Source of the DNA: Robiginitomaculum sp.
Lineage (GTDB): Bacteria > Pseudomonadota > Alphaproteobacteria > Caulobacterales > Maricaulaceae
Reading direction: 5' to 3'
Length of the DNA: 64,000 bases
NCBI GenBank assembly: GCA_021776515.1
Contig: JAJFFS010000012.1
Coordinates: 1 to 64,000, forward strand
Made by a program: the position numbers and the translations under genes. Below, piece by piece: positions 1 to 64,000 of the stretch (position 1 is its first letter; each line of letters begins with the position of its first letter). The notes beneath the pieces are model-generated. The model did no database searches and was not told where the DNA came from. It saw only the letters and a list, made by a program, of their open reading frames with translations.

Positions 1-171
1 TGCGCCAAGGGGCTACGCCACGGCTACGGCGTTCATGCGGTGATGAATGATGTTCCCGAAACCCGCATTAAGAACTGGCTCGGCCATGCCAGCCTCGCCA
101 CCACCGAAATCTACCTCAACATAGCCGTAGCCGAAGACCGCGTGCTTGCCAAAAAAATGTGGGCGGCATGA
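1..171 (+). CDS. Tyrosine recombinase, C-terminal fragment (5' end outside window)
   Basis: Reading frame 1 is open from the first base to a TGA and encodes 56 residues of a phage-type tyrosine recombinase. The visible motifs are KGLRHGYG, which carries the second catalytic Arg, and WLGHASLATTEIYLN, which holds the catalytic His and the Tyr nucleophile. The box usually read as H-x-x-R has Lys in place of the first His, a variant common in proteobacterial relatives. The family cuts and rejoins DNA to integrate or excise elements. The rest of the gene lies upstream of the window, so its length and integrity cannot be judged. Its stop overlaps the start of the next small ORF by 4 bases (ATGA), which suggests translational coupling. 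Confidence 0.85.
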   Translation, partial: CAKGLRHGYGVHAVMNDVPETRIKNWLGHASLATTEIYLNIAVAEDRVLAKKMWAA

Positions 172-308
172 GTGAGAAGCCAACAAACGAACAACTCATA
201 GACCTGATGATTGACCTTATGGCCGATCTGGAAGCCATTGAGATGGAAACGCGCAAAATACGCGAGCGTGTGGCGCTGGTGTCTAATGCGCTTACGCGGG
301 GTGGGTGA
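168..308 (+). CDS. 46-residue helical protein coupled to the tyrosine recombinase
   Basis: An ATG overlaps the recombinase stop by 4 bases (ATGA) and opens a 46-codon frame ending in TGA. The product is highly charged (Glu, Asp, Lys, Arg) with regularly spaced Leu, Ile, Met and Val, so it probably forms one amphipathic helix or a short coiled coil. There is no signal peptide or membrane segment. The tight coupling and similar codon use argue that it is translated. I do not recognise a family. It could be an accessory factor of the recombinase, but that rests on position only. Confidence 0.5.
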   Translation: MSEKPTNEQLIDLMIDLMADLEAIEMETRKIRERVALVSNALTRGG

Positions 309-656
309 GGGACAAACCCTATTACCCTTCTGCATAAGCTGGACGTACGCGGGCGTTTTGGCATGAAAACCTTGTCTGTCACACGCGCACCCATCCCACA
401 AAATATGCGCCATTTCCCCCAGTACAGCACTAGCAGGACGTTACACCCGGACGAGTGCCCACTCTAACCAATGAGAGAAGTCGTTAGCTGATTTTGAACG
501 CAATCGATAGAAAATCCGGCAACCCAAGTCATTAGAAATAGGAATATAATCCTTTACAAAACAGGGAAAACAAGCGACACTTCCTCCCTTAATGTTCTCA
601 TTTAGGAAAGGGTGTGGCGCATGAAACAAAACAACTAACAAGAAAGAAAAACACCC
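309..656. other. Intergenic stretch between the two recombinase units
   Basis: About 350 bases with no convincing gene. The short frames on the minus strand have no ribosome site and no family resemblance. Base composition becomes more A/T-rich towards 480-640, where the promoter for the downstream pair (657 onward) probably lies, but I cannot name clear -35 and -10 boxes. A five-codon ATG-to-TAA frame at 621-638 follows an AGGAAAGG stretch and is too short to call. Confidence 0.4.
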
Positions 657-1034
657 ATGAATGAGTGTGAACATCTCCGCAAGCTCGGACAAAAACAAGA
701 TACAGGCGTGAAAGCCTCTTCCGGGTTGAACCCAATGAATGGCCAGCCCATCATCACCGTTGACGTTGATGAGTTTGAACCGCTACTCAAAAACCCGGAT
801 TTAACCGAAGAGCAAAAGCGGGAACTTTTACAAGCCCTCTGGAATATCGTTGTCGCTTTCATAGATTTCGGGTTTGGTGTTCACCCCATTCAGCACGTTT
901 TCAATGACAGTGGAAAACTTGATAAAACTGAATTTGAGCAAGGTTTTGGGCGTGATTGTGTGATACAATCAGAGGATACAAAACTAGCCAGTAAATATAA
1001 ATACGCAACCAAACAAGACGGGGGGCCAACCTGA
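657..1034 (+). CDS. Small acidic protein preceding the large serine recombinase
   Basis: A 125-residue frame starts at ATG 657 and shares one base (TGATG) with the recombinase start, so the two are coupled. The N-terminal half carries a stretch (NPDLTEEQKRELLQALWNIV, residues 47-66) that looks like a compact helical segment, followed by FIDFGFGVHPIQ. The tail is polar. It has no signal peptide or membrane span. I do not recognise a named domain. Its placement immediately before a resolvase/invertase-type integrase suggests a conserved accessory partner. The ribosome site is weak (AGAAAGA). Confidence 0.7.
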   Translation: MNECEHLRKLGQKQDTGVKASSGLNPMNGQPIITVDVDEFEPLLKNPDLTEEQKRELLQALWNIVVAFIDFGFGVHPIQHVFNDSGKLDKTEFEQGFGRDCVIQSEDTKLASKYKYATKQDGGPT

Positions 1035-2626
1035 TGCCAAAGAATGTAGAAACAGATTTAACAGGGCATAATAACGGCTCTTCTTCTTTTGAAACGGCAA
1101 AGCCCGCCATTATTTATTGCCGGGTTTCAAGCAAGGGGCAAACGGGCTTGGGTTCTCAGGAACACAGGTGCCTCCAATACGCCGCCGCCAAAGACTATAA
1201 CGTCATGGCGACCTTTCATGATGACGTAACAGGGGGCGGGGATTTTATGAACCGCCCCGGTATGGTCGCCTTGTTGCGCTTTATGGATGACCACGCACAA
1301 GAAAATTTTGTGGTGATCTTTGATGACCTCAAACGCTATGCCCGCGATGTGGAATTCCACCTGCACCTTCGCAGGATCATGCTGGAGCGCGGCGCGGTTC
1401 GGGAATGTCTGAATTTCAACTTTGAAGATTCGCCGGAGGGTAAATTTAACGAGATTATCAATGCTGCTGTCGGCGAACTGGATCGCCAGCAAACAGCCCG
1501 GCAAAATAGCCAAAAAAGCATTGCCCGTCTTGAACAAGGTTATGCCGTTATCAGCCAACTTCCCATTGGATATAAATATGTGAAGGTCAAAGGCGGCAAT
1601 AGTGAAGTTGTAAGAGATGAGCCTTTGGCCTCCATCGTTCAGGAAGCGCTTGAGGGTTATGCAACGGGACGGTTTAGCTCTCAAGCTGAAGTTGTCCGGT
1701 TCCTAGAGGCGCAGCCCGCTTTTCCCAAACACACCCCAAACGGCAAAATACGCCAAGATAGAGCGGCTGATATGCTCAGGCAGGTTATGTATGCCGGGTA
1801 TGTAAGATCAGCAAAATTAGGCGTGTCGATCAGGGATGCCAAGCATCAGGGTCTTGTCAGCAAGGCTACTTTCGAGCGCATACAACAGCGCCTTAAAGAA
1901 GCGGCATACGCACCGGCGCGCAAAGACTTACATAAGGATTTTATCTTACGCGGTGCGGTGGCCTGTGGCCATTGTAGCAAACCCTTGCGAAGTAGCTGGT
2001 CGACAGGAAAATACAAAAAGTTTGCCTATTATCTTTGTCAGACCAAAGGGTGCAAAGTGTATGGCAAATCCATCCCTCGTGATAAAATAGAAGGCGAGTT
2101 TGAGCATCTCCTTGCCGCCCTGCAACCCACCGAGAATTTGTTTGAAGTTGTCACTGCCATGTTTCGCAAATACTGGGATATGAATGTCGAGCGGACAATT
2201 ACCAATGCTCAGGTTATCAAGGACGAAATTCAGGAAACCGAGACGCAAATCAAGAAACTTGTTGAACGCACACTTGAAGTAACCAGTTCGCGGGTGATGG
2301 CAGCTTACGAAAAACGCATTGATGAGCTTGAAATAAAGAAGCTGGTTCTGTCCGAAAAAGTATCAAAAACAGGTATTCCCCAACGACCTTTTGATGACAT
2401 ACTAGAACTCTCGCTCAAATTCCTGTCAAACCCTTATGGGATATGGACTACCGGCAAATTCACCCTAAAGAGAATGGTCTTAAAATTGGCCTTTTCGGAG
2501 CCTCTGCTCTATTGCAAGGAGACAGGATATAGAACCCCTAAAACATCCTTGCCATTCAGCATGTTAGGCGGCAAAAACAACGGTTTTTTGGCGTGTTTTG
2601 AAAATGGTGCCGCAGGGGAGAATTGA
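1034..2626 (+). CDS. Large serine recombinase (site-specific integrase)
   Basis: 530 residues with the domain order of large serine integrases. The resolvase catalytic domain spans about 25-165, with IIYCRVSS (nucleophile Ser32, Arg30) and the DDLKRYARD motif near 98-106. A recombinase domain follows at about 178-290, then a zinc ribbon with Cys312, Cys315, Cys336 and Cys341, then a coiled-coil-like helix near 395-450. These enzymes make staggered double-strand breaks through a phosphoserine link and insert elements at attP/attB. The last codons, including the TGA stop, fall within the 3' half of the tRNA-Thr gene read antisense, so the tRNA gene or its att copy defines this end of the element. 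No cargo genes remain between it and the chromosome. Confidence 0.93.
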   Translation: MPKNVETDLTGHNNGSSSFETAKPAIIYCRVSSKGQTGLGSQEHRCLQYAAAKDYNVMATFHDDVTGGGDFMNRPGMVALLRFMDDHAQENFVVIFDDLKRYARDVEFHLHLRRIMLERGAVRECLNFNFEDSPEGKFNEIINAAVGELDRQQTARQNSQKSIARLEQGYAVISQLPIGYKYVKVKGGNSEVVRDEPLASIVQEALEGYATGRFSSQAEVVRFLEAQPAFPKHTPNGKIRQDRAADMLRQVMYAGYVRSAKLGVSIRDAKHQGLVSKATFERIQQRLKEAAYAPARKDLHKDFILRGAVACGHCSKPLRSSWSTGKYKKFAYYLCQTKGCKVYGKSIPRDKIEGEFEHLLAALQPTENLFEVVTAMFRKYWDMNVERTITNAQVIKDEIQETETQIKKLVERTLEVTSSRVMAAYEKRIDELEIKKLVLSEKVSKTGIPQRPFDDILELSLKFLSNPYGIWTTGKFTLKRMVLKLAFSEPLLYCKETGYRTPKTSLPFSMLGGKNNGFLACFENGAAGEN

Positions 2627-2679
2627 ACTCCCGACCTCGTCATTACCAATGACGCGCTCTACCACTGAGCTACTGCGGC
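2605..2679 (-). tRNA. tRNA-Thr (anticodon GGT)
   Basis: On the minus strand a complete 75-base cloverleaf can be drawn: acceptor GCCGCAG/CTGCGGC, D arm with GGTAGAGC, anticodon stem CGTCA/TGACG around loop TTGGTAA (anticodon GGT, reading ACC), and T arm GGGAG-TTCAATT-CTCCC. The discriminator is A and CCA is encoded. The 3' 22 bases overlap the end of the plus-strand serine recombinase gene, marking this tRNA as the probable junction of the integrated element on the left. Confidence 0.97.
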
Positions 2680-2793
2680 CCGATACAAAGCAATGTCGCC
2701 ATGGACAAATGCCTGATGGGCTGCGCATATAACCCAGTGAAGAGGCGAGATAAAGGGCGCAACCTCATTCCATCTGCAAATGGGTGCAATTTT

Positions 2794-2925
2794 ATGAATT
2801 CAGAACGTAAAGGTCCGGGAAAGCCTAAAAAACAGAGCCGTGAAGAACGCCTGAATGAAGCCTTGCGAGCCAACCTTCGCCGCCGCAAGGCAGGAAAAAC
2901 CAAACCAACACCACCCAAGGAATAA
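2794..2925 (+). CDS. 43-residue basic protein upstream of murA
   Basis: A short frame starting at ATG 2794 encodes a very basic, Lys/Arg-rich peptide with the core QSREERLNEALRANLRRRK (residues 14-32), predicted to be one helix with a Pro-rich tail. An in-frame ATG at 2701 would add 31 residues, but that part overlaps the tRNA-proximal region and looks less protein-like. I recall short proteins with this SREERLxxALRANLRRRK core annotated as hypothetical in other alphaproteobacteria, often near murA; this is memory, not a search. Function unknown; a nucleic-acid or ribosome-associated role would fit the charge. Confidence 0.65.
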   Translation: MNSERKGPGKPKKQSREERLNEALRANLRRRKAGKTKPTPPKE

Positions 2926-2990
2926 GGCACGCCGTAAAATCATCATGATTTGCGCTTGCCCTGGCCTTTTTACATCTCTAATCCCTGTGC

Positions 2991-4265
2991 ATGGATCGTA
3001 TTCTTATCAATGGCGGCAATCCCTTGCAGGGAAAGGTCCGCATTAATGGCGCCAAAAACTCGGCGCTGAAACTTATGGCGGCGGCTTTACTGAGCGATGA
3101 GCCGCTTGTTCTCACCAATATGCCGGACCTGGCAGACACACGCTTTATGGCACATTTACTCGCCCATCTAGGCGTTACAGTTACGCGCGAGAACGGCACG
3201 CAGATGGTCTTGCACGCCAAAGCACTGGCCGAACCGTTTGCCCCCTATGATCTGGTGCGCAAAATGAGGGCCACCTTTAATGTGCTGGGGCCATTACTGG
3301 CGCGGTGCGGATTTGCCCGGGTATCCCTGCCCGGCGGATGTGCCATTGGTGCAAGGCCTGTTGATCTGCATCTGAAAGCCCTTGAGGCCATGGGTGCCCA
3401 GATAGAACTGGAAGAAGGATACGCACTGGCCAAGGCGCCCAAAGGGTTGCACGGTGCGCAAATCAGCTTCCCGTTTGTCTCGGTCGGTGCGACAGAACAC
3501 GCCATGCTGGCCGCTGTCCTGGCCAAGGGAGAAACCGTGCTGGATAATGCTGCACGTGAGCCCGAAATTACCGATCTGGCCAATTGTTTAAACACCATGG
3601 GCGCAAAAATTGAAGGCGCAGGCAGTGCCAGCATCACAATTACTGGCGTTAGCAGCCTGGGCGGTACCAATCACCGTGTCGTACCCGACCGAATTGAGGC
3701 TGGCACCTATGCCCTGGCCGTGGCGGCAACGGGCGGTGATGTCTGTATCGAAAACTGTACGTATGCACACTTAGGCGCTCTCTGGGACCGTATGCGTGCC
3801 ATAGGCGTCAGCGTAGAATCGCAACAAGAAGGCAAGAGCGTCCGCATCACACAGCATAATGACCGTTGCGCCGCTGCCGATCTGGAAACGCAGGCCTATC
3901 CCGGTTTTCCCACAGATTTACAGGCACAATTTATGGCGGTGATGTGCCGCGCAGAAGGCGCATCTATTATCCGCGAAACCATATTTGAGAACCGTTTTAT
4001 GCACGCCCCGGAACTTTCCCGTCTGGGCGCGGATATTACCGTGCATGGGCGCGAAGCGGTGGTGCGCGGTGTACCCGCCTTGCATGGTGCACCGGTCATG
4101 GCAACGGATTTACGGGCCAGCGTCAGCCTGGTCATTGCGGGCCTTGCCGCGCAAGGTCAGACAGAGGTAAACCGCATCTATCACCTTGATCGCGGCTTTG
4201 AGGGGCTGGAGCGAAAGCTCAGCGCCCTCGGTGCCGATATAAAACGGGTAGCCGTAGCAACCTAG
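2991..4265 (+). CDS. murA: UDP-N-acetylglucosamine 1-carboxyvinyltransferase
   Basis: 424 residues, the usual length. MurA transfers enolpyruvate from phosphoenolpyruvate to UDP-GlcNAc, the first committed step of peptidoglycan precursor synthesis, in the cytoplasm. Visible landmarks are NGAKNSALK with Lys22, the loop [14 protein letters not shown] with catalytic Cys117 (the fosfomycin-reactive residue), and a late [13 protein letters not shown] segment typical of the EPSP-synthase fold. The retained Cys predicts fosfomycin sensitivity at target level. The TAG stop shares the palindrome CTAG with the stop of the convergent cytochrome c gene. Confidence 0.97.
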
Positions 4266-4642
4266 CCGTCTAAACCATCCAGGTATGCAATCAAGGCTGT
4301 ACGTTCAGCTTCATCGCCAAGACCCGGAAAGATCATTTTGGTTTTGGCGACAAGGCCCCGTGGATTAGTCAGGTAAGTGTTCAGCGTTGCCGCATCCCAG
4401 ACAGCACCAGTGGCGCCAAAATCAGTCATGGATGCACTGTATTTATAACCGGCAAGCGTTCCCGGCGTACGGCCAACAACACCATAGAGACTGGGGCCAA
4501 CTTTCTTTTTGCCTTCTTCTACTGAATGGCAAACGCGGCATTTATTAAAAACCTCCGCTCCATCGGCAGCAAATGACGGTGCAGCGCTAATGGTGAGCGC
4601 CAAAGCGCCTCCAATGGACATTATCGTTTTTCTATTCATCAT
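4262..4642 (-). CDS. Small class I cytochrome c (cytochrome c2-like)
   Basis: The start is placed at 4642, because AAGGAA lies 5-6 bases before it and the resulting protein begins with a clean signal peptide ([20 protein letters not shown], then PSFA-A). An upstream ATG at 4750 would put about 36 non-signal residues in front. The mature part of about 100 residues has one haem site [17 protein letters not shown] typical of the c2/mitochondrial c group, and Met in TKMIFPG as probable sixth ligand. It is a periplasmic one-electron carrier. It ends tail to tail with murA, sharing the CTAG. It lies beside a second haem protein and a cytochrome b561, so it may serve the same electron chain. Confidence 0.9.
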
Positions 4643-4786
4643 AAATTCCTTATTTTTAGGCTCATTTGTGTTAGCTTTCATGGACCAACTCAAACGCAAT
4701 ATTGTCCATAGTGTTGTTGAACCCAGTATGAATGATAAAGCAAATCGCAAAACTTCACATCTGCGTTATAAGGCTGTGTAGATACC

Positions 4787-4811
4787 AAAACGCCCACCAA
4801 GAAGGTGGGCG
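4787..4811 (-). terminator. Intrinsic terminator after the repeat cytochrome gene
   Basis: Read on the minus strand, a perfect 8-bp stem CGCCCACC/GGTGGGCG with a 5-base loop (4791-4811) is followed by TTTT. It lies about 40 bases past the stop of the gene ending at 4850 and would end that transcript before the small cytochrome c gene. Confidence 0.8.
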
Positions 4812-4849
4812 TCAGGGTCAGCAAAACACCGATACCCGGTGTGCTTATA

Positions 4850-5665
4850 TTACTTCGCAGCGTATTCTTTTTGCAGCTCACCAACATAGGCTGTCAACGC
4901 AGCCAGCTCCTCAGAATCCCAAGCCAGTGGCGCAGCTTCCATGGGTTGTTGCATACAAATTTGCACCATGGTTTCTGCTGTGACCTTTTTCTGACGATAA
5001 AGGTCCTTACCCATGGCCACATAATGGCTATACGGGTTTTTGAAGGTATCGTTATAACCTTCCAGATCAGTATGGCAGCTATTACAGCTCAACCCATTAG
5101 TGGACAGCGATGCGTCGTCATAAAGCTCTTTGCCGCGAGCAGCTAGTGTTGTGCTACCGCCTTTGTATTTTTTATCAAACATCGAGCGCTTGACGTCACC
5201 AGGATTACCTTCTGCCTCGCCTTCACCTTCTGCTTCGCCTTCTGCACTAGCTTCAGCTTCGCCTTCACCTTTGGCTTCGGCGTGGCCTTTCATTTTATGC
5301 GCTTCGGCGTGGCCTTTCATTTTGTGCGCTTCGGCTTCGCCCTCACCCTTGGCTTCGGCGTGGCCTTTCATTTTGTGCGCTTCGGCTTCGCCCTCACCCT
5401 TGGCTTCGGCGTGGCCTTTCATTTTGTGCGCTTCGGCTTCGCCCTCACCTTTGGCTTCAGCGTGGCCTTTCATTTTATGCGCTTCGGCTTCGCCCTCACC
5501 TTTGGCTTTTGCCTCAGCTTCACCAGCAGCCTGCTCATAAGTCGGAGAAGAAGCATTTTCTGCAACAACGGCCTGACTAATACCAATACTCGCCACCATT
5601 AATGGTGTCGAATACAGCAGCCCTTTGGCCAGCTTGCCGAGTAATTTCTGACGTTTATCCTGCAT
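4850..5665 (-). CDS. Secreted monoheme cytochrome-like protein with Glu/His/Lys repeats
   Basis: 271 residues: signal peptide about 1-35 (hydrophobic 17-33, AVVA-E), a repetitive region about 46-153, and a C-terminal haem domain. The repeat unit is AKGEGEAEAHKMKGHAE, present four times in full (54-121) plus partial units, then an EGEAEGEGEAEG tail. The haem domain has one CNSCH (194-198), an upstream GKELYDD motif and MQQPMEAAPLAW near 238, where Met242 is a candidate axial ligand; it resembles small class I c-type domains. The acidic Gly-Glu runs resemble the alpha-tubulin tail modified by TTLL enzymes, and the divergent neighbour is a TTL-type ligase. I infer it may be that ligase's substrate. 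His and Met in the repeats could bind metal. Family name unknown. Confidence 0.85.
   Translation of the reverse strand: MQDKRQKLLGKLAKGLLYSTPLMVASIGISQAVVAENASSPTYEQAAGEAEAKAKGEGEAEAHKMKGHAEAKGEGEAEAHKMKGHAEAKGEGEAEAHKMKGHAEAKGEGEAEAHKMKGHAEAHKMKGHAEAKGEGEAEASAEGEAEGEGEAEGNPGDVKRSMFDKKYKGGSTTLAARGKELYDDASLSTNGLSCNSCHTDLEGYNDTFKNPYSHYVAMGKDLYRQKKVTAETMVQICMQQPMEAAPLAWDSEELAALTAYVGELQKEYAAK
5249..5506 (-). repeat. 51-bp in-frame tandem repeats
   Basis: About five near-identical 51-bp units encode AKGEGEAEAHKMKGHAE. The copies differ by only a few third-position changes, and one unit is shortened to 27 bp. Such nucleotide identity points to recent expansion by recombination or slippage, so repeat number probably varies between strains. 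Confidence 0.93.
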
Positions 5666-5940
5666 GATCTTCCCCTTGGGTGTAGCGCTGCAAAAAGCAG
5701 CAATTGAAAACTTCCAACAACAGACGCACTGCGCCCTTCATCTTGCGACGATAAGGGCGAGGAGAAAACCGTGCAAGGTTCTACGCAGGCAATGTTGGTA
5801 ACGTTTGCGCGAGGTGCATGTCTTTTTGCTATAAAACAGGCTTTTTAACAAAACCATGTGCCTTAAACGCTTAAACATCGCTTGACAGACCGCCTGCATG
5901 CCATGCCATTTTCGCTGGTAACATAAATGTACAAGGGCTG
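5666..5940. promoter_or_regulatory. Divergent promoter region of the repeat cytochrome and the TTL-PqqD gene
   Basis: 275 bases separate the two divergent starts, so both promoters should lie here. On the plus strand a perfect TTGACA occurs at 5882-5887, but the sequence 17-18 bases downstream (GCCATT) is a poor -10 box, so the call is weak. On the minus side AAGGGGAAGATC just before 5665 gives a good ribosome site for the repeat protein. I see no clear operator palindrome. Confidence 0.35.
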
Positions 5941-8343
5941 ATGATGACTTCCACAAACAAGGGACAGCGCCGCTACTGGCTGGCCGGTAATCGCGAAGCG
6001 GGTCAGGACGTATTTTTTGTCGAGGCACTCGACAAGTCTATATGGAAACCTGGCACCGCAGAAAACTGGGATACCTGCTGGTACACAGGCATGCCAGACC
6101 CTGGAGTTTTTGAACAACTTGATGACTATAAAACCATCAATCACATCCCCGGCAATAACGGGCTGACCATCAAGGACTATCTTCATGAAACACTGCGGGC
6201 CACACGGACACGCCTGAGCAACCAAAAAAACATAGCGCGCATGGGCTATTTTCCACGCGTTTATGCCATGCCCGATGATTACCATGAATTACAGCAATGC
6301 GCCGCCCAAAACCCGAATAAGAAATGGATATTAAAACCCAAAAACTCATCCCGTGGGCGCGGTATTGAGGTAGTGCAGGACATTGCCAATATCCCGCTGA
6401 ATAACAAATGGATGGTACAGGAATATATCGACAATCCCCATGTGATGAATGAGCGCAAATATGTGCTGCGTCTGTACGTACTGGTCACATCTGTTGAGCC
6501 GTTGCGGATTTACCTTCACCGTGAGGGTTTCGCCAAACTGGCCTCCGAGCCTTATAACATCGAAGATCCAGACAATCCGTTTGCGCATTTGACCAATCCC
6601 GATGTCAATGCCACCAATACCGATGCCGATGCGCCCGTGGTATTCGTTGGCTTATCGGAATATCGCCAATGGCTGCGTGATGAGGGCCATGACGACGAGG
6701 CCTTGTTTGCCAAAATCCGCGATCTGGTAACCCTGACCGTTATTTCAGTTCGGGAAAGGATGCGCCGGCGCATTAATGCACAAAAAGCATCTGCACGCGG
6801 GTGCTATGAGTTATTAGGCCTAGATTGTCTGGTGGATGAACAACTCAAACCATGGATTTTGGAATGCAATTTAAGCCCCTCTCTGGAAGTGTGTGCCGGG
6901 CCTGAAGATGGCGGCGATACTGAAACGACTATCAAACGCGGCATGGTAGCCGACATGGTTTCACTGGTCGGTATTAACACGCCCCCAACTGATCATGACA
7001 AGATAAGTAAAGAGGAGCGCATTGCCCGCGATGCTGAAGCAGAACTGTCCCGCGCTGGCGATTTTGAATGTTTATTCCCGGCCAGGGAAAATGTCGAAGA
7101 CTATCTCTCGTTTTTCCCGGTGCCGCGTTATGCCGATATGGTCAGTGCTCGCCAGGTTACCGGCGGCGCGTTAAAACCTGTACGGCTGGCCCCAAATTGC
7201 ACAACCGAAATTATATCTGAAGACGAACTGGCGCTTTATTTCGAGAAAAACGGCACCCTTTATACGCCCAACGCTATATCCGGATGGATTTGGCTAAAAA
7301 TTACCGGCGGCGCAGACCCCGAGGATGTTGCCGCAGAACTGATCGCATCACATGAAGCCGCCCATGGTACACCCAGCGAAGACGAAAAATGGATGATCCA
7401 CGAAAACATCTGGGATGCGCTTTCCAATTGGGCGCAACTTGGGCTTTTGCACCGCGAAGGCGAAACGGCACCGGACCTGCCATCATCTCACAAAATGCCC
7501 CAGGCCAGCCTTTCATCAGATACCCTGTTGTTGGGTGAGCGCGTTATCGCCGTTGACTATGGCTGCCCGGCTGTGGCGGCACGGCTTGGTGAAATGTTTG
7601 CCCCCCTCAGAACAAAAGAAAAAGCCAATCTCAGCATTGCCGTGCAACGCGCGCCGGTCGGTTATGCCATGGCCATTGGCCCACAACTTATCACCACCGG
7701 ACTGGGTCTGGATAATGTTGCCCAGGTCGTCAGCCGCGCCCTTTTTGAACAAGCGCCAAATGGCGAAAATGAAATCGCCATAGCCGGCACGCTGGTTCCC
7801 CTAAACGACAAGGAAGCGGTATTGTTTGTGGCCGGGCGCGAAACCCAGTGGGAAGATGCGCTGGCGTTGATGTTCAGTTCCCTAACAAAAAAGGGCTATG
7901 GTGGTGCTGTACGACTAGACCTGAAACAGAAAAATTCAACCTGGGAAATTGGTTTACCAGTGCGTCTGAATGAAGACGACGTCGATACAGTTGAGAAAGC
8001 CCTTGGTACTACGCTGCCATCCTATATTCAGAACTGGACATCGGGAGGGCAAGGCAGGTTATTGGGCGCTGATACTAACAATGATGCCAAGCCCTGTTTC
8101 CTGCGCACAATCATCATTCCCGAACGCAATGAAGCCAATCAAACTGCATTGCAACAGGCCAGTATACACCGGGCGCTGGACGCACTTCTGGTTTCTGCGG
8201 TGGGGGAACAAGGCGCAAGCCTTACCGGGGCGCAGGTTAGCGCCTTGAATAATTGGCTGGAGGAGTGTGATGTGCGTACCTTAAGTTTCTCTAATCCAGC
8301 GGACGCCGCACAAAAACTCGCCAAGGCAATGGAAATAGGGTAA
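5941..8343 (+). CDS. TTL-type ATP-grasp ligase / PqqD / HprK-like fusion protein
   Basis: 800 residues, no signal peptide, so cytoplasmic. Residues about 60-345 match the tubulin-tyrosine-ligase ATP-grasp fold: WILKPKNSSRGRGIEVV (129-145) for ATP, VQEYIDNP (159-166), RKYVLRLYVLV (172-182) and YELLGLDCLVDEQLKPWILE then CNLSPSL (289-315) with the metal-binding E308/N310 pair. Residues about 415-507 look like PqqD (SGWIWLKITGG, then WDALSNWAQLGLLHRE), the fold that serves as RiPP recognition element. Residues about 525-800 resemble HPr-kinase-related proteins, but where the P-loop should be the sequence is VAGRETQWEDALAL, lacking GKS/T. AAGGG precedes two adjacent ATGs; 5944 is an equally good start. 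It is 28 bp upstream of cytochrome b561. The TTL family joins amino acids to peptide carboxylates; the substrate here is unknown. Confidence 0.85.
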   Translation: MMTSTNKGQRRYWLAGNREAGQDVFFVEALDKSIWKPGTAENWDTCWYTGMPDPGVFEQLDDYKTINHIPGNNGLTIKDYLHETLRATRTRLSNQKNIARMGYFPRVYAMPDDYHELQQCAAQNPNKKWILKPKNSSRGRGIEVVQDIANIPLNNKWMVQEYIDNPHVMNERKYVLRLYVLVTSVEPLRIYLHREGFAKLASEPYNIEDPDNPFAHLTNPDVNATNTDADAPVVFVGLSEYRQWLRDEGHDDEALFAKIRDLVTLTVISVRERMRRRINAQKASARGCYELLGLDCLVDEQLKPWILECNLSPSLEVCAGPEDGGDTETTIKRGMVADMVSLVGINTPPTDHDKISKEERIARDAEAELSRAGDFECLFPARENVEDYLSFFPVPRYADMVSARQVTGGALKPVRLAPNCTTEIISEDELALYFEKNGTLYTPNAISGWIWLKITGGADPEDVAAELIASHEAAHGTPSEDEKWMIHENIWDALSNWAQLGLLHREGETAPDLPSSHKMPQASLSSDTLLLGERVIAVDYGCPAVAARLGEMFAPLRTKEKANLSIAVQRAPVGYAMAIGPQLITTGLGLDNVAQVVSRALFEQAPNGENEIAIAGTLVPLNDKEAVLFVAGRETQWEDALALMFSSLTKKGYGGAVRLDLKQKNSTWEIGLPVRLNEDDVDTVEKALGTTLPSYIQNWTSGGQGRLLGADTNNDAKPCFLRTIIIPERNEANQTALQQASIHRALDALLVSAVGEQGASLTGAQVSALNNWLEECDVRTLSFSNPADAAQKLAKAMEIG

Positions 8344-8371
8344 ACTTGGCTAAATTATAAGGAACAGCATT

Positions 8372-9103
8372 ATGGAAAAGCCGACTTACAAAAGCTATCC
8401 GGTTTGGGATGTGCCAGTACGGCTTTTTCACTGGGTGAATGTTGCCTGTGTGATCAGCCTGATTGCCATGGGCACGGTTATTTTATGCGCAAAAAAACTG
8501 GGCCTTGATACAGATGGAAAAGTCTTGATAAAGACGGTTCATGTTTATGTTGGGTACGTCTTTGTAATAAATTTAGCTATTCGTCTGGTATGGGGTTTAG
8601 TGGGCAACCGCTTCGCACGCTGGACCAGCATTCTGCCCTTGGGTGGTGGATTTGTAAAAAAACTGAAGACCTATGTGGCCGCACAAAAGGCAGGCAAGCC
8701 GCAATATTACCTTGGCCATAATCCTAAAGGCGTATTGGCCGTCATAGCGCTGTTTCTGGTGATGATGACCATGGCAACAACAGGCCTTGTGCTGGCCGGG
8801 ACGGATATTTATTTTCCACCCTTTGGTGCCATGATCCAGGAATGGGTGGCCGCCGCCGGGGTCAATCCGGCAGATGTTGTTCCTTATGTCAAAGACAATG
8901 TGGATACCGAGGCCTTCAAGGAAATGCGTGCCTTTCGCAAACCCTTTATCACCCTTCATTACTGGACATTTTTTGTTGTTCTGGGGCTAATCGCGCTTCA
9001 TATTGGCGCGGTGGTTTACACCGAGATCAAGGTTGGCGGCGGTTTGGTTTCCGCCATGTTCACCGGCAAAAAAATCCTGCCACGTGAACCCGAAGATCAA
9101 TAG
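8372..9103 (+). CDS. Cytochrome b561 family membrane protein
   Basis: 243 residues with four hydrophobic spans (about 25-42, 58-78, 120-140, 192-212). It opens with VWDVPVRLFHW, the signature of the b561/Ni-Fe-hydrogenase b-subunit group. Histidines in RLFHW, KTVHVYVGY, LHYWTFF and LHIGAVV give four candidate haem ligands for two b-type haems. It would move electrons between quinol and periplasmic haem partners across the inner membrane. AAGGAAC stands 7-9 bases before the ATG, and the gap to the TTL-PqqD gene is 28 bp, so they form one operon. The adjacent c-type proteins are natural redox partners, though that is inferred from position. Confidence 0.93.
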   Translation: MEKPTYKSYPVWDVPVRLFHWVNVACVISLIAMGTVILCAKKLGLDTDGKVLIKTVHVYVGYVFVINLAIRLVWGLVGNRFARWTSILPLGGGFVKKLKTYVAAQKAGKPQYYLGHNPKGVLAVIALFLVMMTMATTGLVLAGTDIYFPPFGAMIQEWVAAAGVNPADVVPYVKDNVDTEAFKEMRAFRKPFITLHYWTFFVVLGLIALHIGAVVYTEIKVGGGLVSAMFTGKKILPREPEDQ

Positions 9104-9730
9104 TTAAAAAACTTCATGAAGGACAACCAGCTTCCACTGCCCCTGCGTACGATAAAGCCAGAACACATCACCATAGGCGGTGCCAGGTAAACGGCCATCG
9201 GTACAGCCTGCCTCTTTGGTTGTGGCCTTATCAGTGAATGATAACAGCCAGGTGCATACCGTGTTTGAGTGTTCACCGACGATGGTCCAGCGGGCATCTG
9301 TTACCCGGGCATCCGCAAGGGCATCCTTGCGCTGGCGGGTTATCTTTTCACTCCCTATGCAGCCTGTTATGTACCCGTTCGCAGCCTGATGAGCAGTGAC
9401 CGCACCCCCACCGGCCGCAGCCGTTAACATGGTACGGCAAGCGGCGCTGGCAAAGGCCAGATCAACGGAGGGCTCGCCGATGATCTGATGAAGACGGGCC
9501 ACCATGGCTTCCCCTTGCGGACTAAGAGGGCAGTTTAAGGCATTGCAATCAGGGGATACTTTACGGGCATGGCGCACAACCAGAATATGACGATCCGCAC
9601 CACGAACGTCTTGCTGATTTGCGGTGGGTACATGCGCCAGCAAACCTGGCCTGTCAAAAGGGACATCTGCCCGAATGGCCGTACACCCCAACAGAATGCC
9701 GCAGATCAGAAACGCACCAACGAATTTCAT
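9104..9730 (-). CDS. Histidine phosphatase superfamily lipoprotein
   Basis: The start is set at 9730, giving a 208-residue precursor that begins MKFVGAFLICGILLGCTA, a lipoprotein signal with lipobox LLGC (Cys16). An upstream in-frame start at 9811 would hide this signal. The core has LVVRHARK, the RHG-like catalytic box with its phospho-accepting His, LSPQGEAMVARL, and a later GEHSNTV, the second catalytic His of this superfamily. This predicts a periplasmic phosphohydrolase or a relative. The substrate is unknown. Its stop codon begins one base after the cytochrome b561 stop, a convergent arrangement. Confidence 0.85.
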   Translation of the reverse strand: MKFVGAFLICGILLGCTAIRADVPFDRPGLLAHVPTANQQDVRGADRHILVVRHARKVSPDCNALNCPLSPQGEAMVARLHQIIGEPSVDLAFASAACRTMLTAAAGGGAVTAHQAANGYITGCIGSEKITRQRKDALADARVTDARWTIVGEHSNTVCTWLLSFTDKATTKEAGCTDGRLPGTAYGDVFWLYRTQGQWKLVVLHEVF

Positions 9731-9812
9731 TTTTTGTTTTCCCAGACCGTGGACACAGAAAATTCTGCGCGTTATAGCTTTTCTAGCACCCTGATTGATA
9801 GAGGAATACATT

Positions 9813-9893
9813 ATGACAGCCCTGCTTGCTATCCTAGCCGTCTTTGGAATTTTTTCTGTTCTTAATCTGATTGAATACGGTCGTCTGGACTAG
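9813..9893 (+). CDS. 26-residue single-span membrane peptide
   Basis: A very short frame starts at ATG 9813, eight bases after GAGG, and ends in TAG. The sequence is a single hydrophobic helix (about residues 3-18) followed by NLIEYGRLD. It lies in the gap between two genes on the opposite strand, and I recall short proteobacterial peptides ending in a similar N-L-x-E-x-G-R-x-D motif. The strong ribosome site and clean membrane helix argue for a real small protein. Function unknown; such peptides often bind larger membrane complexes. Confidence 0.6.
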   Translation: MTALLAILAVFGIFSVLNLIEYGRLD

Positions 9894-9904
9894 ACTTGAT
9901 TTAT

Positions 9905-10537
9905 TCAGGCCGCGGTTTCACTCAAGAACTGCGCCAAAATCCGGGGCGGTTGCGCCCCTGAAACACCTCGTTTCCGGTCGGCAATAAATGTTGGTACGCC
10001 GCGCACGCCTATGGCCTGCGCCTCCTGCACTTCGCGCTTTATCTGATCCACATCACGATCAGATTTCAGAAGCTCTGTCACCAGCGTTTCATCCAGACCT
10101 ATTTGTCCGCCAAGTGCGGCCAGTATGGCGGGGTCGCCGACATCCAAACCATTGGTAAAAAAGGCTTCAAACAAGGCCTCTTTTGCCTCCCACCCCTTGT
10201 CCTGTCCCTCGGCCCAGCGGATCAAACGATGAGCATCCAGTGTATTGGGCCGCCGGGTAATTTTATCAAAACGAAAATCAATACCAGCCTCAACGCCGGC
10301 CTCTTGCAGGCGCGCAAGTCCGGCCTTACGTGCTGCCTTGTCAGGAAATTTGCGATCCATATAGGCGTGATACTCCAGACCTTCCTTGGGAATACCTTCG
10401 TCCAGAAAAAAGGGCCGGAAAGAGATTTCCACCTCGGCCTCATCGCCCAGTGCTTCCAGGGCAACCTTGGCATTGCGCAAGCCAATCCAGCACCAGGGAC
10501 AGACTATGTCGGAAACAATATCGAGAGTTGTTTTCAC
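9905..10537 (-). CDS. DsbA-family oxidoreductase, FrnE/HCCA-isomerase-like
   Basis: 210 residues, no signal peptide, so cytoplasmic. It opens with IVSDIVCPWCWIG, the thioredoxin-like CPWC site of the DsbA/FrnE group that also includes 2-hydroxychromene-2-carboxylate isomerases. The helical insert with NTLDAHRLIRWA and the cis-Pro loop GVRGVPTFI match the FrnE branch. Probable role is thiol-disulfide exchange or glutathione-linked isomerisation. The start overlaps the ketoacyl synthase stop by four bases (ATGA), so the two are translated together. The C-terminal half reads cleanly with no frameshift. Confidence 0.9.
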   Translation of the reverse strand: MKTTLDIVSDIVCPWCWIGLRNAKVALEALGDEAEVEISFRPFFLDEGIPKEGLEYHAYMDRKFPDKAARKAGLARLQEAGVEAGIDFRFDKITRRPNTLDAHRLIRWAEGQDKGWEAKEALFEAFFTNGLDVGDPAILAALGGQIGLDETLVTELLKSDRDVDQIKREVQEAQAIGVRGVPTFIADRKRGVSGAQPPRILAQFLSETAA

Positions 10538-11658
10538 CGTTTGCGCACCACAACGGTCCCGGCGCTATAACCCGCACCAAATGAACAAATCAGGCCCAGA
10601 TCACCGGTTACAAAATCATCCGAATGCTTGTGAAAGGCAATGATTGAACCGGCAGAGGAGGTATTGGCGTATTTATCTAAAATCACCGGCGCGTCCTCTT
10701 CACGGACCTCTTTGCCCATAACCCGTTTGGCAATTAGCTGGTTCATCGAGAGGTTAGCCTGATGCAACCACATGCGTTTTAGCTGGTGCGGGGCCAGGTT
10801 CAGTTCGGCCATGTGTTCGCCAATCATGCCAGAGACCAGCGGCACCACTTCACGGAAAACTTTACGGCCTTCCTGCACAAACAATTTATCATCCTGACCA
10901 ATACCTTCGGGAGCGGCACGATTTAAAAATCCAAAATTGTTGCGGATATTATTGGAAAATTTGGTTTTCAGCTTGGCACCCAGAATATCATAGCCGGCAC
11001 CATTAGTGCGGCTTTCTTCCTCTACCAAAATGGCTGTTGCCACATCGCCAAAGATAAAATGACTGTCGCGGTCACGAAAATTCAAATGCCCTGAGCAAAT
11101 TTCAGGGTTGCACACCAGCACGGATTTAGCCTGCCCGGAAGCGATCATGCTCTGCGCCGTAGCCAGACCAAATGTGGCCGATGAACAGGCGACATTCATG
11201 TCATAACCAAAGCCATCTTCCATGCCCAGCGCGTCCTGGACCTCAACAGAGATCGCCGGATAGGCCCGTTGCAGGTTTGAACAGGCCACCAGCACCGCAT
11301 CTATATCCTTGGCATCGCGGTTCGCCCGTGTCAGGGCATCCTGCGCCGCATTAGTGGCGATCTCAGCCAGTATGGATAGCTCTTCATCAGGGCGCTCAGG
11401 AATGCGCGGCGCCATGATGGCAGGGTCCAGCACAGCATCTTTGGAAACCACATAACGGGATTTTATACCAGAAGCTTTTTCAATAAACCCGGCAGAAGAA
11501 AGCGGCTTTGCCTCAACTTCTTCGCGTTCTATCGCTTGGGCATGTTCAGCATTCCACTGGTTTGCCCAGGCATTATAACTCTCGACCAGCTCTTCATTGG
11601 AAATGCTTTGCGACGGCGTCCACAGACCCGTCGTACTCAATACGGCGTTGTTTTGCAT
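10534..11658 (-). CDS. 3-oxoacyl-ACP synthase III family protein (FabH2-like)
   Basis: 374 residues, somewhat longer than classical FabH. The catalytic triad is visible: Cys in MNVACSSATFG, His in WLHQANL and Asn in YANTSSAG. The overall sequence closely follows the Pseudomonas PA3286-type enzymes that feed octanoyl-CoA from beta-oxidation into fatty acid synthesis (for example GHLNFRDRDSHFIFGD and NNIRNNFGFLNRA). I infer a similar bypass role rather than the main initiation step. It overlaps the FrnE-like gene by four bases, forming a two-gene unit. Confidence 0.92.
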   Translation of the reverse strand: MQNNAVLSTTGLWTPSQSISNEELVESYNAWANQWNAEHAQAIEREEVEAKPLSSAGFIEKASGIKSRYVVSKDAVLDPAIMAPRIPERPDEELSILAEIATNAAQDALTRANRDAKDIDAVLVACSNLQRAYPAISVEVQDALGMEDGFGYDMNVACSSATFGLATAQSMIASGQAKSVLVCNPEICSGHLNFRDRDSHFIFGDVATAILVEEESRTNGAGYDILGAKLKTKFSNNIRNNFGFLNRAAPEGIGQDDKLFVQEGRKVFREVVPLVSGMIGEHMAELNLAPHQLKRMWLHQANLSMNQLIAKRVMGKEVREEDAPVILDKYANTSSAGSIIAFHKHSDDFVTGDLGLICSFGAGYSAGTVVVRKR

Positions 11659-11723
11659 AAAAATCCCTAAATACGTTTACGCCCTGCTTTTACGCTTTTT
11701 ATGCCAAAAGGCCAGTGGGCCCA

Positions 11724-12812
11724 TCATGCCAGAACCAGTTTGAAATTTTCACGTTTCAAACGCGGCTCCACCGTCATGGTCTTCAAATCCTCGGCCCCGA
11801 TGCGGGTCAGCAGCGCATCAGCAGCGTCTCTGTCAGCACCTGTAAGGCCTGTATAATGATCCAGCACACGTTGTAACATCCACAAGGGATACGGGAAGAT
11901 AGCCCGGTCTTCCTCCACCCCGCCGATTTTATATTTATGGAACCCGGTAAGGCGCGGCAACTCGTTCACACCCGGATTATCACCAACCCATTTTTGTAAA
12001 TCCGCAAGGCTGTCCTGCATTATGGGTAAATGCTCGCGGGCAAACATGGTGAGGATTGGTATGAGTGTTTCCGGCACCTCATCACCACCAGTAAATTCGC
12101 CGGTTAAAACGTGTTGCGGCGCATGGGCACGCCGCGCCCAATCGGCAACACGAGGCGCGACGCGCTCCATAATTTCACCCGAGGCCGGATCACGATAATT
12201 GTGCGCATAGAGCGGCCCTAAAAGGCCGTAATCGCCAATGCTGGGCCGGGTGCCAAACAAAAACGGATGCGCCGCCAGATGGGTGTCAAAGGCATGTAAA
12301 AACTCTTCATAGGTTTTCTCGATCGCCGGGGCTGTTTTGGGCGTAATGCCCAGAAACGGCAGCGATCCCTTGAATTTTTCCGCAGCCTTTTTGCCAAGTT
12401 TATAACGCTCCTCGGCGGGCAAATCAGGAAACGCAGTATTGCCAAACTCCTGATAGGCAAAGTCCTCATTATAGGCCCAGCGATAGTGCATGGCCGCAAT
12501 CAGCAACCATTCATCTCCAAACAATTCCAGTATCAATGCGGCCAGTTTTTGCACCGGCCCATCGGGGTAAACTGATGGGCCCGGCTCATGCGCCTCAAGA
12601 TAATCTATAATGTCAGTGGTATCCTGCACCGTCTCGCCATTTGGCGTTATGAGAACCGGCACCATGCCATATCCCAAGCGGGGAAGGATGTCTTTCTCAT
12701 AAACTTCACGCCGGGATAACACTTCGTGAAATGGCACATTTTTCCAGCGTAAATATCCGCGTACCTTGCCAGAATAAAGCGATAAAGGCGCGGCGAAAAA
12801 CTGATAAGGCAT
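11724..12812 (-). CDS. Long glutathione S-transferase family protein
   Basis: 362 residues from the ATG at 12812, chosen because translation then begins directly at the thioredoxin-like domain (PYQFFAAPLSLYSGKVRGYL). An in-frame start at 12839 would add nine residues. The N-terminal fold runs to about residue 75 (YGMVPVLITPNGETVQDTTD), then an all-helical GST C-domain with PSIGDYGLLGPLYAH. The last 120 or so residues go beyond the usual 200-230 residue GST, a feature of a bacterial subfamily. Substrate unknown. AGGA lies ten bases upstream. Confidence 0.88.
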   Translation of the reverse strand: MPYQFFAAPLSLYSGKVRGYLRWKNVPFHEVLSRREVYEKDILPRLGYGMVPVLITPNGETVQDTTDIIDYLEAHEPGPSVYPDGPVQKLAALILELFGDEWLLIAAMHYRWAYNEDFAYQEFGNTAFPDLPAEERYKLGKKAAEKFKGSLPFLGITPKTAPAIEKTYEEFLHAFDTHLAAHPFLFGTRPSIGDYGLLGPLYAHNYRDPASGEIMERVAPRVADWARRAHAPQHVLTGEFTGGDEVPETLIPILTMFAREHLPIMQDSLADLQKWVGDNPGVNELPRLTGFHKYKIGGVEEDRAIFPYPLWMLQRVLDHYTGLTGADRDAADALLTRIGAEDLKTMTVEPRLKRENFKLVLA

Positions 12813-12847
12813 GTTAGAAATATCCTGAAAAATGACCAAAAAGCAAA

Positions 12848-13387
12848 TTAAAAAGGGTTCAGCGCGTAGCCTTCATGGTACAATATGGCATGAGCGGTCA
12901 ATGCCGAAAGTGACATATTCACCCCTGGCAACAAGTCTTCGTTATCAATGCCGTAATAGGCCGCCGTTTGCCCGCAAACATAAAATTTTACGCCATGGGC
13001 AATCAGGGTCTTGACCAAGGCAGCATTGCCATTCTCGGCATGTTCATTCTGTGTGCCGTAATACCTGTCGCGGGTAACATCCACAGCCCCTGGGCCATGC
13101 AAAACAACCGCAAGCTGGATATTTTTTCCCTTCATACCCGCCGCAACGTGCATGTTGATAAAACGCGCCGTCGTATCCAGCTGGCGATTGATCTGCCCGG
13201 CCTTGGCTGCCCTGGCAATATCAAAGCGCACCTTGAACACCGCACCTTTAGGGATGGGTTGATCTGACTTAACGTCCGCAATTTTCCCAAATTCGGGTAT
13301 GGCCACGCCAGGGTGGAAAGCCTCTGGCCCCGCAAAGCCCGGTGTAGAGACGATAAAAAACACAAGAGAAATGATAAGCAAACGCAT
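12848..13387 (-). CDS. Periplasmic DsrE-like family protein
   Basis: 179 residues with a clear signal peptide (MRLLIISLVFFIVSTPGFAG). The mature part has the layout of the DsrE/DsrF fold: a strand and helix around FKVRFDIARAAKAGQINRQL, LAVVLHGPGAVDV, a helix with NAALVKTLIAHGVKFYVCGQ holding one Cys, and a closing MSLSALTAHAILYHEGYAL. DsrE proteins carry sulfur or act in redox chemistry, but many exported relatives have no assigned role. It lies 35 bp upstream of the GST gene on the same strand and could be co-transcribed with it. Confidence 0.85.
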   Translation of the reverse strand: MRLLIISLVFFIVSTPGFAGPEAFHPGVAIPEFGKIADVKSDQPIPKGAVFKVRFDIARAAKAGQINRQLDTTARFINMHVAAGMKGKNIQLAVVLHGPGAVDVTRDRYYGTQNEHAENGNAALVKTLIAHGVKFYVCGQTAAYYGIDNEDLLPGVNMSLSALTAHAILYHEGYALNPF

Positions 13388-13889
13388 GGTGAAACCCTGT
13401 AAATCAAACTGACAATAGCAGCCAATTTAAGAGCATGTCGCGCCCTTGTCATGCGCTTATTATTCTCCCTTACCCTCTACTCTGCGGGGGGGGGTGATTA
13501 TGGGGATAGGGTGATAGCTATCTCTCAATCGTCATTCCGGCGAAGGCCGGTATCCATAGTGGGGCATCAAAATAGGCCCCGGCCTTCGCCGGGGTGACGA
13601 CAGTTTTGGTTCTGAAAAACATCTCAAACTTATCCAACCGGGACGCTGGTGAGGTATGATTGTGGCTGGTTTACCGAGGTACTTCCTCTAAAATGTCATT
13701 GCCAGACTTGTTAAGGAAATCCAGAATTTGGTTGAATTATCACAATTTACAATCTGCCTGAATCGACAATTGACGATACAAAACCTTTCTGAATTTCTTG
13801 ACTATAATTTTTTGTAAAAAGGGGGGATTACCAAAGTATTCTTCACTAACGAACTTAGTAATAAACTGCAGATCAACCTCGTCCATACT
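13388..13889. other. Intergenic region between rpoD and the DsrE-like gene
   Basis: About 500 bases without a supported gene. It holds a run of nine G at 13486-13494 and the inverted repeat at 13531-13597. The rest, 13600-13889, is A/T-rich and shows nothing I can name, though it must contain the rpoD 3' end signals and the promoter of the DsrE-like gene near 13388-13440. Confidence 0.5.
13531..13597. repeat. Intergenic palindromic repeat, copy 1
   Basis: Arms GTCATTCCGGCGAAGGCCGG (13531-13550) and CCCCGGCCTTCGCCGGGGTGAC (from about 13577) are inverted copies of each other, and each arm also folds on itself (CCGGC..GCCGG). Related copies occur at about 28361, 38345 and 44129. This is the kind of mobile palindromic element dispersed through many alphaproteobacterial genomes. 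Confidence 0.85.
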
Positions 13890-15917
13890 CTACGTATCCA
13901 GAAAGCTGCGCAGTTTGCGTGAACGGCTGGGGTGTTTCAGTTTGCGCAGGGCTTTGGCCTCGATCTGGCGGATGCGCTCGCGGGTAACCGAGAACTGCTG
14001 GCCAACTTCTTCCAGCGTGTGGTCCGTGTTCATGCCAATACCAAAACGCATACGCAGCACACGTTCTTCGCGCGGGGTCAGGCTAGCCAGAACCCGTGTG
14101 GTGGTTTCACGCAGGTTTGACTGGATCGCGGCATCAACCGGCAAAATAGCATTTTTGTCTTCGATGAAGTCACCAAGATGGCTGTCTTCCTCGTCGCCAA
14201 TAGGGGTCTCCAGGCTGATCGGCTCTTTGGCAATTTTCATAACTTTCCGCACTTTTTCCAAAGGCATGGAAAGTTTTTCTGCCAGTTCCTCCGGTGTTGG
14301 CTCACGGCCAATTTCGTGCAGCATCTGGCGCGAGGTACGCACCAGCTTGTTGATGGTTTCGATCATGTGCACCGGGATACGGATGGTGCGCGCCTGATCG
14401 GCAATAGAGCGGGTGATGGCCTGGCGGATCCACCAGGTGGCATAGGTCGAGAACTTATAGCCCCGGCGGTATTCAAACTTGTCCACTGCCTTCATCAAAC
14501 CAATATTGCCTTCCTGAATAAGATCCAGGAACTGCAAACCCCGATTGGTATATTTTTTGGCAATTGAAATCACCAGGCGCAAATTGGCCTCGACCATTTC
14601 CTTCTTCGCCTGTGCGGCCTCGCGCTGGCCTTTTTGCACTGTTTTTACAATGATGCGAAACTCATCAATGGTAACACCAGCATCTTGCGCCAGTTGCGCC
14701 ACCTGGCGGCGCAAGCGTATTACCTGATCGGCTTCACGATCAATGAACTTTTCCCATGCCGGGGAAAGCTTGGCCACATCGCTGTTCCAGTTCGGATCCA
14801 GTTCATGCTTGAAATAATGTTGCAGGAATTGTGTGCGCGGCACCCCGTGACCATCAGCAAGGCGCAAAATGCGCCCCTCGACGCCGACCAGCCGCTTGTT
14901 AATCGCATAGAGCTGTTCAACAAGCGCTTCAATACGGTTGTTATTCAAATGGATGGCTTTGAGGCGCGTTATGATCGCATCCTGTGTTTCGGTATATTTG
15001 CGACGCGATTGCGGGGTTAAATCCTTGCCCTTGAGCTGGGCATCAATCAATTTTCCCTGTAATTTGTTAAACGTCTTGAAATCGGTAGCGATCGCATCAA
15101 GTTCAGCGACAACACCCTCGCGCAGCTCGGCCTCCATGGCCGAGATCGACAGATTGACCTCATCGTCATCATAGTCGTCATCATCATCACTACTGTTTTC
15201 GCTTTTTTCGCTGTTCTCGCCGCCTTCACTTCCTTCGCTGGCCTCACCGTCTTTGGATTCACCTTCAGCACTGCCCTCGTTTTCCTTTTTAGCCTCTGGT
15301 TGCGCCTCGGCCTGCACCTCACCGGCTGCATCATCACCGGCATTATCTTCCTCAGCCCCATGGCGCGTAGCAAACGTAGTATCCAGATCGATAATATCGC
15401 GCAGCAAAATCCGCCCCTCGGACAATTCTTCACGCCAGACCATGATGGCCTCAAACGTCAGCGCGCTTTCACACAGGCCCCGGATCATGGTGTCCCGCCC
15501 GGCCTCTATACGCTTGGCAATGGCGATCTCACCCTCACGAGACAACAGCTCGACCGTACCCATTTCGCGCAAATACATCCGCACCGGATCATCGGTGCGA
15601 TCAGCAGCGGCAGTGGTGTTGCCGGTGCGCACTGCCGTACTGGCGGTACGGGCTGCCACAGCCTTGCCCGTGCCTTCGGCATCATCCGAATCAATAACAT
15701 TGATGCCCATTTCGGAAAGCGCCACCATGGTATCTTCTATTTTTTCTGAACTGACCTCGCCAGCAGGAAGAACCTTGTTGAGTGATTCGTGGGTGACAAA
15801 GCCGCGTGCTTTGGCAAGCTCAATCATTTGCCTGACAGCAGCATCACTCATGTCCAGTATTGGACGGTCCTGCGCCTCTGCTGATGTGGGTTTTTTTGCT
15901 TCTGCGGCCTTGGCCAT
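13890..15917 (-). CDS. rpoD: RNA polymerase primary sigma factor
   Basis: 675 residues. The N-terminal region 1.1 is followed by an acidic, low-complexity insert (Glu/Asp/Ser-rich, about residues 195-260) of the type found in RpoD. Regions 2.1-2.4 read [20 protein letters not shown], then [17 protein letters not shown] and [15 protein letters not shown]; region 4.2 ends [20 protein letters not shown]. It directs RNA polymerase to housekeeping promoters. It follows dnaG by 95 bases on the same strand, as in the conserved macromolecular synthesis operon. The C-terminal [11 protein letters not shown] is typical for the family. Confidence 0.98.
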
Positions 15918-16012
15918 ATCTCACCTGTCCCCGCTAACGCTCATACACGCTTCGCGGCAATCCTGCTCTCTCACGGGCGTACCCGCATCTGATCCCTTAG
16001 GCATCCGTCTCG

Positions 16013-17821
16013 TCAGACGTTGCCATCATCCTCATCACCAACGTTCGCCGACTGTCGCGCCGTCCCAAGCGCCCGCAGGCTGCTCTGGTCACCACGCTTC
16101 AGACCGTCAAGTAATTGCTTCACCCGCGCCGCCTGTTCATCCGCTGAACCTGCCCTTTCGATCAAGTCTTGCGCTGTCTTTAGCCAGCGCGTAACGCGAT
16201 CGGTATCGGACTGTTCCGGGACAGGTATCGTGCGCCGCTCCAATTCCCTGAGATCGTCTGCAAAACCTTTCCCGGTTAAATGGCGATGCAAACTCTCTGT
16301 GTCAACACTTGTGCTGGTCAACCAGTGTTCAAGAATGGCATCGCGCAGCCGGTTTATCACCTCATCACCAAGCGGCATGTTGGCAAATGTCTCATCAGTC
16401 TGGGCAAGAATTTGCGGACAGGCAATAATCTGGGCTAATAAAAACCGTTGTTCAGCCAGCCCCATAGTCGGGCGGCCCGCCAGTTTTCGCAGTCCCTTGC
16501 TAGGAAATGCCTTTGTTGGCGCACGTCCGGGGGCGCCTGAGCGCACACGGCGAAACAGGGCATCAATGCGAGCATAAAATTCACTGGCATAGAAACTGGC
16601 CACTTCTTTATTGCCTATCTCACCGGCGGCATCACGCAGGCGTTTTTTTAAACCGGCACGGGATTCTGGTGTATCCAATGGCACTCGCGCCCGCTCACGT
16701 TCCCACAACACATCCACCAGCGGGCGGGCTTCGCGCAGCACATCCTCCATGGCGGCACGCCCACGTGTCCTGATCATGTCATCGGGGTCCAGCCCGGCAG
16801 GCAGGAAGGCAAATTTTAGCGTCCGGCCCGGTTCCAGCAAGGGCAAGGCCCGATCCAGCGCCCGGTGCGCGGCACGCTGGCCCGCCGCATCACCATCAAA
16901 GCATAATATTGGCTCAGACCCGGCCTGCCATAAAAGCCGCAATTGTTCCTCGGTCAGCGCCGTGCCAAGCGGGGCCACAGCATGCTCTATCCCTGCACGG
17001 GAAAGCGCGATTACATCCATATAACCTTCGGCAACCACCAGACCGGACGCACCCGCACCTCGCACCGCCGCCCGAGCCTGCGGATAGCGGTACAACGTGC
17101 GGCCTTTATGGAACAGCGGGGTTTCGGGTGAGTTGAGATATTTTGCCTTGTCATCCTTTGATAATGCCCGGCCACCAAAGCCCACAAGGCGCCGCCGCGC
17201 ATCATGAATGGGGAACATCACCCGGTCACGAAACCGGTCATAGGGCACACCCCCGCCTTCGGGCGCGATCAGCAACCCTGTTTCGACCAACACACCCAGG
17301 CTGGCCCCTTTTTGCACCAGATAATCCTTTAATGCTGAATGTGATGATGGGGCGTAACCCAGCCCAAACGTGCCGCAGACATCATCATCCAGGCCACGGT
17401 CCTGTAAATAATGGCGCGCATGGCGGCCCCGCACCCGGCCCAGTTCAGCCACGTAAAACTGCGCCGCTTCCTCCATCCATTCCAGAAGACCTTTCGCCCG
17501 CTGTGCTTTTTGTGCGGCCTCCGGATCCGGTGCCGGCATGGCCATACCGGCCTCCCCTGCCAGCCGCTCCACCGCCTCGGTAAAGCTGAGGCCTTCGGTT
17601 TCCTGAAACCAGCTAATGACATCGCCATGTTTGCCAGAGGAAAAACAATGAAAAAAACCCTTCTCGTCATTGACGAAAAAGCTGGGGGTTTTTTCCTTGT
17701 TAAAGGGTGACAGGCCCGCAAACTCGCGTCCCTGACGGCGCAGTTTTACCGTCCGCCCGATCACATCAGACGGCTTAACCCGGCTTTTCAGCTCCTCAAT
17801 GAAATCTTCGCCAAAACGCAT
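16013..17821 (-). CDS. dnaG: DNA primase
   Basis: 602 residues with the DnaG order: zinc-binding-like domain, TOPRIM core (VVAEGYMDVIAL, ILCFDGDAAGQRAA), and a C-terminal helicase-binding domain. It makes RNA primers for the lagging strand. In the zinc domain three of four ligands are changed: the CPFH motif is SPFN (Ser38, Asn41) and the second HCFGC Cys is Ser62, leaving only Cys59. This pattern (GLSPFNKEKTPSF, GFFHCFSSGKHGD) is shared by many alphaproteobacterial primases, so I read it as lineage-specific and not as damage. It lies 100 bp downstream of yqeY and 95 bp upstream of rpoD. Confidence 0.97.
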   Translation of the reverse strand: MRFGEDFIEELKSRVKPSDVIGRTVKLRRQGREFAGLSPFNKEKTPSFFVNDEKGFFHCFSSGKHGDVISWFQETEGLSFTEAVERLAGEAGMAMPAPDPEAAQKAQRAKGLLEWMEEAAQFYVAELGRVRGRHARHYLQDRGLDDDVCGTFGLGYAPSSHSALKDYLVQKGASLGVLVETGLLIAPEGGGVPYDRFRDRVMFPIHDARRRLVGFGGRALSKDDKAKYLNSPETPLFHKGRTLYRYPQARAAVRGAGASGLVVAEGYMDVIALSRAGIEHAVAPLGTALTEEQLRLLWQAGSEPILCFDGDAAGQRAAHRALDRALPLLEPGRTLKFAFLPAGLDPDDMIRTRGRAAMEDVLREARPLVDVLWERERARVPLDTPESRAGLKKRLRDAAGEIGNKEVASFYASEFYARIDALFRRVRSGAPGRAPTKAFPSKGLRKLAGRPTMGLAEQRFLLAQIIACPQILAQTDETFANMPLGDEVINRLRDAILEHWLTSTSVDTESLHRHLTGKGFADDLRELERRTIPVPEQSDTDRVTRWLKTAQDLIERAGSADEQAARVKQLLDGLKRGDQSSLRALGTARQSANVGDEDDGNV

Positions 17822-17921
17822 TTTATTTATTTACCCATCGGGTACCCAGGCGGAGAGGGTAATTCTTGCGCCAGGAAAGGGAAAGGGGAAATGCGTTATT
17901 CTTGAGCAGCCCCAGCCTGAA

Positions 17922-18380
17922 CTAACTCAATATCGCCTTAACCGCCGCACCGGCTTTGCCAAAATCCATGGCGCCGCCATGTTTGGCTTTTAGCGCACCC
18001 ATGCACTTGCCCATGTCTTTCAGGCCCGCCGCATCCAGCTCTTCAACAATAGAGCGGGCCGCCGCTTCAATTTCGTCATCACTCATCTGCCTCGGCATAA
18101 ATTCTGCGATAATGGCGCTTTCCTCACGCTCTCGTTCGGCAAGGTCTGCACGCCCGGCTTCTTCATAGATTTTGGCGCTGTCTTCGCGTTGCTTGAGCAG
18201 CTTGGAGAGAATTTGCAAAATCTGGTCTTCGCCGCAGCCCTCACCAACATCGCGCGTACGTGCCGCAATGTCCCGATCCTTGATCGCCGCCTGTACCAGG
18301 CGCAGGGTCGAGACCCGCACTGGCTCCTTGGCTTTCATTGATTCAATGAGCTTCGTCTTGATTTGATCGCGTAGCGACAT
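17922..18380 (-). CDS. yqeY: GatB/YqeY domain protein
   Basis: 152 residues from ATG 18380, which has AAGGTGA five bases upstream; the earlier in-frame start at 18464 gives an unlikely N-terminal extension. The sequence MSLRDQIKTKLIESMKAKEP, RVSTLRLVQAAIKD, EFMPRQMSDDEIEAAAR and GKCMGALKAKHGGAMDFGKA is diagnostic of the family related to the C-terminal tail domain of the tRNA amidotransferase subunit GatB. Its exact role is unknown; it may bind tRNA. It precedes dnaG and rpoD and is divergent from carA. Confidence 0.95.
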   Translation of the reverse strand: MSLRDQIKTKLIESMKAKEPVRVSTLRLVQAAIKDRDIAARTRDVGEGCGEDQILQILSKLLKQREDSAKIYEEAGRADLAEREREESAIIAEFMPRQMSDDEIEAAARSIVEELDAAGLKDMGKCMGALKAKHGGAMDFGKAGAAVKAILS

Positions 18381-18536
18381 GTTTTTCACCTTGTTTGTGA
18401 CAGTCCTGTCAGCAGATTTTTCGGCCTCTTGCCTATAAAACAATGCTTTTTCAAACCACATCACCGGTTGACGCTGACCAGTGCCTTGCCTAGTTTCTCG
18501 TCACTTTCATGGCAGAGAAAACCGGAGCGTTGGCCT

Positions 18537-19733
18537 ATGACTGCTCAGCCCAAGAGTCAAGAGCAAGATGAGACACCAACCGCATTGCTGGTGCTGGAGG
18601 ACGGCACTGTTTTTGCCGGTTTTGGCGTTGGGGCATCAGGAGAAACCGTTGGCGAGGTGTGTTTCAACACCGCCATGACAGGTTATCAGGAAGTGCTAAC
18701 CGACCCCTCCTACACTGACCAGTTATTGTGTTTTACCTTCCCGCATCTGGGTATTACCGGCACAAATACAGACGACAATGAAGACGAAACACAAGACCGT
18801 AACGGCCCGACATCCGGTGCACGAGGCGTCATTATGCGGGCGGCGACTGGTGTCGCGGCCAACTGGCGAGCGCAAGACGATTTTGCCGACTGGTTAGCCA
18901 AACGCGATATTATCGGCATTTATGACATAGATACCCGGGCTTTGACCGTGCACATACGAAAATGCGGCATGCCCCACGGGATTATCGCCCACCACCCGGA
19001 CGGTCAGTTTGACATACCCGCTTTGCAGGCAAAAACCAGAGACTGGGCCGGGCTGGAAAATGCGGACCTTGCCGACAGGGTTTCAACAAACACTCCCTAT
19101 GAAGCTGAAGAGGCCACATGGGATTTGCACTCTGGTTATCAGTCAGCTTCCAAAACCGGAGCACATGTGGTGGTCGTGGATTATGGCAGCAAGAGTAATA
19201 TTCTGCGCCGTCTGGCCGCTCTTGACCTGAAAGTCAGCGTCGTCCCCTGCACCATTGATGCAGCCGCCATATTAGCCATGGAACCAGATGGCGTACTTTT
19301 GTCCAATGGCCCCGGCGATCCAGCGGCTACGGCACGCCATGCCAGCCCGCTTATCCGCACCCTGATCGAGGCAGATATGCCTATATTCGGCATTTGTCTG
19401 GGCCATCAATTGCTGGCACTGGCGCTGGGTGCCAAAACAAAAAAGATGGAACAGGGTCATCACGGTGCCAATCATCCGGTCAAGGATTTACACACCGGAA
19501 AAGTTGAAATTGTGTCTATGAATCATGGGTTTACAGTGGATGAAACCACCTTGCCAGATCATGTTTCCGCCACACATATCTCTCTCTTTGATGGTAGCAA
19601 TTGCGGTTTGCGTCTGACAGGAAAGTCGGTGTTTTCGGTGCAATACCACCCCGAAGCCAGCCCCGGCCCGCAAGACAGCTTTTACCTGTTTGAAGCATTT
19701 GCTGGCCAGCTCAGGCACAATATCAGTGCTTGA
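18537..19733 (+). CDS. carA: Carbamoyl-phosphate synthase small subunit
   Basis: 398 residues from ATG 18537 with GGAG nine bases before; longer in-frame starts give an atypical N terminus. The N-terminal CPSase small-chain domain (LVLEDGTVFAG, FNTAMTGYQEVLTDPSY) is followed by a class I glutamine amidotransferase domain with nucleophile Cys in FGICLGHQLLALALG and His/Glu in QYHPEASPGP. It hydrolyses glutamine to supply ammonia to CarB for pyrimidine and arginine synthesis. carB is not next to it; the downstream gene is an unrelated solute-binding protein that overlaps the carA stop. Confidence 0.97.
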   Translation: MTAQPKSQEQDETPTALLVLEDGTVFAGFGVGASGETVGEVCFNTAMTGYQEVLTDPSYTDQLLCFTFPHLGITGTNTDDNEDETQDRNGPTSGARGVIMRAATGVAANWRAQDDFADWLAKRDIIGIYDIDTRALTVHIRKCGMPHGIIAHHPDGQFDIPALQAKTRDWAGLENADLADRVSTNTPYEAEEATWDLHSGYQSASKTGAHVVVVDYGSKSNILRRLAALDLKVSVVPCTIDAAAILAMEPDGVLLSNGPGDPAATARHASPLIRTLIEADMPIFGICLGHQLLALALGAKTKKMEQGHHGANHPVKDLHTGKVEIVSMNHGFTVDETTLPDHVSATHISLFDGSNCGLRLTGKSVFSVQYHPEASPGPQDSFYLFEAFAGQLRHNISA

Positions 19734-21264
19734 ACTGAACCGCCGTCATCTACTGGGCGCTGCCCCGGCTCTCTCCCTTGTTTCATGCGCACGCCCAAAA
19801 GCACCAGCCAACACCTTACGCATTGGCATTGCCGGTGCGCCGGACAGTCTGGACCCGTTGCAAGGCCAGTTTGCCGCCGCCGCATTGATTTACAAGCAAA
19901 TATACACGCCGCTGACCGATTACGGACCTGATGGAAAACTGGCACCGGGACTGGCCAAAAGCTGGTATGTGTCAGGGGATGGTCTCACCTGGACATTTGA
20001 CCTTTACGAGAATTTGCACTGGTCCGATGGCACGCCACTTACCGCGCATGATGTGCTGTTTTCTGTCCGTCGGGCGCTTGATCCGGATACGGGCTATGCG
20101 GATGCCGGTGATTTTTACCTTGTTACAAATGCGATAGAGGCGATTTCAGGAACCGTATCACCCAATACTGTCGGGGTCAGTATCCAGGGGGACACCCGTA
20201 TTGTTTTTCACCTGACCAAACCCCTGGGGGTTTTTCCTGAACTCATGCGCGAATTCTATCCGCAACCCGCGCATGTTCTGGAAAAGCAAGAAACCCGTTG
20301 GCCCCTGCCCCCGAATTTTGTTGGTTCCGGCCCATACATTGTATCCGAACTTAGCCAGAGCAGAATTGTCCTGCGCAAAAATACCCATGCCCGTATCCCG
20401 GCGCAGATAGAAACTCTGGATGTTGCCTTTATCGAAGAAGCGGCGACCCGTGCCCGCATGGTACGGGCGGGTGATCTGGATCTCACTCAGGACCCACCAC
20501 CGGGGCAGATTGCGGACCTGCGTACCCGGCCCAATGTTGTGATGCAGAACTGGCCAGCACCAAAACTGGTTTATCTGAAGGTGAACCATGATCACGTACC
20601 GCTACACGATGCACAGGTTCGCCAGGCATTATCCATGAGTATTGATCGAGGATTTATTGCTGATCAGGTGCTTGTCGGAACCGCTATGGCAACAGCACGC
20701 ATTATTGCCGGTGCGGATAAAGCCCCCACGTCCTTGCCAGACAGACAAGCCGAAGCGCGGGCCTTGTTAAAAGCTGCCGGATTTGAAAACAATTTGCGTA
20801 TTACCCTCATGCACGCGGGTGGCCAGCGCGAACGCATTGCCATTGTGTTGGCAGAGGGCTGGAAAGCCATTGGCGTAGAGTGCGCCCTTGTCGCCGCTGA
20901 TCCGGCGGGGCTTTACACGTTTATTGATGAAGGCGCGTTTGATCTGGCCATCGCCTCCTTCGACCGGGGGTTGAAACGCGAAGGCTGGCGCATGATTGAG
21001 CCCTTTGCCACGGACGGTTTTGCCGCCAATTTCAACTGGACGAATACCCGGTATGATCAGGCCGTTGCGGCCACAAGAGCCGAGGCCGATCCCAACAAAC
21101 GCGATGTGTTGGCACAAAAAGCGGAAGGCATTCTTCTGGATGAAGCGGCCATCATCCCGCTATTGCATGAAAAATCATTCTGGCTGGCCGGCCCCCGCCT
21201 GACAGCAATGGCCAGCAACATCCCCCCTGTACAATGGGGGCGGTTACAACTTTTGCCCGAATAG
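19726..21264 (+). CDS. Peptide/nickel-type ABC transporter solute-binding lipoprotein
   Basis: I place the start at GTG 19726, eight bases inside carA. It gives LELNRRHLLGAAPALSLVSC, which has a twin-arginine motif (NRRHLLG) followed by a lipobox (LVSC), a sensible Tat lipoprotein signal. A TTG at 19690 is an alternative. The mature 490 or so residues match the SBP_bac_5 family: LRIGIAGAPDSLDPLQGQF, TWTFDLYENLHWSDGTPLTA, VRQALSMSIDRGFIADQVL and the usual closing region. It would bind oligopeptides or a similar ligand. No permease or ATPase genes follow, so its transporter must be elsewhere. Confidence 0.85.
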   Translation: MLELNRRHLLGAAPALSLVSCARPKAPANTLRIGIAGAPDSLDPLQGQFAAAALIYKQIYTPLTDYGPDGKLAPGLAKSWYVSGDGLTWTFDLYENLHWSDGTPLTAHDVLFSVRRALDPDTGYADAGDFYLVTNAIEAISGTVSPNTVGVSIQGDTRIVFHLTKPLGVFPELMREFYPQPAHVLEKQETRWPLPPNFVGSGPYIVSELSQSRIVLRKNTHARIPAQIETLDVAFIEEAATRARMVRAGDLDLTQDPPPGQIADLRTRPNVVMQNWPAPKLVYLKVNHDHVPLHDAQVRQALSMSIDRGFIADQVLVGTAMATARIIAGADKAPTSLPDRQAEARALLKAAGFENNLRITLMHAGGQRERIAIVLAEGWKAIGVECALVAADPAGLYTFIDEGAFDLAIASFDRGLKREGWRMIEPFATDGFAANFNWTNTRYDQAVAATRAEADPNKRDVLAQKAEGILLDEAAIIPLLHEKSFWLAGPRLTAMASNIPPVQWGRLQLLPE

Positions 21265-21272
21265 GCTTGTTT

Positions 21273-23492
21273 TTAAGACAGTGCTGTTTCGAGGAGCAAA
21301 TATGCCGGGCCATCGCCTGTACGCAAATGGGTTTCCAGATGCAGGCGATTTTCATTTTTCGCGGCATCGTCGATTTTTTGGCGCAACTCAGCGGTAAAAT
21401 CAACGGCTGTGCGGCGCAACGCGGCGTCATCATCAAAAGCACTGCCAAGTGCCTTAACCTGTGTCTCGGCTTCCATACGCACAATCTCAATCATGGCGTT
21501 ATTGCCACCAACAAGACGGGCATGAGACAGACTGCGATAAACCTGCGTGCTAAATAATGCTGGCGGATCAATATCATGGATACGAAAAAGCGTAACCAGA
21601 CGATCAAGTGCATCAGTGTTGGCATGGCTTGAAGGCGCAGTATTGGCCTTGGTAACAGGTTTTTCCCTGGCCCGGTCCATACCCGAAAGCACGTCTTTCC
21701 AGCGCCAGCCCTGATTATTTTTACCCTGATCGGCGGTGTCTTCCTTTGGTGTACTTTCTGTTTCATTGCGCGCTTCGTTCTGCGCCTTGATCTGAGCTTC
21801 AGCGAAACTCATTTTTTTAACCTCTGACGTACCGTTTTTATCTTCAGAAGGCGTTATGCTGGTTTCAGTTTCCAACACTGCGGCAGAAACCGGTGCCTTG
21901 GCAGGTTGGGGTGAAGCATGAGCGGCCATGCCCGCAAACGGGCTGGGTATTTCAAGCGCACCACCGCGCTGATCAGCGGCAGACCCCATACGTAACATAA
22001 AGTCACTCAGCAGTTCATAATTTTGACGAATACGGGCTTGAAAACCGGCATCAATTTCCTCGGCTTCATCGGCGGCGGCACGCGCTGCCTCGTTCAGACC
22101 TGTCAGTCCCTTGCGTAGTTTGTCTTGCAAATCACGCGCCTGGGCATCTGCGGTTTCAGGCAAGGCCGCCAGTTTCCCTTCAAGGGTTTGCGTAGCAGCC
22201 TCAAGCCGTTCAAAGGTTTTGTCCGCCCAGGATGCGGCGGAAAAACTGGCCTCATTGGCCTGTTCCAGACGCTTGGCAATCACTTCGGCATAAGCATCCA
22301 GTGCTGAGCGGGCTTCCTCTGCCGCTTTTTTTAATGCCTCAGACTGCTGCTCATTACGTTCAGCCGCTATTTTCGTATCACGGTGCACCTCTTGCACACT
22401 GGCATAGGATTTTTGCAGGGCAGAATCAAAGGCGCTGCTAATGACAGCAGCCCCCTCATGAGCAACGCCATGAATTTCCTCTACGCTTTTGCGGGTAAGC
22501 TCCGTCAACGCCCGCGCATCATCCCGGCTCGTCGCAAAACTGTCACGGGCGCGTTCCCTGATTTGGTCAAGTTCCTCGACACTGCTGTCTAATGATTTAC
22601 GCGTTTCCCCAAGTGTTGTGGTGCTCGACGACAAGCGGCCACTGGCATCATCCAGCTTGGCGGCAATTTTTTTGACACCTTCCGACGCATCATGCGCTGA
22701 ACCAGTCAAACGCTCAGTACTTTCCTGAAGCGTCTTGGTGCTATCCAGTGAATGAGCATTGGCAATATCCGCAGCCGCAACCACCATTTTGGATTGTTCG
22801 GTAATCGCCGAAGCAATATCAGCGGCCTTTTGGTCAAGAACAATGGCAAGATCGGCCACCGCTTCGCGTTCGCGGCGCAAATCATTGATCAGCGCATCAG
22901 TGCGTTCCCGTGCATTGGATTCAGCAGCCGTAAACGCATCGCTATGATGGCCCAGCACCTCTTCCATTGCGCCAAGGCGAGCCAATGCGCCCTCAACCGC
23001 ACCGTTAACCTTGGTAATTTCGGATCGCACGGCCTCAGCCATGAGACGGGCATCTTCGCGGGTTGCCTTGGCCGGATCAGCAAAGCGGGCAGCCATGGCA
23101 CCGATATAACGCGCCGTTCCACGAAACCGAACCAGTTCAGCGATCAGGAAAGCCGCCAGAATAATAAATGTCGCCGGACCCAGGGTTACAAATAAAAGGC
23201 TGGCGGCACCTGTAACCGGCAAGGCTAACAAACTGGCAACACCGTTTTGCCCAACTGTAAAGGCAACAACACCTGATATCCAGAAGATGGCAACTATGCC
23301 GCCTGCGGCGATGAACCAGGCCGAGGCACGGCTGGTTTTGTGTTCTGCCGAGGGTACAACACCCGCATCTTCATTGCTTTCACGGGTGACGAGCACGCGA
23401 TCTTGCGCCTGTGATGAAGGCGATCTCACATCCACCAATTTATCAAACACAGTACTTGTCGGGTTTTCCCCATCCAGGTGAACCTCGGCCAT
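21273..23492 (-). CDS. TipN-like polarity protein (two-TM coiled coil)
   Basis: 739 residues from the ATG at 23492 (AAGGGGAGG just upstream); a GTG five codons earlier is less likely. After a polar N terminus of about 55 residues come two hydrophobic spans, about 60-80 and 85-115, then a long Ala/Glu/Lys/Gln-rich coiled coil about 145-480. A low-complexity linker about 500-600 leads to a compact C-terminal domain beginning near DALDRLVTLFRIHDIDPPAL. Two spans plus long coiled coil plus C-terminal domain is the layout of Caulobacter TipN, which marks the new pole. I infer this role from architecture, not from identity. It ends nine bases from the solute-binding gene stop. Confidence 0.6.
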   Translation of the reverse strand: MAEVHLDGENPTSTVFDKLVDVRSPSSQAQDRVLVTRESNEDAGVVPSAEHKTSRASAWFIAAGGIVAIFWISGVVAFTVGQNGVASLLALPVTGAASLLFVTLGPATFIILAAFLIAELVRFRGTARYIGAMAARFADPAKATREDARLMAEAVRSEITKVNGAVEGALARLGAMEEVLGHHSDAFTAAESNARERTDALINDLRREREAVADLAIVLDQKAADIASAITEQSKMVVAAADIANAHSLDSTKTLQESTERLTGSAHDASEGVKKIAAKLDDASGRLSSSTTTLGETRKSLDSSVEELDQIRERARDSFATSRDDARALTELTRKSVEEIHGVAHEGAAVISSAFDSALQKSYASVQEVHRDTKIAAERNEQQSEALKKAAEEARSALDAYAEVIAKRLEQANEASFSAASWADKTFERLEAATQTLEGKLAALPETADAQARDLQDKLRKGLTGLNEAARAAADEAEEIDAGFQARIRQNYELLSDFMLRMGSAADQRGGALEIPSPFAGMAAHASPQPAKAPVSAAVLETETSITPSEDKNGTSEVKKMSFAEAQIKAQNEARNETESTPKEDTADQGKNNQGWRWKDVLSGMDRAREKPVTKANTAPSSHANTDALDRLVTLFRIHDIDPPALFSTQVYRSLSHARLVGGNNAMIEIVRMEAETQVKALGSAFDDDAALRRTAVDFTAELRQKIDDAAKNENRLHLETHLRTGDGPAYLLLETALS

Positions 23493-23587
23493 GCGCCTCC
23501 CCTTCACGGATTAATTTTTAACGCTTTATTAATTCGCCTAAAAAGACACAAAAGGGAAGTTAAAAGCGCACAGTCGCGCGTATATTT

Positions 23588-25138
23588 TTATGCTTCACGC
23601 CAGCGCAAAACCGGCTGCCTTGCTGCCTGTGTCTCATCCAGGCGCTGTAAGGGCGCTAGCACTGGTGCACTGACAAAGCGATCCGACGAACCTGATTTAG
23701 CCGCCACCGCCAGTGACAACAGCGTATCGGCGAACCGATCAAGGCTTTCTTTTGATTCGGTTTCTGTTGGCTCGATCAGCATTGCGCCATGCACCACCAG
23801 CGGAAAATACATGGTCATCGGGTGGTAACCTTCATCGATCATGGCTTTGGAGAAATCCAGTGTAGTTACATCTGTATTCTTCAAAAACGTGTCATCAAAC
23901 AACGCCTCGTGCATACAAACACCATCAAAGGCCGGGCTCATCTCGCCTTTGAGCCGTGCCAGCAAATAGTTCGCGTTCAGCACCGCATCTTCGGAAACCT
24001 GGCGCAAACCATCGGCACCGTGGCTCATCATATAGGCAAGCGCACGGGTAAACATGCCCATCTGACCATGAAAGGCGCACATGCGGCCAAAGGGTTTTTC
24101 CTCTGCCTGCGCATCGTCTTCAACCAGACGCCAAGCATCGCCGTCCTGTACCAGATAGGGCACAGGCGCAAATTGGCTTAGTCGTTTGGACAAGACCACC
24201 GGCCCCGCCCCCGGACCGCCCCCGCCATGGGGTGTAGAGAAGGTTTTGTGCAGGTTTATGTGCATGGCATCAACGCCCAGATCGCGCACCCGGGTTTTGC
24301 CCATAATGGCGTTCAGATTGGCACCGTCACAATAAAAATACCCGCCTGCCTCATGCACCAGGTCGGCGATTTCACGGATGTCACGCTCGAACAGGCCGCA
24401 GGTATTGGGGTTGGTCAGCATGACCGCCGCCACATCAGGGCCTATTTTGCTGCGAAATACATCCATGTCCACGCGGCCCGTAGCATCGGCTGGCAGCTCA
24501 TCAATATCAAAACCGCACTCTGCCGCCGTGGCCGGATTGGTGCCGTGAGCTGATTGCGGGACCAGCACCCGACGGCGGGTGGATAACTCGCCCCGTTCTT
24601 GCAATGCCGCCCGGATACACATCATCCCGCACCATTCGCCATGCGCCCCGGCCTTGGGTGAAAGGGCCACAGCGTCCATGCCGGTAATGGCGCATAGCCA
24701 GTGTGATAGCTCGCCCATAAGTGCCAAGGCACCCTGCACCGTCGATTGCGGTTGCAAGGGATGCACATCGGCAAACCCCGCCAAACGCGCAAGTTTTTCA
24801 TTCAGTCGCGGATTATGCTTCATGGTGCATGAACCAAGCGGGTAAAGCCCCAGGTCTATGGCGTAATTGCGCTGTGAAAGCCGTACATAATGGCGCATGG
24901 CTTCTGGCTCTGAAAGGCCAGATAAACCAATGGCTTCACTTCGTTCCAATCCACCAAGACGGCTTGTGTGCTCTGGCACATCGGGCAAATCAACGCCGCA
25001 TTTATCGGCGGCACCCACCTCAAACAATAAGGGCTCGGCTTGCAATAACCCGCGCGATCCGGAAAAAGTGTCTACGTCCTGCGCGGTACTTTGCGCATCC
25101 GCAGGTGCCGTTGGGCGGCCCGTGGAATTCATCGCCAT
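23588..25138 (-). CDS. gcvPB: Glycine dehydrogenase (decarboxylating) subunit 2
   Basis: 516 residues, the C-terminal half of the P protein. The PLP-binding Lys lies in MHINLHKTFSTPHGGGGPG. The N-terminal part has LGSCTMKHNPRLNE and GAHGEWCGMMCIR. Together with gcvPA it decarboxylates glycine and passes the aminomethyl group to GcvH. The ATG at 25138 shares one base with the gcvPA stop (TGATG), and GGGAGGTG stands six bases upstream inside gcvPA. In this lineage the P protein is split into two chains, in contrast to the single chain of enterobacteria. Confidence 0.97.
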   Translation of the reverse strand: MAMNSTGRPTAPADAQSTAQDVDTFSGSRGLLQAEPLLFEVGAADKCGVDLPDVPEHTSRLGGLERSEAIGLSGLSEPEAMRHYVRLSQRNYAIDLGLYPLGSCTMKHNPRLNEKLARLAGFADVHPLQPQSTVQGALALMGELSHWLCAITGMDAVALSPKAGAHGEWCGMMCIRAALQERGELSTRRRVLVPQSAHGTNPATAAECGFDIDELPADATGRVDMDVFRSKIGPDVAAVMLTNPNTCGLFERDIREIADLVHEAGGYFYCDGANLNAIMGKTRVRDLGVDAMHINLHKTFSTPHGGGGPGAGPVVLSKRLSQFAPVPYLVQDGDAWRLVEDDAQAEEKPFGRMCAFHGQMGMFTRALAYMMSHGADGLRQVSEDAVLNANYLLARLKGEMSPAFDGVCMHEALFDDTFLKNTDVTTLDFSKAMIDEGYHPMTMYFPLVVHGAMLIEPTETESKESLDRFADTLLSLAVAAKSGSSDRFVSAPVLAPLQRLDETQAARQPVLRWREA

Positions 25139-26487
25139 CAGAGCACCTCCCTTAGCGCCATCTCGAAAACAGCATCATCGTCATCAGTGTTGGTTTCGGT
25201 GGTGGCAACCAGCAACAGATCATCAAATTCTCCTGCCCCAAACAGACGGGATGCTGGAATACCCCCCAGCACGCCGCTTTTCGCCATGGCCTCGACCGCA
25301 TGTGCGGCATTGCCCGGTAAGCGCACAGTAAATTCGTTAAAGAAACTGGTGTTCAGAATTTCCACCCCCTCTATGGTGCCAAGCCGGTCAGCCAGCACAC
25401 AGGCGCGGGCGTGATTAAGCCCCGCCAGTTTGCGCAAGCCCAATTCCCCCAACAGTGCCAAATGAATGGTAAAGGCCAGCGTACACAGCCCGGAATTAGT
25501 ACAAATATTAGAGGTCGCCTTTTCCCGGCGTATATGCTGTTCACGAGTGGAGAGCGTAAGCACATAACCCCGCTTGCTACTTGCATCCACGGTTTCACCG
25601 GCAAAACGTCCGGGTGCCTGCCTGATAAACTTGCGATCATCCTTACACGCCAAAAGCCCCACATAAGGCCCGCCAAAATTTAGCCCATTTCCAATGGATT
25701 GCCCTTCGGCAGCAACAATGTCCGCACCCATTTCGCCGGGGCTTTTAACAAGACCCAGCGAAATCACCTCGGTCGTGACCGCGATCAGCAACGCCCCTGC
25801 CGCATGAGCAGCCTCGGCCAGTGGCGTCAAATCAACCAGTTCACCAAATACATTGGGGTTTTGCACCACGACACAGGCGGTATCATTGTCCAGCTTGTCC
25901 ACCACAGCCAAATCCTTGCCCATGGCCGGGGGCAATACATTGACCTCAATTTTATCGCCATTTGCAGAGGTATGCACAGTTTGTGCGTAATGGGGATGCA
26001 GACCGGGGGCCAGTACGCACTTGTTTCGTCTTGTAATCCGCACTGCCATGCGCACCGCCTCGGCGGTGGCGGTTGAACCATCATACATGGAGGCATTGGC
26101 CACACCCATGCCGGTTAATTGGGCCACCTGCGTCTGAAATTCAAATAACGTCTGCAAGGTGCCTTGCGCAATTTCAGGCTGATAAGGGGTATAGGCGGTG
26201 AGAAATTCCGAGCGCTGGATCAGATGGTCCACACTGGCCGGAACGTGATGGCGATAAGCACCGCCGCCGCAATAAAACGCTGCCTCACCAGCACTTAAAG
26301 AGCGCTTTGAAAGTGCCGTAAAATGGCGCTCAACGGCCATCTCACCGGCATGTTCCGGCAAACCTTCTATGAGGCTTCCCAGTCGGGCATCATCGGGTAT
26401 ATCAGCAAATAAATCATCAACGGAAGACACTCCGATACGGGCCAGCATAGCAGCGCGGTCGTCCTCGTTCAGCGGCAAATAACGCAT
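25138..26487 (-). CDS. gcvPA: Glycine dehydrogenase (decarboxylating) subunit 1
   Basis: 449 residues, the N-terminal half of the P protein. Recognisable blocks are [50 protein letters not shown] and [20 protein letters not shown]. It pairs with GcvPB as the heterotetrameric glycine decarboxylase. It starts four bases after the gcvH stop and overlaps gcvPB by one base, so all four gcv genes are one operon behind the glycine riboswitch. Confidence 0.97.
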
Positions 26488-26490
26488 TGT

Positions 26491-26862
26491 CTATTCCCTG
26501 GTAAATTCAGCGTATGCCGCTTCGTCCATCATGCCTTCAAGCTCACTAACGTCACTTATGGTCATTTTGAAAAACCAGCCCGCACCCTGAGGTTCACCGT
26601 TGACGGTCTCCGGCTCATCTTCCAGCGCCTCATTGGCGTGAGTGATTTTGCCCGATACCGGCGCGTAAATTTCACTGGCAGATTTAACTGATTCCACCAC
26701 CGCAATGTCATCGCCTTTTTTGACCGTCTTGCCGGTATCCGGCAGTTCTACAAAAACCACATCGCCCAACTGCCCGGCGGCATAGGTGGAAATACCGATA
26801 GTGGCGGTATCGCCATCCACAATCAGATATTCATGGTCTTCCGTAAAATATATTTTGCTCAT
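26491..26862 (-). CDS. gcvH: Glycine cleavage system H protein
   Basis: 123 residues, normal length. The lipoyl attachment Lys is in VVESVKSASEIYAP and the fold signature GDVVFVELPDTGKTVKKGD is clear. It shuttles the aminomethyl group between P, T and L proteins on its lipoyl arm. It lies 10 bases after gcvT and 3 bases before gcvPA. Confidence 0.98.
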   Translation of the reverse strand: MSKIYFTEDHEYLIVDGDTATIGISTYAAGQLGDVVFVELPDTGKTVKKGDDIAVVESVKSASEIYAPVSGKITHANEALEDEPETVNGEPQGAGWFFKMTISDVSELEGMMDEAAYAEFTRE

Positions 26863-26872
26863 AATATTGTTC

Positions 26873-28000
26873 CTAACCCCGATAATAATTTTGTTGAACG
26901 AAAGGTAGTTTGGCCACTTCTGCCGGGTGCACTTTGCCGCGCACGATTAAATCCAGCGCCGTACCTGGTATCGCCAGATCAGAGCGCACATACCCCATGG
27001 CCACAGGGCCGTTAAATGTTGGCCCAAAGCCCCCTGATGTAATCTCGCCCACATGTTCACCGCTTAGATGAATATGTGTGCCTTCACGCGCCGGGGCGCG
27101 ACCCAAAGGTTTAATGCCCACCCGCTTTTGCGCTGTGCCTTCTGCCAGTTGGCGCACTATAGGCTCTGCTCCCGGAAAACCACCGCTTTGCCGCCGTGTT
27201 TTCGGAATAGCCCAGTTCAAGCTGGCCTCAACGGGGGTGCGGTTTTCATTAAAATCATGCCCGGAAAGGCAGAGCCCAGCCTCCAGTCGCAAGCTGTCGC
27301 GCGCACCAAGGCCAATAGGTCTGACCAGTTTGTTTTTCAATAATAGATGCGCCAGATCATTCGCCCGCTCGGCCTTTACGGAAATTTCAAAGCCGTCTTC
27401 GCCTGTATAACCCGAACGGCTGACATGACAGTCTATGCCACCAATGCTGGTGTGCATGGTTTGCATAAAGACCATTGCCGCAGCATCCGGGCAGAGCGGG
27501 GTCATAACATCTACTGTCTTTGGTCCCTGCACCGCAATCAGAGCCTGACGGGACATAATATCCAAACGGATTCCGTCCGGCAGGCGCGCGGCAATTTGGG
27601 CGAAGTTCTCTTTTTTAAAGGCAGCATTGACCACAATCATCAACCAGCCTTCAAAGCGGGCATCCACGGCGCGGGTGACCATAAGGTCATCCATAATCCC
27701 GCCTTCATCGGTAAGCAGCAGGGAATAGCATTGCTGACCCGGTTTCAGAGAAACGAAATCGCCGGGCATCAAGGCTTCCAGCGCCCGGGCTGTGGTTTCA
27801 TGATCCGGGCCGATAACAAAAGCCTGCCCCATGTGGGAAACATCAAACAGGCCGCAATTTTCCCGCGTCCATTTGTGTTCCTTGAGGATACCATCCGGGA
27901 ATTGCACCGGCATGGCATAGCCGGCAAAAGGCACCATTTTACCACCCAACTCTTCCATAAGAGCGGCCAACGGTGTGCGTTTCAGTCCGTTATTATCCAT
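26873..28000 (-). CDS. gcvT: Glycine cleavage system aminomethyltransferase (T protein)
   Basis: 375 residues from ATG 28000, preceded by GGGG at six bases; a longer frame starting at 28072 would run into riboswitch RNA. The folate-binding motifs PFAGYAMPVQF and CGLFDVSHMGQ, the central SRSGYTGEDGFEI, and GLGARDSLRLEAGLCL all match. It releases ammonia and forms methylene-tetrahydrofolate. It is the first gene of the operon and the direct target of the upstream glycine riboswitch. Confidence 0.97.
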   Translation of the reverse strand: MDNNGLKRTPLAALMEELGGKMVPFAGYAMPVQFPDGILKEHKWTRENCGLFDVSHMGQAFVIGPDHETTARALEALMPGDFVSLKPGQQCYSLLLTDEGGIMDDLMVTRAVDARFEGWLMIVVNAAFKKENFAQIAARLPDGIRLDIMSRQALIAVQGPKTVDVMTPLCPDAAAMVFMQTMHTSIGGIDCHVSRSGYTGEDGFEISVKAERANDLAHLLLKNKLVRPIGLGARDSLRLEAGLCLSGHDFNENRTPVEASLNWAIPKTRRQSGGFPGAEPIVRQLAEGTAQKRVGIKPLGRAPAREGTHIHLSGEHVGEITSGGFGPTFNGPVAMGYVRSDLAIPGTALDLIVRGKVHPAEVAKLPFVQQNYYRG

Positions 28001-28045
28001 AAATGCCCCGACAGCATTAGCCCCGGCATAAAAGCCGGAGGCCCC

Positions 28046-28232
28046 CGCTGTCCTGGTACCTGAGAGATTCACCTCTCGCGCATTATTGCGCCAAATGGCT
28101 TACTCCTTCGGTGCAGCATTCAAGATGCTGCTTTCCAGCGTGTCGATCCCTTCGCGGTCCTTGGTACCTGAGAGTTTCCGGGGCGGTTGCTCCTTCGGCG
28201 CCGACAGTAAAGCCGGTCTCTCCCGCGAAGAT
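28046..28232 (-). promoter_or_regulatory. Tandem glycine riboswitch upstream of gcvT
   Basis: On the minus strand two consecutive aptamers can be read. The first (about 28228-28158) has GGGAGAGACC, then GCCGAAGGAGCAA, then CTCTCAGGTACC; the second (about 28140-28048) has CACCGAAGGAGTAAG and AATCTCTCAGGTACCAGGAC. These GAAGGAG and CTCTCAGGTACC pairs are the conserved cores of the glycine riboswitch. It senses glycine and switches on gcvT-H-PA-PB. About 45 bases of expression platform separate it from the gcvT start. Confidence 0.95.
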
Positions 28233-28360
28233 CGTTCTGGTCAGTACAACAAGTGCTCGCACTGATGGGGCGTGACTTAGCATGGGGGATCGAGCCAAGG
28301 CAATGGGGGAGGCTGGGAAGAATTATTTTTCATTATTATAACCATCCCTTTTACGGCCAT

Positions 28361-28377
28361 CCCGGACCTGATCCGGG
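28361..28377. repeat. Intergenic palindrome, half-copy of the repeat family
   Basis: The sequence CCCGGACCTGATCCGGG forms a 6-bp stem and is flanked by CCAT and CTCTGG, as in one arm of the longer palindromic repeats at 13531, 38345 and 44129. It lies between the glycine riboswitch and a small membrane-protein gene. Confidence 0.55.
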
Positions 28378-28444
28378 CTCTGGTCGCGCCTCGTCATGAG
28401 CACCGGTTTTCGTGGAGTGATACAAAACACACTAGGATCTGAAC

Positions 28445-28963
28445 CTAATGAACGCTGCGCATGGCCTCTAGCCGCGCCAGATACCATGCAGCGACAATGC
28501 CCTTCGCATTTTTAGCGCGCACATCGGGCAACCATTGCTTTAGTTCATCATCAACTGAACAGGCAAAATAAATCACATCCAGATCCCCGCTATATTCCTC
28601 AAAATAGCTTTCGGGATCACGCCGATATTCCATCTCCAGAAATGTCATGTCATGAAAGGTCTGCCACATGCAGGCCTGTTCATTATTCTCCAGCCCCTCT
28701 TTCCATGACGAAACAGGTTCCCTGTTCGCCTTGGCACATACTTTTTGCATAAGGTTTGGCGGAGCTTTCGCGCAAACAGGGGCGGCCACAAGCACACGAT
28801 CAAGCGCCTTAACATTGGGACCGGATTTTGGACCTTTAAGAAGCGCGGCCACTTTGCCCGGATTTTGGCTGGCATAATAACCACCCAACGTGATGGTACC
28901 AATGAACAGCCCACCCAAAATCAACATCAGGCCTGCGCGCCTGTTTTTTGATCGATCACTCAT
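28445..28963 (-). CDS. Single-span membrane protein of unknown function
   Basis: 172 residues from ATG 28963, with GGGGAAGAG upstream inside the previous gene; a longer frame starting at 29035 is mostly overlap. A basic N terminus (SDRSKNRRAG) precedes one hydrophobic helix (about 11-30), so the rest is probably periplasmic. The soluble part has four Cys (in APVCAKAP, QKVCAKA, EQACMWQ and FACSVDD) that could form two disulfides, and aromatic stretches such as YRRDPESYFEEY. I do not recognise a family. It overlaps the Sel1-like gene by eight bases, indicating coupling. Confidence 0.75.
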   Translation of the reverse strand: MSDRSKNRRAGLMLILGGLFIGTITLGGYYASQNPGKVAALLKGPKSGPNVKALDRVLVAAPVCAKAPPNLMQKVCAKANREPVSSWKEGLENNEQACMWQTFHDMTFLEMEYRRDPESYFEEYSGDLDVIYFACSVDDELKQWLPDVRAKNAKGIVAAWYLARLEAMRSVH

Positions 28964-29495
28964 AGCTCTCTTCCCCCTCAAGCGCCTTGCACGATAGTTC
29001 ATGACCAAGGTCACACCCTTGTTTAAAGGCCTCATTCATTCTGTGTTTGTTTTCGGGTAAACCCATTTGTCCCGCATAATCCTTTGCGCTGTAGAAACAA
29101 GAAGTGGCATACCCCTTGTCGCAATTATACGCTAAAACATGGCGCGCAGCTTCAAGGTCTTGCGCACCACCATCTCCCTGTCCGGCGGCCACGGCAAAAA
29201 ACTGACACCCCAAAAAATCACCCCGAAAACAGCTGCGTAACAGCAATTCGCGCCCCGCTTTTGCATCCTGCTGTCCACCAATGCCACCAATTTGAAACTT
29301 GCCAAAAAGTACACAGGCATCATTGCTATCAGCCGCGCAAGCCTGGTTCAGTAAGGTACGGGATTGCACCATGTCATCATTATTGGCGGCCTTGATGGCT
29401 TGTTTGAAAATTTCATCCGCAGTTTGCGCTTGCGCTATATTTGGCAAAATCAAAAATGTTAAAATGACAGGCAATATTTTCAGATGTAATTTCAT
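28956..29495 (-). CDS. Secreted Sel1-like repeat protein
   Basis: 179 residues with a signal peptide (MKLHLKILPVILTFLILPNI, AQA-Q). The mature part contains several 35-residue-type helical repeats with regularly spaced Ala, Gly and Cys: AKAGRELLLRSCFRGDFLGC, DLEAARHVLAYNCDKGYATS and NEAFKQGCDLGHELSCKALE. Such Cys-bearing Sel1/TPR-like repeats resemble the HcpA type and act in protein-protein contacts in the periplasm. It forms a unit with the overlapping downstream membrane-protein gene. Confidence 0.82.
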   Translation of the reverse strand: MKLHLKILPVILTFLILPNIAQAQTADEIFKQAIKAANNDDMVQSRTLLNQACAADSNDACVLFGKFQIGGIGGQQDAKAGRELLLRSCFRGDFLGCQFFAVAAGQGDGGAQDLEAARHVLAYNCDKGYATSCFYSAKDYAGQMGLPENKHRMNEAFKQGCDLGHELSCKALEGEESYE

Positions 29496-29552
29496 TATGG
29501 CATTCCTTCGGCCCGGCCTTGGATAAGAGTTTTTATAACCCTTCTAAAGAAA

Positions 29553-29765
29553 CTACCGGAAATAATCCCAAATTGTAACCACGCCAATGATCATAAAAAT
29601 GACACCCAAAATCAGCGATAATGGCAGTTTGGCAATAAAATTTTGCGCGGCCTGCCCCGCAACACCGCCAGAGCGGCGGGCAGCACCAGTGCCGAGGCCG
29701 AGGCCGAAGCCACAAAACATAATCACATATTTTCCACGAAAGGCGTTTCTTTGGTTTCGTATCAA
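29553..29765 (-). CDS. 70-residue small membrane protein after mutL
   Basis: The frame begins at TTG 29765 with GTGAGG four bases upstream, inside the mutL stop region (7 bp gap); ATG 29720 is an alternative start. It has a Gly-rich segment (GFGLGLGTGAARRSGG) and one strong hydrophobic helix near the C terminus (LSLILGVIFMIIGVVTIW, ending DYFR). Codon use and hydrophobic pattern favour this frame over the competing one at 29533-29775. No family recognised. Confidence 0.55.
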   Translation of the reverse strand: MIRNQRNAFRGKYVIMFCGFGLGLGTGAARRSGGVAGQAAQNFIAKLPLSLILGVIFMIIGVVTIWDYFR

Positions 29766-29771
29766 TCTGCC

Positions 29772-31568
29772 TCACCGTCGCCCAAATAATTTCTCGATGT
29801 CTTTTAGTTTCAGCTCCACATAGGTCGGGCGGCCATGATTACATTGGCCCGAATGGGGCGTGGCCTCCATCTGGCGCAATAGCGCGTTCATCTCATCAGC
29901 GTTTAATCTGCGCCCGGCGCGCACGCTGCCATGACAGGCCATGGTCGAACACACCTCTTCAAGGCGTTCTTTAAGACTCAAAGCCGTATCAAATTCAGCC
30001 AGGTCATCGGCCAGATCGCACACCAGGCGCTGGGCATCTACATTACCAAGCAAGGCCGGTGTTTCGCGCACTGCAATGGCACCCGTACCAAACGCCTCTA
30101 TGGTCAGGCCCAGTTCAGAAAGTTCATCAGCACGGGCCAAAACCCGTTCGGCACTGGCCTCGTCCAGTTCAACAATTTCCGGCACAAGCAAAGCCTGCGC
30201 CACCACACCCGAGGCCGAAAGCGCCTTTTTCATGTCTTCATAGACCAGACGTTCATGGGCGGCATGTTGATCAACAATGACAATGCCGTCCTCTGTCTGG
30301 GTAACAATATAGGTTTCATGGACCTGCGCCCGCGCCGCGCCCAGGGGCAAGTCTTGCGCCGAAGATACGTCTTCAACTGCGGGCATTTCATGATGCGCCG
30401 AAGGGGTATCAAAGTTGGCAAAACGCTGACTGTCAGCAAACCCGGGCCTTGGTATGTTTTGGCGTGGCCAGGGGGCAGCAGATGGCATTGGCGCGCCTTC
30501 AACCTGTGCCTTGCCCAGCGCAAACCCTGCCGTGGTTGTCGAGGCTCGGTGCCCGGCATTGGCCAACCCATGACGCAGCGCCCCCACGATCAACCCACGC
30601 ACCAGGCCCGGGTCGGCAAAGCGCACCTCGGCTTTGGCCGGATGCACATTTACATCCACCTTGTGCGGATCAAGATCAACAAACAGCGCCAGCGCCGGAT
30701 GGCGATCACGGGCCAGAAAGTCCGCATACGCGCCGCGCACCGCACCGTGCAGCAGTTTATCGCGCACCGGACGGCCATTGACGAATAAATATTGATGGCG
30801 GGCGGAACCTTGATGATAGGTGGGCAGACCGGCAAAACCGGTGACCTGCACGCCTTCACGTTGCTGATCGATGGCGATGGCATTTTGGGCAAAATCGCGG
30901 CCCAATATATCATCAAGGCGTTTAAGGCGTGCTGCTTCGTCATTGCCTCTGGCCACAAGGCGTAGTGAGGTGCGGCCATTGCTGGTCAGGGTAAAACCCA
31001 CATCCGGGCGTGACATAGCCAGACGCTTGATGACATCTGAAATGGCCATGCTCTCGGCACGCTCGCTTTTAAGGAATTTCAGCCGCGCCGGGACCGCATA
31101 AAAAAGATCGCTCACATCAATGCGGGTGCCATTAAGGCCCAAAGGCGGGGCTGGCTCTGGTGGTGTTTCTTCGCCGCCATCAATGCGCAACGTCCAGGCG
31201 TCTTCACCCGTGCGCTGTGAGGTAAGGGAAAGCCGCGCCACCGAGCCAATACTGGGCAAGGCTTCACCGCGAAAGCCCATGGTGGAGATCGCCAATAAAT
31301 CCCAGCTGCCATCATCAGCCGGGGCCAGCTTTGACGTGGCATGGCGCTCCACCGCAAGAACAAGCTCGTCGCGGCTCATGCCATGCCCATCATCGGCCAC
31401 CAGAATACGCGCCTTGCCACCTTCTTCAATGTTGATATCAATGCTCTGCGCACCGGCGTCCAGCGCATTTTCGACCAGTTCCTTGACCACGCTGGACGGG
31501 CGCTCGACCACCTCGCCTGCGGCGATGCGGTTAACAGTTTGGGCGGGAAGGCGACGAATAAGACTCAT
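29772..31568 (-). CDS. mutL: DNA mismatch repair protein MutL
   Basis: 598 residues. The GHKL ATPase N terminus is intact: [43 protein letters not shown]. The C-terminal domain contains [12 protein letters not shown], which matches the DQHA-x2-E-x4-E nuclease motif of MutL proteins that nick DNA themselves, as expected in bacteria without MutH, plus a QCNHGRP metal-site motif. It couples mismatch detection by MutS to strand removal. mutS is not in this window. Confidence 0.97.
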
Positions 31569-31978
31569 GGGCGAAATGTCGCCCTACCAGCCGAAAGGGT
31601 CAAGATGCGCGAGCGGTTCGCATGTTTTTAAAAAGTCAGAATATGCAGGGCTAGCATATCAGCTACACTCTTGGCCGGAATGAACGTCCGCAACAATGTT
31701 GGCCAGGTCGGTCTCATTCATTTTTACAAGCGGTACTAGAGCCAAGTTATATATCAAAATATCCCGCAGTGAGGTCTGCCTACAGATTGTGTCTGTAATA
31801 ACGCCTGCCCCATTTCAGGGAAAACCTGGAATTGCGTTTGATTTATTATAATAATTTTATCAGTGTATATACACATATTATAATTTTTTATAGTCAAAGT
31901 GCTTAACATTGCCAGAAGAACAAAACGTTTCCAGACGCGCTAATTGTAGTTTTTAAATTAACGATGGCCGTTTATTTT
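31569..31978. other. Intergenic region between marR and mutL
   Basis: About 400 bases with no supported gene. The part from 31740 to 31960 is very A/T-rich and contains the palindrome at 31863-31874. The mutL promoter must lie near 31570-31680, but I cannot point to clear boxes. Confidence 0.5.
31863..31874. promoter_or_regulatory. Palindrome GTGTATATACAC downstream of marR (probable operator)
   Basis: A perfect 12-bp palindrome identical to the one upstream of marR at 32483-32494, and followed by the same ATA extension. MarR proteins bind short A/T-rich palindromes, so both are probable sites for the adjacent regulator. What this second copy would control is unclear; it lies 105 bases past the marR stop. 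Confidence 0.5.
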
Positions 31979-32458
31979 TTATTGCGCACCCCTTTGGCCC
32001 AGCACTTCCAGGTTTTGCTGTAACTCTGGCCAGCCTTGCCCGCCTAAATGCGCCAGCATTTGTGTTTGCACAGCTTGCCATACCGGAAGTGCATCGGCCA
32101 ATACGACCCACCCCTTAGGCGTTAAGGAGAGGCGACGCACTCTCGCATCACCGTCATCATACATGGTTTGTGTTAGCCCCCGCCCACCCAACAAATGTAA
32201 ATTACGGGTCAACGTCGTTCGTTCCATACCTAACGCATCAGCGGCTTCGCTTACGGTCATAGGCTCTGGAATGGCACCAAGCAGAGATAGAATGGAAAAC
32301 TGCCCTGCGTTTAAACCAAATGGCTTCAATACCTTGTCATAGTTTTGACTAATTAAACGAGCCGCTTTGCGTACATTGAAACATACACAATTTGTCGTCG
32401 CACGTGCAGCGTTGGCAATTTCATTTTTCGTAGCAGAGCGGGAAAGTAATACGTACAT
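31979..32458 (-). CDS. MarR-family transcriptional regulator
   Basis: 159 residues from ATG 32458; a longer frame from 32512 would run over the palindrome. The winged helix region is clear: LKPFGLNAGQFSILSLLGAI, MTVSEAADALGMERTTLTRN and DDGDARVRRLSLTPKGW. Near the N terminus is TNCVCFNVRKAARLISQNYD with Cys24 and Cys26, a motif found in a MarR subgroup where Cys may serve redox sensing. It is probably a repressor of its own gene and of a neighbour. The candidate operator lies 25 bases before the start codon. Confidence 0.93.
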   Translation of the reverse strand: MYVLLSRSATKNEIANAARATTNCVCFNVRKAARLISQNYDKVLKPFGLNAGQFSILSLLGAIPEPMTVSEAADALGMERTTLTRNLHLLGGRGLTQTMYDDGDARVRRLSLTPKGWVVLADALPVWQAVQTQMLAHLGGQGWPELQQNLEVLGQRGAQ

Positions 32459-32482
32459 TATACCTGCCTTAATTTTTATAAG

Positions 32483-32494
32483 GTGTATATACAC
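32483..32494. promoter_or_regulatory. Palindrome GTGTATATACAC in the marR promoter (probable operator)
   Basis: Perfect 12-bp palindrome 25 bases upstream of the marR start codon. An identical copy occurs at 31863. Its position suits autorepression by the MarR protein. It could also act on the dihydropyrimidinase side, but that gene runs towards marR, so its promoter lies at its far end. Confidence 0.6.
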
Positions 32495-32590
32495 ATAATT
32501 ATCACATATCAAGTTATATCCAATAGCCTGATTACTAAAAATGCCGCCATCGGCTTGCCATTGCCAGCTCTTTATAAGTTGCCCTCTATA

Positions 32591-34704
<2,114 letters not shown>

Positions 34705-34784
34705 GACAAAATCCTTATGTACCCGTGAGTATCGTAACCTACGTTAAATTCACACAAATCACACTGGCGAAATAGCAAATAAAG

Positions 34785-34817
34785 AAAACCCCGGACACCG
34801 CATAGCGGTGTCCGGGG
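34785..34817 (-). terminator. Strong intrinsic terminator after the EF-hand gene
   Basis: A perfect 13-bp stem CCCCGGACACCGC/GCGGTGTCCGGGG with an ATA loop (34789-34817). On the minus strand it is followed by TTTTCTTTATTT. It sits 70 bases past the stop of the EF-hand gene. Confidence 0.9.
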
Positions 34818-34887
34818 CTGACTTCACGGCCTGCCTTCACTAGGGGGCTGGGACTAACAGGCGAAAATCAGGCCATGCCAGACAGGG

Positions 34888-35787
34888 TTATTTCTTTTTC
34901 CTTCTGGTTTTAACTTTGACCTTGCCGTCACCGTCTTTGCGTTGTTTCATAAACTCCTTGACGTGTTCGTGCATTTTTACGCGCCTCACAGCGGAGGCTG
35001 AAAATTCATCGCCGGTCACTTGCGCGTCACCGTCTTCGTCAAGCGCCTGAAACGCATCAACCATTTGCGAGCGACGTTTGGCCAGCCACAAGGCCTGATA
35101 TTCCTCGAGGCTTAAGCGGCCATCATTATTGCTGTCATAGGATTTTAGCTTGGTATCGCGGGCGCTACGGGCCTCGGCTTCGGTCACCGTACCGTCCTTG
35201 TCCAGATCCATATCGTCATGATCACCACTTTGCATCATGAACTTGAAGCTGTTGCCGCCGCCCACATGAATACCGGGAAAGTGCATGCCGGGGCCAGAAT
35301 TCATACCGCCAAATTTACGGACGAATACGTTCTTACCATCGCCTTCACTGGTCCAATGCGGCCCTTTATTATCATCACTGATGATCATTTTGATTTTCCC
35401 CTTGAAACTGTCATCCCCAGGGAACATCCTGTGGAGATCCCCACCTTCCATACGCATAATTCTCACATCATGGTCACGGTCTTCATCACCCCCTTCCATG
35501 ATGAACTTCATACGTTTCATGCCCGTCATGCCCGTCATGCCCGTCATGCCATCAAAATCCATGCTGCCGTGTTTGACATTACAATCCTTGTCATCTTTTC
35601 CTGCCTTGACGGTTTTGTCGTTGACTTTTTTTTCGATACTGGTTTTGCCATCTTCAATAATGATTGTGCATTCTATGTTATCTTTGACGGTTTTGATTTT
35701 TTTCTTCTCAGCAGCAAAGCTCGGCGAAGCAATAAGACCGATGGCCAAAAGGCTGATACCGCCAGAAAGAAATGTCTTGATTGTCAT
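34888..35787 (-). CDS. Secreted EF-hand protein with Met-Thr-Gly repeat
   Basis: 299 residues, signal peptide 1-25 (SFAA-EKKK). Three EF-hand loops are visible: DLDKDGTVTEAE (194-205), DSNNDGRLSLEE (218-229) and DEDGDAQVTGDE (250-261); each keeps most of the Asp/Glu ligands at positions 1, 3, 5 and 12. The N-terminal third has the tandem MTGMTGMTGM (81-90), coded by a 9-bp unit. A very basic tail (KVKTRRKKK) closes the protein. It probably binds calcium in the periplasm. It is divergent from an OmpR-type two-component pair, which may regulate it. Confidence 0.85.
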   Translation of the reverse strand: MTIKTFLSGGISLLAIGLIASPSFAAEKKKIKTVKDNIECTIIIEDGKTSIEKKVNDKTVKAGKDDKDCNVKHGSMDFDGMTGMTGMTGMKRMKFIMEGGDEDRDHDVRIMRMEGGDLHRMFPGDDSFKGKIKMIISDDNKGPHWTSEGDGKNVFVRKFGGMNSGPGMHFPGIHVGGGNSFKFMMQSGDHDDMDLDKDGTVTEAEARSARDTKLKSYDSNNDGRLSLEEYQALWLAKRRSQMVDAFQALDEDGDAQVTGDEFSASAVRRVKMHEHVKEFMKQRKDGDGKVKVKTRRKKK

Positions 35788-35970
35788 GGGTTAATCTCCA
35801 GATATGGTTGGCACCAGATGGCGCGACAAGTGGACCATGGCGCAAAAATGCCAGCAAGGCCCATGAAAAATAGTCTAGGTTTGTCGTAAACTGTAACGAA
35901 ACGATCGTTTAGCAAAGTACCTGTACAAATTTTCACACAACATCACGCCCAAAGGCGTTAAGATGGCTCA

Positions 35971-36714
35971 ATGAGTGAGAGCCCGCACATACTGGTTGTA
36001 GACGACCATAAAGACATACGCGATCTGGTTGGGCGTTATTTACGCCGCCAGAACTTTCGCACCACCGAGGCCGCCAATGCCGCCGAAGCGCGTACACACC
36101 TTACTGCCGGTGCGTTTGATCTGGTGGTGCTCGACATCATGATGCCGGGCGAGGATGGTTTGTCCCTGTGCCGGTTTTTACGCGAAAGCGGCGGCCCACC
36201 CGTGATCCTGCTTAGCGCCATGACCGAAGATACAGACCGCATTGTCGGGCTGGAAATTGGTGCCGATGATTATCTGACCAAGCCATTTAATCCACGCGAG
36301 TTGCTGGCGCGCATGCGCGCTGTTTTACGCCGCAGCAAAGACGGCCATGCACGCCTTGAACAGGGTGAAACCCACGCGCAATGGCATTTTGATCGCTGGG
36401 AATTGTGCGCTGCTGAGCGCGCGCTTATTGGCGAAAATGGCAGTAAAACCCCGCTGTCCAGCGGTGAGTTCAAACTTTTGCGCATATTGCTCAACAGACC
36501 CAATCAGGTACTCAGCCGCGATCAGCTTCTGGATCTGAGCCAGGGACGCGCCGCCAAAGCGTTTGACCGGACCATTGATAATCAAATCAGTCGTCTGCGC
36601 CAAAAAGTAGAGCACGACCCGGCGCAACCTACCCTTATCCAGACCATTTGGGGCGATGGTTATATGTTGTGTGCACAGGTGAAAACCGATGCGGATGAGA
36701 AGGTCGCATCATGA
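35971..36714 (+). CDS. OmpR-family response regulator
   Basis: 247 residues. Receiver domain with acidic pocket ILVVDDHKD (Asp11, Asp12), phospho-acceptor Asp55 in LVVLDIMMPGEDG, and Lys in DDYLTKPFNPREL. The C-terminal winged helix (LSSGEFKLLRILLNRP, DRTIDNQISRLRQKVEHDP, IQTIWGDGYML) is of the OmpR/PhoB type. It overlaps the kinase gene by four bases (ATGA). Its signal is unknown. The divergent EF-hand gene shares the intergenic region and is a natural target. Confidence 0.96.
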   Translation: MSESPHILVVDDHKDIRDLVGRYLRRQNFRTTEAANAAEARTHLTAGAFDLVVLDIMMPGEDGLSLCRFLRESGGPPVILLSAMTEDTDRIVGLEIGADDYLTKPFNPRELLARMRAVLRRSKDGHARLEQGETHAQWHFDRWELCAAERALIGENGSKTPLSSGEFKLLRILLNRPNQVLSRDQLLDLSQGRAAKAFDRTIDNQISRLRQKVEHDPAQPTLIQTIWGDGYMLCAQVKTDADEKVAS

Positions 36715-38324
36715 AAACACTATGGCCGCAAAGTCTGGCCGGACGTTTGATCATCTGGCTGATGCTGGTTTTGACACTGGCGCTGGTTTTGGCGACAACT
36801 TCACAGCGTATCAATAACGAACGCCTTCTGGCAGAGGCCGCACAAAAAAATGCGGTCAATCGTGTCACCATGGTATCGCGTATTCTGGAAGAACAGCACA
36901 AGGGTGCAGAATGGCAACAAACCCTGCATGCCGCCACTTCTGATGACCTGCAATTCAGTTTTGGTTTTCAGGGCAATGATGTTGTGACAAGAAGTGGCCC
37001 CAATACGTTTACCCGAGACAATCGTACAAAAACCCGGACATTATTTCCGACCAGAAAAAAGCCCAAAGACGGGTCCAGCGCGGGTGAATTTACCATGCTG
37101 GTCCCTCACCTAAACGTACCCGACAAGGAGATGGTAAAAGAAAAAATATGGATCATTGAGCGGTCATTTGGCCAAAAAACTAACCATAACCTGACCAGTG
37201 TTTCCAGAATGGAATTTATTACAAACCAGCTTGAGAAGCAAAAAGAAGACCGGCAAATAATCCCCTTTAACAGGCAAGGCCATCAGGGCATTGCTGTTTT
37301 GAATGTTGAAACCATAAAAAAATTAACTGGCGAGGCAAACGAGGCCGAGCTTGAAAAAGTCCGCCCCAGAGTCTCTCCCCAACCTCGCACCATAAAATTC
37401 AGAACAAAACTGGATGACGGGCGTTGGCTCGATGCCGCGTTCAAACCGGAAGTACAGCCTCTCTGGACATGGAATGGTGCGCTATTTCTGGGTGTTCTGG
37501 CACTGGCCATTGGCGGTGTAATAGTGCTGGTGGTACGCAGTGAGACAAAGCCCATGCAACGCCTTGCCATAGCTGCCGAGGCATTGGGGCGCGGCGAAAG
37601 CCAGCAACCACTTGATGAAAATGGGCCGCAAGAAGTACGTGCAGCGGTAAAGGCATTTAACCTTATGGGCGCACGCCTTGGCCGCTTTGTGCAGGACCGC
37701 ACCCGAATGCTGGCGGCCATGTCTCATGATTTACGTACACCGCTAACCACGTTACGTCTGCGCGCCGAGATGATTGACGAGCCGGAAACCCGCAAGAAGC
37801 TTATTGAAACCATAGAAGAAATGCACCGTATCACCGAAGCAAGCCTCAGCTTCGCCCGTGAAGAAGACAGTTCAGAAGCAACCCAGGATACTGATCTAAC
37901 CGCATTGGTTGCCGACCTGTGCGCCGAGGCCAGAGAAATAGGCAAGGACGCTAAACTGGATACAGATACCCCCCCTCTTATGGCCCGGGTTCGCCCCGCC
38001 GCCATGCGCCGAGCGGTACGCAATCTCATTGATAATGCGGTGCGCTATGGCACCTGCGCCCGCGTATGCGTGGAGGCGGATAAAAATGAAACCCGAATCA
38101 TCATTGATGATGACGGCCCCGGCATTGATGAAACGCAGCTTGAGGAGGTTTTCACGCCCTTTGTCCGGCTGGAAAGCTCGCGCAATGCAGAGACCGGCGG
38201 CGCTGGCCTTGGGCTTTCCATTGCGCGGACCATTGCCCGCTCCCATGGTGGTGATGTGGTGCTACGAAACCGTGACGGCGGTGGCCTGCGGGCGGTATTA
38301 AGCGTGCCTTGTGGGAAAAACTAA
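36711..38324 (+). CDS. Sensor histidine kinase (EnvZ-like)
   Basis: 537 residues: TM1 about 11-30, a periplasmic sensor region of about 220 residues with no recognisable named domain, TM2 about 254-275, a HAMP segment (KPMQRLAIAAEALGRGE), the H-box MLAAMSHDLRTPLTTLRLRA with phospho-accepting His339, then N, G1 and G2 boxes (RNLIDNAVRYG, DDDGPGIDE, GGAGLGLSIARTI). It partners the response regulator it overlaps. The periplasmic part is rich in Lys and Arg and could sense cations or envelope stress; this is speculation. Confidence 0.95.
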   Translation: MKTLWPQSLAGRLIIWLMLVLTLALVLATTSQRINNERLLAEAAQKNAVNRVTMVSRILEEQHKGAEWQQTLHAATSDDLQFSFGFQGNDVVTRSGPNTFTRDNRTKTRTLFPTRKKPKDGSSAGEFTMLVPHLNVPDKEMVKEKIWIIERSFGQKTNHNLTSVSRMEFITNQLEKQKEDRQIIPFNRQGHQGIAVLNVETIKKLTGEANEAELEKVRPRVSPQPRTIKFRTKLDDGRWLDAAFKPEVQPLWTWNGALFLGVLALAIGGVIVLVVRSETKPMQRLAIAAEALGRGESQQPLDENGPQEVRAAVKAFNLMGARLGRFVQDRTRMLAAMSHDLRTPLTTLRLRAEMIDEPETRKKLIETIEEMHRITEASLSFAREEDSSEATQDTDLTALVADLCAEAREIGKDAKLDTDTPPLMARVRPAAMRRAVRNLIDNAVRYGTCARVCVEADKNETRIIIDDDGPGIDETQLEEVFTPFVRLESSRNAETGGAGLGLSIARTIARSHGGDVVLRNRDGGGLRAVLSVPCGKN

Positions 38325-38344
38325 ACGCAAACAGACCATATCAT

Positions 38345-38430
38345 GTCATCCCGGAAAAACGTGAGTTTTATCCGGGATCCATTGTGCTTTGCTAATTCAG
38401 TATAGACCCCGGCTTAAAAGCGGGGTGACA
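38345..38430. repeat. Intergenic palindromic repeat, copy 2
   Basis: Two self-folding arms: GTCATCCCGGA..TCCGGGATCC (38345-38380) and GACCCCGGCTTAAAAGCGGGGTGACA (38405-38430), with outer GTCAT/TGAC ends in inverted orientation. Same design as the copies at 13531 and 44129. It sits between the histidine kinase and sdhB stops and could double as a transcription terminator for both. Confidence 0.85.
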
Positions 38431-38441
38431 CTATGGGCGGC

Positions 38442-39230
38442 CTAAACTGCCCGCTCCACCAGCATTTTCTTGATCTCGCCAATGGCTTTGGCCGGATTTA
38501 ACCCCTTGGGGCAAACCTGAGTACAATTCATAATAGTATGGCAACGATAGAGCCGGAACGGGTCTTCCAGTGCATCAAGGCGCTCGCCCGTGGCTTCATC
38601 GCGGCTGTCGATCAACCACCGATAGGCTTGCAGCAACGCCGCCGGGCCGAGATAGCGATCACCATTCCACCAATAACTGGGGCACGCGGTTGAGCACGAC
38701 GCACACAATATGCACTCGTACAAACCATCCAGTTTTTCCCGGTCCTCAATGGCCTGTTTCCATTCCTTATCGGGCGCGGGTGTCGTGGTTTTAAGGTAAG
38801 GCTGCATGGCCGCATGCTGGGCGTAGAAATTGTTCAGGTCCGGCACCAGATCCTTCACCACCGCCATATGCGGCAGAGGCGAGATAGTCACCACTTTGGA
38901 TTTAATTTCGTCCAGCGGCTTGGTGCAGGCAATGGTGTTACGCCCGTCAATATTCATCGAGCAGGAACCACATACACCCTCGCGGCACGAGCGCCTGAAC
39001 GTCAGTGTCGCATCCACATTATCCTTGATATAAATAACCGCGTGCAGGGCCATGGGGCCAAATTCACTGGTGTCCAGATCGTAAGTATCCCAGCGCGGGT
39101 TTTCACCGCTATCCGGGTCATAGCGATACACCCTGAACGTACGTACATTGGCCGGGTCCGCCCCTTCAGGCGCAGGCCAGTGCCTGCCTTTGGAAACGGT
39201 AGAGTTTTTGGGTAAGGTTAGCTGAACCAT
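38442..39230 (-). CDS. sdhB: Succinate dehydrogenase iron-sulfur subunit
   Basis: 262 residues from ATG 39230, one base after the sdhA stop; a longer frame upstream lies inside sdhA. The 2Fe-2S site is in [16 protein letters not shown], and the 4Fe-4S/3Fe-4S sites are in [20 protein letters not shown] and [17 protein letters not shown]. It carries electrons from the FAD in SdhA to quinone. It is the last gene of sdhCDAB. Confidence 0.97.
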
Positions 39231-39231
39231 C

Positions 39232-41016
39232 TCAATACACCCGCTCTTTGGGGATGATGTAATCAATTTCGTCGGTAAGTGTATAGGTATGCACCGGGCG
39301 ATAATCGAGACTGACTTTACCGCTTTCGTCAATTATGCCCAGCGTGTGTTTCATCCACTTTTCATCATCGCGGTCGGCGAAATCCTCACGCGCATGAGCG
39401 CCCCGGCTTTCTTCGCGGGCCAATGCGCCTTCCATCAGAACACTGGCCTGACAAAGCAAATTGTAAAACTCAAGGCTTTCCACCAGATCAGAATTCCAGA
39501 TCATAGAACGGTCAGAAACCTTCATATCCCTGGTCTCGGCCCACAGCTTGGCGATCTCTGCCTTGCCCTCAGCCAGGGTTGCGCCTGTGCGAAAAACGGC
39601 GGCAAAGTTCTGCATGGTTTCCTGCATTTTCAAACGCAGATCGGCGGTGGAGGTATTGCCATCGGCATTACGTACCGCATTAAAATCTGCAAGCGCCGTT
39701 TTGCCACAATCATCCGGCAGATCGCGCTGACGCGCACCGGGTGTTAGTTTTTCGGCGCAGCGTTGCCCCGCCGCGCGGCCAAACACCACAATATCCAATA
39801 GCGAATTACAGCCCAGCCGGTTAGCCCCATGCACCGAGGAAGACGCCGCCTCGCCTGCCGCATAAAGCCCGGCAACGGTTGCATCCGGGTCGCCATCTTT
39901 GGGGCAAACCACTTCGCCATGATAATTCGTCGGGATACCGCCCATATTATAATGCACGGTAGGCAGAACCGGGATCGGTTCCTTGGTGACATCAACGCCT
40001 GCAAAAATTTTGGCACTTTCGGAGATACCCGGCAAACGCTTGTGTAGTAAATCAGCGGGCAAATGGTCCAGATGCAGATAAATGTGATCTTTCTTCGGCC
40101 CAACCCCGCGCCCTTCACGAATTTCAATGGTCATGGCGCGGCTAACCACATCGCGGCTGGCCAGATCCTTGGCCGTAGGGGCATAGCGCTCCATAAACCG
40201 CTCACCCTCGGAGTTCACCAGATAGCCGCCTTCGCCGCGCGCGCCTTCTGTGATCAGCATCCCGCCGCCATAAATGCCGGTGGGGTGAAACTGGACAAAT
40301 TCCATATCTTGCAAAGGCAGGCCCGCCCGCAAGACCATGGCACCGCCATCGCCAGTGCAGGTATGGGCCGAAGTGCAGGAGAAAAATGCCCTCCCTAGAC
40401 CGCCCGTGGCCAAAATCACCGCCTGCGATTTGAACCGATGCAAGGTACCATCATCCAGTTTCCAGGCCAGAACACCCCGGCAAACGCCATCTTCCATGAT
40501 CAGATCAAGCACAAAATATTCAATAAAGAAATCTGTCTGCTCGCGCACGCACTCGCCATAAAGCGTGTGGATCAGCGTGTGGCCTGTACGGTCAGCGGCG
40601 GCGCAAGCACGCTGCGCCGGGGTTTTGCCAAATTCTTTCATGTGGCCACCGAACGGGCGCTGATAAATCTTGCCCTCTTCGGTGCGCGAAAACGGCAGGC
40701 CCCAATGTTCCAGCTCGTACACCGTTTGCGGTGCCTCGCGGCACATATATTCAATGCTGTCCTGATCGCCCAGCCAGTCAGACCCCTTAACCGTGTCATA
40801 CATATGCCATTGCCAGCTATCATCGGACATATTGCCCAAGGAAGCCGCGATGCCGCCTTGCGCGGCCACGGTATGGCTACGAGTGGGAAACACCTTGGTG
40901 ATGCAGGCGGTTTTCAAGCCCCCTTGCGCCGCGCCCAGTGCTGCCCGCAGGCCCGCACCACCGGCACCAACAACAACCACGTCAAAGGTATGGTCGATCC
41001 ACTCACTCGCCGCCAT
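39232..41016 (-). CDS. sdhA: Succinate dehydrogenase flavoprotein subunit
   Basis: 594 residues from ATG 41016 with GGAGG nine bases upstream. The FAD dinucleotide fold [20 protein letters not shown], the flavin-attachment His in [11 protein letters not shown], the substrate loop [16 protein letters not shown] and HPTGIYGGG are intact. It oxidises succinate to fumarate in the TCA cycle and complex II. It starts six bases after the sdhD stop. Confidence 0.98.
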
Positions 41017-41021
41017 CGGCC

Positions 41022-41402
41022 CTAACCTCCAAAACTGATTTTGATGAGCGCATAAAGCGCAATAAGCCACAGCGCCAATGCAAAAAAGCCGTTTAGCAAT
41101 AACGCAATTTTACGCGCCATACCGCCAATATAATCTTCGATCACGGTTTGAAAGCCCAGCCGCATATGTACCACCATGACGCTGACGTTCAGGAAGGTAA
41201 CGGCCAGACCAAAGGGCGAGCCAAGCCACGCCATTACCCCATCATAGCCCGTGGTTAAACTGGCCAGAAACTGGAACAAAAACAAGGGAATGAGAACAAG
41301 CATCGCAATCGCGGTGACGCGCTGTTTGATGTAATGGCCAACCCCGTGATGGGCAGAGCCAAGGCCGGTAACGCGCTTGTAAGGTGTAGGTTCAACACGC
41401 AT
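41022..41402 (-). CDS. sdhD: Succinate dehydrogenase membrane anchor subunit
   Basis: 126 residues with three hydrophobic spans (about 31-51, 65-82, 95-120). The haem/quinone-side motif [15 protein letters not shown] is diagnostic for SdhD. It anchors complex II and helps bind haem b and ubiquinone. It follows sdhC by three bases. Confidence 0.95.
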
Positions 41403-41405
41403 AAC

Positions 41406-41822
41406 TCAGCCCCCCACCGTCAAAAGACCAAGATGCCAATAGGCTGCGGTCCAAATGGCAAGGGTCAATATGACCGACAGTATAATCGCCAGCCATGAGG
41501 TCCGGTTAGCCATGCCTTTTTCAAAGCCATGACCCCCGCTCCACAATAAATAACGCACACCATTAAGCAGGTGAAAACAAAGCGCCAGCGTGAATGCAAA
41601 AAGCAGCGCCCGGCCCGGCCCGCTAACCAGCAATTCCATCAGTTTGGCGTAACTTTGCGGCCCTTGCGAAGCAGCAAAAAGCCAGGCCACCAGCACCACA
41701 ACGCCGCCAAACAAGGCCGCGCCGCTTGCCCGGTGAAGGATGGAGACGACCATAGTGACATGCCAGCGCCATACGGTTGTAAATGGTGATAATGGCCGTG
41801 GATCAGACCAGTTTGCACTCAT
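41406..41822 (-). CDS. sdhC: Succinate dehydrogenase cytochrome b556 subunit
   Basis: 138 residues from ATG 41822, which has AAGGGG seven bases before it; the longer frame from 41906 is less likely. It begins SANWSDPRPLSPFTTVWRW, a typical SdhC start, with the SILHRASGAALFGG motif carrying the quinone-site residues and three membrane spans (about 31-55, 70-95, 112-133). The CFHLLNGVRYLLWSGG motif has the haem His. First gene of the operon. Confidence 0.95.
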   Translation of the reverse strand: MSANWSDPRPLSPFTTVWRWHVTMVVSILHRASGAALFGGVVVLVAWLFAASQGPQSYAKLMELLVSGPGRALLFAFTLALCFHLLNGVRYLLWSGGHGFEKGMANRTSWLAIILSVILTLAIWTAAYWHLGLLTVGG

Positions 41823-41964
41823 GCCATGCCCCTTTTGGAAACCCTGCCGACTCACGCGGCACAATGGCCACCACTGAAACGCGACGTTACGCCACTGGTA
41901 TTTCAAGTCAACGCATGACCATTAGGTAAAATGCTCATAAAGACTATTTTACAAACCGAAGGCC

Positions 41965-42537
41965 CTAGCGGTGATTAACCTGGGTTTGAAACGCATCATC
42001 CTTGCCATCCGTCAATAAGGGCGCAGCTTTAGTAATAGCGCCTAGTAACGGTTCCAGCCAATCCTTGTCTGCTTTGGCGAAGTCTTTCAGCACATAGGGT
42101 GTGACTTTGGCCTTGTCACCCGGATGGCCAATGCCGATACGGGCGCGGCGAAAGTCCGGCCCCAGCGCTGCCGTGATGGACTTAATGCCATTATTGCCCG
42201 CCGCACCGCCGCCAGTTTTAACGCGGAACTTACCAGGCGCAAGGTCAAGCTCATCATGAAAAACAACGATGTCTTTGGGGGCAAGTTTATAAAAATTCAC
42301 CGCTGCCAACAGGGCGCGACCGGATTCGTTATAATACGTTTGCGGCTTTAATAGTAACGCCTTGGTACGACCGGCACCGGTTTCAAGAAAACCTTCACAA
42401 ACCAGCGCGTTAAATTTGCTGCGCCATGGACCAAACCCATGCGCATGTGCAATAGCATCAACGGCCATGAAACCGGCATTATGGCGGTTGCCCGCGTATT
42501 TTGGATCAGGATTACCCAAACCGGTAATGATTAACAC
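41965..42537 (-). CDS. pth: Peptidyl-tRNA hydrolase
   Basis: 190 residues. Catalytic features: GLGNPDPKYAGNRHNAGF (Asn and His of the active site), LLKPQTYYNESGRALL, and VVFHDELDLAPGKFRVKTGG with the catalytic Asp. It frees tRNA from peptides lost during translation. It follows rplY by 87 bases on the same strand, the usual rplY-pth pairing. Confidence 0.97.
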   Translation of the reverse strand: MLIITGLGNPDPKYAGNRHNAGFMAVDAIAHAHGFGPWRSKFNALVCEGFLETGAGRTKALLLKPQTYYNESGRALLAAVNFYKLAPKDIVVFHDELDLAPGKFRVKTGGGAAGNNGIKSITAALGPDFRRARIGIGHPGDKAKVTPYVLKDFAKADKDWLEPLLGAITKAAPLLTDGKDDAFQTQVNHR

Positions 42538-42624
42538 AGGGGCCTCCCGCTGGCGCGAAAACAGTTTGTGCCAGAAAAGGGGAAACAGCCAAGGACGTAG
42601 CCAAAGACGAGGAAGCGGAATGGC

Positions 42625-43299
42625 TTATTCCTCGCCGCCTTCAGCAGCGTCTTCGCCTTCGCCCTCTTCACCAGCTTCTGCCAATGCCTCGGCTTCTGCC
42701 TCTGCCATGGCTTCTTCTTCAGCCTCGGAGATGGCAGCCCGCGAACCAACAACCGTAACAATGGTAAAGTCACGGTCTGTAATGGCCGAGGTTACACCCT
42801 CGGGCAAGGTTACAGACGATATGTGAGCCGAATCGCCAATGTCATACCCGGTGAGGTCGATCTCGATCGCATCAGGGATAGAACCAGCCGGACACATAAG
42901 TGACAGATCATGACGCACAACGTTCAGAACACCACCGCGTTTCAGACCCGGCGATTCTTCTTCGTTGATAAAGCGCACGGCCACATCAACTTCGATCATC
43001 TGATCTGCATCAACGCGGTAAAGATCCACATGCATGGGGCGATCATTAACCGGGTGATATTGAACATCGCGAGTCAGCACGAGTTGCTTCTCGCCCTTGT
43101 GCTCAATGGTCACCGTCTGGGCAATAAAATCTCCAGAGTTAAGGGCCTTGCGCACTTCGTTCTCTTTAAGGCTGATCGCCACATTACCCAGCTTGCCACC
43201 ATAAAGAATGCCGGGGATCATCCCCTCGCGCCGTGTCTGGCGAGCACCGCCGGTGCCGGTGCGCTCGCGCACGTCAACAGAAAGAAGAATATCGGCCAT
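42625..43299 (-). CDS. rplY: Ribosomal protein bL25 (Ctc/TL5 form)
   Basis: 224 residues: the N-terminal L25 5S-rRNA-binding domain (VRERTGTGGARQTRREGMIP, LTRDVQYHPVNDRPMHVDLY) plus the beta-rich TL5 C domain, and an acidic Ala/Glu-rich tail from about residue 188. This is the long Ctc-type form common in alphaproteobacteria. A good ribosome site (AAGGACCGG) lies upstream of 43299. Confidence 0.97.
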   Translation of the reverse strand: MADILLSVDVRERTGTGGARQTRREGMIPGILYGGKLGNVAISLKENEVRKALNSGDFIAQTVTIEHKGEKQLVLTRDVQYHPVNDRPMHVDLYRVDADQMIEVDVAVRFINEEESPGLKRGGVLNVVRHDLSLMCPAGSIPDAIEIDLTGYDIGDSAHISSVTLPEGVTSAITDRDFTIVTVVGSRAAISEAEEEAMAEAEAEALAEAGEEGEGEDAAEGGEE

Positions 43300-43448
43300 C
43301 GGTCCGGTCCTTAATTTTCAAAGTCTAACAAAACAACATGCGCACACAGGCGCCCCGCGCGCAAAAGCGCTCACTCAAATTCGAGCGCGGTCTATAGGCG
43401 AAGTTGACCGCCCGCGCAAGCGTCTTAGGTGCAGGTCAATAGATTTAT

Positions 43449-44054
43449 TCAGAGCTGTTTTCTGGCCACCAATGCCGCGGTTAATGTACCATCGTCAAGA
43501 TAGTCCAACTCCCCTCCCACCGGCACACCTCTGGCTATCGACGTGACCTGTACATCAGCCCCCTTTAAAGCGTCAAAAATATAGTGCCCCGTTGTCTGCC
43601 CATCCACATTGGCATTCAGCGCCAGAATAATCTCACTGACACCCTCTTCGCTGGCACGGGCAACAAGTCCGCCAATGCGCAAATCATCCGGGCGCACGCC
43701 ATCAAGGGCCGACAAAACACCGCCTAAAACATGATACCGCCCGCGATACGCCCCGGCGCGTTCCAGCGCCCATAAATCGCCAACCTGCTCCACCACACAA
43801 ATGCGGCTCTGGTCGCGCCCGGGGCTGGCGCAGATGGTGCATGGGTCGCTGGCATCAATATTGCCACATTGACTGCACGGGTTGATCTGCCGCGCTGCAA
43901 TATCAAGGGCTTCTGCCAAGGGCACCATCAGGGCCGCTTTTTTACGGATAAGGTGCAGGACCGCCCGGCGTGCCGAACGCGGCCCCAGCCCGGGGAGACG
44001 GGCCAGCAGGGTAATCAGGCGTTCAATTTCTGGTCCGGCAGAAGAATGCGACAT
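43449..44054 (-). CDS. recR: Recombination protein RecR
   Basis: 201 residues from ATG 44054; a GTG two codons earlier is possible. The helix-hairpin-helix [20 protein letters not shown], the zinc finger [16 protein letters not shown] and the TOPRIM domain ([25 protein letters not shown]) are all present. It works with RecF and RecO to load RecA on gapped DNA. dnaX and the YbaB-type protein often found upstream are not here. Confidence 0.96.
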
Positions 44055-44128
44055 AAACACGAATCACAGTGAAACAGGACCGCCCTTATGCCATTGTCCG
44101 TCTCTTAGGGTCCAGTCTAGTTCAAATT

Positions 44129-44208
44129 GTCATTGCCGGGTTTATCCCGGTAATCCAGAACAGCGTTCAAATCAGACTGGATTACCCGGACAAGCCGGGT
44201 AATGACAG
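44129..44208. repeat. Intergenic palindromic repeat, copy 3
   Basis: Arms GTCATTGCCGGGTTTATCCC..GGTAATCCAGA (44129-44159) and TCTGGATTACCCGGACAAGC..CGGGTAATGACAG (about 44174-44208, first bases approximate) form an almost perfect inverted repeat of about 30 bp with a short spacer. It belongs to the same family as copies at 13531 and 38345 and lies between recR and the ClC gene. Confidence 0.88.
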
Positions 44209-44217
44209 CTGCAAACC

Positions 44218-45897
44218 CTAACCGCTACGTTCCTCGTGTTCTTCGACCAGACGCTGATTATAGGCCAGAAGCGCATCCTCACGTGAGATATAGCCGATAA
44301 TTTTTTGCTCCCCATGACGCGCCTTTACCGGTGTCCCATCAAGGTTTTCTGCCTTCAGAAGACCCAGTGCCTTGCCCAGTGTATCATCAGCATAAAGCAC
44401 CGCGCCCTCCATACTGACTTCCTTTTTCAGCCGACTGATAGGTGTCATAAAATCACGCACACGCACGGTTTGCAAAATCAACCGCTGTGGACCTTCACGC
44501 AAGACATAGCCGCGCAGTTCAATCTGTTTCTGAAACACGTTGCCACGCCGCACCGCCTGGGTAATCACTGTTGCCAGAGACACCGCCAGCAATACTGCAA
44601 TGGAGGCCTCATAGGACTGGGTCAGCTCAAACACAATCAGCGTGGTGGATATGGGCGCACCCAGCACCGCCCCGGACAAAGCCCCCATGCCCACAATGGC
44701 AAAAAATGCAGGGGATGCCGCACCATCCCCCAATATTGTGCCAACCATCACCCCAAAGGCAGCGCCCGTCATCGCCCCCAAATAAATGGATGGAGAAAAC
44801 ACCCCGCCACCAAAGCGAAACGACAGGGTAATTGTTGTTGCAATAATTTTTGCAACAATCAGAAACAGTAATAACCCAAAAGCATAGCTCCCGTGTAACG
44901 CTGCACTGGTGGCTTCATAACCTACGCCCAACACCTGAGGGTAAATAATACCCATAGCGCCGATAATCGCCCCGCCAATTGGCGGTAATGACCATAAAGG
45001 CACACCGTGCGCTTGCGCAAACTCCTGGACGAGCAATGGTCCCTTAACGATGAATTTAACAAACACAATGGCAATACCGGCACAGATCAACCCCAGGATA
45101 ACCGAGGCGGGAAAGTCTATGAGACTGGCACTGGGAACCGGCGGTAATAAAAATGCCGGTTGCGCCCCCAAAAATGAACGGGCAACCACAGCCCCTGCCG
45201 TGGCCGCCACCGCCGTGGGGGCAATAACCCGCAAGGCATAATGCCCTAGCACAACCTCCAGCGCGAACAACAGTCCGGCCAGCGGTGCATTAAACGATGC
45301 TGCCACTGCCCCTGCCACGCCGCAGGCCAGCAATGTACGTGCATTTCTCGCCCCCAGCTTGAGCAGGCGCGAAACCAAAGACGCCAACGTAGCGCCCAGA
45401 TGAACCGCCGGACCTTCACGGCCCGCACTGGCACCACTGCCTAACGATATGGCGGTAATAACAGCGGAAAACATCCCTGTCCAAAAGCCTATGTCACCTT
45501 TGCCCACCGCCCGGGCCTCGATAACCTCGGCAACGCTTTGCGTCCTGGTTTCCACCAGAACCCCCAGACGCTCAGCCAGAAACAACAGGCCACCAACCAG
45601 CAGCCCGCCGATAACCGGCAACAGCCAGACCTGACTTATGGGTAAAGCAGCCGCTGTGCTGGCAAGGCGCTCTTCGGCACTGCCATAAAGAAGGCCCTGA
45701 ACCGCCAGAATAGAAAACCGAAAACCCAGTACGGCAAACCCGGCAATAGTGCCAACCAAGGCAGCGGTCAGCCACAGCCATACCGGATGATCCGCGTGAT
45801 AACGTACCCGGCGCACCAGCCATCGCTGCCAAACCGCACGGGAATGGTGCAGACGTGAGGTCGCCTGCGGTTCAGATGATGGTGTGTCCGTTCCCAT
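44218..45897 (-). CDS. ClC-family chloride channel / Cl-/H+ exchanger
   Basis: 559 residues with about ten hydrophobic segments to residue 430. The selectivity motifs GSGAS and GREGPAVHLGA (gating Glu in REGP) are intact, and the later GAVAASFNAPLAGLLFALEV and GGGVFSPSIYLGAMTGAAFG are family-specific. The C-terminal 110 residues, after VRRGNVFQKQIELRG, resemble a CBS pair (VRDFMTPISR, GYISREDALLAYNQ). It moves chloride across the inner membrane, possibly for acid resistance. I cannot tell channel from exchanger with certainty. Confidence 0.93.
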   Translation of the reverse strand: MGTDTPSSEPQATSRLHHSRAVWQRWLVRRVRYHADHPVWLWLTAALVGTIAGFAVLGFRFSILAVQGLLYGSAEERLASTAAALPISQVWLLPVIGGLLVGGLLFLAERLGVLVETRTQSVAEVIEARAVGKGDIGFWTGMFSAVITAISLGSGASAGREGPAVHLGATLASLVSRLLKLGARNARTLLACGVAGAVAASFNAPLAGLLFALEVVLGHYALRVIAPTAVAATAGAVVARSFLGAQPAFLLPPVPSASLIDFPASVILGLICAGIAIVFVKFIVKGPLLVQEFAQAHGVPLWSLPPIGGAIIGAMGIIYPQVLGVGYEATSAALHGSYAFGLLLFLIVAKIIATTITLSFRFGGGVFSPSIYLGAMTGAAFGVMVGTILGDGAASPAFFAIVGMGALSGAVLGAPISTTLIVFELTQSYEASIAVLLAVSLATVITQAVRRGNVFQKQIELRGYVLREGPQRLILQTVRVRDFMTPISRLKKEVSMEGAVLYADDTLGKALGLLKAENLDGTPVKARHGEQKIIGYISREDALLAYNQRLVEEHEERSG

Positions 45898-46172
45898 TGG
45901 GTTCGCCCGTATTACAAGGAAAAATCATGTGACTGAACAAAACAAAAAGTACAGAAAAAATACATAATTTCAAAGCCTTTGTACAATCCAATTAAGCCCG
46001 CACCCTGTTTCAGGTGATTGAGACTGGGCCCAGAGGACAATAACGTCAGCATAACCGGATTACCGATCATGGTGACGCCAAATAAATGTGTTTCTATGGT
46101 ACAAACGTACCATGCGCGCCAGCAAATAATACTATAAATGGAATGCTCCAGAATGAAAACGGAGTATTTGTT

Positions 46173-48101
46173 ATGTTGCGTGTAATCCTCGGCATGTTGA
46201 TGGGTTTGGTCGGTTTTTCTGCTTTGGCCGATCCGGTTTTAAATAGCGCCATCCTGCCCAATGCGCGGATGGTAGAGCTGGACGCCACGGCAACCATATT
46301 TATAACCACATTAAATTCTGGAGACATGGATGCCACCAACTGTCAGGTGGTGTCATCGGCTGAAATTGGCCAACGGCTCGATTTTACCAAACTGGATATT
46401 GCCTGGGCCTTGACCGATGCTGCGGGGGGGTTGGTCGGCAACCCGAATGATCCGTTCACCATCCCGCCCGGCGGGCAGGCGCAATTGGTGCTGGGCATTG
46501 CCCGCACAGCCAGTGCTTTCAGTTTTGACACCCGCTTTGAGCCAATTTTCCACGTAGAATGCGATGGTGGTTTTGGCTCCCCCGGCAGGCCTGCCGTTAA
46601 CGGGGCCCTTATTCAATTCTCAGATACCGATTCGGATATAATTCCGATTGTTCAAACGTTTAGTGCTGACGGCATAGCCAATTTTGACGATGGCAGCCGC
46701 TTGGCTGTGATCTCGGTGGCAGCGGTTAATAATAGCGCCGCCGTGGGGGTTGAGGCCGATGTCGGGGTCACGGGCATGTATCTGGGCTTCAGGGATGGCG
46801 GGCAGTTTAACTTCATGGCCTGCGAGACTGATACTACCACTGGTGTCTGCCTCACCGCATTGAGCACCTGCGCCCCCAATCCGGCGTTTGATCAACCCTG
46901 CTTTACCACCAGGCTAGGCAGAACCCCCAAAACCTATGCCTTTTTTGTTATCCTGCCGCCGAACGAAGGCGCCTATTTTTCCCCTGGTGTCTATCGCTTT
47001 GCTGCTGCCTTTCGTAATCAGTTTGGGACATTGATTGCCTCCTCCAGTGTCGCGCTCGATTCGGCCATCCCGGTGATTGCCAACCCGCAGCGGCCCAATG
47101 GCCAGTATGAAATTTTGGTCCGCAACACCAATGATCTGGGTGCGCGCACCTTGCGTCCCGGCATTTTGACTATCAGTGACAATCTAATAACCGGTCGGAT
47201 ATTTCGCCAAATTGATCAAGGCGCATTTATCCAAATCTTTGAGCAGTTTTTTCAGGCCAGGGAAATACCGGCTGCCTCTACACCAGATAAAACAGGAGGT
47301 AATGGCGCAAATCGCCCCGCCAGTATAAGTTGGGTTCTTGATTTATCAGCGTATAATAGCGGCGTAGGCGGCACTGTTTCTGACGGCCTTGCGCGCAATT
47401 CTGCCGTAATGACCATAACCGATGACTTCAGGGGTGGTACTTTCACTATCCCGGATTCAGGTGGCGTTTCTTTTCCGGGTGAACCTGATGTTTTTGATTG
47501 GTACAAACCGGTTCAGGCATATCTGATCAAAAACTCCATCCCGTTTCCGGATGGTGTTTTTGATGATGCCGCTAACATGACGGTTTCCTCGTCCAACCCT
47601 GCCGCTTTTGTTCAAAACTTTGATATCAATTTGGTACCGGGGCCAGACGGTAAAGTGGAGGGGTCTGTATTTACGCTAGCCGATGGCTGCGTGGTAAAAA
47701 TTAATGCCGTCAACGATATCGGGTTGAATTTATTTGCGGGAATGGCAATCATGAATTTGACTATAACCACCTGCCCGCCAGATAGTGATCTTGTGCCGGG
47801 TAGCGGTATACCCCATGATGTAAATCTGGAAGTCCAGGTTCTTACCGATGGGTCTAGACAAGTTAAGGTGACCTCTACCTTGGGACAAGAAGTGGCGCCA
47901 AACGCCGCTCAACTTTTTGATATTGTCTTTAAGCTTGCTGTACCATCGTCCAACGATGCGCCGGTCAGCGTTGCGCCATCAATCCGCGCCAAAAGCCCGC
48001 AGCAAAAATTTGCACAACAGATTGCCGACGAGGCTGGCAAGCCGGTCTATTTGCACATAAACGGCAAGGACGTGCTGGTAGCAGAACCGAGGGAAAAATA
48101 A
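46173..48101 (+). CDS. Secreted protein of unknown function
   Basis: 642 residues from ATG 46173 (GGAG nine bases upstream) with signal peptide MLRVILGMLMGLVGFSALA-D. The mature part is rich in Asn, Asp, Ser, Thr, Gly, Pro and aromatic residues with short alternating hydrophobic stretches, so all-beta Ig- or CARDB-like modules are likely. Cys pairs (for example in ACETDTTTGVCLTALSTCAP) may form disulfides. No LPxTG, autotransporter barrel or clear cell-wall anchor is visible. I do not recognise a family. The 190 bases before it and the 70 after look ordinary. Confidence 0.8.
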   Translation: MLRVILGMLMGLVGFSALADPVLNSAILPNARMVELDATATIFITTLNSGDMDATNCQVVSSAEIGQRLDFTKLDIAWALTDAAGGLVGNPNDPFTIPPGGQAQLVLGIARTASAFSFDTRFEPIFHVECDGGFGSPGRPAVNGALIQFSDTDSDIIPIVQTFSADGIANFDDGSRLAVISVAAVNNSAAVGVEADVGVTGMYLGFRDGGQFNFMACETDTTTGVCLTALSTCAPNPAFDQPCFTTRLGRTPKTYAFFVILPPNEGAYFSPGVYRFAAAFRNQFGTLIASSSVALDSAIPVIANPQRPNGQYEILVRNTNDLGARTLRPGILTISDNLITGRIFRQIDQGAFIQIFEQFFQAREIPAASTPDKTGGNGANRPASISWVLDLSAYNSGVGGTVSDGLARNSAVMTITDDFRGGTFTIPDSGGVSFPGEPDVFDWYKPVQAYLIKNSIPFPDGVFDDAANMTVSSSNPAAFVQNFDINLVPGPDGKVEGSVFTLADGCVVKINAVNDIGLNLFAGMAIMNLTITTCPPDSDLVPGSGIPHDVNLEVQVLTDGSRQVKVTSTLGQEVAPNAAQLFDIVFKLAVPSSNDAPVSVAPSIRAKSPQQKFAQQIADEAGKPVYLHINGKDVLVAEPREK

Positions 48102-48170
48102 GCAAACAGAAAAAGGAAGCCAGATTTGCTAACAGAAAAAGCAATAAGAGACATAAAATCGGGTACAAGA

Positions 48171-48401
48171 ATGCCACAGCGTACCGATAAATACCTGCCC
48201 CCTGCGTCTGGCCCGGCAAAGAACTTTCTCGCTTTGTGTCTCATTTCCTTACTGGGTGCCGGGCTGGCAGCCTGGCATCTATGGCACACTGACCAGGGGT
48301 ATGGTCTGATAATATGGCTTGGCCTTACCATTGGCCTTTGCCTTTTTGGCGCTTATATAGCTGCACGTGTCTGGTGGCTTTTGTCTGAATACAGGCACTA
48401 G
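48171..48401 (+). CDS. Small two-span membrane protein
   Basis: 76 residues from ATG 48171; a TTG at 48126 would add 15. Two hydrophobic helices (about 18-37 and 46-65) are joined by WHLWHTDQGYG, and the ends are basic (MPQRTDK, SEYRH). No family recognised. It lies between the secreted protein and the glycosyltransferase. The ribosome site is weak, so I hold this call with moderate confidence. Confidence 0.6.
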   Translation: MPQRTDKYLPPASGPAKNFLALCLISLLGAGLAAWHLWHTDQGYGLIIWLGLTIGLCLFGAYIAARVWWLLSEYRH

Positions 48402-48546
48402 AGTGTTTTGCACCGCCCTTCCTGGCAGTATTTAATTTCGGCCATCTCCCTGATGACAAACCCATGAGCAGACGTGCTACAGAAGCCACCTCGCCAATGG
48501 TAAAATCACACGCTAAACAGTGAGCCAGTTTGCTTGGGAGCAAAAC

Positions 48547-49659
48547 ATGCGCATTATTCTGGTCACTGACGCCTGGGAACCACAGGTTAATGGCGTTGTG
48601 CGCACATTAAGCCGCACTGTGCAGGAATGTCGCCAAATGGGCCATGAGGTCGAGGTTATCTCGCCAAATGATGGCTATATGACCTTCCCTCTACCAAGCT
48701 ACCCTGAGATTAAACTGGCTATTTTTGCCAAAAGAGACATTAAGCGCCGCATTGAGAAATTTGAACCGGACGCCATTCACATTGCCACTGAAGGCACCAT
48801 TGGCCAGGCCGCATGCGCCCTTTGTCTGAAATGGAATTGGCCGTTCACCACCAGTTATCACACCCAGTTTCCCGAATACGTCCATACTCGCCTGCCCTTT
48901 ATACCGCTATCATGGGGCTATGCGTTTATGCGCCGGTTTCATAATTCTGGCGGGCGCATGATGGTCACCACGCCCAGTATGCGCGACGAACTACTCGCCA
49001 AAGGTTTTCGTAATATCAGCGCCTGGGCGCGCGGGGTGGATACAGAACTTTTTAACCCCGCACTGCGTGATGTGAACAATGGTGTTTATGCCGGGCTTCA
49101 ACGTCCCATTTTTGTTAATGTTGGCCGCATCGCCGTTGAAAAGAATATAGAGGGCTTTCTGGAGCTCGACCTGCCAGGCACCAAGGTTGTAGTTGGTGAT
49201 GGACCACAACTGATCGAGCTAAAACGAAAATACCCGGATGCCGTTTTCACCGGCGCAAAATATGATGAAGACCTTGCCCGCCATTTTGCCGATGCGGATG
49301 TGTTTGTATTTCCCAGCCGCACCGACACCTTCGGGCTGGTCAACCTTGAGGCCATGGCGTGCGGCACACCGGTATCCTCTTTCCCGGTTCCGGGCCCGCA
49401 GGATATTATTGGCACCTCAGGTGCCGGTGTTTTTGATGAGGATTTATGTGCGGCCAGCATCGCCTGCCTTGAACTGGACCGGGATGTGGCCCGGGCGCAT
49501 GCAGAGACATATTCGTGGACATCTTGCGCCGAGGATTTTGTTAAAAACCTGGAGGTTCCGCCGGGGCCAGAACGGCGACGCTTCTGGAAACGCCTGAGGC
49601 GTCTGGGCGGCAAGGTTCGCCCGCGCCTGCCCAAACGCTTACGTCGCAAAAAGCCATAA
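48547..49659 (+). CDS. GT4-family glycosyltransferase (MgtA/mannosyltransferase-like)
   Basis: 370 residues from ATG 48547 with GGGAG seven bases before. It opens MRIILVTDAWEPQVNGVVRT, and the donor-site region reads FPSRTDTFGLVNLEAMACGT, the variant of the E-x7-E motif seen in lipid-directed mannosyl- and glucosyltransferases. GTIGQAACALC and TSYHTQFPEYVHTRLP are also typical. The C-terminal 25 residues are strongly basic, probably for membrane contact. It may glycosylate diacylglycerol or another lipid. Confidence 0.92.
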   Translation: MRIILVTDAWEPQVNGVVRTLSRTVQECRQMGHEVEVISPNDGYMTFPLPSYPEIKLAIFAKRDIKRRIEKFEPDAIHIATEGTIGQAACALCLKWNWPFTTSYHTQFPEYVHTRLPFIPLSWGYAFMRRFHNSGGRMMVTTPSMRDELLAKGFRNISAWARGVDTELFNPALRDVNNGVYAGLQRPIFVNVGRIAVEKNIEGFLELDLPGTKVVVGDGPQLIELKRKYPDAVFTGAKYDEDLARHFADADVFVFPSRTDTFGLVNLEAMACGTPVSSFPVPGPQDIIGTSGAGVFDEDLCAASIACLELDRDVARAHAETYSWTSCAEDFVKNLEVPPGPERRRFWKRLRRLGGKVRPRLPKRLRRKKP

Positions 49660-49660
49660 C

Positions 49661-50395
49661 TTATGAGTTTATTTCGGCCCTGGCCCTCCAGGCCATATCG
49701 TTACTCGTCCAGTCAATAACGATATGCAAAATAATCGGGGCAATTAATGACCCTGTACTCACATAAAGCGCAATCAATACGGCACCGGTTATGGCAACAC
49801 GAATAATATCGCTTGGGCGTTCCTGATATAAATGGCCAAGCGTAAACGCCACTATGGTAAGCAAACTGGCAACCACCCCCCCTACCACAGGACTTAGCAC
49901 CCAATATAGAAAACCGCGGAACAATATCTCTTCGGTAATACCAGCCGTGACGGCCAAAACACGAAAGCGGTAAAATTCTTTTTGCGTACTGGGCATTAAC
50001 TCATCAAGAGCATTTGATCCTTCGAGTTCAGCGCGCATCATTGCGCGGGCTTTTTCATCATGATGGACCTGCCATACACTCATAAACAGGTAAGCAACAG
50101 CCAGAAGCGTGAAACCATAACCAGCGAGGGAAAGTGTGGTTATTTCAAACCCAATACCCAAGGCTTCCCACGACCTGCCTGTATAAACCCAGAGCGCTAA
50201 GACGATTAATGTTGGCACCCATAGTTCGAGAAAAAGGCGATTATAGCGGGCCAGACGGTTCGGCGGTATGCCTTTTTTTCGCCTTCTGGCGGCGATCTTG
50301 TTATCTATCAACCCCCATACCGGTACGATCAGCGCCAGATAAACAAGAACCACCCCATCAAGATTTGCCACCGCAATAAAACTTTCCATAATCAT
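49661..50395 (-). CDS. CPBP-family intramembrane glutamic endopeptidase
   Basis: 244 residues with six to seven hydrophobic spans. The catalytic motifs are GITEEILFRGFLYW (EExxxR), FTLGHLYQ and ILHIVIDW, which match the CAAX protease/bacteriocin-processing (Abi/Rce1) family. It cleaves within the membrane; its substrate is unknown. A second in-frame ATG at 50389 is an equally good start. The stop is one base from the convergent glycosyltransferase stop. Confidence 0.92.
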   Translation of the reverse strand: MIMESFIAVANLDGVVLVYLALIVPVWGLIDNKIAARRRKKGIPPNRLARYNRLFLELWVPTLIVLALWVYTGRSWEALGIGFEITTLSLAGYGFTLLAVAYLFMSVWQVHHDEKARAMMRAELEGSNALDELMPSTQKEFYRFRVLAVTAGITEEILFRGFLYWVLSPVVGGVVASLLTIVAFTLGHLYQERPSDIIRVAITGAVLIALYVSTGSLIAPIILHIVIDWTSNDMAWRARAEINS

Positions 50396-50560
50396 CTATC
50401 CTTTTCCTCACACTTCAACATCTGTGATAACGTGCTTGTTGTTGCTGACGAGGCCCCCACCATACGATTCTATTGATGTGGGGCGCGCTATAATTAGCCT
50501 TGCGGTGATCATACAATATGCTAATGTGAATTACATTTACAATTATCGGGCATAAGTATA

Positions 50561-51202
50561 ATGAGTCAAGGGACCATCCCAGCCAGGCAGAGGCGATCAC
50601 AACAAACCCATAAAAAGCTGTTGGCAGCCTTGGAACAGTTACTGAAAACCAAAAGCTTTCATGACATCAGCGTTGCCGAGATTGGCAAGGTTGCCGGCGT
50701 TTCATCAGCAACACTGTATCGGCGATTTAAAAACAAGAATGCGTTGATCCCGGTTCTGTTTGACCTTCAAAAACGACAAATGGAACAATGGGTGGACAGT
50801 AACCATGCCAATATTGAACTGGGCACAATTTCATTAAAAGGAGCATTACAAAGGATTGCCAGAATAGCCGTTCGTCAGCTCATAGAACAACGTCACATAA
50901 TGAAAGCAATTTCTGTTCTGGCACATACCAGACCTGAGCTGTTTGGCGATGAATGGCAAAGCAGGGAAAAACGTACTCTTGAGATATGGAAAATCCTGAT
51001 CGCCCATTATGAAAACGAAATTACGCGCACAGACAAGGCACTCGCCGCCAGTTCACTGGCCTATTTTTTCAACACCATTTTTGTAGAACGCATTGTCTTT
51101 CACGATACATCATCAAATTGGGGGCTAGACATTGATGACGAGGCTTTTGCTGATGAGATTGCTGACTTTGCCTACGGGTATCTTACAGCAAATAACCAAT
51201 AG
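50561..51202 (+). CDS. TetR-family transcriptional regulator
   Basis: 213 residues. The N-terminal HTH is clear: TIPARQRRSQQTHKKLLAAL, then HDISVAEIGKVAGVSSATLYRRFKNKNAL. The C-terminal ligand domain is helical and unassigned, with FFNTIFVERIVF near residue 168. It is divergent from the CPBP protease gene (165 bp between starts), which may be its target. Confidence 0.93.
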   Translation: MSQGTIPARQRRSQQTHKKLLAALEQLLKTKSFHDISVAEIGKVAGVSSATLYRRFKNKNALIPVLFDLQKRQMEQWVDSNHANIELGTISLKGALQRIARIAVRQLIEQRHIMKAISVLAHTRPELFGDEWQSREKRTLEIWKILIAHYENEITRTDKALAASSLAYFFNTIFVERIVFHDTSSNWGLDIDDEAFADEIADFAYGYLTANNQ

Positions 51203-51265
51203 CCTAGCGTGAAATCAATAATGTGAACGATTCTGGAGCTTAGGGTCAGGCGTTTGCGCAATATT

Positions 51266-51355
51266 GCAGCAATAATAATCCGCAAAATAACTGCCGTCTT
51301 GCCATATTGGAAAGAACGAATTTACTCAAACAATAACGGCCCGACACCCTCGCCA
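51266..51355 (-). pseudogene. Relic of a phnE 3' end
   Basis: This stretch aligns along its length with the 3' part of the intact permease domain at about 52630-52725. The minus-strand reading gives GVGPLLFE, then a stop, then IRSFQYGKTAVIL, against GIGQLLFEQIRSFQYGKTAA in the intact gene, with one 3-base deletion and scattered changes. It is a decayed second copy lying downstream of the porin, and no other part of a second permease remains nearby. Confidence 0.75.
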
Positions 51356-51400
51356 AAGAAGAATAAAAACAAATCAGGAGTTTTGGCTTTTTGAGGTGTC

Positions 51401-52543
51401 TTACCAGTCATATTGCAAGCGCATCTGCACGCCATCGGTGTTGCCAACGCCAAATTTGGCTGCGCCGTGTGCTTTGGCATGTATGGCATTAAGCATGACA
51501 CGAACATGGTTATGCGGATACCAGTTCAGACCAGCCGTCCAGGTATCCATTTTGCCTGCTGATGCACTGGCCAGATTGAGGGTATCAAACCGTGTTGCAA
51601 TTTCCCAGGCCCCAAAACCACCCTGCCCCAGAGGACGGACTGGTTTAACCCGGCCAAAGCTACCTTTTTTGGCGTTATAGTTTCGCGTTTCACCACTTAT
51701 AAACCAGCCCGCCTGAACAAAATAACCATGAAAATTATGCACTGCATTCTCATGTATCCATTCGGCCTCAACATGAAAAGCCCCCTGAACATAAGCTGTC
51801 TCCAGCCCTAAAGTGGTAGAATTTTCGCCCTGATTTTTGACGTCAACCAGACGCTGGGAAAGGTGCATTCGCGGACGCGCCCGCACACGGATGTGTTCAC
51901 CCGCATTGCCATTAAAACGTCGGGCACTAATACCAAAATGCACTTTGCGGCCTTTTTCGTTCACCAGTGCGTAGGTGCCACGCGCTGCCACACTCCATTC
52001 ATTGGAAAACAAGCCTTCATGGTCATAAAGTACCGCATTCACATCATTGCCAAACACACCCCCCGACAGAGAATAATGATCACCATGAGTTGAAAACACA
52101 GCACCAAAACGCCGGGATAAACGAAAGGCATCGGTTACCGATCCGCGTTCCAGAAATGTCGTGAAACGGCCTGACGTTTGTTCTTCCAGCGAGTTTGGTG
52201 TTTTCTGATTGCCAACCACCACAAACATTGTATCGGCCAGTTTAAAAGTCAGTTTCACATCCTTGGCCTTAGGATCATGAAACTCTATATCGCCGCCATT
52301 TTGAAAATCGAACTCGGCAACAAATTTTAACCGGGAGCTCAGCGTTCCCTGAACGCCAAAACGGGCGGTGCGGACCTCGGTGTCGTTATTATTGCCGCTA
52401 AGCCCGGCCAGATCATAATCAACATGGGCAAAGTCAATCAGCAATCGCCCCCGTGGCTTTATCGTGAACCCGTTGTCTGCCTGCACCAGGGCAGGAACAC
52501 TCGATAACAAAATGCCAATTGACAATGATGAGAGGAATTTCAC
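51401..52543 (-). CDS. Phosphate-selective porin (OprO/OprP-like)
   Basis: 380 residues from GTG 52543, which has the very strong GGAGGGAG six bases upstream and yields a clean signal peptide (KFLSSLSIGILLSSVPALVQ). The ATG at 52567 puts eight polar residues before it. The mature part alternates beta strands (GRLLIDFAHVDYDL, KFVAEFDFQNGGDIEF) and ends in MRLQYDW with a terminal aromatic, as in outer-membrane porins. It probably passes phosphate or phosphonate anions. It follows the PhnDE gene by 38 bp and belongs to that operon. Confidence 0.9.
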   Translation of the reverse strand: MKFLSSLSIGILLSSVPALVQADNGFTIKPRGRLLIDFAHVDYDLAGLSGNNNDTEVRTARFGVQGTLSSRLKFVAEFDFQNGGDIEFHDPKAKDVKLTFKLADTMFVVVGNQKTPNSLEEQTSGRFTTFLERGSVTDAFRLSRRFGAVFSTHGDHYSLSGGVFGNDVNAVLYDHEGLFSNEWSVAARGTYALVNEKGRKVHFGISARRFNGNAGEHIRVRARPRMHLSQRLVDVKNQGENSTTLGLETAYVQGAFHVEAEWIHENAVHNFHGYFVQAGWFISGETRNYNAKKGSFGRVKPVRPLGQGGFGAWEIATRFDTLNLASASAGKMDTWTAGLNWYPHNHVRVMLNAIHAKAHGAAKFGVGNTDGVQMRLQYDW

Positions 52544-52581
52544 AATCTCCCTCCAGAAAAATATCATTCCAATTTTCCTTG

Positions 52582-54525
52582 TTACATCAAACGCTTACGT
52601 AAAATTTGGCTCAACATGTCAACCAGTGTTACAGCAATAATGATAATCAGCAAAATAGCGGCGGTTTTGCCATATTGAAACGAGCGAATTTGCTCGAACA
52701 ATAACTGCCCGATACCCCCGGCACCGATAAGTCCCAGAATGGTTGCCGAGCGCGTGTTAGTTTCAAAGCGATAAAGCGCATAGGATGTCCACAGCGGCGC
52801 CACCTGCGGAATAACACCCCAGATCACTTCATGAATAGGACGGCCACCCGTAGCGCGCACACCCTCTACCGGCCCCGGATCCATAGCCTCAACAGCTTCG
52901 GAGAAAAGCTTGGCCAGAACCCCGGTGGTATGCACCGCCAGCGCCATCACCCCGGCAAACGGGCCAAGGCCAACGGTGACCACAAACATGGTGCCTACCA
53001 CCAGTTCATTGATCGAGCGAAACGCATCCATAATCCGACGCATGAAAAAGACAACCGGCGCGGGGGCCACATTGCGCGAAGATAACAGACCAAAGGGAAT
53101 GGCAAACAGGATTGACAGGAACGTACCCCAAAGCGCGATCTGGATCGTCACCGACATTTGCTGCAAATACAGCCAGCCTTCTTTCCAGTCCAGATGCACG
53201 AAGCCTTCGGCATACTCGCCCATTTTATCGGCGTTATTGATAAGGTCCGGGGCTTTGTAAATCTCGGCGGCCACATAAGCCCAGATAAGAAGTGCCAGAA
53301 AACTTGCCCATATACCGGCGTCAAACAGGCGTTCGCGCACTGGTTTGGTAGGTCCAGCCCCACGTGTTGCCGAACTCCAGAAAAACAGGGCAAAGGCAAC
53401 AAGACCGATACTTAAGGTAAACCCGATACGCTGCCATGGCACCGCCTGCGCTTTGCTGCGCGAACTTTTGCGGCTGCTGGCATCGATACCCACCGCTTCC
53501 ACCATTTCATCTTCACTGGCACCCACAGCGTTTAGCTGTATTTTCAACTCTTCAAGCTTTGCGGTCCGCTCATCTTCATCCAGCGAAAAATCACTGCGCG
53601 TCTTGGCCATATCACGAATGATTTCCAGCCGGATGATAGGGTCAAGATGGGCGTCCGATGATGGTAAAAAAGCACCAAAGTCCAGTTCGGCCAGAACTTG
53701 TCTCTGGCGTTGCAATTCCTCAGGACTGTCCGCACGGCGCCCATAAGTCATAAAGAAATAAAGCAATCTTTGCTTGATCTCGGGATCAAGATCACGGCGC
53801 CAGATAATCGGATCCGTCTGGATTAGAGGCGATTGCCATAAAACCCGAAGGCGGGCGAGAATATCTGGTTGCGTACGCGCCAGGCGTTTCAAATTAGTAG
53901 TATTATTGGTTGCCACATCTACCAGATTGTTAGCCACCGCATAACCATTGGCTTCATGGGTGGCATTGGTGACGTTTTTGAAGCACTCGGTCGGAACGAT
54001 CCCGCGCGGCGCAAAAACATAGGCCTCCGGCATCAAGGTCCCAGACGTGGAATTAGGATCACCCATGCCAAAATCAATGGTTTTGTCACAGGCCAGAATA
54101 TCATCCAGGGTTTTATAAGGGCTGTCCGTTGGCACCAGCAGCACCGAATAATACCCCGGCGCGCCATCGGGATACGTTGCCTTGGCAAACACCTCACCGT
54201 TGGAGCGGCGAACTGCCTCAAGCCCCGGTTTATTGGAAAACCATGAGGCCTCGATTTTGCCAAAACGCATGGCCTCGATCAGGCTGGCATAATCAGCAGA
54301 GAAAAATGCATTGACCTTCAGGCCGGTCATCTCCCCCATGTCTTCCAGAAACGGCGTCCACAAGGTGGATAAATTATCGCTGGCTTCGGTGGTCAGAACC
54401 CCAAAGTTCAGCACCCGCTTTGGCTCTTCTGTATCACCTTGTTCCTGTGCCAGAACAGGCGGTGTAATCATCACGCCAAGCGCCAGCACCATAGTCGCAA
54501 AGAGGAGGAAAATTCTGTTTTTCAT
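52582..54525 (-). CDS. Fused phosphonate-type solute-binding protein and permease (PhnD-PhnE)
   Basis: 647 residues in one frame. Signal peptide 1-26; the periplasmic binding domain, about 35-340, has LNFGVLTTEASDNLSTLWTP, ASWFSNKPGLEAVRR and GDPNSTSGTLMPEAYVF, typical of PhnD. After a linker and one span (about 367-386) comes a permease domain, about 400-647, with EGVRATGGRPIHEVIWGVIP (EAA loop) and SATILGLIGAGGIGQLLFEQ, typical of PhnE. The family imports phosphonates, phosphite or phosphate. Encoding both as one chain is unusual. Its ATG shares one base with the phnC stop (TAATG). No C-P lyase genes are present, so the substrate is not settled. Confidence 0.93.
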   Translation of the reverse strand: MKNRIFLLFATMVLALGVMITPPVLAQEQGDTEEPKRVLNFGVLTTEASDNLSTLWTPFLEDMGEMTGLKVNAFFSADYASLIEAMRFGKIEASWFSNKPGLEAVRRSNGEVFAKATYPDGAPGYYSVLLVPTDSPYKTLDDILACDKTIDFGMGDPNSTSGTLMPEAYVFAPRGIVPTECFKNVTNATHEANGYAVANNLVDVATNNTTNLKRLARTQPDILARLRVLWQSPLIQTDPIIWRRDLDPEIKQRLLYFFMTYGRRADSPEELQRQRQVLAELDFGAFLPSSDAHLDPIIRLEIIRDMAKTRSDFSLDEDERTAKLEELKIQLNAVGASEDEMVEAVGIDASSRKSSRSKAQAVPWQRIGFTLSIGLVAFALFFWSSATRGAGPTKPVRERLFDAGIWASFLALLIWAYVAAEIYKAPDLINNADKMGEYAEGFVHLDWKEGWLYLQQMSVTIQIALWGTFLSILFAIPFGLLSSRNVAPAPVVFFMRRIMDAFRSINELVVGTMFVVTVGLGPFAGVMALAVHTTGVLAKLFSEAVEAMDPGPVEGVRATGGRPIHEVIWGVIPQVAPLWTSYALYRFETNTRSATILGLIGAGGIGQLLFEQIRSFQYGKTAAILLIIIIAVTLVDMLSQILRKRLM

Positions 54526-55352
54526 TATTCTGCCGCCTCTGCTGACCAGAAAGCGTCCTCATACTCTTCGCCATAAATTTTGATCAGCGTTTCGCGGTTG
54601 AGATCCTTGGCCGGACCATCATAAATAATCTTGCCTTCTTTAAGCGCCACAACCCGCTGGCAATAGCGCATAGCGTAATCCACCTGGTGCAGAGACACGA
54701 CAACGGTAAGCCCGTCCCGTTCGTTCAGCTCCTGCAACAGCTCCATCACTTTACGTGCAGAAACCGGGTCCAGAGAGGCAATAGGCTCATCAGCCAGCAC
54801 CATGCGGGCGCGCTGCACCAGCGCCCGGGCAATGGCGGCGCGCTGCATCTGCCCGCCGGACAGGTTTGAAGTACGCCGCCCGGCAAACTCGGCAACGCCG
54901 ACGCGTTCCAGCGCTGCCATGGCGCTCACCTTGTCCTCAGGTGGAAATATGCCAAAAATTCCACGCCATGTACGGATACGCCCCAAACACCCGATCAATA
55001 CATTATTGAACAGACTAAGACGTCCCACCAGATTAAATGACTGGAAGATAAACCCGACATCGCGCCGGCGATAACGCAACCCCTTGGCAAGACGTCCATT
55101 GCGTTGCAGCTTGCGCCCGAAAATCTCTATGCGGCCAGAACCGGCATCGGCGACCTGCAAACCATCAACAGCGCGTAACAGCGTGGATTTCCCGGAACCT
55201 GATGCGCCGATAAGGGCAACCATCTCGCCCGGTATGACTTGCAGATCAACCGCATCCAAGGCTTTAAACTTGCCAAAAGATACGCTGGTCTTGCGCACCG
55301 ATAAAGCAGGGGCATCCGCAACCGGTGCCGTACCTTTAGAATTTTCGCTCAT
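54525..55352 (-). CDS. phnC: Phosphonate-type ABC transporter ATPase
   Basis: 275 residues from ATG 55352; an upstream in-frame GTG adds ten residues. Walker A is GASGSGKST, the signature is NLSGGQMQRAAIARALVQRA, and Walker B is ARMVLADEPIASLD, followed by a His-loop (VVVSLHQVDYA). It powers uptake with the downstream PhnDE. A GGGAAG site lies about seven bases before the start. Confidence 0.95.
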   Translation of the reverse strand: MSENSKGTAPVADAPALSVRKTSVSFGKFKALDAVDLQVIPGEMVALIGASGSGKSTLLRAVDGLQVADAGSGRIEIFGRKLQRNGRLAKGLRYRRRDVGFIFQSFNLVGRLSLFNNVLIGCLGRIRTWRGIFGIFPPEDKVSAMAALERVGVAEFAGRRTSNLSGGQMQRAAIARALVQRARMVLADEPIASLDPVSARKVMELLQELNERDGLTVVVSLHQVDYAMRYCQRVVALKEGKIIYDGPAKDLNRETLIKIYGEEYEDAFWSAEAAE

Positions 55353-55555
55353 CCCTCGTCTTCCCACTTTATTCACAGGCACTCATTGTGCACCAGAACA
55401 ATGACGGTTTGCACGCGGGCTGGGGCCTCTTTTGGGCACTATTACCATCCACGACTCGGAAGAGGATTGTGACGCCCCTTTCGCCAAGAGCAAGGGGTAA
55501 TGCGGCGTGGAAATGAGAAAATCACAAGTATGATGTTTTTATGTAAATTGGCGCA

Positions 55556-55587
55556 CAAAAAAAGGGGCGGCTCGATGAGCCGCCCCT
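55556..55587 (-). terminator. Intrinsic terminator after the TonB-dependent receptor
   Basis: On the minus strand an 11-bp stem AGGGGCGGCTC/GAGCCGCCCCT with a 3-base loop (55563-55587) is followed directly by a run of seven T. It lies 24 bases past the receptor stop. Confidence 0.92.
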
Positions 55588-55610
55588 GATTTCATTAACA
55601 TTCATTGGAT

Positions 55611-58600
55611 TTAGAAGTTGTAACGAGCACCAATGCGGATTTTCCACAATGAGGCGCGACCAACACGACCCTGAGGGTTGTTTCCAGTAAACTCATTAAA
55701 GATGAACTGGCTACCGTTTGCACTAAAGTCGGCATCAACCACATCAGTCATGCGAGGGAAACCAGCCTGTTTCAGAATACCCCAGTCACTGTCGATAAAG
55801 TTACCAACATTTTCCATGACGATAAATGCTGAAACACGATCAGCTTCACGGAAACCAGGGAAATCCTGTTCAAACCTAAGATCAACCTTGGTCCACCAGT
55901 CACTGTTAAACGAATTCCGTGGCGCAAAACCACCAGCAAATTTGTTCAAATCATGCTCATCCAGAAAAGCAAAGAACGCGGCTTGATCAAAGCTGGGGCC
56001 GAACTGAACCAGTGCATCGCCAGGACCGGTAGGCACATAAAGCAGTGTGCTATCTGAACCCTGGAACGGATTAAAGTTAGTCAGAGAGTTCCCTTCAAAC
56101 GTAAAGCTGAAAGGCCGCCCCTGGTTCTTGGAAGCAAACACAGAGAACTTCGACATATTATCGCCGAAGAAGGCTTTTTTATAGCTTGCCCGCAACGTGA
56201 CCCGGTGTGGAATGTTGTAGTTGGAAGAAGCCGAGGTCAAATTATTGGCATCCACCGAGGCAACATTATTAAAGTTTGAAAATGCTACCGAGCTGGTCAT
56301 TGGATTGACGTCATTGGCGTCAGAATAGGCATAGCCCAAGGTCCAATCCAAACCATTGTCATAATCTTTGCTCAAGGTGAATGAAAGGTTCGTAGAACCA
56401 GCACCCCGGCTGTTGGTCAGCAAGAAGTCTGCCGGGCGACCATTTGTGTAGATCGGCATGCCCAAAGGCCCCGTGCCAACCTGGCTAAAGCTGATTTGCT
56501 GGATGACAGCCGGGTTTTTAGTCCGTGCATAAAGTGCATCAGCTGAGAGGTCATACTCTCCGCCCAGAACGCCACTAAACGGAACATCAAGCAATTTACT
56601 AAACCCAAAAGAGAATTTCCATTCACGAGGAATTTTGAAATCCGGGTCCAGTGCATTCACATCGCCAGTACGACCAGAGGCCACACTATCAAACAGGTCT
56701 TGTGGAACGCCATAAATCGGACGACCACTGCCACCTTCATCAGCAACGAAGTTACATGTCGCAGCAAACAAACCATCCGACTGGCAAACTCCATCACGAA
56801 CTTCAATTTGTGTCACACCATCATTGGAGAAGTTGTTGGAAAGCCAGACATTGGGATTACCGCCAGAGAAAAGTGCGGCACCAGCACGAAATGTCAGAGA
56901 GTCATTTGCATCCCATTGTGCACCAAAGCGTGGCTGAAACAGGCTTTTGCCATCAATAGTTTCTGAATTGGAGAAACCATGGCGAGTAACAAAAGCTGGG
57001 TTTTCTTTTGGCGCGCTGCCAGAAGAGAAATAATCAAACCGGAAACCAGCAGTAAGGGTTAACCCGTTAGGGCCAGACCATTCATCCTGCAAATACGCAG
57101 TATTAACCGAAAATGCCCAATCTGCAGCGGCATCATCAGAATTGTTGGTCACTGCATTTTCATAGGTGATCCGACTAACATTACCAGCGGCAAAATCGGC
57201 GATAGAGTTAAAGCGATACTCGCCCTGAGCTTCCTGAATAAACTTGTTGAACACATCAACCCGTTCTTTTTCAATACCGCCTGTAATCACATGGTCGCCA
57301 GCAGTATAATCGCCTTTGAGTTTGATATTCAGCGTATTGTAATTCAGTTTATTAGCATGGCGGCTATCGTCTGCACCAAGAAATATGGTGCTACGGCCAC
57401 CATTAACACCTGTGTGGCGAATTTGCACTTCACCAAAATCCGTGCCGCCTTGTGGGATCTGACGATTGTTCAGGTCCAGATACGACACACGCAATTCGGT
57501 GGAGAAATTTTCTGACCAATCAGAATAGAGTGAACCAGCGAAAGAGTTCAGCTTGGCACCACGTTCATAAAGGTGGTTGAAAAATTCAAACTCGTCATTG
57601 TCGCCATCGGCACGTGAAACATTAAACCCGTTATTGTAATTATAGGTCAGTGCCGCACGGTGATTTGCGCTAATATTCCAGTCCAGCTTGACCAGAATTT
57701 TTTCGTCCTTATTGGCAGCACTTACAGGAATACCGCCGGGTTCATAGTCGTATACATCCCGTGCAATCCGGGCAACTTCATCAATATCGGCCTGGGTCAG
57801 TCCAGCAATTTCACGGGCAAAGCCGCCGCCTTCAGGGCCACGATCAAAGGTATTGGCACCTTCTTGCTTCTCATAAGAAACGAAGGCAAAAACCTTGTCT
57901 TTAATGATAGGCGCACCAACGTTGAAACCATAACGTTTCTCAGTGAAATTACCGACAGCAATTTTTTGACCTTCCAAAGTGGAACCTTGCAAATCATCGC
58001 TGGTATAGTCAAAAAATGCACCGCCATGAATTTCGTTACTGCCGGAACGGGTAACCGCATTGATGTTACAAGCGGTAAATCCACCATATTCCACATCGGT
58101 AGGGGAAAGCTCTACAGCAACCTGATCAATAGCATCAAAAGAGAACGGCATACGCTCTGTCGGGAAACCATTGGAGTTAAGACCAAAAGAATCATTCATC
58201 CGCACGCCGTCAACGGTCAGGGAATTAAAACGCGGATTGGCGCCAGCACACTGCACAGCACCAGCAAATGACTCATCAATGTAAATACGCGGATCAGTAC
58301 GAATGATATCGCGCAAATCACGGTTGATGGCGGGCAATGTTTGCAAATCATCATAATCGAATGAAGCTGATGGGCCGATAGCAAGATTAGCCGTGTTCAG
58401 TGCATTAGCGGTTACCACGATGGTATCTTCCACCTTGGCACCCTCTATAACGGCATCAACAACAAAGGTGCCTGTCAGAGACAGTGAAATACCCTCAATG
58501 CGATACGTTGCCTTACCTGGTGATGTGATCGTAACGGCATAAGGGCCGCCAAGGCGCAGGCCTTTTGCGTTAAATGTACCATTTCCGGATGTTGTCCGCT

Positions 58601-58784
58601 GTGCAACCGTTCCAGACGGTGTGTGCAAAATAGTAACTGACGCACCAGATACCGCAGCACCTGCTTCATCAACTACAGAACCTCGCATAGAGCCCGATGT
58701 TTGTTGGGCCATTGCCTGACCGGCAAATGAAGCCACAATCGCTGCAGCAGCAACGCCGCCAGCTAGTTGTCTCAAATTAATCAT
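55611..58784 (-). CDS. TonB-dependent outer-membrane receptor, Oar-like
   Basis: 1057 residues. Signal peptide 1-26 (SFAGQAMAQ), a carboxypeptidase-regulatory-like beta module about 30-115 (MRGSVVDEAGAAVSGASVTI, TTSGNGTFNAKGLRLGGPYA), a plug about 120-260 with PAINRDLRDIIRTDPRIYID and NINAVTRSGSNEIHGGAF, then a beta barrel ending ARYNF with terminal Phe. This is the architecture of Myxococcus Oar-type receptors. Ligand unknown; peptide or carbohydrate is possible. No regulator or cognate transporter sits next to it. Confidence 0.95.
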   Translation of the reverse strand: MINLRQLAGGVAAAAIVASFAGQAMAQQTSGSMRGSVVDEAGAAVSGASVTILHTPSGTVAQRTTSGNGTFNAKGLRLGGPYAVTITSPGKATYRIEGISLSLTGTFVVDAVIEGAKVEDTIVVTANALNTANLAIGPSASFDYDDLQTLPAINRDLRDIIRTDPRIYIDESFAGAVQCAGANPRFNSLTVDGVRMNDSFGLNSNGFPTERMPFSFDAIDQVAVELSPTDVEYGGFTACNINAVTRSGSNEIHGGAFFDYTSDDLQGSTLEGQKIAVGNFTEKRYGFNVGAPIIKDKVFAFVSYEKQEGANTFDRGPEGGGFAREIAGLTQADIDEVARIARDVYDYEPGGIPVSAANKDEKILVKLDWNISANHRAALTYNYNNGFNVSRADGDNDEFEFFNHLYERGAKLNSFAGSLYSDWSENFSTELRVSYLDLNNRQIPQGGTDFGEVQIRHTGVNGGRSTIFLGADDSRHANKLNYNTLNIKLKGDYTAGDHVITGGIEKERVDVFNKFIQEAQGEYRFNSIADFAAGNVSRITYENAVTNNSDDAAADWAFSVNTAYLQDEWSGPNGLTLTAGFRFDYFSSGSAPKENPAFVTRHGFSNSETIDGKSLFQPRFGAQWDANDSLTFRAGAALFSGGNPNVWLSNNFSNDGVTQIEVRDGVCQSDGLFAATCNFVADEGGSGRPIYGVPQDLFDSVASGRTGDVNALDPDFKIPREWKFSFGFSKLLDVPFSGVLGGEYDLSADALYARTKNPAVIQQISFSQVGTGPLGMPIYTNGRPADFLLTNSRGAGSTNLSFTLSKDYDNGLDWTLGYAYSDANDVNPMTSSVAFSNFNNVASVDANNLTSASSNYNIPHRVTLRASYKKAFFGDNMSKFSVFASKNQGRPFSFTFEGNSLTNFNPFQGSDSTLLYVPTGPGDALVQFGPSFDQAAFFAFLDEHDLNKFAGGFAPRNSFNSDWWTKVDLRFEQDFPGFREADRVSAFIVMENVGNFIDSDWGILKQAGFPRMTDVVDADFSANGSQFIFNEFTGNNPQGRVGRASLWKIRIGARYNF

Positions 58785-59334
58785 AAAAGTTCCCCTCAGA
58801 AACTATGACTGGCAGGCAGCAATACGCCCCCGCCACACTATCATCGGCCTGGCAAAACCCTTGCCATCAGACCGACACCCAATCCAAGCGCCCAGGACCT
58901 ATTTACCGTGCCCTTGGCAACGCGCGTGTCGTGTAGAGACTCGCAATGAGCCCCCCACAACTTCCCGATACACATTCTTAACCCAAAAATCCAGAGAGAT
59001 GACACAGAACCTGACCTTTTTATCAGGTTTTGTGTCCCTTAAGTTACATTTGTGTGCAGCCAGGCACAGAGTCAGGTTGTATGATGCATCCAGAAACAAC
59101 TTTTAACGGCAAACAACCGAATCGCTGCGGGCTATTGTTAAGCTGGCCAGGCGACTTTCCTATGGCCCCGTTTTTGGCACTGACTGTCTGTGATTTACAT
59201 CATTTTCGAGAAATGAAATCTGTGAGCAACAGGCCTGCTCGATGAAAACACTTAAAATCAAATAATATTTGCCCTCAAGAGCTTGGGCTATGCCGCATGA
59301 TCTGCTAACCATCGAGCAGATGGAGAATAATGAC
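58785..59334. other. Intergenic region between the TonB receptor and gspD
   Basis: About 550 bases between divergent genes. Short frames on both strands have no ribosome site or family resemblance. A/T-rich stretches at 58975-59045 and 59200-59275 are the likely promoter areas. I see no riboswitch, RNA or repeat in it. Confidence 0.45.
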
Positions 59335-61506
59335 GTGAAAACCAGTACAGTATTTACTAAGTCAACAGCAAGTTTACTTCTTCTTGGTGGCGCACTGCTG
59401 GTCTTGTCTGCTTGTCAGACCGGCACCCAAACCAAAGGGCTGGAGAACCCCTTCGCCCGGGTTTTCCAGACATCCCCCAAGACAAGTGAAGTGGATCCGA
59501 ACAATGCTTCTGGTAACAAACATATCGGAGAAATTATTGACGAGGATAAATCCCAAATTTTTCCTGGTACTGGAAAACGAATAGGCAAAGCCATTTATCA
59601 GGCATCAAAAACCAACCAGGGCGGATTTAACATCAACTTTCAGGATGCCAGCCTTCCCGAAGTGGTTCAGACAATTCTGGGCGACCTTTTGGAAATCCCC
59701 TTTATTCTTGACCCGCGTGTACAAGGTAAAGTTACCGCCTCGACAGGTAGCCCTGTTGATCGCAGAACGCTTCTGGTGCTTTTGGAAACTGTGCTTAACA
59801 ATAATTCGGCAAGTCTGGTCGACCAGAACGGTAGTTACCGTATCAGTCCCGCCGGTGAAGCGCTTTCTGGCGGTCAGGCACGGTTCAAAAATGCTGCCAG
59901 TCCGGGTCTGGGCATTACGATTATGCCACTTAATTTTGTTTCGGCAACCAACATGCTATCCTTGCTGGAAAACACAGTTAGTCGCCCGGGTGCCCTGCGC
60001 GCTGACCCGGCAAGAAACCTGGTGTTCATTACCGGCACTGCAAGTGAGCGTGAAAACGCACTGAGCGCCATAACCGCATTTGATGTTGATTGGCTGGCGG
60101 GAATGTCCACCGCAATTTTTCGCCTGCGCAATGCTTCTGCCGCTGATGTCATCAGCGAACTGGAACTTATATTGCAAACCGGGCAGGGTGGCGGGCTGGA
60201 CGGTGCCCTGAAATTGCAGGCGATCGAGCGCATCAATGCCATTTTGGCAGTTGCGCCCAGCATGGCAATTCTGGAACGGACAAAAAAATGGATTGATCGA
60301 CTGGATCTGGGGGGACCAAGCGACGTTAATCTGCGCACTTATAAAGTGGACAATGGCAAGGCACTGGAAACCGCTGATTTGCTTGGTCAACTTTTCGGCG
60401 GCAGTTCAACCGCTTCTCGCTCGTCTTCGATAACGCCTGACCTTGCCCAACGCACAGCATCTAGCGCAGGGGCAAACAACCGGCGGACACCCACCCGCAC
60501 CAATACGGGCAACAAATCAGGCGCCGTGCTGGGCAGCGGCCTTGCCAGCGCCCCCCGGATCATTGGCGACCCGATCAATAACACGCTTGTGGTTCTGGCT
60601 ACGCCGCAAGGCCAGCGCCTTGTTGCGCAGGCCTTGCGCGAAATTGACCATCCACCAGCGCAAGTGTTGATCGACATGGTTATTGCCGAGGTGACCCTCA
60701 ACGATGTGCTGCGTTATGGCGTGCAATATTTCTTTGAAACCGGCGGCATTTTGGGCATTGGCAACGGCCCGAATGGCGGTGGTGGCCAGGGCGGATTTTC
60801 TACGGGCAAAAGCTTTAACGCCAATGGCACTTTCCCGGGGTTTAATTTTATTCTGAACAAAGGCGACAGCGCCCGTTTTGCACTGGATGCCCTGGATAGC
60901 GTAACTGACCTGAAAGTTGTGTCAGCCCCTTCCGTTGTTGTTCTTGATAATCAATCTGCACACCTGCAAGTGGGCGATGAGGTTCCGGTCATCACCCGCC
61001 AATCAACAGACGTTATCAATGTAAGTGCACCGTTGGTTAATTCCGTAGAATTTAAAGATACCGGGGTCATTTTAGACGTAACGCCACGGGTCAGCTCCAC
61101 CGGCATGGTTACCATGGAAGTGAAACAGGAGGTCAGCAATGTCTCCACGACGGCATCTACTGGAGATCTGACACCAACCATTTCCAAACGCGTGCTGGAA
61201 AGTACCGTTGCTGCACGCAGCGGCCAAACGATTGTACTTGGTGGCCTGATCAGCGATTCACGGCAGGAAGGAAATAATGGCCTGCCACTTCTTTCGAGCA
61301 TCCCCATCGTTGGAGACGCATTTGGCAGCCATGAAACCACCACTAAGCGTACCGAACTTCTGGTGTTTCTGACCCCGCGCGTTATTGACCCGGATAATGG
61401 TGCAAAAGCCGTTCTTGATGAGTTGCGTGATCGGATGACGCTAATTTCCCGAGAAGCCCGGCGCAAAAATGCGTCCAACGCTGAACCGGCTGCCGATACA
61501 GAATGA
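59335..61506 (+). CDS. gspD: Type II secretion system secretin GspD
   Basis: 723 residues from GTG 59335, with GGAG nine bases before; ATG 59320 is an alternative. The N terminus is a lipoprotein signal (KTSTVFTKSTASLLLLGG, lipobox LSAC). N0-N3 domains follow (VQTILGDLLEIPFILDPRVQ, MPLNFVSATNMLSLLENTV), with a Ser/Thr/Asn-rich insert about 365-410, and the secretin core about 470-690 (VVSAPSVVVLDNQSAHLQVG, VEFKDTGVILDVTPRVS). It forms the outer-membrane pore of a type II system. It overlaps a prepilin peptidase gene, but the other gsp genes are not in the window. Confidence 0.94.
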   Translation: MKTSTVFTKSTASLLLLGGALLVLSACQTGTQTKGLENPFARVFQTSPKTSEVDPNNASGNKHIGEIIDEDKSQIFPGTGKRIGKAIYQASKTNQGGFNINFQDASLPEVVQTILGDLLEIPFILDPRVQGKVTASTGSPVDRRTLLVLLETVLNNNSASLVDQNGSYRISPAGEALSGGQARFKNAASPGLGITIMPLNFVSATNMLSLLENTVSRPGALRADPARNLVFITGTASERENALSAITAFDVDWLAGMSTAIFRLRNASAADVISELELILQTGQGGGLDGALKLQAIERINAILAVAPSMAILERTKKWIDRLDLGGPSDVNLRTYKVDNGKALETADLLGQLFGGSSTASRSSSITPDLAQRTASSAGANNRRTPTRTNTGNKSGAVLGSGLASAPRIIGDPINNTLVVLATPQGQRLVAQALREIDHPPAQVLIDMVIAEVTLNDVLRYGVQYFFETGGILGIGNGPNGGGGQGGFSTGKSFNANGTFPGFNFILNKGDSARFALDALDSVTDLKVVSAPSVVVLDNQSAHLQVGDEVPVITRQSTDVINVSAPLVNSVEFKDTGVILDVTPRVSSTGMVTMEVKQEVSNVSTTASTGDLTPTISKRVLESTVAARSGQTIVLGGLISDSRQEGNNGLPLLSSIPIVGDAFGSHETTTKRTELLVFLTPRVIDPDNGAKAVLDELRDRMTLISREARRKNASNAEPAADTE

Positions 61507-62285
61507 ATTTGTCCCTGGCCCAGGGTAACGATTGGTTGTCGCTGTTTCTCATTCTTGTCGGGCCATTTATTGGCAGTTTTATCAGTGCCAGCGCGCTGGC
61601 CTGGCCCAGCGGCATAAACTTGCGCATTTCACGTTCCCGGTGCACTCATTGCGAACGTGAACTTGGCCTTGTTGACCTTATCCCGCTGATCAGCTTTTTT
61701 GCCTTAAAGGGCCGATGTCGCACCTGTAAAACCCCGATAGAGCGCCAACATATTATAGCTGAACTGGCCAGTACGCTAATCGCCCTTGGTGCTGTGTTTA
61801 TGTTTGACGGCTGGATGATGCTGGCCAGTACACTCTTTGGCGCGGTACTTTTGTTTATTGCGTTGGTGGATTTTCGCACCCGGCTTATCCCCGATGGGTC
61901 TTCATTTTTGCTGATCGCTACTGGCCCGGCTGTGTTTTATCTTGTCCATGGCAAGAGCGGCCTTGCCACCGCCATCGCTGGTGCTGTTTTTGGCTATGGT
62001 ATTTTCTGGCTGGTGGCCTTTGCCTATCGGCACATACGCGGACGAGAAGGTCTGGGCATGGGCGATGCCAAACTTCTGGCTGCAGGAGGGGCATGGATGG
62101 GCCCTTTTGCCCTGCCCTGGATTATATTGATGGCCTCATCCGGCGCACTGGCCCTGTTGCTGTTAACCGGCAAAAGCAATCTGAGTAGAGATACAGAAAT
62201 ACCCTTTGGCCCGGCGCTAGCCATCGCCATTTATATAATTTGGCTGTGGTTTGGCTCGCCTGGGGCGAGTTTGGTCTTGCTGTAA
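61503..62285 (+). CDS. Prepilin peptidase (A24 family, GspO/PilD-like)
   Basis: 260 residues with about seven hydrophobic spans. Two zinc-type CxxC pairs are intact (Cys47/Cys50 and Cys72/Cys75). The catalytic aspartates are in VDFRTRLIPD and in GLGMGDAKLLAAGG. It cleaves and N-methylates pseudopilins for type II secretion or pili. It overlaps gspD by four bases (ATGA). Confidence 0.95.
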   Translation: MNLSLAQGNDWLSLFLILVGPFIGSFISASALAWPSGINLRISRSRCTHCERELGLVDLIPLISFFALKGRCRTCKTPIERQHIIAELASTLIALGAVFMFDGWMMLASTLFGAVLLFIALVDFRTRLIPDGSSFLLIATGPAVFYLVHGKSGLATAIAGAVFGYGIFWLVAFAYRHIRGREGLGMGDAKLLAAGGAWMGPFALPWIILMASSGALALLLLTGKSNLSRDTEIPFGPALAIAIYIIWLWFGSPGASLVLL

Positions 62286-62336
62286 GGCGTACAGTGGGGC
62301 AAAAACCCTATACTTACACAATAAGAGAACAATCGA

Positions 62337-63041
62337 ATGCCCGCAATATCCACCATTATACCTATTGGAACACAAACATCATATACGCCGCCGGGAGATG
62401 AGGCGAAAACGGTCATTGTATTGGGTGCGGCGCGCGGGGGAACATCCATGGCTGCCGGGTTGGTGAGCATGCTTGGAATTAATATGGGGGAACGGATAGA
62501 TCCACCCACAAACGAAGACCTGGACTTCATTGAAGGACGTGAACCTTTACCAGCTATACCTAACCCAGATCACCCGGAACACACACGAGTTTTAGTGCGC
62601 CTTTTAGGGCTGGTGAACGCACGCAACCAAAAACACCATGACTGGGGATGGAAAGACCCTTTGTCCTTTGTCTATGTGGCACCTCTGCTCAGCCATTTGC
62701 GCAACCCCCATTTTGTAGTGGTGTTTCGTGACTTGTTTTCCATATCTGCCCGCGAAAAAGTAGCGACCGGCGTGAACACACTGGACACATTTTCGCGTGC
62801 ACAAAAAAACTATGCCTGGTTACTGGAGATGTTAAAACGAAGGGACGCGCCTGCACTTCTTACAGGCTACGAAAAGGTGGTGCTAAATCCTGAAGCTTAC
62901 GCCAGGGATTTATGCGCTTTTCTGGGCCATAGCGCCAGCGACACTTTTATTGATCAGGCTATTCAATATATTAAACCAGGACGTGGTCATGGCCAGCTAC
63001 CAACACATTTGACACACTCAAATACCCCCCCCCCTGAGTAA
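62337..63041 (+). CDS. Sulfotransferase-like protein
   Basis: 234 residues. The N-terminal GAARGGTSMAAGLV fits the 5'-phosphosulfate-binding loop of PAPS-dependent sulfotransferases, and VVVFRDLFSISAREKVATG fits the 3'-phosphate-binding strand-helix. It would transfer sulfate to a carbohydrate or lipid. The gene ends in a run of ten C at 63025-63034 that codes for Pro-Pro-Pro; length changes there would alter only the last residues. A methyltransferase gene begins four bases later, and both may act on one surface glycan. Confidence 0.8.
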   Translation: MPAISTIIPIGTQTSYTPPGDEAKTVIVLGAARGGTSMAAGLVSMLGINMGERIDPPTNEDLDFIEGREPLPAIPNPDHPEHTRVLVRLLGLVNARNQKHHDWGWKDPLSFVYVAPLLSHLRNPHFVVVFRDLFSISAREKVATGVNTLDTFSRAQKNYAWLLEMLKRRDAPALLTGYEKVVLNPEAYARDLCAFLGHSASDTFIDQAIQYIKPGRGHGQLPTHLTHSNTPPPE

Positions 63042-63045
63042 TATT

Positions 63046-64000
63046 ATGACAGTATTGCATTTTCTTGAAAGCATAAGCCCGTTTGCCCTGAAAAAGGGTT
63101 GGCTGCGCTGGGAGGACGGTCTTGCCCGCAGTCTGCAATGCCCTGCCTGTCATTTTAATGGACAAATGAATACGCAACGGTCTGTCGCTTCACCTTATTC
63201 AAAACACAGACGTTTCAGGCTTTATGATTGCCCGGAATGCGGCACAGCGTATTTTCCTGATATTTCACCGCCACCTTATGAAGATCAATCTCATGGCGGT
63301 CAAAAAGAAAACTTTACCGCACCCAGTAAATTTTATGTTGAACAGGGGGCCGGTTTTGAGCCGATGATTGCCCCTTTTTTCTGGTTACCAAAAAACACCA
63401 TTAAATCACTGCTCGAAGTTGGTTGTGGATATGGGTTTTCACTGGATTTTGCCGCGCGTGCCTTGGGCTGGAATGCTCAGGGTGTCGATCCATCGCATAT
63501 TGCCCGGACCGGATCGTCGGAATTGGGTATTCCCATAATGGCGGGGTACCTAAACGCCGACACCAAACTGGAAGGTATGCCATTTGATCTGGTTTTTTCT
63601 TCCGAGGTTATAGAGCATATCGCTGACCCGGACCCCTTTGTGGACGTTCTTGCTATGGCCGCAGGCAAGCAAGGCACATTGTTGTTGACCACCCCTGACA
63701 TTGAGGGTTTGCGCCAGGAACGGGCTGTCGAAGAGATCATTCCTCTATTATCGCCTGGGTCACATCTGGTTTTGTTCAGCAAAAATGGTCTGGATGCTTG
63801 TCTGAAACGAGCCGGATTTAAACATGTCAACGTGTGGTCCACCGGCGATACGCTTTATGCCTTTGCCTCAAACCACACCATCGATATTGATTTTTCTACA
63901 CCTATCGATCGCCCACTATTGTCAAAATACTTGCAAGATAAACTCAAGAAAAAGAACCTGCCCCATCACCTCAAAAGCGGATTTGCCGGGCGACTTTTGC
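63046..64000 (+). CDS. SAM-dependent methyltransferase with N-terminal zinc ribbon (3' end outside window)
   Basis: The frame runs from ATG 63046 to the edge, at least 318 residues, with no stop. The N-terminal Cys motifs CPACH and CPECG suggest a zinc ribbon. The Rossmann core of a class I methyltransferase follows: LLEVGCGYGFSLDFAARALG (SAM loop), GVDPSHIA, then LVFSSEVIEHIADPDPF. This pattern is common in methyltransferases that act on surface polysaccharides. Its position after a sulfotransferase-like gene supports a glycan-modification cluster extending rightward. Confidence 0.88.
   Translation, partial: MTVLHFLESISPFALKKGWLRWEDGLARSLQCPACHFNGQMNTQRSVASPYSKHRRFRLYDCPECGTAYFPDISPPPYEDQSHGGQKENFTAPSKFYVEQGAGFEPMIAPFFWLPKNTIKSLLEVGCGYGFSLDFAARALGWNAQGVDPSHIARTGSSELGIPIMAGYLNADTKLEGMPFDLVFSSEVIEHIADPDPFVDVLAMAAGKQGTLLLTTPDIEGLRQERAVEEIIPLLSPGSHLVLFSKNGLDACLKRAGFKHVNVWSTGDTLYAFASNHTIDIDFSTPIDRPLLSKYLQDKLKKKNLPHHLKSGFAGRLL

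Follow-up and report, generated by a model that had tools for sequence, protein, structure and literature searches.

Genes of the locus and their neighbours

The window, by which we mean the whole stretch of 64,000 nucleotides of Robiginitomaculum DNA that was analysed, carries four genes between positions 4262 and 9103, which specify a cytochrome c, a repeat-containing haem protein, a ligase and a cytochrome b561. An ORF check of the window confirmed all four at the places, on the strands and with the spacing first assigned to them, including the gap of 28 bp between the ligase and b561 genes. The genes and the relevant parts of their products are as follows.

4262-4639 (-): cytochrome c, class I (Pfam Cytochrom_C, 35.7 bits); accessory, in the window's group only
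4850-5665 (-): repeat haem protein, the presumed substrate (Pfam; the only leader match in its own genome)
5561-5665 (-): leader of the haem protein, residues 1-35 (leader profile; export-signal shape by eye)
5207-5530 (-): Glu/Gly/Ala repeat core, residues 46-153 (sequence and repeat analysis)
4853-5206 (-): SoxA/TsdA-type monohaem domain (Pfam SoxA-TsdA; CxxCH at 5072-5086)
5941-8343 (+): ligase, whole gene, 800 aa (Pfam TTL; 14-row profile against TTLL6, E 2.5e-58)
6127-6990 (+): TTL ATP-grasp domain, residues 63-350 (Pfam; alignment to TTLLs)
7171-7455 (+): PqqD/RRE-like putative peptide-binding domain, residues about 411-505 (Pfam over the family; regional profile)
7531-8340 (+): C-terminal region of the ligase, earlier called HprK (HprK not confirmed)
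8372-9103 (+): cytochrome b561, apparently an incidental neighbour (Pfam Ni_hydr_CYTB, 94.2 bits)

A serine-recombinase-like ORF at 1034-2626 (+) lies upstream of a murA-like gene at 2991-4265, as read from the sequence. A promoter scan of the window found 4 promoters against 5.4 expected, and a PADLOC run gave nothing of use.

Genomes with the ligase account for 7 of the 99 sampled in the window's family; in the wider samples, with the window's own genome counted in, there are 3 among 385 (class) and 3 among 398 (phylum). Two more families, sampled around distant matches, hold it in 18 of 101 (one a fragment) and 10 of 101 genomes. Ligase-bearing and ligase-lacking genomes occur inside single genera of these two further families, and the named relatives are MAGs of Robiginitomaculum, Parvularculaceae and Marinicaulis. 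We examined 39 relative loci, of which 9 come from the window's group and the rest from three other families (2, 18 and 10), in stretches that vary in length where contigs end. A contig scan gave 8 loci, from which 4 relatives were used and 4 were left out (match over 22-24 residues only); loci L009 and L017, which are one contig, were counted once. The ligase is divided between two ORFs in locus L074 (genome G873) and is a fragment in L085 (G857), through either decay or sequencing error.

The sequence-only reading had counted the b561 as a member of the system. Within the window's group, 2 of 9 relatives have a b561 gene near the ligase; none of the 30 other loci has one, and at 2 of 39 relative loci we rejected it as a part of the system; its position beside the ligase looks incidental. 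The same reading had grouped the cytochrome c with the ligase, which proved right for the window's group, where it accompanies all 9 relatives, and wrong elsewhere (0 of 30 loci). Close orthologues of this cytochrome (at least 59% identity) are present in every one of the family's 7 ligase genomes and in 1 of its 92 others. On both distributions, the cytochrome may be an accessory to the haem protein that is confined to the window's group.

A TTL-type ligase with a candidate leader-binding domain

Residues 63-350 of the ligase match Pfam TTL with an E value of 1.7e-60 and 205 bits, against a curated cut-off of 20.1, so that the original description of an 800-residue, TTL-type ligase was borne out; the same model was matched in 14 of 14 family members scanned. 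TTLL6 ranks first in the PDB both for the single sequence (4.4e-42) and for a 14-row profile (2.5e-58), and the best-scoring solved relatives in this search are the glutamylases TTLL6, TTLL7 and TTLL11. Residues K132, E308 and N310 align with positions that we take to be the ATP/metal residues of TTLLs; E308 and N310 are kept in all 39 ligases compared (the window's and 38 relatives) and K132 in all 38 that are readable there. A RimK-related NCBIfam model was matched by 1 of the 14 family members only (E 0.027), and the window's own ligase had no NCBIfam match. A plasmid search with one distant ligase as query and a search of viral contigs gave nothing of use.

In excerpts of a study of TTLL6, Q180 is described as the primary determinant of the selectivity of this enzyme as an elongase (PMC12366701). 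At the corresponding place, 21 of the 38 readable ligases carry Arg (R138 in the window's ligase) and 17 carry Lys, and the Gln that would mark an elongase was found in none of them. By sequence, this substitution argues against an elongase; it does not argue against membership in the TTL/TTLL family.

The presence of a PqqD fold in the ligase, also proposed at the outset, was upheld for the family and less so for the window's own protein. Of 14 family members, 12 match Pfam PqqD at E values up to 0.1 (best 7.7e-10), which fits a recognition part, and the window's ligase reaches 17.7 bits, under the cut-off of 23.4. The NCBIfam lasso PqqD model is matched in 4 of 14 members (best 8.1e-5), and a 10-row profile of residues ~411-505 retrieved from the PDB the lasso RREs TbiB1 (4.9e-6) and TfuB1 (0.0011). 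Weaker matches of this profile were a coatomer chain at 0.011, which is probably noise, and at 0.014 a PqqD chaperone of a lasso peptide. The HprK module that had been placed in the C-terminal third was rejected: Pfam gave no match there at E values up to 1, NCBIfam gave none, and the best PDB match of a 10-row profile was to another protein at E 1.3.

Leader-bearing repeat proteins and their distribution

The haem protein of the window begins with a conserved leader, continues with Glu/Gly/Ala repeats and has a C-terminal domain for one c-haem of the SoxA/TsdA type, with a single CxxCH, in agreement with its initial description as a divergent monohaem protein with acidic repeats. In the DNA, the repeat has a unit of 51 bp in 4.1 copies at 98%. 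The haem domain scores 38.2 bits with Pfam SoxA-TsdA (cut-off 27); SoxA proper was rejected, with 26.8 bits in the NCBIfam SoxA equivalog against a cut-off of 110. Two Leu and one Pro are invariant in an alignment of 32 leaders. Within the window's group the leaders are 64% identical on average, as against roughly 25% for the signal peptide of the neighbouring cytochrome, the mature parts of the two proteins being similarly conserved (72% identity for the haem domain and 64% for the cytochrome).

Of the 57 ORFs with this leader in the relative loci, 23 also contain the haem domain and the other 34 lack it. At least three [GA]E[GA]E motifs are found in 54 of them and fewer than three in the remaining 3. 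Their cores contain 1066 Glu and 57 Asp, a ratio of 19 to 1, compared with 11470 and 10956 in the ORFs around them, a part of which may be spurious. An NCBIfam search with one short precursor gave nothing of use.

A leader protein is encoded in 38 of the 39 relative loci, the exception being L085, where only the ligase fragment remains. The haem version lies inside the examined stretch in 23 of 39. Beyond the window's group, 28 of the 30 loci have a short leader peptide without haem, one (L094) has the haem type only and L085 has neither, so that haem was rejected as the defining feature: the constant partner of the ligase is the leader with its Glu repeats, not the haem. Thus the link first drawn between the ligase and the repeat haem protein is sustained to the extent that the two belong together by comparison, with the constant part lying elsewhere in the protein. 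The comparison of genomes that had been proposed as its check is passed only in part by the haem protein and failed by the b561.

The leader profile matched the 7 ligase genomes among 99 plus one marginal case in the window's family, and in the two further families it matched exactly the 17 of 101 genomes with a full-length ligase and the 10 of 101 with a ligase. Over the 301 genomes of the three families, the leader was detected at E<0.001 in all 34 with a full-length ligase match (counting G873, where the gene is split in two ORFs) and in 0 of the 267 others; since some of these loci contributed to the profile, the positives are partly by construction and the weight is carried by the 267 negatives. 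The marginal match, in the ligase-less genome G027 (E 0.0023), was rejected when a filter for repeats, leader or haem motifs gave nothing. In the family with 17 full-length-ligase genomes, 5 of the 33 leader matches listed fall beyond the ligase stretches; the three that were read (G886 and G933 being the exceptions) are a short repeat protein in G903 and haem types in G926 and G873. A further leader match lies on another contig in G1026. Strong matches to the haem domain (E<1e-59) in the window's family are confined to the same 7 of 99 genomes, and the weak matches in G033 and G092 were dismissed as counter-examples, since by eye they are SoxA-like and di-haem peroxidase-like proteins. The gene set is more than a chance assembly: ligase, leader and repeats co-occur across the three sampled families.

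Related haem domains also exist where no ligase was matched. The haem profile retrieved 50 of the 398 genomes of the phylum sample at E values up to 1e-12, and 13 of these fall below 1e-30, 3 with and 10 without a ligase match. Our contrast set comprises the 11 haem proteins of these 10 genomes, two of which are incomplete (G710 at 67% and G725 at 57%) and thus less surely without a ligase; the 37 weaker genomes (E 5e-22 to 2e-13) lie outside the set. It was found by haem-domain search and is silent on short precursors, which the leader searches cover. None of the 11 proteins has the leader or Glu repeats. Instead, 10 of them contain NPC (Cys) motifs, 2-15 per protein, with only two in L154. 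The eleventh, L156 (G554), has no repeats, and its N terminus appears by eye to be a leader stub beside the haem domain; it is without a full signal region, and sister genomes of the same genus hold the ligase.

A tree was built for 37 haem domains (26 of the Glu type, 10 NPC and 1 with neither). Repeat type requires 5 changes on it, at least 4 of which are forced by supported branches, and a grouping of the Glu-repeat proteins in one clade is rejected (AU p 0.001). Repeat type tracks the ligase in all 4 pairs that are independent, too few for significance (sign test p 0.125). By similarity, a DUF6969-type gene is found near the haem protein in 4 of the 11 stretches, and the three of these genes that were tested with Pfam all match. 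The loci concerned, L148, L150, L152 and L155, each have a haem protein with NPC motifs near the DUF6969-type gene and no ligase match. NPC repeats and the DUF6969-type gene are possibly a second, different modification system; no paper on NPC repeats with DUF6969 or DUF3179 was found by title in open-licence PMC. Genes that recur among 40 clustered loci (L030, L031 and their kin), with names based on one or two members each, are DinB-like (22), ECF sigma (17), Peptidase_C92 (12) and DUF3179 (8); the last three also occur near haem proteins of the NPC type.

A proposed reaction, its alternatives and its relatives

The explanation that we favour, and consider probable, is a leader-guided, TTLL-type modification of the repeat proteins in which glutamate is most likely the residue added. 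The ligase would act in the cytoplasm, where its PqqD/RRE-like domain would bind the leader of the precursor and its TTL ATP-grasp domain, using ATP, would attach an amino acid (glutamate being the likeliest) to Glu side-chain carboxylates in the repeats; both the donor and the acceptors, the Glu side chains of the Gly/Ala-Glu repeats, are what we infer. The Arg or Lys at the Q180 place suggests that the enzyme starts branches rather than lengthening them. Modification would presumably precede export, upon which the leader would presumably be cleaved as a signal peptide. The predicted substrate at this locus is the monohaem cytochrome, the only one detected; elsewhere, short peptides, haem proteins or the two together would take its place. 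A eukaryotic parallel is described in excerpts of two papers, according to which TTLL5 glutamylates the Glu-Gly repeats of RPGR after docking at a separate domain and has an active-site signature that fits a branch starter (PMC13052805, PMC9897430). By analogy, the leader would be the docking site of the bacterial ligase, and Glu residues of the repeat the points at which it starts branches.

TTL relatives vary in their donor, some adding Tyr or Gly, and the donor is therefore not fixed by sequence. Accordingly, the ligase might modify the repeats by adding Gly, Tyr or another residue, or might act at the C terminus of the precursor, an alternative that we regard as unlikely. Many short precursors do terminate in or near the repeat itself, as a C-terminal site would have it; the haem-fused substrates, however, carry their repeats internally with the haem domain downstream, and a second Glu tail is found only in L022, and the solved proteins closest to the ligase in score are glutamylases. 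The L022 tail is an extra Glu/Gly stretch past the haem domain, at about 11590-11664 (+).

It is a good deal less likely that the repeats are mere acidic linkers or metal binders, with the ligase acting elsewhere and linked to them indirectly. Exported proteins often contain acidic tracts of low complexity, and the haem domain is found without the ligase as well, but a linker would hardly be expected to co-occur so tightly with the enzyme, to follow one leader on both haem and non-haem proteins, to prefer Glu over Asp so strongly or to be missing in its Glu form from haem proteins where the genome gave no ligase match. Least probable is a graspetide-like reaction, in which the side chains of Glu would be cross-linked to a Lys, Ser or Thr of the core. 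The combination of ATP-grasp, leader and acidic repeat core resembles graspetides, and the window's repeats (with Lys) and 39 of the 57 repeat segments offer a partner. As a general reaction, however, it is disfavoured by the 18 of 57 segments that contain no Lys, Ser or Thr, among them that of the L071-type precursor, and by the match of the enzyme to the TTL family in 14 of 14 members scanned.

The leader-guided glutamylation that we favour can be put in a fuller form, for which we consider the chances to be about even: that these bacteria have a dedicated glutamylation system, in which a branch-starting TTLL-type enzyme recognizes an export leader through a built-in RRE and modifies the Glu repeats of peptides and cytochromes that are exported, and that on the haem scaffold these repeats and the NPC (Cys) repeats of genomes without the ligase replaced one another several times.

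With TTLL5/RPGR and TTLL6/tubulin the bacterial ligase shares a homologous catalytic domain and, as predicted here, a Glu-Gly-rich repeat or tail as acceptor, and with the TTLL5/RPGR pair also the proposed separate recruiting contact. Unlike in eukaryotic TTLLs, the recruiter would be an RRE/PqqD-like domain and the mark an N-terminal leader, and the substrates look exported and, as far as seen, include no tubulin. Two hallmarks of RRE-guided RiPP pathways are found by sequence, an RRE/PqqD-like domain and a leader precursor nearby in 38 of 39 loci. RRE-dependent RiPPs such as lasso peptides likewise have a leader on a short precursor beside a gene with an RRE-like domain; they differ from the present loci, with their TTL-type ligase, simple-repeat core, precursors that are in some cases full redox proteins and a leader that also resembles an export signal. 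RimK is another bacterial ATP-grasp enzyme that adds Glu to a protein, ribosomal protein S6, but a RimK-related model is matched by a single one of the 14 ligases scanned. Graspetides, too, are made by ATP-grasp enzymes acting on acidic cores, some with repeats, as excerpts of one article describe (PMC8939145), although the ligase here is of the TTL family; the main text of that article contains no word beginning with TTL or tubulin. In excerpts of another paper, TTLs are treated as enzymes of tubulin (PMC4431377).

Both TTLL ligation and leader-guided modification are already known, and it is their pairing that appears to be new, the reaction being proposed. The open-licence PMC papers found, a body of literature that excludes preprints and most subscription papers and tests absence weakly, do not describe such a system. 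The comparison of sequences suggests an undescribed bacterial system for the decoration of exported proteins. Tubulin-type glutamylation has been studied mainly as a eukaryotic matter. If our proposal is true, TTLL chemistry would be joined in these bacteria with RiPP-style leader recognition, an export-linked modification of proteins would be defined, and a small, testable bacterial system would be at hand for the choice of acceptors by TTLL-type enzymes.
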